Shown here: positions 1-64,000 of the stretch, piece by piece
How positions within the stretch are numbered: the stretch's first letter is position 1
Layout: every line of letters starts with the position of its first letter
DNA from: Nautilus pompilius
Lineage: Eukaryota > Mollusca > Cephalopoda > Nautilida > Nautilidae
Reading direction: 5' to 3'
Assembly: GCA_018389105.1 (NCBI GenBank)
Contig: JACATO010000598.1
Span: 496,001-560,000, forward strand
DNA length: 64,000 nucleotides
The notes under the pieces: model-generated
Databases searched by the model: none
Seen by the model: only the letters and a program-made list of their open reading frames with translations
Told to the model about the DNA's origin: nothing
Translations under genes and position numbers: made by a program

Positions 1-130
1 GACTAAAATGAATGCATCTAACAGATTGTCTGTTTTATCATTTTTGACAGCCTCATAATATCTACGTCTAGTGAGGCGCTTCTATGCGGCTAGTCTGGCA
101 AGAAATTGGGAAAGAGGCTGTTTCTGCAAT

Positions 131-430
131 AGCCAATCAGAAGCGCTGATGTTTTCGCCCTCAGCAAATTCTGAAAACTAGTTTTAACGACTTTGATTGG
201 TCAGGGTTTCTCGCTATCGGCAGTAAGCTTCTGCGAATTTGTGTGTATTCTGCCGAATAGCAGTGAGATGCACTGTTTATCGCAAAGTTTACAAATTCAT
301 GTTTTAGCAGATCATCGTCCACTGATAAAATTTAGCATGTCAGTGGACTCTGACATGTAAAAGACATCAACAACCCAAAACCATCTCGTAAATTATTGTT
401 GAGTAGATATAGTTACCGAAGTATATAAAA
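131..430 (+). promoter_or_regulatory. Possible promoter: two opposed CCAAT boxes and a TATA box
   Basis: A CCAAT box lies at 133-137 (in AGCCAATCAG), an inverted one at 196-200 (GATTGGTCAG), and a TATATAAAA box at 422-430. Paired CCAAT boxes with a strong TATA element are typical of animal histone promoters among others. No convincing coding region follows: the plus strand after 430 soon meets stops. A very short minus-strand reading around 555-600 ends in a lysine/proline-rich tail (KPAKK then stop) that faintly recalls histone H1 but is too short to call. The rest of 1-1330 shows no gene that I recognise. Confidence 0.25.
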
Positions 431-1329
431 GAAGAGCCATCTCTGCCATCGGTTCTCACTTCAACAATTCTCATCTTAGCAGTGGACCATTAGCCTTCTA
501 CATTAAAAAATATGTAATTTTGCTACAGCCGCTAAATTGTGTACTATTTCTTCGCTGGTTTAACTGGTGTGGACCCTTCCACGTCCATGTAAACCAAAGC
601 TGGGACTTTCGATGTTTTTCGCAAATCAAAATTGTATAACATCTCGCTCACCTAAAAGTGAACGTGTAGAGCTCCACGCCTAAAATTCAGATTTTAATCC
701 TGTGACCTGCAAATTGCTGTTCTAAATAAAACATACCAGGGCGCCATATCCATGGTGTATTAGCCCTTAGTACTTATAATCAGGTAAATAGAGATCGCGA
801 AGAACAACTCGAAAAGTTACTCTCAAAAACTGCGAAAGCTTTTAAAGAAGACGAACGGAAAATGTTGCTGGTCCACACCTTTCTACACAACCCAAGCTAG
901 ACATGAATATCAGAAGTCAAACAAGCAGCATCTTTCGAAATTAATAAATAGCCTCCTCCCCTTTGTTTCCCTCAAAAATGAGAATTAACTCTATTAAAAA
1001 AAAAAACATTTAAATTTCTCTGTTAACCCCTGTCAGGTTCCAGACATGCACTATACCATTACTAAAAATCCATTTCCTAACGTCTAATCAAGCGTGTTTT
1101 TTATTTTTTTATTTTTGAACCCTGATACTATGCGGCCTCCAGTCGACCGGTTAAAGGACATACAGTGTATGAGCAAGCCATTCGTCTCTCTCGATCGGCG
1201 CTCCCATTGTTCGAGCTGGGCGAAGTCAGGGGGCAGCTGGGCAAACAGAGAACAGGTTTCATATCCAGAAAATATCATTTTAATTAATATTTTTCGTTAC
1301 ACGCTTCATTTTTTTTTTTTTTAAAATTA

Positions 1330-1760
1330 GAATACGTGACTAGACGACAGATCGGCGGGCTAAATAAGCCCTCGCTGGCACGGGTTTCTCGGACCTGACA
1401 TCCGGCGGATGCGCCAGGTCACCGGCGAACGCATGCGCAGTACTGTCCGGCTTTTGAAAAAGGTAGAGTTCACCGATGTGGTCTCTATGGCAGCGGAGCC
1501 CTTCGTTGACGGTTCGGAAAACTCTTCGGACCTTCTGCTGGTCTGTCGGGCTTCTCGTCGTCATCCTACAGGTGACACTAAACTCACGCGCGCGTCACGG
1601 GTTCTTGAGGTCTTTTTTTTTTCTTTTTCTTTCAGTTTTGCTTTAAAAAAAAAACGAATTACTTTAGGTACTTCCGGCTTCCGGGGAATGGCGGGCGCCA
1701 ACGAAGACGCAGACAGACCCAACGATTCACATCATCCCATAAACGTCTCTAGGCTAAACT
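1330..1760. promoter_or_regulatory. CpG-rich, promoter-like segment with NRF1- and ETS-type motifs
   Basis: CpG density rises sharply against the AT-rich surroundings. The segment holds an NRF1-like palindrome (ACGCATGCGCAG near 1429-1440) and tandem ETS-like CTTCCGG motifs near 1670-1682. Short overlapping ORFs on both strands are what GC-rich DNA gives by chance and I do not call them. It could be the promoter or 5' untranslated exon of a gene whose body I cannot see, or an upstream promoter of the transporter starting at 8017. Confidence 0.35.
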
Positions 1761-2450
1761 AGTCAAATGAAGCTTTTTAATGTCTTCATCACTGAAACCA
1801 TTCTTATTAGTAAACCACCTAAGAATTTTCCCTGATATATTGATACATTTTGCATGGTAAGGACTCTTTGTCTGTACCACATATTCCAAAAGTGGTCTAA
1901 CTATTGTTTTTTTAATATATATATAAAGAACGTCTACAGATTCCAAAGTTCTAATATTTGTAGTACAATTTATCATGCCTAATTAAATTACCTGATTTCT
2001 CTCAGATTGTAAACTCTTTAATATCATCGCTGTCATTAGCCCCAACCATATAGTTTAGTATCATCTGCAAATTTCATAATATTATGGATTATTTCACTGT
2101 TAATATCATCCTTATATAATTTTTAAAATAAGCCAAGGATCTAACCTTGAAGTACCCACCTGCTGATCATCAAGACCTCAGAGAGTGCCCTCTAGAGCAA
2201 CTCTCTGTTACATAAATAATTATCGATCTGTAACAAAGGGCTTACCACTTAAACCGAAGCATTTGAATTTTCCTGCCAGGTGTCTGCACGTAATTGTATC
2301 AGCTGCTTTATGAAAATAGAAATAAGAAACATCCATATTACTTTTCTCAGATTTATTAATGGCATTTTCAAGAAACTCTAACAAATTAGTTAGCTAGAAT
2401 TTTCTAAAACGGAAGCTATGCTGATTGTCTCCAGTCATAAAGTTATTTTT
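1749..2450 (-). mobile_element. Degraded CR1/L2-like non-LTR retrotransposon fragment (reverse transcriptase)
   Basis: Read on the minus strand in shifting frames, the segment gives the order of a CR1/L2-type reverse transcriptase: a DxxYFxFHKA-like palm stretch, then KFADDTKLYG (the FADD catalytic box, around 2048-2083), then a thumb-region stretch ending at 1749 with TIVRPLLEYV, a version of the family's 'LVRPxLEYA'. Stops and frameshifts interrupt every frame, so it is a dead 5'-truncated copy. There is no clear 3' tail. Assignment to CR1/L2 rather than a neighbouring clade is by remembered motif style. Confidence 0.6.
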
Positions 2451-2459
2451 ATTCAAATG

Positions 2460-3860
2460 AGATCCACTTTAGATGTTGACAGTGATGTCGATGTAACGGG
2501 ATCAGAGGTCTGCAGATTCAGGGTAAGTTTGTTAAAATAAAAAAAAAAAATGGCTTTGTTGTTTATTTAGTTAAAGCATTGCCAATCGGAGATACTACAG
2601 TTACCATGATAATACTATACTGTTTATGATTAGCAGGATCGCTCTTACAGTTCTTTTTAACCCAACGGTGTAACATTTCCCCGTTTCTACGTTGATGTTA
2701 GTTTTCCAATACTTATCGATTTCTTTAAATCTTTACCTAAAGTGATCAGAATTTAGCTTTTATAATCTAGGCTGAATATCATTTAAAAAATTCTATTTTA
2801 TTTAATCTGAGGTGGCTAATCAAGTTCTTAATCCTTCTCCTGTAGTGGCGGCAGCATCAATGAATGTGTACATGAAAGGTTTCAGCTTTGCAGCAGCATA
2901 TGTTTACCAACACAAGGTGATCAGACACCTGCTTATCATCATTTCCTTATTAGCCGCCGTGAATTTTCTTTTAGGAATTCAGCTTTCTTCAGAAGCAAAA
3001 TTAATTACCGGTTATTCTCTAACCAATACTTATTTTTATTTGTTTTATTGCTTTGTTTCATTTCCATGTTAAAGCTGAATACACTTTCAGCAAACGTTTG
3101 TTTGTTTGTTTGATTTTTTAAAAAAATAAACTTGTGCTGTTTTATTTCCTTTGAAAACTCAATCTCGCGACATGCGGTTAAAGATATTTATTAGAATAGT
3201 CTAAGGGAAATAACCCTTTATAAGGGAAATAACTAATGAGTTCTTGTACTGGTAAAATATATTTAAATAATTTTTCAAATTAAAGAAATAATACGACAAT
3301 TTTCTGCATCAAATTTTACTATACCTGTCACAGTTAATCACAAAAAGGGGGGGTTCTGGTTTAAGAAGTAATTGTTATTCTTAAAAAAAAAAAAAAGATT
3401 AGCTAAATTTCTTCTTTTCTAATGATGCATAATATAGCAGCTACTAGTTTAATAGCATCTAATATTAAATGTAGTTCATTACCGTGATTAAAAAATACTG
3501 AGCTAACATACTCAACATTGGAGACGACGGCAAACCGAGTTGCAATTTATACGAGGCTTATATGGACTTGGAGATTTCCCCCCCCCCCCACTCGGTCCTA
3601 TCTATTAAACCAGTTGTTGGTACACTGACCGTTCTACTTGTCTACGACCAAGGTGACGACTATCCAGATAGTTCCTAGTGTCGGGTTTGAATCTTTAGAA
3701 AGTTTTTAAGTTCATGAACACCTTTTTTTTTTTTTTTGTCACTTTCAAATTACATTTTTCGAAGTCCAATAGAACGACATACCGGACTTTCCAAAAATTC
3801 TAAACTAACAGGCTTAAGATTACAAGAATTGTTTTTATCCTCTGTGGGTCACTCCACGTC
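2460..3860. other. Stretch without a recognised gene
   Basis: AT-rich DNA with poly-A and poly-T runs. One plus-strand ORF (2812-3072) begins after a possible acceptor and has a donor-like AAG|GTGATC inside, and a short ORF at 2455-2519 ends at a GTAAGT. I cannot match either to a protein family, so neither is called. Confidence 0.3.
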
Positions 3861-3862
3861 AA

Positions 3863-4945
3863 GTGGACCAGTGGTCAACACCCGAGACCCCCTCAGAAAA
3901 ATTTGCAAAAAAATATATGTTGTAGTAGATGCTTTTAGAATTCTAAACGTGAAATTTGAGCATCCTAAGTAAAAAATTGACCGAGATATGGTCGTTTTTC
4001 TGCATAGTCCCCTCTCAGGCTCAAAAACATCATTAATTTTCTTCCATTTATGCCTACGTTTTTTTTACTAGTTCCTGTTGAGATACAGATACCTAACTTT
4101 TCAATCTGGATGAACATTTTACGTAGATTACGACTATGCGTTTGGTTTTTCTGTATCTCTTAACCCTTTCCTGTCGGCACTCTGCAAATGCGAAAAAAAA
4201 TTTGGGCTGCTTTGTTTTTTGGAATTTTTGGTGGTTTCTTAGAGTACCTGCTGTACCATCCAGAACCATGCAAGTTGAGTTTTCAGTATATGATTAGTCA
4301 TATAAAGACTAAAAAATAACATTGTGAAGATATGACTGATATCCCCCGAGATATCTCAGTCTGAACTTGCTTTCCCATGGAAAAGCGACCATTTCAGCGG
4401 CCAATTTGGCCGTGTCAGACAATGTCAGCAAGATTAATTTTTATTGCAAATGAAAGCTCTGATGTCCCAGTTCTAACATATCCAAAATTCAACTCTGGCA
4501 CTCAAGTGCTTCTATTTTTTTTTTTTTTATTTTTACCATCTTTTCTCGTGCGTCTTGGCAATATCGTGCATTGTTGCATCTTCGTAAGCTGCAAAGAAAT
4601 CCTTACTTTCGCACCGAGATGGTCAAAATCACCGACAGGAAAGGGTTAAGAGAGAGAGAGAGAGAAAAACCAAATGCATAGTCGTAATCTACGTAAAATG
4701 TTCTTCCAGATTGAAAAGTTAGGTATCTGTAACCCAACAGGAACTAGTAAAAAAAAACGTAGGCATAAATGGAGGAAAATTAATGGTGTTTTTAAAGCCT
4801 GAAAGGGGATATCTCGGTCAATTTTTTTTTCATACTTAGGATGCTCAAATTTCACATTTAGAATTCTAAAAGCATCTACTACAACATATATTTTTTTGCA
4901 AATTTTTCTGAGTGGGGGGGTCTCGGGTGTTGACCACTGGTCCAC
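3863..4945. repeat. Long inverted repeat (palindrome), about 297-bp arms
   Basis: The left arm (3863-4159) begins GTGGACCAGTGGTCAACACC and the right arm (4650-4945) ends with its reverse complement. The arms match along their length with scattered substitutions and small indels, including the AT-rich blocks and the GAATTCTAAA blocks. They meet at TTAA on each side of an unrelated insert at 4164-4645. Both arms contain the same ORF fragment on opposite strands, which is simply a result of the inversion. It looks like a foldback or long-TIR non-autonomous element. Its outer target duplication was not identified. Confidence 0.85.
4164..4645. mobile_element. TTAA-flanked piggyBac-type MITE inserted at the palindrome centre
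   Basis: TTAA stands at 4160-4163 and 4646-4649. Between them the 482-bp insert has perfect 14-bp terminal inverted repeats (CCCTTTCCTGTCGG at the left, its reverse complement at the right). TTAA target duplication with CCC-starting ends is characteristic of piggyBac-superfamily elements. No transposase is encoded, so it is non-autonomous. A poly-T run and a few short ORFs inside have no recognisable meaning. Confidence 0.6.
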
Positions 4946-4999
4946 TGTTTTCACATTATTGCCATCTCTCTCTCTCTCTCCTGCAAGGGAAGTAATCGA

Positions 5000-6070
5000 G
5001 CTCGCTCTATTCATCACAGACACGGAGTCAGGCACGGCTAATATTCTGGACACCCATCGGAAACTAAATGTCTGCTCGATCGAGTTTAAATCCGAGTCGC
5101 CTCATCACCGCGAACCGTCGCTGAAGTCTGTTTATTTTATTTTTTTTTTTACAGTTTTGTGTGTGTGTGTGTGTGTGTGTGTATCTAAGTTGATAGGTTG
5201 GCTACTGTCACAGTTACGTCCCTTAGTACTAATAATGGCGGTACTGGACATCTGAGGAGAAGGCTGCTCCTCCTCCTCCTCCTCTCACGTAGAATATATT
5301 GGTTCATTTTCGACAGAAGAAAAATCGAACTCAAGGCACTAAGACCGGGACGGCCCTGAGAACACACAAAACCGCGCCTTTGCTTATACGGGAGTTCGTT
5401 TTAAAAGGGGAAAAAAACATAATAAATTAAGATGACCATATATGGAATACCAATCGCCCTGTACTGCGACGACTGGCTTCGCGGTCCCTGATTAATGTGA
5501 AGCACCGAGGGAAGGTAAATTTACTTCAGGTGTTTTTCAGGCAGGTAAAACGACAGCCCGACGACCAGCCAGGTGGGGAGGCTCCCACTCTACCCGCTGT
5601 ATCCTCCTAACCGCAGTTTGTTTTATAATTTAGAATATTCCACCGTCTAATGGCGTCTGTCGGTGTTCGCCTTTAACCGGCATCCGGGTGAGCGGGCGAT
5701 TTCCGTCTCTGTCTGGCAGGCGATAAAGGTTTACCTTTCCCCAAGAAGCTTTCACCTGGACGAGGAGGAGAGACGCGAGCTGTATCCGAACAGCCAGCGG
5801 GTGGGTACGGCACCACCACCGCCGCCGCCACGGAGCCTCTCCTTCCGTTGATTCCTCGCCATGTTTTCCCGTCCTGCGCGCGGCGTTAGAATGGATGGTT
5901 ATTCTTGGTACCAACCGCCTCGGTCCCTATTCGGGGCGGGGGGGGGCAGTCCTGAAACCCGGACCGCAGTCTGTCAGTGGAGAATGGCGGCGGCGTCTCG
6001 TTACGCCTTCGGAAACTCTGCCGCTGTATCAGTATGTCCCCCCCCCCGGGGTCTAACTCGCGGCCGTTAT
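5000..6070 (+). promoter_or_regulatory. CpG-rich region, probable promoter/5' exon of the transporter
   Basis: The stretch is GC- and CpG-rich compared with its flanks, densest at 5440-6060. It lies about 2 kb upstream of the first recognised coding exon of the plus-strand transporter and is the nearest promoter-like sequence. It includes a CTC repeat (5267-5285), C- and G-homopolymers, and an ATG-initiated GC-rich ORF at 5861-6094 for which I see no homologue. A 5' untranslated exon with a donor in this region is expected but could not be pinned down. Confidence 0.4.
5159..5182. repeat. (GT)n microsatellite
   Basis: About 12 GT dinucleotides, uninterrupted. Confidence 0.9.
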
Positions 6071-6204
6071 TATTGTTACCTAATCAGTCGGTGAACACTC
6101 AATGTTTTCTTTTAAATTAAAATGCACTTGTACCTAAAAAGTTCTCTGTGTAATCTTAATGGTGCTGTAGTCTTGGAAACGGTAATAACTCGTCTCATTC
6201 TGCG

Positions 6205-6665
6205 AGTTAGCCCGGTCTTTTGAGAGTTAGCCCGTCCCAGTCTTTTGAGAGTTAGCCTCTTTTGACAGTTAGCCCGTCCAGTCTTTTGACAGTTAGCCCG
6301 TCCAGTCTTTTGAGAGGTTCCAGTCTTTTGAGAGTTAGCCCGTTCCAGTCTTTTGAGAGTTAGCCCGTCCAGTCTTTTGACAGTTAGCCCGTCCAGTCTT
6401 TTGAGAGGTTCCAGTCTTTTGACAGTTAGCCCGTTCCAGTCTTTTGAGAGTTAGCCCGTTCCAGTCTTTTGAGAGTTAGCCCGTTCCAGTCTTTTGACAG
6501 TTAGCCCGTTCCAGTCTTTTGAGAGTTAGCCCGTTCCAGTCTTTTGACAGTTAGCCCGTTCCAGTCTTTTGACAGTTAGCCCGTTCCAGTCTTTTGAGAG
6601 TTAGCCCGTTCCAGTCTTTTGAGAGTTAGCCCATTCCAGTCTTTTGAGAGTTAGCCCGTTCTGTT
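6205..6665. repeat. 25-bp minisatellite (VNTR), about 18 copies
   Basis: Tandem copies of a unit of about 25 bp, GTTAGCCCGTTCCAGTCTTT followed by TGAGA or TGACA. Two alternating features are visible: GAGAG versus GACAG before TTAGCC, and CCGTCC versus CCGTTCC. Some 5' copies are shortened to GAGAGGTTCCAGTC, and the 3' half is much more uniform. It sits between the CpG-rich region and the first coding exon of the transporter, so it would lie in the transporter's first intron if the promoter is where I place it. Confidence 0.95.
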
Positions 6666-6924
6666 TTTTGTCTTAATGCTTTGACAAAAGGCGAATACTG
6701 TACGAAGCCAGGGATGTTCAGTGAGTTCGATAATGGGATACAATGCATTGTTGCGTCATTTCCTGAAATTATGATGTTGGACTTGTCACTCGGTTTCCGC
6801 CTGAGGTTATTATATTCTTACGAGTCGTCAGGGTCAGATGTGATCTGTTGTTGTTCTTTTTTTTTTGTATTTAAGAGTTGACTTTAAACACTACATCAAG
6901 GAAGTAAGATGATAATCGGTTTGA

Positions 6925-7860
6925 ATAAACAGGCATGAGTCAGACACAGAAATTGCCATTAAAATCGTGGTGTGGGAGCAGTCAATAAGATTATTAAGAA
7001 GCAGCAAACCACGGGCTTAATATCCCTTTCAAAGAAAGGAAAATGCAGGAGAAAATGGAAAAACGTCACTCGGAGATGATGCGAAATTAGCATGGACGAA
7101 CAAGCAGGTTCCTAGAAAAACTAGTGACGTGCTTAACCAGGAATTATCAGCAGCAATGTCTCCAGGTATCATCATCAACTGTGAGACATGAATTGCTTGG
7201 GTGGGGGTGGCAAGTCAAGCAACCTATTAAAAAATAATAACTGCTAACAAAAATGAAGACAAAACGCTGTGTAGGCTCAGAAATTTGCTGGTTGGTGAAA
7301 AGAAGATTGATGTAATGTGTTATTTTAGGACAAGTCACTTGTTTAAGGTCAACAATGTCAATTTTGTACTCCATTCACCTGGTGAACCCAAAACCAGTTC
7401 TCATTACAATTGAACTGTGAGGCATCCAGAAAGGAGAATGTTCTGCACAAGAGTGCTTATGCAAGGCATGATGAATAACAAGAAATATCCTGAGGTTCTA
7501 GAACTCCCTGTCAAACCAGACTGCTTAAATTATCCTTAAACATGGTTTTCCAATAGGATCTGGTGCCATGCCATGCATAAAAATGTGCTAAGGAGTACTT
7601 CAGGATGAACAATATCAACTGTTTAGATTGGTCAGGAAACTCACCAGATCTGAACTCAATAAAAAATCTATAGGTTATATGTAAGTCTTGACTTTGAAAA
7701 CTGAATTGTACAACTAAAGAAAAAATGATGTCTGTCTCCAAGTTTGGTTTCATGTCAAAGAAAATCTGTGAAAAGCTGATGCATTTAATACCTGAGCATG
7801 TTCAAGATGTTATTAAAGCTAAAGGTGGCCATATTAAGGTTTGGTCCATTCAAAATATAT
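6925..7860 (+). pseudogene. Tc1-like DDE transposase fossil
   Basis: In shifting plus-strand frames the segment shows the tail of a Tc1-family transposase: an N-terminal region near 6940-7190, then QDLVPCHA-like residues (the QDNAPCH box, near 7555), then LDWSGNSPDLNSIKNLW (the LDWPGNSPDLNPIENLW box, near 7623-7670), then the C-terminal VIKAKGGHIK (near 7810-7845). Stops and frameshifts make it dead. The ATG-initiated ORF at 7725-7940 is only the tail of this relic and is not the transporter's first exon. Confidence 0.75.
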
Positions 7861-8016
7861 GCTGTTTTCTAAAAAATTCTTTTTTTTTTATCCTGTTTAA
7901 ATTAATTTACACAAAACTGTATATCACTTCTATAATATAGAATAGTTTGGCTGCTGTTAACTGCTATATTTTTTTTTTCTTTTTTCCAGATTAAGCCTGT
8001 TAAATCAAAAACACTA

Positions 8017-11000
8017 ATGACAGAAGAAGTTATTAAACCTAACAGTAACAGGTCTGCCAGACTTCCCTGGTATGTTCAACTGAAAAGATGCGTTTGTTTG
8101 TTGGAAGAAGGAGCCACCCCACCAAATATTAAAGTCATTTTCATAGTGTTTATCTCCCTGGTGAGTTGTAAGTTCTTGTTTTGCTTGGTTTGAGTATACT
8201 GGCTTTTCTCTGTTTCCTGAAGTAGAAGCCCACCACTTAGGCTTATGCTTGCAAGATGGGCTTCAGACGAGAGTTAGCGATCTACTTATTTTATATAAAA
8301 GGCCAGTAATTATTTTTCATATTTTGTTGTTGTTGTTTTTTTTTTATAGTTTTCCAGTGCATTCAGTCTGACATTTCTGTTTCCTTTCCTTCCTGAGATG
8401 GTCAAGGTAAGTTGGTCTGTGGTAGTTACCATTTTTCATTTCAAAAAGAACTTGATCATTTTGCACTGCAATAAGCAGAGTTCAGTCAAACGTAGCTACA
8501 GCATCACAAGATTTTAAAGTTGAAGTTCACCAAGTATACTAATGTTTTGGTATCTCTCACTAAGGCATGCCTCGTACATTTTGCAAGCATATTTATAATT
8601 AAAAGTAATGGCAATTTCTTCATGTCTTTTGACAGCAATAAGTGGGGCTTATCTAGGCTGATGCCAAGCTGGTATGCTGCTAGCAGAACATCACCTGATC
8701 TGTCTGTCCATCTGCATAACTAGTGTTTATCTATAATTAGTACTGCTATCATTTTCTAGCATCATAGGATTTTCTTTTTCTGAGATGTGCCTGATTTGGA
8801 TTATGGTGGAAAATTCATTTTGGATCCATCCTGCTTATACAAGTTTTAATGGCTTATCGGATAATACTACTGATTGTCTGGAATCACACTGGTCGAGTGA
8901 TTTCTCTTCAGTAAATATAAATCATGAGGACATTCAAGGCAACCCTTGTGATTTGAGTATCCCAAAGGAAGCAGCTGATTTTATCAAAATTTTACATTGC
9001 GAAAACATACATATATAATTTTTTAGAAGGTAGCTGAGAGAGAGGAGATGATGATGATGATGAGAGAGGTGATGATGATGATAGAGAATTTAGTTTTTTC
9101 AGAAGAATATCTGAGCTAGTTTAACAATGAAACTGCATCTTACAGTATTTATATATAACTTAGAAGAGAGATTGTCATCTTTCTTGCATGATTCTTCTAA
9201 CAGCATTAAAATTTTTTGGTTAGGGATCATTAGTGCTATCTCTTTGTCAGCTGAACATGACAAGATCTGCTAATCCATTGCTTTGTTTTTTGCAGAGTTT
9301 TGGTTACGCAGAGGAGGAGAAGGGCTATTATGTTGGTCTGATTGCTTCATCTGTTTTTGCTGGTAGAATCTTTGGGAGGTAAGTTAAACACTAATAAAAT
9401 ATTCACCCTGAATCTTCAGAAATTAGTAACTAGAAACAGATAGACAAAAAAATTAAAGAAATTTTCTTCACTAACAGTTTGTTTGTTTATTTTAAAATTT
9501 GTGTTTTTTGCTTTTCTAAAATTTCTTTTTTTTTAATTTGTTTAGTTATTTCTGGGGCTGGCTCTCTGATAAGAAAGGCAGAAAAATGGTTCTTCTTATA
9601 ACACTGAGTGCTAATGGAATCTTTTCTTTTGTGTTTGGTTTTACTACAAGTTTAGCCATGGCATTAGTTATCAGATTTCTTGCTGGCGTTTCAAATGGTA
9701 AGTGCTAGCAAAGGTAAGACTTTAGTTCTTGTTGATTTGCTATTCTATTTTAATCTTTGTATTGCCAGTCACAAGCGCTCTCCCTAGGCAGACTTATTTA
9801 GATTATCATTATGGAATTAGACGGGATTTGTTTCAGATACAGCATATTTTGCCTCTGAATTTACTTATTTAAGCAATAAGTAGTACAGCTTTATCTAAAA
9901 TGACAATTTAACTGAAAACCTGGTTCTATTTTGTCTTGATTTGTGGCTTATTGTGTGAAATACTATTTATCGGAAGTAAATGATGTACGAGAAACTGCAA
10001 GAACAGACTACAAACTATCACTTTGTCTTCTAGACATTATTTGAATGCCACCCATGATGCACTGTACTTAAATATCTTAAATTTTTATTTGCCATATTTG
10101 TGCTTGCTAAATATTTGATTTCTAGGTTTTCATGTGTATATAGTCAACTTAGTACCATTGCATGTCTAGATTTAATGTTTTTAGCAGTTTAAAACTTCTA
10201 AACTATTTTAGTGTTTACTGGATTTTTTGGGCTTTGGTTACATTATATTTAATGGAATGTAAATCAAGAATTTGTGCTGGAACAATTTGATAGATGAAAT
10301 TCTCTTTCTTTACTCTAGGAGTGGTAGGAACAGCAAAAACTATACTTTATGAGATATCAGATAATTCTAATCAGGCTTTAGGGATGTCTATTCTTGCTCT
10401 GGCCTGGGGTACAGGACTCTTCTTGGGTCCTTCTTTTGGAGGTAAGAGCTTATTCTGTTACTGTCATAATTTAAAATAATCACTTGTTTGTTTAGTGCAT
10501 CTTTAATTCATTTAAAATTGCATTAAATAGATATGAGTTAACAGGTAGGGTATATTAGTTGACAGAAAGTCTGCTGCTCTATGAATAACTATTCAGATAC
10601 TTGTTAGTGTTAAAATGAGTACTAGCCTCAATCATCTCAAAATATCAATTTTTTTTCTCCAGTAGATAAGTTGCAATGGTGAATGAACTGGTCAGTGCAA
10701 ACAAATTTTAAATACTGAAAATCAATTTCTAGTCATTTTATTAGAAAAAAGCAAGAAAAAAAAGAACTTTTTTTTTTCTCATAAGAATAAAGGTTCTGTC
10801 ATAAAGTGGATATCTATAGTTGATTTTAAGACAAATGACATGGTTTGATTCCACTTTGATTGTACACAGGTATAGTTGGGGGCTTCCCAGGAAACTTTGC
10901 TAATATCAGAAACAGATTTTAAAAAACTGATAGAGATTTTAATTCATGATCTTGATAATATTCAGAATCCTAGTTTAATAAAAAAAATTGGTAAAGCTTT

Positions 11001-14000
11001 AGTTAAAATTTTTCGATGAAAGGTAAAATAGCTGTTGAATATTCTACTAATGGTGTTACAAGTTCTAGTTCAAATAAAAAAAGAAAAAGAAAACTTGAAT
11101 GCACGTGTCATGTATTAGCTGAAGAGTTACATAAACCTGTTAGGAAAAATTCTTGAAAGTGGCTTTTTTTTTCTTTCAAAAGATGTCTGTTCAACAGATT
11201 TAGTTGATATGCAACCTTTTCTAAATAGAATAAAGGTTACATATATATGTGTTAAATGAAATAGATGATATTTCCTAAATATTGAAGTGGTTCATTAAAA
11301 AATGGAAAATATTTCATAGAAGCATTTTAGATATTTATTTAGACAGTTTAGTAGAAAACTTAGGCAAGGAAGAACAAAAATGTTCTTTTCATGAACATGT
11401 TGCACAAGTACGAAACAGTGAATGGAGGAAACAAGAGGAAGCCTCCCATCATCCTTAGCTATGCCTGCTAATGAAGGACTGACTGGCTGCTGCTGTTCTA
11501 CATGATAGATGCTTCAGCATATAACACCTTTGTCTTGTGGATGAATTCCATTCAAAGTGTAACTCCAACAAACTTTGCCAACACACATTTTTGTATATGA
11601 TGGTAGAGGCCCTAGTTGAACCCCTCATCAAAACCAGATCTAGGATGCCCAAAGGACCTGCAGTGATTGCTTTGGTGCAGAATGTTCAGGAAAAGGTGAC
11701 TCAATATATACCAACAGCAACTGAAATGGGAAAAAGACAAGTTAGATAGGCAAAAGCAGTATCCAGCATTTACTAAAAAACAAAAGTCATCTGTGTGAGA
11801 TGCAATAAGCATTTCTGCGAACAGCATAGCTTTATATTCTGCCACTTCTGTGCTATGTGTAATACGAACATTAAATGAAATATACTTTTTGAATGTTTGT
11901 AGTATAAGAGAGAGATTTCTGTAGCCAGATATATAGAGAAGAGTTGCTGATTGTAATTAGATGTATATATTGGGTATCTAAAGTTTAAAATATACTCATG
12001 CACAACATTGCTAAATTTACCAGTTAAGTGTCATTGTCACTGATATGACAAAACGTATAAACTATTAAGTTTGCGATTTTCTTTTGTATAAATCATATTT
12101 CTTGAATTTTTTGAGAATTGTAAAAATATTATGTACTACTTTTTGAATACTTTTAAATACAGATTTAGCAATAGTGTCTACTTTATTTTTATTTCTAAGA
12201 AGAACAGGTGTGGACTTTTCAGTCAGATAACAAAAAATATGATGGCTTTCAGAGGTGTAGCAAGGGTTCTCAGCGCCTGGGGGGGGGGGTACAATGACCC
12301 TTTTGGCGCCCCCCCACCTCTGATATGCTTTTACTATTTGTTTGTGACTCATTACCCAGTTAATAACAATCACAAAGAATTAATCACCATCTCATAAAGA
12401 GCTAATTTAAAGTCACAATATAACACCTCACAATATCACAATGGTAAACCTGGAACTAATGAAGTACTGCCTACTAGGTTTACTTACATAATTTGTTAAA
12501 TTGTAAACCATTTTGATATTTATTTCATCCAGTATTGTTCAAAGTCACACAGCTAGAGTAATCTTTCAAGCATGCAGAATGAAGTCACTTGTGGTGTACT
12601 TGTATTACAAAACAGATTGATAAAATACTAGTTATGTTTACAAATAAATGTTATTAGTTTACAAAACTGTGCATATACTTAACCAGATCTTGTACAGGTA
12701 GCATTCTGGTATTCATTGTTACATTATATATGAACCTTTCGTGCTTTTGCTGCTGCAAATGAACCAATTAAACTATCAAAATTTAAGGTATTATGTCTTT
12801 TTCAATACTTAATATTGCCAAGTTACTCAGTCGTTCTTGAGTCATTGAAGTTCTCAAGTATGACAATTAATTTCAGCTTGCTGAAAGACCTTTCACAACT
12901 ACTGTGGAAATTCATGGACGGAGGTGGATAGTTATTAGTTGGCATTATAATTTATGGGCCAGAGGAAAGTTTGCACCGCTTCAGACCTGTGCCCAGAGGC
13001 GACTGACCCTCCCCCACCCTTGCTATTTCTCTGGTTTTAAGTATACCCTCCTACTTTTATCAGAACACTTTCAAAATCTGCATAAATTTAAAAGAGTTCT
13101 TTTAGTTTTGCTGCAGTTTTTAAATTCTAATTTATTATTTTATGTGTTAGGCAATCTAAGTAAAACAAGTGAGTTTTTGCTACACATCTGTTTTATAAGT
13201 TTTTTCTCATCTTTATAATTTAAACAGTTGGGCATACAAAGATTTTTTATTTATGCTTTATTTACATTCTAATTAGTCTGAATAGATTTTTTAACTAAGA
13301 TGTAATGAGTTTGATCTTTGTAATAAGCAAGAGATATATATTGTATTGCATTATTTAAATTTTTTATTCTATGTATTACAACTTTCTTATCTTCATCAAA
13401 CAAGTGTGGATTAACTGAGATTTTGCTTTTGAACTTGTTTCATTTGTGTACTGCAGTAGGTTAAATAATGGCTTTCATATTTAATATATTCATATTTTTA
13501 TCTTATATGAGTGACTTATCTTCTGGATACAGATGTGTAAGTACACTGAAGAAAGTTTGTTACTGTTGAGTGTTCAGTGCAGCACTTTTCTATTCCGAAA
13601 AGTTTGGTAATTCTATATATGATGTTGCTTGAGTGAAACATACTTATCATGCATGGTTCTAAGTCCAAGATACCCAATAAACTTGGCTTTATTTTCTATA
13701 AATGTAGCACTTTTCAAATGAGCAGGCTTAAGAAGACATTTTAACCCAACCAGGCTTAATGGTCAAAATGTTTAGCTTTTATTTTTAATTTAGCTACTTA
13801 AAGAAATTTAAAAAAAAAAACTTTTTTTTTTTTTTTAATAGGTTACTTAGCTTCTCCATCTGCAAAGTATCCATCAGTGTTTGCTTCTGATGGCTTTTTC
13901 GGTGATTTCCCTTACATTCTTCCAGCAACAACAGCTGGACTTACAGCAGTGATTGCCTGCTTCATAGTCTTCTTCAAATTTCCAGAAACCTATAGCCAGA

Positions 14001-17000
14001 AGTAAGTATCTCCCCTCTAAGGGCCATCTTAAGGTGTGGGCAAACTGAACACACACCCAGGGATACCAGCAGCAATATGTATTAAAAAAATATATTAAAA
14101 AATCGATAAACCCAGATATTCTAATTATCCTTGATAAGCTTTGGGCCTATAGAAATCAGCTTCACTGCCATATGCTTCAGTCAAGAACAACTTTTTTGTC
14201 TGATAAACATTGAGCTTAATGTGCTTCAGGAAAATGGCTTTTCAGATTGTGTTTTGGTTTGCAGTTAAACTCTGGAGGCACAAATAACTATTACTATTTT
14301 GTGTTGTAACATGGTAGGAGGCTTCCAAGATCGTTAAGACATCACCCCATATGGGCTGTTTGGATTTGGTTCTTCCCAATGTCTCAGTCACTATCTACTG
14401 AATTGATTCATAAATGTTATAACATGAACAGTTAGTTTTCTACTTTAAAACATTACTGCCCTAGAATATTTTAAATTAGCATATCATGGGCAAGTTGATT
14501 TAGATTTCTTTTTTTCCTTTTTTTACATTGTCTTTTTCTTAATCAACCAGTGTTTGTTTGAATTTTTTTTTTTAATGTACACTTGTGACATAAATGAATA
14601 AGCAGGTCAGGGTAGACTTTGTTTCTGATTTTCATTTGCTGAATATATTGCTATTTTATTTCCTTTAGTTTTTCTTAAAAGAAATTAATTATCATGATCA
14701 GGTTTTTGTACATCCAGGCTTTTAAAAAATGTATAATATTATTTAATATATTATTAATGTATTATATTTATAAAAATAATTTTAAAATGAAAGATACAAC
14801 ATTCTAGAAAAAGGATATACATGGGAGGCGAAAAAACGTTTAATTAATTACCTCTTTTCCATTGTATTTCTTCTGCAATGCTTACCAATAACTGGTTGTT
14901 GATTATGATTTAAGTTGAATGAAACTGGATAATTCCTACAAAAGTTTTATTTGGCTTTAAATGAATGACTGAAGATGGTTGGTTTTACCAATTTCCATCA
15001 CTATTAGTAGTAATACATTTTAATGAACTTGTTTTGGCTCTAAACCCTGATGATGGGAATGAGAACGGATTTCTGAAATATGAGTTTGATAGTTATCTGA
15101 GGTGATAGGAATAGCTTAAACTAGTTGTCTGACGCCTGTAATTAACACATCACTATCTTTTAACTGTTGATGCTAATTTGTTTTTTATACTTTCTATCAT
15201 TTAGAAAAGAGGAAGTCATTAACATAGATCAGCAAAGTAGTTCTCAACTGTTAAAACACAGTGAAGAATGGGACGTTAACAAAAAAATATTGGATAGCAG
15301 GTACCTGTCAAGTTTTGCTTCCCTGGATGACATACATAACCAGGTGAAAACTCCTGGTTATTTTTCAGAGAGGCACCAAATGAAAGTGGAAAATCCAAGG
15401 TACAACAGTCGTTCTATGAGTGTCACATTGTTACCCCTGACCAGTGCCAGTGAAGGCCATAGTAGTATTGCCCTGTCGTCCTCGCTGGACTCTGTGCTCC
15501 TCCACAGAAGCCAGACTACAGCTGATCCTCTTCAGAAGTCATTCAAGTTGCAAACAACAGTGAACATTTCCCTGGACAATGCCAAGCAATATAACAAAGC
15601 TGAAACCTTGGGAGGAGGAAGGGCATGTGCTGAAGATTGCTTAATAGATCCTCCAAGCAACATACAACAGAAGAAATCCTTTTGGAAAAAAATGAAATCA
15701 AGCTATTTGTTTGTTTTATTAAGGTATGTGTTGTTAAAGTTATGTCTGTTTGACAAAGTGGATAGTATTTGAAAATTATTATTATACCTCTGATTTGTTT
15801 TTCTCCCACCATTTTTTTTTTAAAATAAGTGTGGGATTTGTTGATGTTTCTTTATTAAAAAACACACAAGATTAGCCAAGAATCCCTAAATATTTTTATG
15901 GTGCACTGAGTAATTAGCATAACTTTTGTCTTTAATATTAAAAATGTTAAAAATTATAACTCTATTACCCTTTAAAGCATGATTGAGAGAGAGATATTTA
16001 GAAGTAACTGATACTGTAAATGTCAATATTTCTTTGCATCATATTAATTTGACAATTTTGTTAACAAGATCATTTTGCATCCTTTAATTTTCAGGAGCAG
16101 TTGGAAGTTAACTGGTTACTGTACATTATCTATAATCATCTTTGTTTAGTGAGCCAAAGCTATTTTGTCTCTGCGTTTATGCAAATGACAAGGCTACAGA
16201 AAATTGTCAAACAATAGTAGGCTCATTCCTAATTCTAAAATCCTGTGTACATAAATGCACAGCTGATGGAAAGGTTGACAGTAATGAAGTAACGTTTTAT
16301 GCAAACACTAATCTAGTAGCATATTTTCTGTTTTCATGTTTTGTTGTTTTTAATTCCTGAATTAACTAACCAATAAAGTAAAAACAAAAGGCAAATAATA
16401 TTAAATTAAATAGTCAAAAGATCGTGCACGCACACTGACTGACTGACTTTAAATAAGTAAATAGAGAAATTCCCTGAGACTTGAGGCATTCTGGTCACAT
16501 AAGCACATTATTGTAAGCTATAAGAATAGGTATAGTTGACCAGAAGTACAACAACTATGCCATGAACAGGAAGTTTACAGGAACTGATGGACTCCAAATT
16601 GGGTGGGGCATAGATGGAAATTAGAACGCTGGTAGAAGCTAGTGTGAAATCTCCAAGACACTATTTTTCTGTCAACTGTTAATAGGTAATTGTCAAGTTC
16701 AAGGGAAGACAAACAGCTGTTTATGCACATCCTGGATGCCCAGTGTTGTGAAGAAAAGCTTGGAAACCAAATTCCAATAACTGGCTACAAATGTGGCAAA
16801 ACGGGTTTATAAGAATCATCAGACATTATCTTCACAGCATGGAGTACAACAGAAGAGTGGTGAAACACAAACTAGTCCTCACCTCATACATTGTCAGTTA
16901 TTGACTGCATTTTGGAACACTAATATTTTCCAGTAAGTCCAAGTTTTTGTAGTTGTAAAACAGTGGTTGTGTATAGGTGTGGCAACATTCAGCACAAATT

Positions 17001-20000
17001 TTCATTGAGCTGTTTGCAAACCATAATAAAATATGATAGTGTGTTTTTCATGGTGAGATGCAATCTGCACCACTGGACAGACACAGTGATGGCCTGAAAA
17101 GGAACTGCAACTTCCGCTCAATATATCAACATTCTCGGAGAGTGCTTATCTAAGCCACTATAAGTCTGTCCAAAAAAGGTACAGTTTTTATGGAAGTTGA
17201 TACCCCAATTCACACCACCTGTGCATCACAATTATGCTATGCCTGACAGATCACTGGGCATGAACCCCATTGAGTACATGTAGTATATCTTTACTGATCC
17301 ATACAAAGGTGTCCATATAAACCTGCTTCCCAGGATTCCCTATATAGATGCTATGCTAGGAATTGGCTGCAATTACACTGACCAAGATTTTTTATCTCAT
17401 CCATACGATGTGGCATTATATCTGAATATGCATTTTTAGTATACCAATAGTTTTCTCATGTAGCTTTAAAATAGCAAACCCTACAAATTTAAAGGATCAT
17501 TAGCAGAAGTAGTGGAATCAACTCTGAATTGGTCCTACCATTTTCTACTGCAAATATTTGAAATGGGGTTCAAAATAGACTTCTTCATGCATTTTTTACA
17601 CTTGATGAACAAAAAACAAGGCACAAATGACTTGACTGTACTGAACAGCCTGACTAAAGTTCCATGATGGAACCACATGCATGTGCGCAAAGTTGTAGCT
17701 TGGTTAGGTTGATTCAAGTGGCACTTTCTAAAAAAATATGCTAAACAAAAACAATAGCTTGCTATTGACACTACTTGACTTTTGAAAGTATAATAGTGTA
17801 ATTTGAGAGATTTAATTGTTGGTGAATTTTCCACTTCATTGAAAGTAAATTTATCTAGGGAAAGAACAGAGAGTATTTGTCTTGTACCATTCTGAAACTA
17901 GCCAAAGAAAAAGGACAGTATTTTGAAATAATTTTCTCTAAACATTCACTGTTTGCCCTTTTTTATTTTCTATTTGATATTTGGCAGTATACCTGATGTT
18001 AGGAAGACCGTTGCTCTGTACACTATCTTCTCATTTGCTGTCATAGGCTTTGAAGACACATTTGTTATTTGGGCTTCCACAGAACCCAGATTTGGTGAAT
18101 GCTTGTTTTTTTTTTTTTTTACTTTTTTGACATAACAAAATAACTTTTTGGTTTTTTTTTTATCATAAGAGGTATACAGCTTCATAAAAGCAACTAAACC
18201 TATAACAACATCCAACCTCTGGTGGTAGGAGCAATTTTTAGCTTAAATAAATGTTGTTGAACTTTTTGCATAATGCTGACTAAGTATTGTTAGAAATCAG
18301 TCTGAAAATGTATACACCTTCATCTTTTAATGACCAAGAAACTTAGGAAAAGCATTTGTTTTTAATATCAAAAAAAGGAAATTATAAAGCATGTAAACCA
18401 TTTCAGCAGTACCTCTGTTTAAGAGAGACCTGCATTACCAATGTGTTCACATTTTCAAAGAACTTAACTACTGGACGTTTTTTGTTGTTTTTTTTTTAAA
18501 AAAACATTATTAAAATCATTAAAGGTAACAGCTAGTCGGTCTTGGTACCACTGTTCATGTTTTCACTGAAACATTTCTTTAAAAAATGGACAAATTACAA
18601 ATAGTCTTTATAAACAGGAAATCTTTATTAACAGCTCATTGAACAGATTAAATATTGTTTTATAAAAGTGAGTTTTTTTCATCTATAATTGATTGTTCCC
18701 TGTAAAGACATTGGGATGTTTTTGTGCATTTAGTCAATACGAACATTCTAAAAGTATCACTTAGTTGTGTTGTAGTGCGCTGATGGTGGTCTATTTGCTA
18801 AAGGAATTGTAACTCTCAGAGATTTTTATAGCAGCATCTATGATAAACTGAATTAAAGTGTTACTGGCACCTCTGAAAACAAGATTTTTATGTGAACGCT
18901 TCATATTGAGACATTTTGCAACAGACTGCTTAAATAGACTGGTGATAATTGTTCAGGTTGTTGGTCTTTTCTTTCAGATGGATTAGGTTTTTCTACAAAT
19001 GAAATTGGATCAATTTTAGGAATTGTTTCAATCCCTCTAATGTTTATTCAAGTCTTGACTTTTTCGCCAATGGTAAAAAGAATTGGATTACTTAAGGTAA
19101 GACCAATGTCTTTGAAAAGAAAATTGCCAGGTTTTACACACAGCCAAGAACTTAAATCTTATCTAAAGAAAAAGACTCATTTTAATAAGTTGTTTTTGTT
19201 TTTTTCAGTTTTACCTAGAAGTATGACAGAGGAAAGCTGATTATTCTTTTTAAGTATCTACCATTTTGTTCTTGAAAGTGAAGATTTTTGGAATTTAATG
19301 AGTTCAACGTTAAAAACATTATTGATTTGATTTGAGGACCTATCTAGTTTGTAGCAAACATTAATATCCATGAACATGCAGTGAAATACAAGGGACGTCA
19401 AATTTTATGGTTGATGTTACATGGATACATAATGGCTCAAGTAGGTGCTATGAACTATCCTAAGGTGATTCACGCCACCTGATGACCAGAAAAGCCAGAC
19501 ATCTCAAACACCCATCACTTCTTGTCACCAAGGAATCATAACACTAGAGCTCCTGTGCAATTGGTCAACACTGCACTCAAAGCCAGAAGTCTACAGAGTG
19601 TATAAAGGCCATCCATATAAGTTGTCAAGAGCCTACCCGATTCTTGTTTATGTCCTCTATTCCATGGTGATGATTTGTATTTGTGACTTTTGTGAAAGAT
19701 GAGTGTCCCTAAGAGAAAAGTGAACAGCAAATGCAGGATCTTTAATTAGGCCTGAATAATGAGTATTTCTTCACAGAAGTAGGTACAGAATGTGTGCTTG
19801 ATTTTCCATGAAAGTGCAGCAGTTTTCAAGTGCAGTGTGAGTCACCGTTATAATTCCAAGAATATAGTGTCTACATTAAACTTTCAGCTAATGAGAAAAA
19901 AAAAGGTGCTCAGAATCTCTTAGTTCAGTTACAGAAACAGTAGACCATGGATATTAAGACATGGCTCAGCTACTCATTTTCACAAGAGGCATTAATGGTC

Positions 20001-20952
20001 AATTTGAAATCACTGAAGCATTTCTGTCTATCGAATCTCAAGGATAGAACAACAGGAAGAGATTTAAAGTGAATTTTACAATAGTAAAATTCTTCATCTG
20101 TAGAATTTGAAATCTTCTTAGTGGCTTCTATTGTATTAGACTATTAAAACAAAACAACTAATATTATTATCTCAAGATTATTTTTTTTTTTGGTAATATA
20201 TATATATATACCCTAGATAGAATATAAATGACCAACCGCTCCTACTATAGAGATGGTTGTCAGATAGCTATAAACTTTACAGAATAACTACTACTGTCTC
20301 TGTCTTTATAAAATTTAGTTAGTACATTACATTTTGATGGTAATGTTTATATGCTTTCTTAATTTTGTTTTTTTTTTTTTCAGACTTTTATGGTAAATGA
20401 TGTTGTTCTAATTGTTGTGGTGACTGTCTGCCCAATTACCCACTTACTGCACAGCAAGTAAGTGTTTTTCTGTTTGTCTATGAATGAAAAATACCAAGGG
20501 CTGTCTTCCAACAGCAGAATTGTGTAGCCAAATGGTATTTTCATCATTTAGAATTACTTTTTTTTTAACTTAAATATGTCCAAAATATTTATCCAAATAT
20601 TCTTCAATGTAGAATATTTGTTTTGATTCTGCTTTGTTTCTTTGTTTTTTGCATAATGAGATATGATAATATTGTAATTATAATTAAGAGGACCAAGAAG
20701 TATGTCAACTTATATAGTGCCCAACCTTTTAAACCATGCATTCAAATGCATTTTAGATGTGTTGGTTATGGTACATCGAACGACTTCATCAGGAAGACAA
20801 AGTTGTGACCCCTTGTAACCAGAGAGATTAGTAATCCTTATCTTTTAATAATTCTTAATGTATCATTTACATATCCATGTAACCTTCATTACATAAAAAC
20901 ATTTTTGGTAATCACTTAGAATAAAAAATACCCTTCATTCTTCAAATCATTT

Positions 20953-21005
<53 letters not shown>

Positions 21006-24000
21006 GACTGTCTGTGCATCTTATGCAAATAAGATGCTTTTGCACTTCTTTCAGACTACTGACATTTCTGAGTAATATAAAATAAATTCTCACTGGGGTG
21101 GAACAACCCACACTAAACAGCTAAGACAGCTGATCTTGGAACAGATCTATCCATGCAACACACATTTTTAAGTGCATGCCACAGATAGGACTGTTTTTGC
21201 ACTCAACAAAAACACTTTACAACACCACAATAACAAAAACAATACTGCACTAACCAGATGGATGGCTTTGTTCCATCACGACTGCTTAAGCTTTGTTCTG
21301 TTTTCCTCTCACATGCTTATTTTGCTAAAGCTGAGTAAATTAAAACAACAAGTTAAACTGTAATCATTAAGAAAATACATTTAAATTAAGATAAAATAAA
21401 AGGAAATTTTAAAAATATTTATTAAAAGTTTAATTTTGACTTGAAGTTTGTTTCTGGTAATTAATTGGTCTGATCCTGCTCTCAATAATGCCTAATTAAT
21501 TGCATACATTATATATCATGGTGCATATAAATATTACAAAGAGTGTCAATAACAACTTCTTTTTTTTGTCCAAAATCAGTGAGATTCACCTGCTACTTCC
21601 ATTTAAAAAAACTATCTGGTTTTGTTCACCTTCAGAGGTTCCTAGTGTTCATTTAGAAATGTTCAGCATTCATATGGATATGTTTTAAGTGGTGTCTCAA
21701 GGTTTTCCAGCCTCCCCTACTTCATAAGACTGGACCAGGGAGATATTGTGATACCCCGATGTTTCAGTATAACTAAGGATAATAAGTAATGCTGGCAGGG
21801 TCTTGAACTTTTCACCAGATTATTTGTTATTAGTGAGAAAACTCAAACTAAAGAGATTTTTGTCAGTTTTAATTTAAAAGTACAATACTTTGATGTTGCT
21901 TTGGTTGTTTGCCTGTTGTTTAAGATTTATTGCTGATTAAAGCAGTGTTGTCATGTACAAACCCACCATTGTTTATTTCTGTGAAACTTACTTTCAGCAC
22001 AACTTGGCTGTGGATAACTCTTCTGTTGTTATTGATACCCCAAAGAATTTGTTGCAGCAATAACTTTGCAGCTACATCATTGCTAATCAACAACTCTATA
22101 AGATCTGGCATGGCTGGATCACTAAACGGTATTGCTATGACCACTACAGCTTTGGCAAGGTATAGTTGTACATATGTGCATAGTATTATTAGGTCATTAA
22201 AAAGTTTTGTCGGTTTCTATATTATGTTAATTTGGGGTTCATTTTTGCATGTTTGTGAAGGTGTATGTAGGTAAGTTGTATATCGTTTTGTAGCGTGTGC
22301 TTTGGCATAGATTATGCAAAACCTACCATTTTAAAAATCATAAAATGGATATTTGTTTCAGGGTTCTGAGTGAAGGATGGATAGAAATGTTTTACGTGCC
22401 ATTTTGCTTCACAAGTTCAAAGCGAGCGAGGGGCAACTCGTAACATTAAGCAGGCATGGGGTGAGGACACAGCAGATGAGCGCACAGTACAACGATGGTT
22501 TGCAAAGTTTCGATCAGATGCGAGCCTCAAAGATAAGGAATGTAATGGACATCCTTCCAGCTGTGATGACAACCGTCTGAAAGCCTCAGTTGAAGCCAAT
22601 CCAAGAAAAACAGTGGGCAAAATTGCTGGAGAGCTTGACGTAAGCACTGCAACTGTTTCCCGGCATCTTGACGCAATCGGCGAGGTAAAAAGGCTTGACA
22701 AGTGGGTGCTTCATGAGTTGAATGAACAACAACAAAATTTTCGATTGGAGGGCTGCTCTTCGCTTATCATAAGAAACAAAAATGACCCATTTCTTGACCA
22801 TATCTATACGTGTGATGAAAAATGGATCCTTTATGACAATACGATCAGCACAGCGGCTCAACATATAAGGCTCCTAACCACATTCCAAATCCCAGCCTAC
22901 ACCCAAAGAAGGTCATGGTCACTGTCTGGTGGACTGCAACTGGTGTCATCCACTATAACTTCTTGCAACCTGGCAAAACCATCACAGCTGAAAGGTACTG
23001 TCATGAATTAACCATTGTTCATCAAAAACTCTCCCAATGACAGCTGGCATTGGTGAATTGAAGAAGCCCAATCCTGCTCCACAATAATGCTCATCGTCAT
23101 GTTGCAAAAGTGACTCCTCAGAAACTGAACAGGTTGGGGCACGAAGTTGTCCTGCACCCAGCCTATTCACCAAACCTTTCTCCCACAGACAACCACCTTT
23201 TCAAACACCTCAACAGCTTCCTCTATATGAAATCCTCCTCCAAACAAGCAGCAAATGAAACTGCCTTTCAACAGTTTATCAACTCCAAAAATCCAGATTT
23301 TTTTCAAAATGGTATAAATGTGCTTGTAACTTGTTGGCAGATGTGTATTGATTGTGATGGAACTTCCTTTTATTAATAAACTTCACATTCAGCAATGATA
23401 TGCCAACAACTTTTGTAACAACCCAATAAATGTAGTATCGTTGTCTTATCAATAAGTGTAGTGGGCTCCAGCATTGTTTTTATTTTATATAAATGTTGTG
23501 GATGATTTTATAATATGTATTAGTGCTAATGTTGAAAATGATATGAATAATTTTCAGGTAAATTTAAATAATTTATTAGACTGTTCACTTGTGGAAAATG
23601 GACTTTAATGCTAGTAGGAGTTATTAGTCAGAGTATCAAGCACAAAAGTAAAGTTTTAATTTCATTTTATAAATCCTTGATTTATCCATATCTTAAATAC
23701 AGATATGGAACCATTATTTTTGATAGGATATTAATTTATTAAAGAGATTTCAGCATAGATTTAATAGAATGTTTCTAGGTCTTAACATTCAGAATATGCT
23801 GAATGATTGGATTTACCAAGTTTGAATATTAGTCACCTAAGCAGAGACCTTATAAGCGATTTACAAAATAATTAGGGACTTTGAGTGGACAGGAACAAAT
23901 TTTTTATATCTTTCTACAGTTACTATGGGCCATCCAACATGATTAGCCATCAGAAAATATTCTTTTAGCAATAAAAATGATAAGGAATGGAATAAATTGT

Positions 24001-27000
24001 TGGTGAGTTTATTATTATTATTATTATTATTATTAATTAGAGTTAATCAATTTAAGAATCACATTGATGCCCCTTTCACCACCTCGAGGAGCCCTTGCAT
24101 AAGTCCTGACAGTTTCTTGCCTCTTTGCAACTACTAAACTAAATACATTACTTGCTGACTATTCTGTAAAATGAATTATCTGTTTTCCTATTTAACTCAT
24201 TTACTTAGGGTATTTTTTATAGTGTTCTTTTTAATTTTGGTAAAATAATTTCAAAATCTTAAAACAGTCTTTTATCTTCACATGTACCACATTCTATTAC
24301 TTATTAAACTCATCACTTAAAAATCTACTTAATCTTTCTCTGTATGTGTCCCTAAAAAGATGAAGTAATAACTTTTGTAACCCAATAAGTGAAGCACATT
24401 AAACCTTCAGGACACATTGTTAATCAAGTTTTTACCAAATAGTAGTAGCATATATACCTGTTCACTTCAGCTCTTTACTCGTATACAGCCACTCCTCAGT
24501 TGGCAACCATTCGAAAATATGACCACAATTTTACGAAAGCGCAAAAAATCTTTTACCGACCACTGTGTGCATTTACGACCAAATTTCATACATCTGATAA
24601 CAACGCGCACCTGAGTGAGGGTAACGCTGGCGTAGTTGTATGAGAACTTCATCTGGGTGAGAAGGCAGCAACCACCGAGCATCTCTCCATCTCTGTGTTT
24701 GTTTGCTATTACAGTTAGCATCACACACAACCCGCTCTTGTTTTCACTTGTTTATTCAGTGTTTACGCACATTTTACCCCAAACCAAGATGTCTTCAAAG
24801 AGAGAGAACACCAGTTCAGCTGAAGGAAGTAGCAAAAAACGTAGGAAATCCATCAATCTTGATTTGAAGATGGTCATCAAAGCGTATGTTACCAGGAAGA
24901 AGGTGAACACTATAGCGCGTGATGAAGGCCTGGCCCATTCCACCATCACCACCATTTTGAAGGATAAGGAAAGGATCACCAGGAGTGAAAGCAGTTATAA
25001 CAAGACAGCGAAGAGGCCTCATCCACGAAACTGAAAAAACTGCTTATAATTTTGATCGCGGATCAGATACAAAAGAGGATGTCAATTAACCACCTTACCA
25101 TTCAGGCTAAGGCATGCAGCCTTTTCGACACACTGGAGGAACGAGCAGGTGAGGAGTGCGCCGAAACATTCACTGCCGGCCATGGCTGGTTTATGCGGTT
25201 TCAGCGAAGATTTAATCTCCACAACAAATGCATAAGTGGTGAAGCTGCAAGTGCTGACAAAGGTGCTGCTGAACGTTTTCTGAATGAATTTGATGATATC
25301 ATCACAAAAGGGAACTATTTGCCTGAACAGATATTCAATGTCGATGAAACAGGATTACATTGGGGAAAAATGCCAGAATGGACCTGCATACAGATGGAGG
25401 CCAAATCAATGCCTGGATTTAAAACATTTAAGGATAGAGTAACCTTGCTATTGGGAGGAAGTGTTGCCGGATTCAAGCTGAAAGCCTTTTCTAATCTACC
25501 ATTCAGAAAGCCCACGTGCATTCAAAAACAAGCGAGCACACACTGCCCGTTTACTACCGATCCAATTGGAAGGCTTGGATGATGCAAGCCCCCTTTGAAG
25601 ATTGGTTCATGGATTGTTTCATACTCCAAGTAAAGGAATATTGCTTATAAAAGAGAATTTGTTTTAAAATTCTCTTGACCCTCAACAACACCTGGACATC
25701 CCCTGCATCTCGACGATCTCCACCCAGATATAGAGGTAGTTTATCTACCAAAAAACACCATCACTATCCTGCAGCCTCTGGGCCAGAGAGCTATTGCAAC
25801 ATTCAAGGCATACTATTTACATTCAACGTTTGCCAAAGCCATAGCCGCAACAGAGGATAATACGCAAACATTGCACAAGTTTTGGAAAGAATACAATATC
25901 CTCCATTGTATCAAAAACATCGCAGCAGCATGGTGGGAGGATGTTAGTGTGAAATGCATGCAAGGGATTTAGAAAAAGTACTTAAAATGTTTCTCTGTTT
26001 TTGTAAATAACTTTGAAGGATTCGACCAAAACAGGAATTTGGACGAAATAAATAGTTGTGACTTTCACCAAATCCCTTGATTTAGAAGTCGATGCTGAAG
26101 ATGTGAAAAATTTGACAGCTTACACCTAGGGAGAGCTTTTCAAACAAAGATTTGATCGAATTGGAAGCATAAAGGGCTGAGGAAGAAGAAAAAATAGAAC
26201 TGAGCCCAAAAAGTTCAGTGTAAAAAGATTGGCTGGTGTTTTCACGGATGTTAACAAAATTTTATCAGAATTAGAAAGTATGGATCCAAATGTAGAACGT
26301 TTTGGAAAGGTAGATCAGCAAATGCGTGACATCTTAAGGTGTTATCGTGAAATATACGAAGAAAAAAGAGAGAAACCTATGTAAACCAAACTTAGTGGGT
26401 TCTTTAAGAAAGTTACTCCTTCCACATCCCCACTTCCCTCACCATCGCCAACCCCAGCCACAATCACACAATAAGCAGACGAGCATCAACCAGCAATGCC
26501 AGCGTATCCAACATTTCAGAAAAAACAGAAAAGAACGGCAACTTCGAAGGATTTATATCCGATTAAATTGATGTTTAATTGTAAAATCTGATTTTGTACA
26601 TAATAAACCAACTTTTCATATTACATTGTGCTTCATTTAACCTTTTTGTTTCTATTTAGGCTATTTGTATACAACAAAATTATGCAAAGGTGAAATTAGT
26701 AGAAAAATAAACTTAATGTTTATGCTAAAAGATAAGCTATGTAGAGTACATACATTATTAAACTAAAGCTTAAAAATGTTCATAAGGTTCAAACAGTCAT
26801 AAAGACATGCAAAGATTTAGAAGGTAATAAATTATGGCAAAAATTGGTTAGAATTAAAGAGATCTTTGAAGTAGAATGTACAAAACGGTGTTTAAAATGC
26901 CGACACTTCATGAAGGATAAAAGAAATTGAGTATTGAAGGCTGAAATAGACTCAAGCATTATAACCCAACGTTTGCCGTGACTGTTCGCTTAACAAGGAC

Positions 27001-27738
27001 TGGTTGTATTTAAGAAAGATACTGTTAGATTTCCCAGAGATTGTTTTTACAAAATAAACTTTATCCTACAGCCAGTAGATCTTTAAATAGGGAAGGGGTA
27101 ATTACATTTAACTACCTTTAGCTTTTAGTTCTATTTATTAGAAGATTTGTATCAGTTATTTTTTGTTGCCTGTCTTCTCACTCATAAATAGAAGCTACAG
27201 TAATAACTGGAAGGTGGTTTGTTTAGATTTTTGTGAAATAGTTTATTTAGAGGCTTTTTATTTATCCATAAAGTAAACAAGAAAACATTAAAAAGAAAAG
27301 AGAGAATGTTTCTTGAAGTCTCTCTCATAACTGACAACCAATGGGAATAAAGTACAGATCATTAGTTACATCGAATCTCACTTATATTTAAAGTCTTATG
27401 CGGAAACTTTTTCCCACCAGTCAGAATTGCAGCCACATTATTTAATCAAATCGTTGTGTTATCAGCATGGTTGTGCAACTGCAGATCTTTAGTTTAAAAG
27501 TCATGTTGTTCCTCACTTCCAGCTATTTCCGTTTTGTTTTCTCTCCAGATCTTTGGCGCCAACATTTGGAGGCAGTGTCTTTGCCTGGTCAATCAGCAAG
27601 AAGTCATCTGAGATTGGTGCTCCGTTTAATGTTAACTTTGTTTTCTTTCTTTTTGGTTTGATATTCTGGATATGTGCTTTGATCTGTATCACAATTCCAA
27701 GACGTCTGAACAAACAGAAAAATACTGAAGAGAATTAG
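8017..27738 (+). CDS. MFS transporter, ZIFL (zinc-induced-facilitator-like) type, 12 coding exons
   Basis: Coding exons: 8017-8160 (exon opens at 7990), 8350-8406, 9296-9378, 9546-9697, 10319-10441, 13842-14001, 15205-15723, 17988-18094, 18978-19096, 20384-20457, 21998-22159 and 27549-27738. All junctions are GT-AG and phase-consistent, giving 1,890 nt, or 629 residues plus TAG. The start is the first ATG in the first recognised exon; an upstream exon could add residues. Twelve hydrophobic spans are visible: six before and six after a polar loop. The MFS motif A reads GWLSDKKGRK (about 99-108, after TM2), and FPFLPEM follows TM1. Segments such as SPSAKYPSVF after TM5, and NGIAMTTTALARSLAP with GGSVFAW in TM11, match the layout of plant ZIFL transporters. 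The 172-residue loop (about 240-412) is Ser-rich and encoded almost wholly by one exon. ZIFL proteins act as proton-coupled exporters in plants; the animal substrate is unknown to me. No frame break is seen. Confidence 0.9.
12250..13033 (-). mobile_element. hAT-like relic with C-terminal dimerisation region
   Basis: The ends form an imperfect terminal inverted repeat: CAGAGGTGTAGCAAGGG at the left and the reverse complement of CAGAGAAATAGCAAGGG at the right (14 of 17 match). Inside, the minus strand at about 12900-12740 reads as the hAT C-terminal dimerisation region of the ZMYM1-like type (SCERSFSKLKLI, then a broken version of 'T..QERLSNLAxLSIEKD'). The target duplication no longer matches, and stops break the frame. 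It lies in the transporter intron 10442-13841, the rest of which holds no gene I recognise. Confidence 0.5.
16440..17560 (+). repeat. Diverged interspersed repeat, possibly a Tc1-like fossil (copy 1)
   Basis: Parts of 16555-16860 are clearly related to 61005-61280: shared blocks include ACAGGAAGTT, AAATCTCCAAGACA, the TGGAAACCAAA/CTCCAATAA region, GGCTGCAAAT-like sequence, and CAGCATGGAGTA. Towards the 3' end a reading of HNYAMP and then MNPIEYM (about 17230-17280) recalls the DDE boxes of Tc1-like transposases, but the spacing is too short and stops are frequent. It lies in the transporter intron 15724-17987. Confidence 0.4.
20954..21018. repeat. (CT)n / (CTGT)n microsatellite
   Basis: TGTC repeats pass into an uninterrupted CT run and back into CTGT repeats. 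It lies inside the transporter intron 20458-21997. Confidence 0.9.
22189..23426 (+). mobile_element. mariner transposon, inactive, in transporter intron 11
   Basis: Ends: TTAGGTCATTAAAAAGTT at the left and the reverse complement of TTGGGTTGTTACAAAAGTT at the right, flanked by a TA duplication (22187-22188 and 23427-23428), total 1,238 bp. A transposase begins at ATG 22377 and needs several frame changes. Its helix-turn-helix half is visible (TVGKIAGELDVSTATVSRHL). Catalytic boxes: Asp present in TCDEKW (codon 22814-22816); the second Asp is replaced by Asn (LLHNNAH, codon 23083-23085); the third is kept in SPTDNHLF (codon 23188-23190), 34 residues later, so D,D34D spacing is preserved. Frameshifts and the D-to-N change make it dead. 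Its left end is 29 bp past the splice donor of the transporter's penultimate exon. Confidence 0.9.
23480..24010 (+). mobile_element. Degraded CR1/L2-like non-LTR 3' fragment
   Basis: In broken plus-strand frames the segment resembles the end of a CR1/L2-type reverse transcriptase ORF: an RxLxGLNIQNM-like piece, then AIYKIIRDFEW (like 'LIxVYKIxxG'), then GHP..LAIRKYSFSNKN and KEWNKLL, a version of the family's 'RGH..KL...RxxFFSxRVxxxWNxLP'. It ends at a TTA repeat (24005-24035), as such elements often end in short tandem repeats. It lies between the mariner and the Tigger in the same intron. Confidence 0.5.
24005..24035. repeat. (TTA)n microsatellite
   Basis: About nine ATT/TTA units at the 3' end of the CR1/L2-like fragment; possibly its tail. 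Confidence 0.85.
24486..27006 (+). mobile_element. Tigger/pogo transposon, inactive, in transporter intron 11
   Basis: Inverted ends are CAGCCACTCCTCAGTTGGC at the left and the reverse complement of CAACCAGTCCTTGTTAAGC at the right, flanked by TA (24484-24485, 27007-27008), total 2,521 bp. The ORF from ATG 24789 gives the CENP-B-type N-terminal DNA-binding region (KSINLDLKMVIKAYV, then STITTILKDKERI). Past a break near 25034 comes the second helix-turn-helix (AGHGWFMRFQRRFNLHNKCI) and the DDE domain. The first catalytic Asp is kept (FNVDETGLHWGKMP, codon 25343-25345). The second box reads LNNT instead of LxDNAPGHP (Asp to Asn, codon 25684-25686) and then shifts frame to GHPLHL. The third reads QPLGQ instead of QPLDQ (Asp to Gly, 25781-25783). 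It is therefore dead. Confidence 0.9.
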
Positions 27739-28014
27739 GAAAGGACCATGCATCTACATCTATGCTTGTGAAATGCTAATGAAAAGTTGTTTAGAAAAAT
27801 TTGGTATAATCCAATTCTTTTTATGCATTTATTTTCTAACTTTACTGATGAATAATGAGTTATGACTTTGGAATCATGCTATTTTGATGAACGTGGTGGA
27901 TATGTTTATAATTAACATAATGAAATATGTATAAATCAGCTTGTAAATTTAATGTATCTTGAAATGAATATGTATAGTACATAAAATCTTTAGTTTTTGT
28001 TACCTTTTAATAAT

Positions 28015-28020
28015 AATAAA
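28015..28020 (+). other. Poly(A) signal of the transporter gene
   Basis: AATAAA, 277 bp past the stop codon of the transporter and just upstream of the non-LTR element. It is the first good canonical signal downstream of the gene. Confidence 0.6.
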
Positions 28021-28424
28021 AATTTAATGACCATTTAATTTTAAATATTTCTACAAAAATAAGAGTTTTGGATGTGTGTAGTATTTACTTAGCAAGTTTG
28101 CAAAAGGTGTCACCATATTAAGACAAAATTCCATGCAGCAAGCACTTTCCATGGCTCTGATGAAACCTGGTCTGGTTTCCACATCTTTTTTTGATCACTC
28201 AAATGGACAAGCTGGATTCCTGCACAAAGGTTGCCATGCACCGCAGGTCCCTCAGACTGCCAAAGAGCTGCTTTTGCACTGTGGTCTCCTCTGCCCAGAT
28301 TTGTCACCTACAGCCATCATGTAGTGGGCAAGACTGCAGCAGATGTTCTGTTGTCATGCTGCCTTTCTGATGGGGACTGGTCTGACTGACCAATTCTGAA
28401 CTTGGTAAAGAGGTGGTGGTTCAT

Positions 28425-29027
28425 TCAGTTGTGGCCAGTCTGCAGCCTGACTGTGAGAACCTGCTCAGGCTTGGAGAGCAGGTGATAAGGGTCATTTCCA
28501 TTGTATTGTGGGTGTTGCTGCAGCCACTTGTTTTGTTGCTTTACCTTAATGATAGTCTTGATTTCTTTGAAGGTGGTGGACCTGTTATTCTGTTCCTTAT
28601 TAGTGTCCTCCTTCACAAGAGTGTCTGCAGCTTCATTGCCTAGTATGTTGCAGTGGGAGGGGACCCACTGCAGAACAACTGTGTGGGTTCTGCACAGAGG
28701 GACTAGGGTGGATGACAGGTCATTCAGTTCTTTGTCTTTGGCAGTATCTAAAGCCTGCAGAACTGACTTCACATCACTGAAGAACACAACATTGTTGGTG
28801 GAGAATGGACTGTGTTCTATGTGGGCTGCATCTGTCTTGAGCGCTACTGCTTCAGCTTTGAAGTTAGTGGAAAAAAGGCCGGTATCAAGGGAGATATGTT
28901 CTTCTGTACCTCCTGGATACCTGATGTAGATTCCAGCACCATTATTTCTAACGGCCTGGTGAGCAGACCCGTCAGTGTACACATGAGTCCAGTTGTGTTG
29001 AGGGTAGAAGTTGTGGATGTGTTCCAT
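28425..29027 (-). pseudogene. Retrotransposon RNase H domain
   Basis: A 200-residue open stretch with the RNase H signatures in order: YTDGSA (first Asp), FKAEAVAL (Glu), FFSDVKSVL (second Asp), then WVPSHCNILGNEAADTL (the His and last Asp region). It follows the reverse transcriptase of the same element and ends in a KWLQQHP...LRTGHN-type tail. It is part of the element 28090-31880 and is broken from the preceding part by frame shifts. Confidence 0.85.
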
Positions 29028-29615
29028 GGTGAGGGACTTCTACAGCATCACTCTGAGAATCTTTCTTTCCAATGCCAGGAACATTGCATTGCATCTTGGA
29101 TCTTCCAACATCCCTCCAGCATGGGTTCCCAAGGTACTGGGAGATAGATATCTTTGGGTTCATGTTCCAGGATATCATGGTGTTTCCTTTCCAAAACCCT
29201 TAACTGGTGGATGAAGCTTTCTCTTTTCAGTCTTTTGTTGATTGACACAGTCTGTCTTTCATTGGGTGGTTTGGTAGTCATTTGAATTTGGCTGCTTGGG
29301 TGAGAAGTTTGGAGTCCCTTCTGTCTTCCATAGACTCAAGACCTGTGATCGTTTCCAACTCCTGGATAGGGGTTGACCACATGGCGCCACTGATGATTCT
29401 GGCCACCTGGTTCTGCATTTTGCTGACTCTGTTGAAATTTGATTTGGCAGAAGTGCCCCATGCTGTCACTCCATATTCAAGAGCTGGTCTGATGCTGCCC
29501 ACATATATCTTTTTCAGGATTGCTGCATCTGCACCCCATGTGCCAGTTAGCTTCTTCATGAGCACCAACTGCAGCTGTGCTCTGGCTTCGACTTTCTTTG
29601 TTGTTTCCAAGTGAG

Positions 29616-30578
29616 TCACATGTCGAAGGTCATGCCAAGGTATGTGGAGGTGTTGTCAGCCTGCAGTGACTTTCTGTTGAGCTTGAGGTTGGCCTTCAGT
29701 TCCTTTAGAGAGTAACTAAAGATTGTGTAAGTGGTCTTCCTGGAGTTGATGGTGATGAGCCATTTTGTCCGGCCCTCGAGTACCTTCAGCGCCTCTTGTA
29801 TCCTGTAGTTGGCAGTGGTGATATGTTCTTTTGAGCACCAGAGTTCAAGATCGTCAGCATAGATGGCTCCGTGGACATTCTTTGGAAGGTCTTTGACGAT
29901 GTCATTGATGAAGACTAGGAATAGGGTTGGGCTGAGGACTCCACCTTGGGGAACTCCGTTTTTCAGTGTCATCTTATGGCTGTACTGTCTACATACATGG
30001 ACTCTTGCTTTCCTGCTGTGCAAGTACTGGCAGATCCACTGGATTATACAAATCACACCACTCTTCTGGAGTTTCAGCTTCAGCCCATCCTTCCAGATCT
30101 TGTCAAAAGCCTTCTCCACGTCAATCCATACTGTCAGGGTATGTTTCTTGTCCTGAAAACCATCCTTGATCATCTGGGTGCTGTACACCACCTGGTCCTC
30201 AGTCGAACAATGCTGCCTGAAACCAGCCTGCTCTGGAGAAATAATGTTGTTTTTCTCCAGATGCCAAGTGAGCCTGATGTTGATCATCCAATCCATGAGT
30301 TTGCCAATGCAGCTAGTGAGACTGATGGGTCTGTAGCAGTACACCTTTACTTGGACTTTTCCTTTCTTGTGTATTGCAACCATATTAGCTTCTTGCCAGA
30401 TTTGTGGAACATGGCCAGTCTTCCAGCTGTTGTTGAAGATTTTCAGTAGTTGAGTTTTTGCCTTTGTGCATAGATGTAGAAGCATCTCATTGGTGATTTT
30501 GTCTGGCCCTGGAGATTTCTGTTTATGCAAGGCTTTCATGGCATCTGCCAGTTCCTGAATGTTGAAAGGTTTGGTCAT
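29616..30578 (-). pseudogene. Retrotransposon reverse transcriptase domain
   Basis: A 320-residue open stretch. Fingers and palm motifs are seen in order: KSPGPDKITNEML, YRPISLTSCIGKLMD, ISPEQAGFR, WIDVEKAFDKIW, KNGVPQGGVLSPTLF and AIYADDLELWC (the YADD catalytic box), then the YLGMTFD thumb entry. The frame is interrupted at 29616 and resumes at 29619 in another frame with YVGSIRPALEYGVTAWG. The catalytic residues themselves are intact. Confidence 0.9.
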
Positions 30579-31427
30579 GTGTTCTTCAAGCTGATGCTCA
30601 TTGGAGGTTCTCTCCTCCTGTATCTGAGCCTGCCTGCCTTTAGGTACAGTGATGTTGCTGACTTCCTCATAACTATCTATGAAAAGGTTGCCAGCCTTCT
30701 TGTCAGCAACTCTTGGCCTTGCGAGGTGGCAGTTGGCACTGCCTTTGTGTCTTCACCATTCATGGCTTTATGGCTTTCGTCAGCTTCCACAGTTTGCTAC
30801 CATCCCTATCTAAGTTTAACTTCTCTGTCTTCTCCCTCTAGTTTGATCTTGCTGCTTGGAGGTAGGTTCTCCTGTACTTGGCAGTGGCTACTTTCAGGGT
30901 GATGTTGTTGTCAACAGAAGGGTTCTCCTCTACTTCCTGTCTGCTACTGCTGACTTCATCCTCAAGCTCCTGAAGCTCTTTCATCCAATAGGGCCTGTAG
31001 TTCTTTTGCGTGCACCTCATGGCATTGTCTCTGAAGCAGCTTTCAGGATAGCCTGGTTGAAGTTCCGAGTGACCCCGGTTGATGTTCAGGTCATCTCTTG
31101 AGCTCCCTATAGTAAAGGTCTGTGATGCTGGCAAACATGTTCCAGTCTGCCTTGTAGTTCCACCTGGGGAACGATGTAGAGTTCTGTAGCCTGTACTGTA
31201 GGTTGATGGTCATCTTCACTGGCCTGTGATCACTGCCTCCCAACTGGCTCAGTACTCCTCTGATGATCGTCTTGGAGAGGTCATCAGTTGCAAAGGCAAG
31301 GTCTGAGGTAGAGGTTGACAGCCATCTGCGTGAGAAAAAGGTGGGTGGGTCTTCTGGATCATTCAGCAGAACCAGTCAGGGATCAGTCTGCCAGTCCTCC
31401 ACTTCCTCTCCTCTTCTGTCCGTCTCC

Positions 31428-31880
31428 TCATAACCCCCAACAGGTAGAGTGGCTGTTAAAGTCTCCAACAACCAGGCAGTTCTCAGTAAGTAGAATTTCC
31501 AAATACTGCAAGGAAAGTTCTTTGCCTGGGGGACAGTACAGGTTGTAGATGGTGATGACCCTGGACTTCAGCTTGCTGATTGGTGTCCACTCTGATTTCT
31601 TGTGCTGGTATGTCATTCTTGATGAGCAGATGAGCATCAGCACTCCTCCCTTGTGTCTTCCTACTCTGTCTAGCCTGAAGGTTTGGTATCCTTTAATGGT
31701 GAATTGATGGTTTAAGTTCAGGTGTGTCTCTTGGATACAGGCCACATCAATATTGTCGGTATACAGTCTTTCAGTGAGTGTGGGGTTTCCACATGAAAAC
31801 ATCTCATCTTGAGTCCCACTACAAACTCCAAAGTTGAAGATTGTGAATGAGTGGGATAAGCTTGTTTGTGTAAAAAGTGA
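31428..31880 (-). pseudogene. Retrotransposon AP-endonuclease domain
   Basis: From about 31850 the frame reads FNFGVCSGTQDEM and then IDVACIQETHLN (the QET catalytic glutamate), GGVLMLI, ITIYNLYCPPG and LVVGDFNSHSTCWG (the GDFN box). These are the usual landmarks of the endonuclease of non-LTR elements. The next part (31430-31140) is out of frame and covers the TSDL/HxP region. Confidence 0.8.
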
Positions 31881-31899
31881 GGGCCAAAGGCTTATTAGA

Positions 31900-34800
31900 A
31901 AGCACAGAAAATGCTAGCTTATAGGGGGTGTCTAAGCGCATTCTTTAAGGAGTTATTTTCTCAAAATATCAAGAGTAAAATGCCATGTATTTTAAGTATT
32001 TATTCAGCAGCATATTCTTAACATCACAGTTACTAACTTCTCATTCTTTTTAATTTGTTTCTACTGTGCTTTCTTCTACTGGCCTGTATTGTAAATAGGG
32101 GTCATTTAAATCTATCTTGATGGTAATAAAGGAGCTCATGGTTCCATCAGTTTTTAGGTTTGTCCTGAAACATGTCTTGTTCTGCATTGCTGTGAGCCAA
32201 CACTAGAGCTGACTTTGCCACTTTACTAAGATTCTCAAGTCTGACAGTCACTGGCTGTGATGTAAATAATATCCATGCAGAAAAAGCAATTTGACAGTGT
32301 TCATCAACTCATACAGTTGCAAGTTGTTTGCCTTCCTAGGGCAAATTTTAATCTCATTAGCTGGTAGTCAGTCAACTCATACCAAAGCTCTCCTCTTTTA
32401 TGGTGAAGTGGAAAAATATTCTTTCTCAAGCTTTACAAGTATATTAGTAACAACCTTCACCCACCCATCACTACTACCACCATTAAACTATAGTTAGGAT
32501 CAGTTGTTTCACTTTCCATATAAAAATTTTGTTCACTGTTATACAAAAAATGTGACCTGATCAAAATCAGCTTTTCCAAACAAATTGTGTATTCTTGAAG
32601 GTCTCATCATACGATGAGAGGTTCTAATGCATACATGTTACAGCTCAAACGCAGAATTAGCATGTAGATATGTGGAACGTTGTAGCTTGTCCCTCATATA
32701 TTACGCCATCCCGGAAATACTTGTTCAGTTTCATTCTTGTAATAATGCTGACAAACAGTTGTTGATTCACTCTAGTTGGGTGTGATTGGAAAGCATTGTC
32801 TGATGGATCTGATTTCTGTAATAGTTTGGTAAAATCTGTTAAATGTAGTAAGCTCTGCTTGCCAGAAGAGCATGCATATTTCTATCATTGAATTTTAAGA
32901 TCACTTCTTTTGGGGCTCAATGTGATAAGACTGAAGGGCTATACTGTTTCAATATGTTCTATTGTACTTTCCAAACTAAGCTACCTAATATATACTTATG
33001 TAATTATGTCTCTACTGAACACCACAAAATTCAGTGAGGTTTTTCTTAGATGAGTGCTCAAACCAGTAGAAAATGTCAACACAAGTCATCAAACCTAAGT
33101 TGTACTTTGTTTTGATACCAAATTTTCTTTCAGAGGTGGAGCATTTGCATCATTATTCAGTTTGTTTTTGTGTAAACTGAAGAATAAATCTTGGTAATAT
33201 CATTATCAGCAAACATGTCTGAACATTAAACCCAAATGGTCGGACATGCTAATGGGTAAGTTATAAAATTTGTGGTGAAAACCTGTTTTTTGTTGTATTG
33301 TAAGCCATTGAGCTCAAATTTACTATATCTAGGTTTAGAGTAAGTTGGTTTAACAGTGCTGTTTCCCATCTTGGATGGTCTTCACCATCTTTATGAGAAA
33401 TCTTGTCTCTCTCACCTTGATGCCTGACATTTTCTTGCAAACAATATAATAAAATGATGTACAGTTTCCTGGAGCTTCACATGAAAACACGTGATATTTG
33501 GCTGTCCAATCTTTTTGGAAGAATGAACTGTACTTTTTAGCACCTGAAAACTTTGTATAAAACTTACTTTCTGGACTATCCACCATGATTACAAAAAACA
33601 CAAAGATGTGTGAACATCCATGTTACTTGGTTAATCTCACCTTAACACCACATGGTTCACCTCATTCAACTACTGTTCAGTGGCTAGCAGACTTCAATTT
33701 TGTAACAAAGATACATTAACTAGTCAGCTAGCCCATCCCACTTACCTCACTGAACACAGCAGACCAGATATGAAATAAAGCTAAGAATGAAGCTAACAAA
33801 TATATTTTATGCATCATTTATCATCAGCATACAATGCCGCTTGCATCTTTTACTTTTCTTCACAAGTTTTTATACTAAGACTAGCTGCCACATTCTCTTT
33901 AACTGTCTACAGGAAATGATATACCAACTACTGTAGCTTTTATTGTCCTATATATACATCTAATCTTGTGTAGCGAAGATTTACAATTAAGACAGTCATC
34001 TCTCTGCAGTTTATGTATGCTAGACTCCACAAGTGCAAGGAGATTAACAAGTTAAACCTAACAAAATTCTTAAATTTTATCAAATATTTTAAAATTCTGA
34101 TGGAATAAAACTGGATAAATATTTAGCTGTTATGAATTTAAAACCAGTCGAAATTTTTTTAAAGTTTGTTTGTTTTTTTTAAAGATTCAGATGTACGAAA
34201 ACTGAAACAGTCTTCTATCCATTGATAGTTTAAAATGTATTCCCACAATCCAGCCCTGGAAGCTGACAGTTCATGGAAAATATGACTGATAATACTTACA
34301 GCTTAACAGCCGGAAGACCAGATTCTACCTGTATTTAGATCTTGGTGTGTGATGGGGTAAGTTTTTGTATATATTGTATCTTTGACAATGGGTTTGGTTA
34401 CTTCAGAGTGGTTCAGTCCTATCTTCCCAGCATTGTTCTTGCATGGCCACAGTTAGTCCTTGGTTCTTTGTGGTCAAACTGCTTCACTCTGGATGCGAAC
34501 TCTTTCTGGTCTGCTACAGTGTTTCTCACAAGGTCTTCTCCCATGTTCTATGTTTATATGCCCACAATAGTGGCATCTGGGACCTCATCATTCAGAGTTG
34601 ACACCAGACCTGGGTTCCAAAATTTTTCACTTGCACCTGTTGTGTGTGTATTGGGCATTCTCACTAGTTGAAACTGTCTAGATGGCCTGCCAACTTCAGG
34701 GAGGAACTAATTAATGACTTTGCTCACAAGTCCACCCTAGCCATCCTTAGGAGTAAAGCTAATTATGGATTTTTTGTCCCCCAATCTTTCTCAGTGTGTG

Positions 34801-37800
34801 TAAATGAAGCCCTGCCATAGCACAAGCAGCAGTGTTGGAATAAGCTGATACAGGTTTATTTAGGTAAACATATAGGACAAGCACAATCAGCTGAACCATG
34901 AACTGGTCGTGTTTTTAACTTGTTCAGGTTCATTGTTGTTTTTTTTTCCCATTCCAGTTAGTTTCTGTTTCAAGTGGAAAAAGTGGTTCAAAATCCTGGT
35001 TTGGTAATCATATACTTTTTAATTTGAAATTCTTCTATTCTCCAAACACTTAGAGTGGAGTTAGCCCTATGGAAAAAAGAAAAATCACGATTAACAGAAA
35101 ACTAGTTTTAAAGAACTACTTGATGTGTGATCTTTCTAGCTCATGGAGAAAATACCTTGTATCATTGTTAATATGCCTCTGATGTTACCAAATGCTATCT
35201 TAAGACAATGGCCATATATTGTCTTTGTTTTTGGCATAGTCAAGGAAAAACAACTTGGCCTTATTTTGATTTACACCATTAAACAAAGCTCTCATGTTTA
35301 TGGAAATTTTTCTTCATTTGTTTATAACAGCAAGTAAAGATTAGAAACATGCAAAAACATTTTTGTTTTCAATTCATTCTGATCTTTAGATATACTACTC
35401 AGTTTTTTATCCTTAGCAAATTTAGCAACAAACCACAAATATTACATCTAATACTAATGCATTTTACTTCCAGTCCCTAATTCCTAGCCATCATCCATTG
35501 TGACAATTTCCTCCAGTCCAAGTGCTTCTTCACCAGATTGTATCAGTCAACAGTGAAAAGTTATCAGAATGGTAATGGGTGTTTGATAGCCAGGGAACTT
35601 ACCTGATGAATGGTATGCTGGAGAATTTGGCAGATGAGCTTAACATAAAGCAGAGGATTATTTCTAGGGTCTGGACTCAAATTTTCAATATGCTGCTAGA
35701 TGACATGGTGGGGCCAATCTGAGTCATAACATTGCCATGATCACTTTTTGGTTTTGCAAAAGAGGAAAAACTGTTTCTGGATGGCTGAAATCTGATCTTA
35801 AAAATGTAAAGTGTGGTTTTCTCAACACAAACTACATAATCAGTTTAAATGTATACAGTCAAAAAAAGCCTGTATTCACATACCACTAAATGAAGGGAAT
35901 AGAAATACTGAGCTATAAACCCATAGGAAAGGCTTGACTCCAGCATCTTTTCTGGATGAGTTCAAATTTGTTTTGACTATATAGATTGACCTCACAGTGG
36001 ACAAAGGCTTCCATTTGCCAGTGCATTTGAACAATAATACTATGGATTTGGATAGGGCTTAGCTGGAATGGCAAGACATCCCTCCTTATTTTGTAGACCA
36101 GCACCATGAAAGTTTAAGGTACAGGATGAGAGATTCTTGATATTCCATATCATGCCTGGAGTCAAGGAGTACCTGGAACAGGAGACAGTAATCCATATGG
36201 AGTGACCAACTCATTCTCTAAACCATAATTCAGTTGAATAGGTTTGGCACACACTTCAGGCTACCATTGCAAGACATCTTGTGAAACTTGCAGAAAATTG
36301 GTGATCCCCCCTCCCATAGAAGAAAGGGACATACTGTCCCAAATCAACACTTGAAGACTCATCAGAAACACGAGATGCCAATGCCAAGTTGTCATTCATG
36401 CTAGCTGCTCTCAGACAAGCACTGAATAAATTTGCTACTTTGGTGAAAAAAATGTCAAATTTTAGTCTGATTAACTAAAAAATGTTCCTTTTTTTAAGGA
36501 GTGCCTCTATTGACCCATTGTGGCATCATTATTTAATGTCTTTGACATTTGCCAACATTAATGTCTCAAATTTACACACATTCCAACTTGATTACTTGAT
36601 CCTTAGCAGTTTTTAGTAGTATATCACACTTTGGTGATTCTTACCAAAACAAGAAAAAGATTTATGACTGATTACACTGACTTTCCATTAAAGATGAAAT
36701 GCATGAGAATTAAGCTGATGCAGCTGCTAATAAAAACAACTTTCATTAAGATAAATATTTTGACATGGATAATTATCCTATTTTAAAATATGTACAAAAG
36801 TTTTGTTTTTATTCAATATCATCAATTTGTGAGCAACACAGGCAAATCAGAGTTAAAATGAAAATGATCCCTTTTAGTCTCTAAATAATTTAATGTTTTC
36901 CCTTTTTTTTGTTTAAGAAAAACAGCTGCTGCACTGGGGCTTCTTTTTCCATCTGCTGCAACAAGCTCGAAACAAACAATCTGCATCCTTACCCTGTGGA
37001 TTATCTGGAGAAATCATTTCTTAAATCAATATCTAACCAAAATTTTTAAAAAATAAAAAAAAAAAAAACTAAGCACACAAATATGAAAGTATGCACCTGG
37101 AATTTTTGGTAATTTAAGAAATGTGTCACGTAGAGTAAGTCTCAGGATCACTATTCATTTACAGACAGCCCATGTACTTCAGTCGTCTACCGCATTGAGT
37201 GCTATGCTTACACGTTTTTACTTTGCAAGAATCAGAAAATGTCCACTTTACAAAACACTGTAAAAACTAACAAATGGACAGAACAATCACGAAATTCATT
37301 AGAAATTAGGAAGAGGTGAAAGAAAAAGTTTGGAATGTGAGCTGCATCTTTCTTGTTCATATTTGTATGATCATCATTAAAAGTTGGCTAGACATTCATC
37401 ATCATCACGATGTACAGTAATTCTCAGCTTACTGCAGGTTTGAAAAAAATCACCAAAAACCATGTATTTGTGTTGCTGATGTTAAGAGGTTAAAGACCCT
37501 GTAATAATTTCTTAATATAAATGCATTTTAAACATGACCAAAAAAAAAAACAAATAGTGTTTCCGAATATACAAATACTTTTATTCTAAAAATACAGTAA
37601 GTATACAAGATAAAATTAATTTATCAAACAGGGATTATAAATTATTAAAAGATATATATCCATATACAGGTGAGCTATCACAGACTAATTACAATGCTAA
37701 ATACTTCAGCGATTAGAAATAATTAAAACTTTTAAGATTATGTGTCTCTCCAATGATTAAAAGTCAACCATATGGCTATCATCCATGTCACATTTTATTC

Positions 37801-37900
37801 TGATTTTTTTAACAGATAGGAAAAAAATAATCCAGAGGATGCCAACATTTTAATATTAATCATTTTTTTAAGAAAAGCTTTGAAATTTTTACACTGACAG
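31900..37900. other. Intergenic region between converging genes; no gene recognised
   Basis: About 6 kb of AT-rich DNA. Both strands carry only short, broken ORFs. At 35920-36340 the plus strand, with frame changes, gives FLDEFKFVL and later HSLNHNSVEYVWHTL, which may be a very decayed Tc1-like transposase ('SDESRF' and 'SPDLNPIEHVWD'); I rate that only as possible. The end nearest HCP should contain its 3' untranslated region. Confidence 0.4.
37794..37799 (-). other. Candidate poly(A) signal of HCP
   Basis: AATAAA on the minus strand, 183 bp past the HCP stop codon. A second AATAAA lies at 37580-37585, so the choice between them is open. Confidence 0.4.
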
Positions 37901-37981
37901 TGTTTTTGATGTGTGTGTGTGTGTGTACACTGTTGCATAGTCAGTACCAACAGTCATCTTGAGTACATTGATCACATTTTA

Positions 37982-40900
37982 TTAAACTGGTAAAGCCATC
38001 ATCTCTCTTAAATCATCCTCGGGGTGTTTAATGTCAACAGATGAGATACTGTAGTTTTTGGCAAGAATGTCCATAACGTTTGGAGTGATGAATGCTGGCA
38101 ATATGGGCCCCAGACGGATGTTTTTTATTCCCAGATGTAAAAGGGACAACAGAACTGCAACAGCCTTCTGTTCAAACCAGGAGAGCACTATAGAAATGGG
38201 AAGGGAATTGATATCAGTCTTCAAAGCTCCAGCAAGAGCTTGTGCCAGAACAACTGCACCGTAGCTGTCGTTGCACTGGCCCATGTCCAGCAGGCGTGGC
38301 AGGCCAGTCTGTCCTAGCACACCATGCTCAAGAGTATTGAAGCGATACTTTGCACAGCCCATTGTCAGCATGAGGGTCTCTGGTGGAAGTATTTTTACAA
38401 GCTCAGTGTAATAATTTCGCTTATTCTCCGATCCATCACAGCCTCCAACAACAAATATCCTCTTCAGACTCCCATTGTTCATGGCTTCAAGTACCTTTCA
38501 AAGAAAAACAAATTAGTCAACATGGGAAGAGATTGGCACAATAACCCATTTGTTCCTTATAATGCTTTTAAATGGTAATATATAGTTGCTAATTTTCAGT
38601 GAAGCTAAAGAATAGGTGTTGTAATAATGAAACCTTAAAATTTCTAAGGAGCCTAGGAAAATAATACTTTGGGTTACTGGTCACTCACACTAACACACAA
38701 AATTTAGCTGCCATTGTTGTTGATTCCACCTATGAGGGAAATTTAGGAACTATCAGAAATGGCCTGATAGAGATTATTCTTATCTACGTGTGCCCATGAG
38801 TGAATATTTTATTATTAAATCTCTGTACTGAAGAACATGAGAAACTAGACAGTAAACTTAATCAAGACTCATCAAGGACCAAACTCACTGAGAGCATGAA
38901 GTCACAGCATGTCACATGCCATCCTATCACCCAAATGGATTTTCAAATTTGCTAAACCAAAAATGAATGCATGGTATACCCCTTTTTAATGTGTGTCATT
39001 AATAATAGACTTCAAAATTTGTCCTTACTTTATCTGCATTGTTTAATATAGTCTCATGGCCAAAACCGACAGTAAGTGTCTTGGATGGAAGGCGGCAGTC
39101 CTCCTTTGTAAACCCCTTGTTTGCCTTAGCCGTATCAATGATCAGCTTCATGTCATTTTGGTTATTTACATCCAGGTGCTTGACACCAGCGAAGCCAGTT
39201 TCATTAAGAGTAAAAATCCGATCCTTGTAACTTTTCAAGGGTTCAATCATACAGTTGGTTGTTATGATGATAGGCCCAGGAAAAGCTGAAAATTCAAACT
39301 TTTGTAATTGCCAGGCTCTTCCATAATGACCAGCAAGATTCTAGATAAATAAAAAATGTTTTAAAAACTCAAAAGAAATAAAACACTTTAGTTCATTTTC
39401 TACAAAGTCTTACCTCCATCAATTTCAACAAAACCTAATTCAGTCAGGTTTCAATTCAGACAACAGTCAAATCCTAGAATTTTTTAAATAGTAGATTTAT
39501 ATATATGTATGTGCGTGCACACGAATGTGCACAGAGTTCAAAAATTATATGCCTACCATACAAAAACGCTGTTATCGTTCTTTTCAACACTTTATTGTTA
39601 ATGAAAATACATTATTCCAGCAAAATAAGTATGAATAAATCTGATAAACCATTAATTATGAGATGCTATCAATTCAAGCTTCTTTCTTCAAAATTGCCAC
39701 ATTTCGTGTGGATAACCACCGCGCACACTTTTGGTGACATGTTCAGTAACGTCTCAGAACATTGTCTTATAGATAATTCCCCCATTCCTCCTGTAAGTAG
39801 TTCTATAGCTGACTGACACTGGTTTAACCTTTTTCCTTGACTATTCACTAAATAGGCTTGTTAACACATAGCAGTAATCAAGATAGGTTCCATAGACCCA
39901 TGAAAACAAGTAAAATATTAATATTAATGTGCTGTTAACCTGAAAAAGCATTACAGAAACTTAATAATATCAATTTTAAAAGTCACTGTATTATTAGTAA
40001 TTTTCATTTTAATCTTCCTGCTGTGAAGTTCCTGACTTTGACTCCTTGGAAGAGGAAAGCATCAAATGTGAGTTGCCTCACTTTCCTCTTATGGTAGCAC
40101 AGACTTTCTTCATAGCAGGTGGCACATCTTGGTTCACAATCTTTCTGACAGCAGAGATGAGCTCCCAATTGTCATCATGCTGCTCCAAGTCCAGACCTGA
40201 ATTTATAAGAGCTAGTCACTCCTGAAGAACTTTGGTGGTAAGGACATTTCCAGCTGAAGCCTCATCAGCAACTAGCCATTTAGCCTGGGTGTCATGCTGA
40301 TCTAACTACTGCAGCTCCATGTTGATCAGAGGCTCTCTGCGAGACTGCAAAAGCTCATCCACATTCTCCATACTAACCTCTTCAAATCCATCAGTGTTGG
40401 CCAACAGTGTGATGTCATTGGTGACTGCTGACATGCTCTCCTCAAATCCAGAAAAATCATTGATGATGTCTGACCACAATTTCTGCTTCACACAGTTCAT
40501 ACAATTAGAACTGACTTCTTGCCAAGACTCATTGATGTTAATGATAGCATTCATTATGTTATATGCCTTCCACCAGTCCCTCGTGTATTGTCTTTAACCA
40601 TTTGACTAATGAAATGATAGGTAGTAAGCCTTGAAGGCAGCAATGGCACCCTAGTTCATGGACTGCAGCAGGGAAGTTGGTTTGAGTGGAAAAAAACAAG
40701 ACTTCAACTGGTAAGTCAGTTTGAAGTATCAAGGATTTGTGGGTAGCCTAGAGCATTGTCCAGGAGTTCAAATCAATTTTGCTCACAATTCTTGACAGTT
40801 GGGAAGAAACAATGGATGAATCAATTGTTAAAAACATCCATAGTTACCAAAGTCTTATAGCTTGACTGCCAGATGATGGGTAGCTGTTCCTTTGTGTCCC

Positions 40901-43900
40901 CCTTCATAGCTCATGGTGTCTCAGGATAGTACACAAGAAGAGGCTATAGCCTGCTTCAGGTCACCTGAAGTAGTGTGAGGCAGTCTCTTTGTGTTTTAAA
41001 GCCAGAGGAACATCATTCTTCCTTCAATATAAACATGTGCAGCAGCATCCTCTTCCAAAAAAAGGTCCTGTCTCAATCCACATTAAAAACAGGGTTTGGA
41101 GAGTAATTGCCATTTTTCAGAATTGTCTTAAATGTTTCAAAGAACTCACCAGCTGCCTTTTTATCTGCACTTGCAGCTTTGCCAATTATGCAGATTAGAG
41201 CTGTGCTTAAAGAAATCAAACCACCCTTGGTTGGCCATAAATGTACCTGTGGTGGATTCCCCTCCTTCCTGATTCTTCAGGTCATCATCAAATAAAGTTT
41301 TTTTTTTTTCCTTTGACAGAATCACTGCCTGACTCACAGCATGGCACACTGGGTTCATATCTTCTACCAAGACTGCTAAAAGTCTCTCCATTTTCACCAT
41401 AATGGTGCTTCTCATACAAATTAATTTAGTAACATTGACTGGAGTGGCAGACTGGCCTGCTGCTGAGATTCTGCCATTGCAGGCAATTCCTTAAGTCAGA
41501 ATTCACGCTCAACTGCAGTACTGCCTAGTCCCAATACCAAATGCCTAAAAACTTTCAATTTAAAACCAAGACTGATGCTCTTACACTTTGTTTTTGGTTC
41601 ACCTTCTGCACTGTCACTTGCTAGGCGTTTCGGACCCATGTTTAGATAAATTTGGCCACATTTTATCACTTAAAATGGGTCACAATAATTGAGCAAAGTA
41701 GAGCTAACCAATGTAATGGCTGAATTCCTCAAAGGAGAGTGACTGAGAATGAATTCGAGTTGAGAAACAGTTCAAGCTAACAATTATTCAAATTAGTAAC
41801 TATATTGGATAAACGTGATGTTTTATGGATGGACTAAAGTTAATATTCAAAGAAATAACTTGTTGGTTCATAATTATGCAAAAATCTTAAGTGATATCAT
41901 CATCACAATTAATGATTTGCATTCTGATACTACATGATATTTTGCATGGCTTTTTCTAGAATAATGAATTTTTCATTAACAATAATAAGTTCAAAAGATA
42001 GACAACTAGTTTTTTAATGAGGGTTCATAATTTTGAACACCAGAGGCTATGTGTATTTGTATCTTTATAAACTTTTCTTAAGTTTTTATTTTAAAATTTC
42101 AAAGTAAGGAAGTAGGATAGTTAGAATGGCAAAGCTGCGGTCAGATGACTGGAATTCTTTCACCAGCTACTACGGAGATATGAAATACCAATGAAATGAC
42201 TAGAAAAACCATTTCCATGTGAACCATGTTATAAAAGATTTTGTGAACTTACTTTGTATTTGCGTATCTCTGGGTATCCATGAGCGGGCAGTAATTCGCC
42301 ATGAGTGTAAACATTAATGCCAGTGTCCTCGGTTGCCTTGAGGATTTGATGAAGGTCAAAGATATCATGGCCTGATACCAGTATCCCCTGGAAGCCAAAC
42401 AGAAGTAAAACTAGTCCTTTTCAGAAATGCTTTCAGTGACACAAAACCATGAATCAGACACAAGGCCAATGGCAGATCACAAACAGATTTAAAGTTTGTT
42501 TAACTGTGACAATTACTAAGATCTAACTACTCTAAGACTCAAAAATTTTCAAACTCTTTACTTTAAAATTCCTGAAAAATTGAGAAGATAATAAACACTT
42601 GTTTATTTTGGACCTAATCACGAAATTATTAAATACTTATGAATCTGATACAGTAACATACCTTATTACTATTAACCTAATCAACATCCAACCTCTCAAC
42701 TCAGAAATGCTAGCTCACAGATGATTTCTTTTATTTTTGCCTTTCTAGATTTATCTAAACCCGTTAGTTAGACTGCTATGGCCAGGACTATCTTGGTTCA
42801 GCAAATCTACTTGGTGTAGTTTCTTTTTGCCAGTCAAGTGAGTTTCCTCCAGTTGCCTTCTATATCTAAAAATGAAATTTTCTATTTGGGATGCAAGTGG
42901 TAGCTTTGAGAGCTCGTCACATCTAATCCCCATCCCCTCCGTGATTAGTAACTTTAGTAACTTTCAAATATAAAAATGTCCCCTTTGGGATTTGGATTTG
43001 GAAAAATATTTTTAAAAAAGTCTTTCCATGCAAGATTTCCCAGAATGAATTGTGCTCAGCTGTTTAAGAATAGATACAAATATAGAAAGATAAAGCAGCA
43101 GAAAGTTTCTAAAATTTATTTGAAGTCCCTGTTGCCAAAAAAGTGCACATCCACTATTTTTTTTAAGAATATTTATACTCTCCACTATCTGATTTGACAA
43201 AATATTATTGGCTGTGCCATCATCTATACTCTAGGTAGAACAGATTGCTACCCTGTAAACCCTATCTATGATAGAATACTCCAGGTGAACAAAATATTCT
43301 GCCAGCCTGGACTGCTCTATCCATTAAATGGGGTCATCAGGACAGCAAACACAATAGTCAAACAGCATACAATACTAATCACCTTGCCAACCTTTGGTCC
43401 ATCATGCACCTGTACTGGAGTTCGATCCCCATAACATTTTCGATGACCAGCATCGAGAAGTGATAAAACCAGCAGATTCACCTCACCCACTTTCAAGGCC
43501 AATTTAAGATTGGTGCCCAGGTCTTTGCGTTCTTCAACTGGTCCACTCTCCAAAAAATCAAAGGCCTACAAAAACAAAATTCAGTAGCTACAAATAGAAT
43601 GGTCAATCACAGAAAAGATTCTCAGGTGCCAAAAAAAAAAAAAAAATTACATCAAAACAATCCAGATTGTACAATGATTCTTTATTTTTTCATCTTATAA
43701 TAAAATGTTCAAAAAGATGTATTTATGACCCCTCCCCCATTTTCTGATTAGGACTTGTTCTTGAGAACTCACCTTGTACACAAAATGTGAAATTTCCTTG
43801 TCCCTCTGACCAAGACGAACTGCATGCAGAGCATAGCTGCACATGCCCTTCAACCCATATACAATCATCTCTCGCACACCGTTTACATCGGCACCATACG

Positions 43901-46900
43901 TGGACAGACTTGAATGCACCCCATGCATTTTACCTACAACACATCAACTTTGTGAAGATTTATAAATGAAAATTCTACAAGTCAGACATTATACAGATTT
44001 TTTTTTTATTCAGAGGCTATCTTTTATACTTGTCCAAATGCATAATCAACTGTACACTTTTCTGTTGTTGGCTTGTTGTTTTAACAGTCTTGCTGCTTAA
44101 TGTTTAACTATTGAACACCAGGAAATACCTTTCCTGACACACAGTTGGTCATTAAACATAATGAACCACATTATAAATGCACTTTACACATTACGCGCAT
44201 CACCAGATATCATTTAGTCTGTACAATCTTCCATCGGGATCAAACATACATGCACCTTAAAGCACTAAGTTCTCATGGGCGTACTTAAAGTGGGGTACTT
44301 TAAAATATTGAATGAGACTCCTCCATATCAGCCTGGTAAATTTACTGGACGTACATGTCAGTTCTAAAATAGGGTGACATCAAGACTACATAGGTCCCAT
44401 GCTGAAGACATGTTAGCTCATGTCACATGGATGAATTGCTGCAGAAGCTTATATGTTGCATATCCTTTGAGTACATTTTCCTATCGAGATACCATAGCAG
44501 TGTTGTTAGATACAAAGTGTATCACGCCAGTCCTAACTATGGCAGTGTTTGGTCCAGTATTCTCTGTACATCATCAGCACACCCCATCACAAATATCAAC
44601 AATCTTGATGAAGAAATTGGGTTGATCCAAGAAGGGGTTCAATCAGTAGAGATGAGGCGAATGCTTATCAATCTGCCTAATACCATTTAAATGTCATCTC
44701 ATGGTATCTTAACTTACTGGTTGCTATATATGTTACATAGCCTTCCATTGTGAATGTCATGAGATAAATTTCACAGACTTGTTCATATAAGGAGAGAAAC
44801 ATGCCAAATAAAGTTCTATGGATTTCTATTCAGTAAGTGAACAGTCATGTGACAATTTATCAAGTATAGCAGCTTCAACACTTCCCTTTCTTAATCTGCA
44901 CATATCTCGTCTTTACTGGTTACTTTGAAATATTTTCAGCCAACCTTTTTCCTCCCTTCAAAAAAAATTCTATAAAATAAAAAAATTATGCCCTTATCCC
45001 TTTAAATGGTTTTTATTTTAACATGTCTTCAAATAGGGAGCTTTCGTGTGAATAGACCAACATGCATGCAAATAATAATAATTGAAGTTAACTGGCACCT
45101 ATACATAATATAGCATTTAACTCCTTCCCTGCCAGAGTCAGAGATCTCCAATCAATGATCGCCACCCACTAATTGCCAAAGTTGGAGATCATCGATCTAA
45201 CAGTTTTCGTGACACTTGATAGATGGCTGGCCAGCAGCACCAGATATTGTTGGTGAATGCTCTTGGGGAAATTCTGAATCATCTGTCAATGGAGGAGTGT
45301 ATTTGTTGATGGAAATGACCTCAAAATCTTTGGCAGGGAAAGAGTTAATGTCACAATCAAATTTTTTTTTTTTAAATTTTTCAAAGAAGAGTTAATTAGG
45401 TATTAGAAAAAATCTACAATCTTAAAATAAATATTAAGTCAAAAAAAAGGTACAATTATTTAGGTAACTGTTAATCGCTGTGCAGCATGATTCTCCTTTT
45501 GTAGTTTTGTTTTTTTGTTGTTTGAGGGTGCAATTGAATTTTTACCTTGATTTTAGAGGTTTTAGATCTGTGTCAGATTGCTGAAAAGGTGCAAGTTGTT
45601 GCTACTGATAATTCAGTAACATTACCTCATTTACCTCTAGAAAAGTAATAGAGAGCTTACCAAATATAGATTATATTGCCAGCCTCTGAGCTTCACATCC
45701 TTGTAGTCATCAAGAAAAAATAAATATACATTCACCTTGCTCAGCAAGAGATTCTACATCAGTAACAGAGCCACTGGGAAGCCATGTTGAAGGGCCATCA
45801 ACAAAAGTGTCTGGCTGAACACCAGCTGAAGCGCAGGCTTTTTCGTAAGCATTTTTGAGTTCTTCTCTATGCTTCAGAGCATCTCTGATAAAATCAGAGA
45901 ATCGACCGGGGTCAAAGTTCACATTAGTCAGTGTGCTGAAACAGCAATTGTTAAGTCAGTGTAAACATGCACAGCGGAACTCTACACCAAAGTTTCTAAG
46001 ACAGTTTTTCTTCCATAAAATAAGAAATTAAACCTTTAAATTGCACATATGCCTGTGAACTGAAGATACCCCTCCCTTAATACATTTAAACAACCCATGT
46101 TTCTTAAAGGAGTGTCTGGTCAAATCAGGTTTTTATGTCCATTTATAAATTCTATTTTAGCATACATCAAATAATTATCAACATTTTAATCCCTTAAACA
46201 CCTTAAACATAAGCAGCTTGGCATTTATTGAATGACACAGTCTTGAAAATATGACCTATCCTAAATGATCTTTTCATTACTTGTACAAAATGATGGTAAT
46301 GCAATCAAAATTCCAAACATCAGCTACCAGTAAAATGTAAAAACTGGAATTACCTACAGTTCATAAGAAAATCAAAGAAATACAGTGGAGGTAAACATAT
46401 GTGTGTATGTGTCAAGTATCTATAATAAAGCAGTCTATGCAGTAGATTACCATCTAACCTCCATGTTTTGTGTCCCTTTGTAATTAATTTATTAATTTTT
46501 TTATTTTGTTTTAAATATTTCCAAAGTTGGTACTCATTAATCTTATAGTTAAATTTCAAAATTAAAGCTTAAACAAATAGAATTTACTGAAAGGCAGAGC
46601 AGGGAGGGAATGCTGTTTATGGAGCAGTGTGACCCAGATATTGCTCCATAGAACAGGTGAGGGGTGGGGTAGACTGGCCAAAGCTGACTTCCTTCAAATC
46701 AGTGGGAGCCAGGAATGGCAAGGGTCCACACCAAACACTCTTGCCTAGGAGCACTTTTATCTGGGTAAACATACTGCTAGAATCTCACCACCCCCAACCA
46801 ACCCTAACCATGGCAGAGCCACTACTCAACCAGTCTAATCCCAGAGCAACAGCTTCATCTTGCTTTTTTCTTTAACTGAATTATTTTATCATCTCATTTA

Positions 46901-47218
46901 TCTTAGGCCTCAAATTTTATCTCCCTCCCAAATCAGGCAGAGCAGTGCCTCTGCCGCAGAGTCGGCCAAAAGGGTTTGGATTTAGGAGGAATTTCTGCTG
47001 CTGCAGCAATACCTAAAGAGAGCTCCGAACACAAAGTCGTCTACGTGTTGTGGCACAGCGACACCAAGCTCCAATCCTCTTTTCGCAAAAACACTTATTC
47101 CCTTAAGATTGTAGAGAAGCAGGTCCTGCAGTGCTGCCACCTGGGGACTTTTACCGCAGACTCCAACGACAGTGCAGCCAGTTCTACCCTTTGTCTGCTC
47201 ACACTGAAAACAAAACAT
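37982..47218 (-). CDS. Hybrid cluster protein (HCP / hydroxylamine reductase / prismane protein), 7 coding exons
   Basis: Exons on the minus strand: 47218-47013 (exon opens at 47220), 45935-45736, 43933-43773, 43565-43383, 42387-42253, 39340-39029 and 38494-37982. All are GT-AG and phase-exact, giving 1,710 nt, or 569 residues plus TAA; the Desulfovibrio protein is about 550. The N-terminus MFCFQCEQT...GC....GVC carries Cys3, Cys6, Cys15 and Cys21 (C-x2-C-x8-C-x5-C), the class I proximal 4Fe-4S pattern. Hybrid-cluster ligands are all present: His257 (SGHD), Glu281 (HGE), Cys325 (TTNC), Cys418 (GGCDG), Cys446 (GCAKYRF), Cys473 (GQCND) and Glu507 (WFEQKA). HCPs hold a 4Fe-4O-2S-type cluster; they reduce hydroxylamine in vitro and serve as nitric oxide reductases or S-nitrosylases in bacteria. 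The start is fixed by homology: MFCFQC is the family's usual N-terminus and sits 2 nt inside an acceptor, so the upstream exon is probably untranslated and the protein probably cytosolic. Codon use and introns are host-like. The gene looks intact and functional. Confidence 0.95.
40020..41650 (-). pseudogene. Tigger1-like transposase fossil in an HCP intron
   Basis: The minus strand begins [13 protein letters not shown] (41638 downwards) and continues with [32 protein letters not shown] (the CENP-B-type binding half), then FNVD followed by a stop where the first DDE aspartate box stands, and later LLDNALGYP (like 'LIDNAPGHP'), with the acidic C-terminal extension near 40550-40300. Many stops and frameshifts. 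It is a different and older-looking copy than the Tigger at 24486-27006. It fills most of the HCP intron 39341-42252, in the same orientation as the gene. Confidence 0.8.
45121..45344. mobile_element. TTAA-flanked piggyBac-type MITE in an HCP intron
   Basis: TTAA at 45117-45120 and 45345-45348 flanks a 224-bp element with inverted ends CTCCTTCCCTGCCAGAG and the reverse complement of CTCTTTCCCTGCCAAAG (15 of 17 match). It has no coding capacity. The ends resemble those of the element at 4164-4645 (CCCTTTCCTGTCGG). It lies in the HCP intron 43934-45735. Confidence 0.65.
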
Positions 47219-47459
47219 GGCTGGGGTGGGAAGAGGAAAAAAAAAATATTTATTATTTAGCAAACATATTTAAAAAAAAAAGTCTTTATGAAGTAAAAGA
47301 CTGCAGTTTTGTTTTTGATTTAAAAGTTTGTGTTGAAAATTAAGGATTCTAGATTGATGGATTGGAAGATGGGGATGAATGGTGCATCTTGGGAACCAAT
47401 CTGAAGTATGCATTAGTTATAGACATGCTAAGAAAACCTCTTCTCTCTGCAGACATTTC

Positions 47460-48960
47460 GGACTAGCAGCTTCCGGGAAGTTGGCGCAGGGAGGCGGGAG
47501 ATGCTTTCCATTTATAGCAGAAATAAGCCTCCCTGGTGGCTGTTGTCAGAAGTGTGCCGGGAAACCTCTGGCGAGATTATGGCACCCGAAGGAAAAGGGC
47601 AACAACAAAGGAATTCCGCCCGTACACGGGTCGTTCGACGTAAGGTTCCAGAAGCTACATTAAGCTCACGAAGAGGGGACTGGGCCAGCTGAGGACGACG
47701 AACGGATCGAAACTGAGAACGTTCTGCTTAATGGGAGAACTTTTGACATCGGAATTCTTAGAAGATTCTTCGTCACGGGGTTTGATTCCCTTGACCCACG
47801 GTTTGAGCTGACCTTTGGCTCGTGGGGTGTTGGCGCTATGGCATTTTAAAGGATCCCGGCCCCGCCCAAACTGTTCCCTCTTCCCGTGAAGTCGGTGACA
47901 GGCAGAAACGTAAACAGATTCGGGATCACTGGTGTTATCACCGTTCCGCGCTGGACGAAAGGTGTCTGAATATCAATTATCACCTGGAAAAACAACAATG
48001 TTCACAAACCTTCACCTTTATCCGAAGCAGGGGCATAATGTCTCGAGGGCGTGGCACTCCTGCCGTGGAGGAGGAATGATGATGGGTAACGCTCGACAGC
48101 AGCACATCGAATTCTGTTCGTGGAGGAGGAGATAAACCGGAGCATGATGGAGAGAGAGAGAGTCGACAGCAGCCGGTGGCGTCGTTGGGTTTTCCTCCAA
48201 GAGCGAGCAGGGAGGGGGCACGACTGATGACTGACCTACCTGTTCATTCGCACTGAGCAACATCCGTCAAGCTAAACTGTTATAGCAGGATCTGACGCAC
48301 GCGGGTGAGGGAGGGGTTGTGGGGTCAGCGGTAAACGATGAACCCGGGTCCCCGACTAACAATAACTCGCTTGTTTTCGCGACCTCGCTGCGGCTCTGTT
48401 GCCATGGGATACGGCGAGTGGTTGTTGTTTTCTCTCTACTCTCGGGCTTCGGCTCCGCCAGCGAATGGCGTCAGCGGACTAATTCCGGGACAAACTTCCT
48501 ATCTTCAAAATGAAATAAGGGAGAAAAGTTTCTTCCATCAGGATGACGCACACCGTTGCGCCAGGTGGGAGTAGCGTTAATTAGGACACCTGCCGACGAT
48601 GACGCAGAGACGGGGGAACACGACGCTCGCGGGCAGCGGCACTCGAGCGACGGACCCGTGTCGGGTACCTCACCGGGCGGGTGTGGACACAGGAGGGAGG
48701 GGGTCGGGGTCAACGCGGTGGGGTAGGCGAACCTGTTGGTGCCCTGGGCTTTTTTGACAGCCCGTTAGGGGAGTTTGTGCGAAGCTTCTGTCCAGCCCCA
48801 AAAATCTTTGCCGAGCCTAATCCATCTGACCGAGAAATATATCTGGAGGAGGAGAATATGGTGTTTCCCTGACCGACAAAATTAAAGGGAGATCGACTGA
48901 AAATGCGACCAGCTCTTTGATGGATCCCTAGATGTTCTTCAGCACCCAACCTTGGTGGTT
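47460..48960 (-). promoter_or_regulatory. CpG-rich region, probable HCP promoter and 5' untranslated exon
   Basis: A 1.5-kb CpG- and GC-rich patch directly upstream of the first HCP coding exon, against an AT-rich background. A minus-strand ATG at 48263 leads to a good donor (GAACAG|GTAGGT, near 48239), but joining it to the HCP exon would be out of frame with HCP. If used, it would be a short upstream ORF rather than an N-terminal extension. No coding exon of another gene was recognised here, though a divergent plus-strand transcript cannot be excluded. Confidence 0.45.
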
Positions 48961-49350
48961 TTTGTGGTGGGAAAAACCTGTGCTTATTGTAGAAGATTGG
49001 GGAGTTTGTGACACCAGCACACAGTAGTCAAACAGTTGCAGCGCTTGTCCGCAACACTGTTAATGAATATTCACTTGTCTGGAAGGATGCGGCGAACTCT
49101 GACCCTGATTTTTACCATGCAGAGTACACACAGGATGTAAAGTTCAATGAAAAACCAGAATTAATTTGTCTGTCTTGTCCAGCCCATCTGCTGCATGCTG
49201 CTCTCTCTCTCTCTCTCTCATGAAGCAGGTTCCAAAAATGGCTGATTTTTAAAAGTTTCTAATTGATACTAGTGCATTTTAAAGCATTCCAATACAGCAA
49301 AGTCTCTTCTTTAATGTTTGCCAGATCATGTTTGAATGCAGCATTCCTAT

Positions 49351-50674
49351 TGCCATTGTACCGCAAGGTGGTCAGTCCAGTGTGTATTTGGCTGCATATT
49401 GCCATTGTACCGCAAGGTGGTCAGTCCAGTGTGTATTTGGCTGCATATTGCCATTGTACCGCAAGGTGGTCAGTCCAGTGTGTATTTGGCTGCATATTGC
49501 CATTGTACCGCAAGGTGGTCAGTCCAGTGTGTATTTGGCTGCATATTGCCATTGTACCGCAAGGTGGTCAGTCCAGTGGTATTGGCTGCATATTGCCATT
49601 GTACCGCAAGGTGGTCAGTCCAGTGTGTATTTGGCTGCATATTGCCATTGTACCGCAAGGTGGTCAGTCCAGTGTGTATTTGGCTGCATATTGCCATTGT
49701 ACCGCAAGGTGGTCAGTCCAGTGTGTATTTGGCTGCATATTGCCATTGTACCGCAAGGTGGCCAGTCCAGTGTGTATTTGGCTGCATATTGCCATTGTAC
49801 CGCAAGGTGGTCAGTCCAGTGTGTGTATTTGGCTGCATATTGCCATTGTACCGCAAGGTGGTCAGTCCAGTGTGTATTTGGCTGCATATTGCCATTGTAC
49901 CGCAAGGTGGTCAGTCCAGTGTGTATTTGGCTGCATATTGCCATTGTACCGCAAGGTGGTCAGTCCAGTGTGTATTTGGCTGCATATTGCCATTGTACCG
50001 CAAGGTGGTCAGTCCAGTGTGTATTTGGCTGCATATTGCCATTGTACCGCAAGGTGGTCAGTCCAGTGTGTATTTGGCTGCATATTGCCATTGTACCGCA
50101 AGGTGGTCAGTCCAGTGTGTATTTGGCTGCATATTGCCATTGTACCGCAAGGTGGTCAGTCCAGTGTGTATTGGCTGCATATTGCCATTGTACCGCAAGG
50201 TGGTCAGTCCAGTGTGTATTTGGCTGCATATTGCCATTGTACCGCAAGGTGGCCAGTCCAGTGTGTATTGGCTGCATTTGCCATTGTACCGCAAGGTGGT
50301 CAGTCCAGTGTGTATTTGGCTGCATATTGCCATTGTACCGCAAGGTGGTCAGTCCAGTGTGTATTTGGCTGCATATTGCCATGTACCGCAAGGTGGTCAG
50401 TCCAGTGTGTATTTGCTGCATATTGCCATTGTACCGCAAGGTGGTCAGTCCAGTGTGTTTTGGCTGCATATGCCATTGTACCGCAAGGTGGTCAGTCCAG
50501 TGTATATTTGGCTGCATATTGCCATTGTACCACAAGGTGGTCGGTCCAGTGTGTATTTGGCTGCATATTGCCATTGTACCACAAGGTGGTCGGTCCAGTG
50601 TGTATTTGGCTGCATATTGCTATTGTACCGCAAGGTGGTCAGTCCAGTGTGTATTTGGCTGCATATTGCCATTC
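49351..50674. repeat. 27-copy tandem array of a 49-bp unit
   Basis: The unit begins CATATTGCCATTGTACCGCA, continues AGGTGGTCAGTCCAGTGTGT and ends ATTTGGCTG. About 27 copies occur. Most are identical; a few have 1-3-bp deletions, one has an extra GT, and the last few carry ACCACAAGGTGGTCGG variants. Because 49 is one more than a multiple of three and the unit has no stop in any plus frame, all three plus frames stay open for 449-490 codons, each spelling the same 49-residue super-repeat. The minus strand is closed about every third copy. I treat the ORFs as a by-product of the repeat, not as genes. The array lies about 400 bp beyond the CpG-rich region upstream of HCP. Confidence 0.95.
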
Positions 50675-50679
50675 TGAGC

Positions 50680-53500
50680 TGTGCTGCTTCTCGCATCCAC
50701 AGTTTCCCACCTGGCTCAGCTGATGTGGAGTCTCTTTTCGAAATTCAGCTACGTATAACAAGACTGAGGAGAAGTAGTCTTGGAAAAGACACTTTAAGAT
50801 GCCTTTAGAGGCCTAAGCTACATAACACGTCTGGAAATTACACTAAACCATTTAGTGTTTAAATTTAATGTATTTTATATTAGACGGATTGTTTTTCTTA
50901 AACTCAGTTTGTGTCACCCTGAAATTTACCCACAAAAATGATTACTCACTTTATTGCCCTGAATTTTACCTGATTATGTTTTAAGAAACACTGATAAATA
51001 AAAGTAAAACCCAAAAACAGAGGGCCTTGAGTATACAGTACACCTCTGCTGGCTGAGGTCTGCTATGACTGACTGACTTCCCTTATTATATCCACAACAG
51101 ACTGGAATTAATCAAATCTCCCACAGCACCATACAAACCTCACAGGAACTACTTGCTGGGACTTAAGCCAGAAAATGTCTAAGTAAAACCTGAAATGTAT
51201 GAGAACTCAAAAGTTCCAAACAAGAAATGAAAGCACATTCATGTGGTTTCCCAATATAAACAGAATAACTTCTATAATTTGATGAGAAACTTCACATAAA
51301 TCAAGGATCTATCCAGCAGTTAAGTTTGATTCGGCCCCTTTCAGATGTTCTCCTCATTTAACATGGAGACCATTGTAATAGTAAGTGCTAAAAAATATTA
51401 ATTACAAAAGAATGGTTCTCAAAATTTGGTTTAAAATCAGAACTCAGACAACATAAATCCATGTACGCAACATACTGCCCCATAAAATGTAAAATAACCA
51501 ATCACATTTAGAGCTCAATAGCCCTCTAGAATGTCCAGAATCATTGTTTATGGGACAAGCTGAATGGCCATTGCACAAGTGTGTGTGTGTGTGTGTGTGT
51601 GTAGTAAGAATAAACTATCAGTTTATTAAGTAGCAAATACTAGAGCTGTTTACAGATCACAAGATTTCTTGACCCTTCATAATCATTAGTGCCAGCTCAT
51701 ACTGCAAATTTAGCAACTTCCCTACTGAAAAGTGATAATTTAATCTCTGCATGATTAAGTTTGTATTAAGAATTCATTTGAACACATACAGGGGTCCAAC
51801 ATATATTGGAAAACAGTGACGAGATTTGCAAATTTTACAAAGTATTCCAACTACATACTAGATTACTATCATATTTCCTAATGTGTAATTGAGATTATTA
51901 TTACTTTCTACATGTCTCCTCCTTCTAATACCTGGTGACATCACCACTGAAAACTCAGCTTTATGAATATCTTCCCGGAAGCAAATTCAAATTAGAAAAC
52001 ATCCCCGACTCTGAAAAACAGATATCTTGCTCGTATTGAACAGTATCATTGACAACAGATTAACTTATATATATTTAGCAAAGCTTTGGCTTAAATAGAA
52101 AGTAAACAATACTAAGCAATTTGTAAATCATATTTCACTGTACACAGGATTTATAGGTGAAAAAGCATCTTAAAATAAAACTAGGCAAAGAAATTAGAAA
52201 ACAGTTGGGTCACACAAAACAAGAACTCGCAAATAATTGAAATGAAAATAGTTTTATTTTCAAGAATAATAAATTTCATTCAATGTTTGTACATTTTTTA
52301 TACATTTAGATGTTAAAACAAAGAGAATGTATTAACTTCCAAATGTTTTTTCTTTAATGTTCAATAAAACCTAACTTTAAAAGTACATTAAAAGCTTGCA
52401 CCAGTGAACACTAAGGAAAATCTGTCTAAAAGATATTGTTAAAACTGACTAAAGTGACACTGTATCTTAAATAGAAAATATAGTAACTTTATAACCAACC
52501 AACCTGCTATTATATAGGAACTTTACTGTAAAAATATAAAATCAATCAATTACTTTAAAATAATTTTCATCAAACTGATAACCTTTCTGGAATAATCAAA
52601 ATGGCTCTGACAGTTTCTGCCCAACTAGGAGTTGAGAGAACCTATGGTTCCACTTGCCTGTTCCAAATGGTAACTGAACCAGAAGAGACTGATTTAGCTA
52701 CATCATGGTCAAACAAAAATAAAAAAAATTGATTTTCATTGATATTTTGAACATGTACATTTTATTTATAGTTGTTTACATCAAAGTCCCTTTTCTTTTT
52801 AAAATCATTCAGCATTCCAACTTACTAAGTCAATTATTTAGGCCCTTAATATAGATTTCTTGGAAACATCTGTATTAAGATTTCAAGAACTAGTTATTCT
52901 TTCTTGTCATGTGGTTTGTTTAATTTATATGAACCACGATATAACTAATCCGACGAGTACTAAAGAAAATGTCTTTCAATATTATTTTTATATACGTATT
53001 GACAAGTGACTCATCACATGTACCAGGTGGGTGTGAGACTAAAAAAGCAGGTATTTTTAAATACAAATAAACACAAACATATATGCAAAGGATATCAAAA
53101 GGCTTTTTTCTTTGCTTATAATTCAGCAGATGAATGAGAGAGCAAGCAACTCTCCAGAAGTCCTTCCAATGATCGTGCTGGGCTAGTCACTCATTAGCCA
53201 CACCGTGCTCTCAGCTTTAGCTAGCTCAGAAAGTTTGTTACTGATAAACATTTTCAACATTGCTGTTAATTTTGATTTTCCAAAACTTTGTTGGAAAGTA
53301 GATGAACTGGTGGCACCTACTGTAAGTAATCACTACCAAATGTCTTTTTTTTTTTAAAATCTCAAGTCTCGAAGATTTTACATAAAGTAAAAATATGGAA
53401 AATTTGAATTAGTAAACAAGACAAAATTTAGTAGTGATTTTACAGCAGAAAACATTGTAAAAACTAAGTTTAAAGAGATTCCATCATTTCTCAAATGTAA
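50680..53500. other. Stretch without a recognised gene
   Basis: AT-rich DNA between the 49-bp array and the hAT element. It has a (GT)n run at 51581-51602 and no ORF that I can support. Part of it may be the 3' end of a long GUCD1 transcript if the hAT lies inside the GUCD1 3' untranslated region. Confidence 0.4.
51581..51602. repeat. (GT)n microsatellite
   Basis: About 11 uninterrupted GT units. Confidence 0.9.
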
Positions 53501-53508
53501 GTGTAAAC

Positions 53509-56321
53509 CAGGGGTCCAAGGGTCGTCAAATGGGGTCCAAGGGACCACCTGGGGGTTGATGAGGAATTCCAGGGAGTCGATGACAGCCGAGGGGGTCGAA
53601 TGGGGGTCGGGGGTCTTAAGTTTGAAATTGAATCGATATTCGTGGTATCAGTTTCGTGTGCCAGTTTGCGTGGTGTAATTTACCTCCCACTTACGTGATG
53701 AATGACTCAACAGAAAGCTGGGCGCTGTTGGTGATGACCCAACAGAAAGCAAACAGCTGTCAGAAATGATGTGTGCCTTAGGCCCTGGTGTTGGCTCGAA
53801 TTTCTGCGTATGCAGCATGTCTGGCGAGAGCATGAGTGACTGAGAGGCTGTGTGATTGGATGCTGACTCACCCTGCCTTTCCCCCCCCCCCCTGTGCGCC
53901 GACCTTTGTACATGAAGCTTTGAAGGAACTCGGTTATTCCTCTGCGTGCAAAAGACAGAGCGTGTTCCGACGAGGTGTTCACTTTTCCTTACACGCATGT
54001 AGACTTGCTACTACAACAATAAAGGAGTTCTCGATACTGGCCAACGACACAACAGAAATATTTTGGGTAAGCTTTACATTTTGTATAAATTTAAGTTACC
54101 ACGAATAGTTTTTTATAAGAGGTGTACTAGGCTATATCCTGGCGTAGCTCAGGATATACGTGTACCTGTATTAAGGGATTACAACGATTTCAGCTGCATT
54201 GTCCTTTAAAACCTTTTAAGGCTAACTAAGTCATATTGCAATAATTTGAAGTCTTTACTGCCTTTTAATAAGACATTTCTTTTTTTCAGAATCATGTCAG
54301 ATGCTAAAAGAAAGTGAAGACAGTACAATCAAGAATATTTGAAATTGGGATTCATTACTTCACCAGAAAATGAATCAATTCCTATGTGCCTACTTTGCGA
54401 AAAGTCTTTCAGCAATGACAGCATGAAACCGTCTTAGATGAAAGAACACTTGCAAAGGATTCATAGTGACAAAGAAAGTAAAGATCTCGATTATTTCAAA
54501 ACTCTAAAAGCGAAATTCAACAGTAGACCAAGCTTGAAAACATTTTTCAAGCCGTATGCAAAAGCAGATCTTGAAGGAGGTCAGAAAGCCTCCTACAAAA
54601 TAGCCCTTAATATTGCGAAGAAGGGAAAGCCTCACTCCATTGGCGAGGAAGTGATTATTCCAGCTCTTGTGGAGGTTATTGAAAATGTAATGAAGGCTAA
54701 TCCTGACTCTGTTTTAAAGTCTGTGCCATTGAGTGCAAGTAACGTAAAACGCCGCATTGACGAGATGGCTATCAATGTTGAAAAAACATTGGTATCAGAG
54801 CTGCAGTCTTTGAAGTTTTCACTTCAATTGGATGAATCAACATTTGGCAGTTCCTGTGTATTGATGACATATGTCAGGTATTTTAGTCAGAGTCTCAAGC
54901 ATGTTATTGACGAGTTCTTGTTTGCAAAATATCTAGAAGGCGATTCGAAAGGGGACACTATTTTCAGATGCCTGAAAGAGCATTTGGATGAACATGACAT
55001 CAGTCTTGAGAATATTACTGCCGTTGCAACCGATGGTGCACCAGTCAGCTTGCTCAAGCAGCATGTTCCAAATGTGCTTACTATTCACTGCATATTGCAC
55101 CGAAACCATCTTGTGGCCAAGAAGCTCAGTGGTGAGCTGCACCAAGCATTGATGATTTGTGTAAAAGCAATCAATAAGATAAAAGCGCACCCCTCAACTC
55201 AAGATTGTTTGCAAAATTGTGAGAGGAAAATGATGAAACTGCCAACCAGTTACTCCACACAGGTGAGGTGGTTGTCGGGGGGGGGGGGGGGGGGGGTGAA
55301 AGCTTGCAACGGCTTGTCGACATCTTCGATTCCACAGTAGAATTTCTGAGTGAAGTGGCTCCTACACTGTGTGATGAATTTAAGAACTGTGAAAAGCATT
55401 TGCTTTATTTGGCAGACATTTATTGCAAATTTAATGAGATCGAAAAACGTCTGCAGGGCAAGGATGTAACAATAATTCAGGCACGCACGGTACTCATGGG
55501 TTTCCAAGTGAAACTTGGATTGTTTGACAATTCATTGGAGAGAAGAGATTTTAAATATTTCTCAAATTTGATGCACTTCTCCCTGAACACAAGACAAAAT
55601 ATTTCAGACGATGATATCGAGATCTTCACCAATCACTTGCGGAAACTTCATGACGATTTTTGTGCTCGGTTTTAAAACTTTGAGAACATGAAAATACCGG
55701 CATGGATAGTGACACCCTTTGACATCAAATTCGAAAATTTGAATATGAAACCAGAGCTTAAATACAAACTCTCTGAATTAAGTGTGGACATTGCGGTGAA
55801 AACCATTTTTGAACATAAGTATCAAGTACCCAAACCTTACAGCGGCAGCTGAGCCATTCCTTCTGGCATTTCCCAGCTCTTACATGGTGGAAGCTAGCTT
55901 CAGTCATGCAAATGCAATCCTCAGTAAGCAGAGGAATCACCTGAACCTGGAAGAACGAGGTGATTTGAGACTGAAGCTGACTAACATTCAACCTGACATA
56001 AATGCTTTGATTTATGATCACCAAGTTCATCCCTCACATTGATGTAATGAATTTTAATAAAGAAGTATTCCAGCAAAGAAATGCATTTTCCAAGTTTTCT
56101 AACTTTAAAAACAATAAAAAATGAAAGGTAATTATAGTTAAAATTAATGTAAATGTTCATTATCTTCCTAAATATAAGCTTAGAATTTCTTAACTTTTAG
56201 TTGATAATTTAATTTCAGTATGACTTTTTAAAATATGAAAATACTTTAAATGAGGGGGGTCGCTGAGGAAGGACGAGACACAAGAGGGGGGTCTCTGGTC
56301 AAAAAAGTTTGACGGCCCCTG
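53509..56321 (+). mobile_element. hAT transposon (ZBED5-like) with perfect 8-bp target duplication
   Basis: GTGTAAAC at 53501-53508 is repeated exactly at 56322-56329. Inside, the left end is CAGGGGTCC...GGGTCGTCAAA and the right end is TTTGACGGCCCCTG, so the termini are inverted CAGGGG. The total is 2,813 bp. Subterminal GGGGTCC/GGGGTCG repeats occur at both ends. An 8-bp duplication with CAGGG ends is diagnostic of the hAT superfamily. Its own poly(A) signal AATAAA is at 56056-56061. The perfect duplication suggests a fairly recent insertion, although the transposase is broken. Confidence 0.95.
54294..56040 (+). pseudogene. ZBED5-like hAT transposase, disrupted
   Basis: The reading frame starts at ATG 54294, just after a TTTTTTTCAG acceptor-like site, which fits the 5' intron usual in this subfamily. 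Order: a BED-finger part (IPMCLLCEKSF ... HLQRIHSDKES), the long RNase H-like catalytic region (SLQLDESTF; ITAVATDGAP, with the family's 'TDGAP' box; TIHCILHRNHLVAKKL), and a C-terminal dimerisation part (MVEASFSHANAILSKQRN, 55885 onwards). Breaks: TGA soon after the start (where CGA is expected), TAG at 54435-54437, a frameshift at an 18-G run near 55277-55295, and a TAA at the end of the 55268-55675 frame. Both early stops could be C-to-T changes. Probably dead. Confidence 0.85.
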
Positions 56322-56535
56322 GTGTAAACAAACAATATTTTCCCAAGTGTGGAATGAACACACAACTGCAATTGATCAATTTTTTTTATAGCAATCATCT
56401 TTTAAATATTTTAGTAATATATTAAAAAGTGCTAGATTTTTATAAATAGTTGTCTATTTTCTTTAGTGTGTGCTGTAAAATGTCTGTTTGTATGTACCAT
56501 TACTGTGGACCATCATCTACACTACGTCAACAAGC

Positions 56536-63949
<7,414 letters not shown>

Positions 63950-64000
63950 CTAGTAATTAAAAAAAATACAACAGATGCACAGATTTAAAGTGAGCATAGT

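Follow-up and report, generated by a model that had tools for sequence, protein, structure and literature searches.

An intact, spliced hybrid cluster protein gene in Nautilus pompilius, with a candidate mitochondrial presequence

We describe an intact, intron-split gene for a hybrid cluster protein (HCP), an iron-sulphur enzyme known chiefly from microbes that avoid oxygen, in the cephalopod Nautilus pompilius, on the minus strand of a 64,000-nucleotide stretch of contig JACATO010000598.1 (hereafter the window). The gene almost certainly belongs to the animal nuclear genome, and its product is very probably a functional HCP carrying both iron-sulphur clusters. A candidate presequence makes a mitochondrial location of this protein likely. 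The three claims taken jointly, namely an animal gene for a functional and mitochondrial HCP, form the reading that we favour with moderate confidence on the strength of the sequence.

Results

Structure of the HCP Gene

An independent reconstruction of the gene gave seven minus-strand exons between 47218 and 37982, which join into 1710 nucleotides encoding 569 amino acids and a stop codon with no internal stop. All six introns of this core gene have GT-AG ends, and the seven exons and 569 residues without frame conflict that had been described in an initial annotation of the window are thus borne out. Exon 1 (47013–47220), which includes the core ATG at 47218, encodes the cubane cysteines C3, C6, C15 and C21. 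Exons 2 (45736–45935), 3 (43773–43933) and 4 (43383–43565) continue the rebuilt spliced frame, exon 5 (42253–42387) carries the hybrid-cluster ligands H257 and E281, and exon 6 (39029–39340) carries C325. The remaining ligands are found in exon 7 (37982–38494, stop codon included), namely C418 at the persulphide position, C446, C473 and E507. On a crude score, the donor of exon 1 (TTTAG/GTATTG) is weak, at -0.57 versus 4.2 to 8.1 for the other five internal donors. Despite this weakness, the residues across the junction align with those of E. coli Hcp.

A Likely First Exon and the Question of Location

The gene had been called complete in the initial annotation, and this holds for the 569-residue core, but a likely upstream exon for a presequence was overlooked. 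A splice acceptor (CCCCAG) sits two bases 5′ of the core ATG, and for this reason an upstream exon is likely. The probable first coding exon, recognized by its ATG, open frame and in-frame join, lies at 48016–48145 on the minus strand and would encode a 43-residue presequence of the mitochondrial type. Its phase-1 donor (AAAG/GTGAAG, score 3.31) joins the CC-ATG of exon 1 in phase, adding MLRFISSSTNRIRCAAVERYPSSFLLHGRSATPSRHYAPASDK and one alanine to give a predicted protein of 613 amino acids. The presequence contains six arginines, one lysine and two acidic residues, and its R-H-Y-A-P stretch presumably resembles a presequence cleavage site.

Alternatively, the same intact animal HCP could be cytosolic and translated from the ATG at 47218, with the upstream exon untranslated or unused and its frame open by chance. 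The core ATG does give the start position of bacterial HCPs (MFCFQCEQ), and the presequence has no amphipathic excess, since its helical moment was equalled or exceeded in a fraction of 0.37 of 2000 shuffled versions. Moreover, under criteria that were set after the exon had been seen, presequence-like exons also appeared in two controls. They were present at a lax donor cut-off in three of 42 blocks of 3 kb, both strands included, and in 54 of 500 random sequences matched to the neighbour-base composition of the 2080 bases upstream. With a donor score of at least 3 the latter count was 16, so chance produces such an exon in about 3% of cases. The three positive blocks all lie within 47.5–49.3 kb, a GC-rich region, and on either strand, which indicates that composition helps such exons to arise; only the exon at 48145–48016 has a donor score of at least 3 there. 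Because of the composition-matched control, we slightly lowered our confidence in the mitochondrial step. However, within 3 kb upstream, every phase-1 candidate whose donor is fair begins at one and the same ATG, that of the exon at 48145–48016. A CpG-rich, promoter-like block (48001–49000) also extends over and upstream of this exon, with a CpG observed/expected ratio of 0.94 where the median of the window is 0.25, ranking third among 1-kb blocks. A cytosolic enzyme that starts at the core ATG is on this evidence rather unlikely, and a mitochondrial location by way of the candidate presequence is still the probable one.

Motifs of the hypoxia type (RCGTG) are rarer than chance upstream, with one in 1 kb where 3.98 are expected. 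A 49-bp tandem repeat (49348–50673; 27 copies with 97% matches) lies about 1.2 kb beyond the likely first exon on its upstream side, and the long open frames to which it gives rise on either strand are spurious.

Family, Class and Conservation of the Protein

The 613-residue form matched Pfam PF03063 with an E value of 2.6e-141 over 511 of 513 profile positions. Two HCP equivalog models of NCBIfam were matched with 679.5 bits (NF003658, cut-off 367) and 651.5 bits (TIGR01703, cut-off 360.8), and the NCBIfam model for CO dehydrogenase stayed far under its own cut-off (40 versus 478 bits). A search of the PDB returned 35 matched sequences, the top seven of which are HCPs or hydroxylamine reductases. 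When the protein is aligned with Desulfovibrio vulgaris HCP and the letters at the ligand positions of the latter are checked, all 11 cluster ligands are present. These comprise the four cysteines of the N-terminal cubane (4/4) and the one histidine, two glutamates and four cysteines of the hybrid cluster (7/7), so the claim that every known iron-sulphur ligand is kept stands.

The cubane motif is CX2CX8CX5C, and the same spacing occurs in 66 of 80 relatives, these being the best 80 of at least 567 confirmed. Class II HCPs have the spacing CX2CX11CX6C, and spacings of 11 and 6 were found in nine of the same best 80 relatives. A reduced N-terminal domain, by which class III is recognized, is not seen in the 569-residue core, which aligns over its full length with both the E. 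coli and D. vulgaris proteins. Under the definition of classes by insertion in the cubane motif, as given in PMC10210160, the sequence places the Nautilus protein in class I, since it lacks the four-residue insertion of class II. As a separate observation, core residue 296 (exon 6) is asparagine here and histidine in all 82 other HCPs compared.

It is improbable that the gene is decaying or silent, with the enzyme no longer made. Decay would be consistent with the weak donor of exon 1 and with the alteration of five residues in the 82 columns that are invariant across 82 other aligned sequences, although 77 of these columns are kept and no ligand is among the five. Nevertheless, 569 codons have remained open and 11 of 11 ligands have been retained at about 43–50% identity to bacterial HCPs, and this combination suggests long purifying selection. 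We therefore prefer the reading in which a working enzyme with both clusters is still made.

The Locus Is Part of an Animal Genome

Our search of the 727.6 Mb assembly found matches to the HCP family at one locus only (three stretches), on a contig of 1,204,706 bases. Intron 5 contains a multi-copy repeat (stretch searched, 40050–41650) that is pogo/Tigger-like by eye only and whose longest open frame has no Pfam match. The repeat has at least 67 matching stretches including itself, and is present on at least 36 other contigs; both counts are lower bounds that rest on the 40 candidates scored out of 59. Other copies longer than 1 kb are 68–74% identical, and hence the insertion is old. The flanks of the gene carry a Mos1-type HTH, a Tc5-type DNA-binding domain, a reverse transcriptase, an endonuclease piece and an RNase H. 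Pieces of a non-LTR retrotransposon (endonuclease, reverse transcriptase and RNase H) are found in separate open frames at 28425–31913 on the minus strand. At 54438–55675 on the plus strand, open frames look like a hAT-type transposase to the eye, and Pfam gave nothing above its cut-off for them. Elsewhere in the window, no Pfam family reached its curated cut-off with any of ten long open frames, two of which had weak matches below it, and none identifies a neighbouring animal gene.

The assembly also contains 33 tyrosinase-type stretches, including two hemocyanin-like arrays (C557:779675-791468 and C1362:511660-522919), each seven units long, which represent either two genes or two haplotypes. 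The hemocyanin of Nautilus and octopods has seven units and no eighth, while that of gastropods has eight, and the arrays indicate a mollusc of the cephalopod type. Two of the 14 units, both from the array on C557, were tested against the PDB, where their hits fall in sequential order along molluscan-type hemocyanins. The fifth unit matches residues 2117–2310 of 6r83, which we take to be squid hemocyanin, and residues 1697–1892 of 3j32, and the sixth unit matches residues 2536–2722 and 2117–2304, respectively. COX1 gave 117 matches over the assembly, many of them with stops, which corresponds to abundant nuclear copies of mitochondrial DNA. Of two COX1-like nuclear stretches, one is open under the invertebrate mitochondrial code; the other, in the frame that was tried, is not.

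Bacterial or protist contamination, or misassembly of foreign DNA onto an animal contig, is very unlikely, for although HCPs are typical of microbes and the matches at 49% are bacterial, the gene has six GT-AG introns, a genome-wide repeat in intron 5 and mobile elements on its flanks within a 1.2 Mb contig, the exon-by-exon search found no match to the pyruvate:ferredoxin oxidoreductase (POR) that a contaminating anaerobe might bring, and identity to prokaryotes reaches 49% at most among the matches listed from a scan of 84,980 species with one genome each. Over alignment columns, the highest identity to a prokaryotic relative is 50% among the best 80 of at least 567 relatives. The initial annotation had proposed an intact HCP in an animal genome and had named a contaminant contig or misassembly as one way in which this proposal could fail. 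The proposal is supported by the introns, ligands, family models, intron 5 repeat and hemocyanin arrays, and such a failure is very unlikely given a repeat common to other contigs and the length of the contig.

Phylogenetic Position

One tree combined the Nautilus protein with 80 bacterial relatives and two sequences from the PDB, 83 rows in all, and a second left out E. coli (82 rows). The relatives are the best 80 of at least 567 confirmed and were retrieved by patterns derived from the query, so the set leans toward look-alikes. The Nautilus branch is long (1.71 to 1.95 changes per column); it joins E. coli in one tree and D. vulgaris in the other, with a long-branch warning in both. This branch changes place with sampling, and the gene may have been either retained or acquired; we claim no donor lineage. 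One scan of viral contigs for a possible carrier gave three pattern matches, none of them a relative. For unicellular eukaryotes, a review reports an alphaproteobacterial origin of algal HCPs, and a 2006 study argues for several transfers of HCP into protists.

Metabolic Context in the Genome

The initial annotation inferred from the HCP a pathway for reactive nitrogen or for hypoxia or anaerobiosis, which goes beyond what the sequences show. Neither the flavodiiron ODP domain nor POR had a match in the genome in an exon-by-exon search, which a heavily split gene could escape. Nitric oxide synthase, itself a split gene, was still detected by the search, with 28 stretches spread over four loci; C31 holds two of these loci, and C2026 and C2003 one each. 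We count their presence in favour of our reading. The two loci on C31 lie about 37 kb apart and are either real duplicates or assembly copies. All five stretches that match alternative oxidase lie on a single contig, and three have internal stops.

Discussion

If the mitochondrial reading is correct, the message would start with the upstream exon, encoding a cleavable presequence by which the enzyme would be imported, and the mitochondrial iron-sulphur machinery would then load the [4Fe-4S] cubane and the hybrid 4Fe cluster. Characterised relatives suggest how such an enzyme might work. A general donor, either ferredoxin or an NAD(P)H-linked flavoenzyme, would pass electrons to the N-terminal cubane and from there to the hybrid cluster, which would reduce nitric oxide or hydroxylamine at low oxygen. 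The removal of these compounds could protect respiratory and iron-sulphur enzymes. By analogy with class I HCPs, the persulphide cysteine, here C418, may form on oxidation. In those proteins the N-terminal cubane receives the electrons and hands them on to the hybrid cluster, and the persulphide cysteine arises on oxidation, according to PMC10210160. The same paper describes no known reductase or electron donor for class I HCPs and suggests a general donor because the gene stands alone.

Our best guess for the role of the Nautilus enzyme is, by analogy, the reduction of nitric oxide or hydroxylamine in mitochondria at low oxygen, and we consider the case for it evenly balanced. More tentatively, some animals, among molluscs and perhaps annelids, may possess a class I HCP in their mitochondria, where it would clear nitric oxide under oxygen starvation by means of ordinary animal electron carriers. 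With an intact, spliced and possibly mitochondrial HCP, an animal lineage would be able to reduce nitric oxide or hydroxylamine independently of oxygen, which would be an unrecognised anaerobic step in animals. A link between tolerance of hypoxia, nitric oxide and mitochondria also becomes open to test. A practical warning is that reads of animal HCPs may have been thrown out as contamination.

Earlier traces of HCP in lophotrochozoans exist in print. The authors of a Riftia gill cDNA annotated as 'hydroxylamine reductase' (EF648468) suspected possible contamination, and a 'hydroxylamine reductase' family occupies one line in a family list for the Manila clam; neither passage gives gene structure, ligands or targeting. 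In the mostly open-access literature on animal HCPs, consulted in extracts, we met no account of the gene structure, ligands or presequence of an animal HCP. Hence, the description of this system as under-described is fair in that animal HCPs are little described in these sources, but not in the sense of being wholly unseen. If the more tentative reading above is true, Riftia-type HCP cDNAs that were suspected as contamination would be the animals' own.

Among unicellular eukaryotes, HCPs are found in Chlamydomonas (HCP1-4), diplomonads, Entamoeba and Trichomonas, which we compared by description; one of the four Chlamydomonas proteins has been proposed to be mitochondrial. The class II E. coli Hcp (7de4), which acts with Hcr, shares the family and ligands and is the top PDB match by E value, with 43.3% identity (235/543), whereas the Nautilus protein is without the insertion in the cubane motif. 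With the class I proteins of D. vulgaris (1e2u) and Methanothermococcus (8cnr), it has in common the CX2CX8CX5C motif, 11 of 11 ligands, a full-length fold as judged by sequence and a stand-alone gene. Identity to D. vulgaris HCP is 43.2% (234/542), and the Nautilus core is about 18 residues longer. Unlike those of class I relatives, however, the Nautilus gene is spliced, nuclear and animal, with a likely presequence. Its family is a known one, and the host is unexpected.
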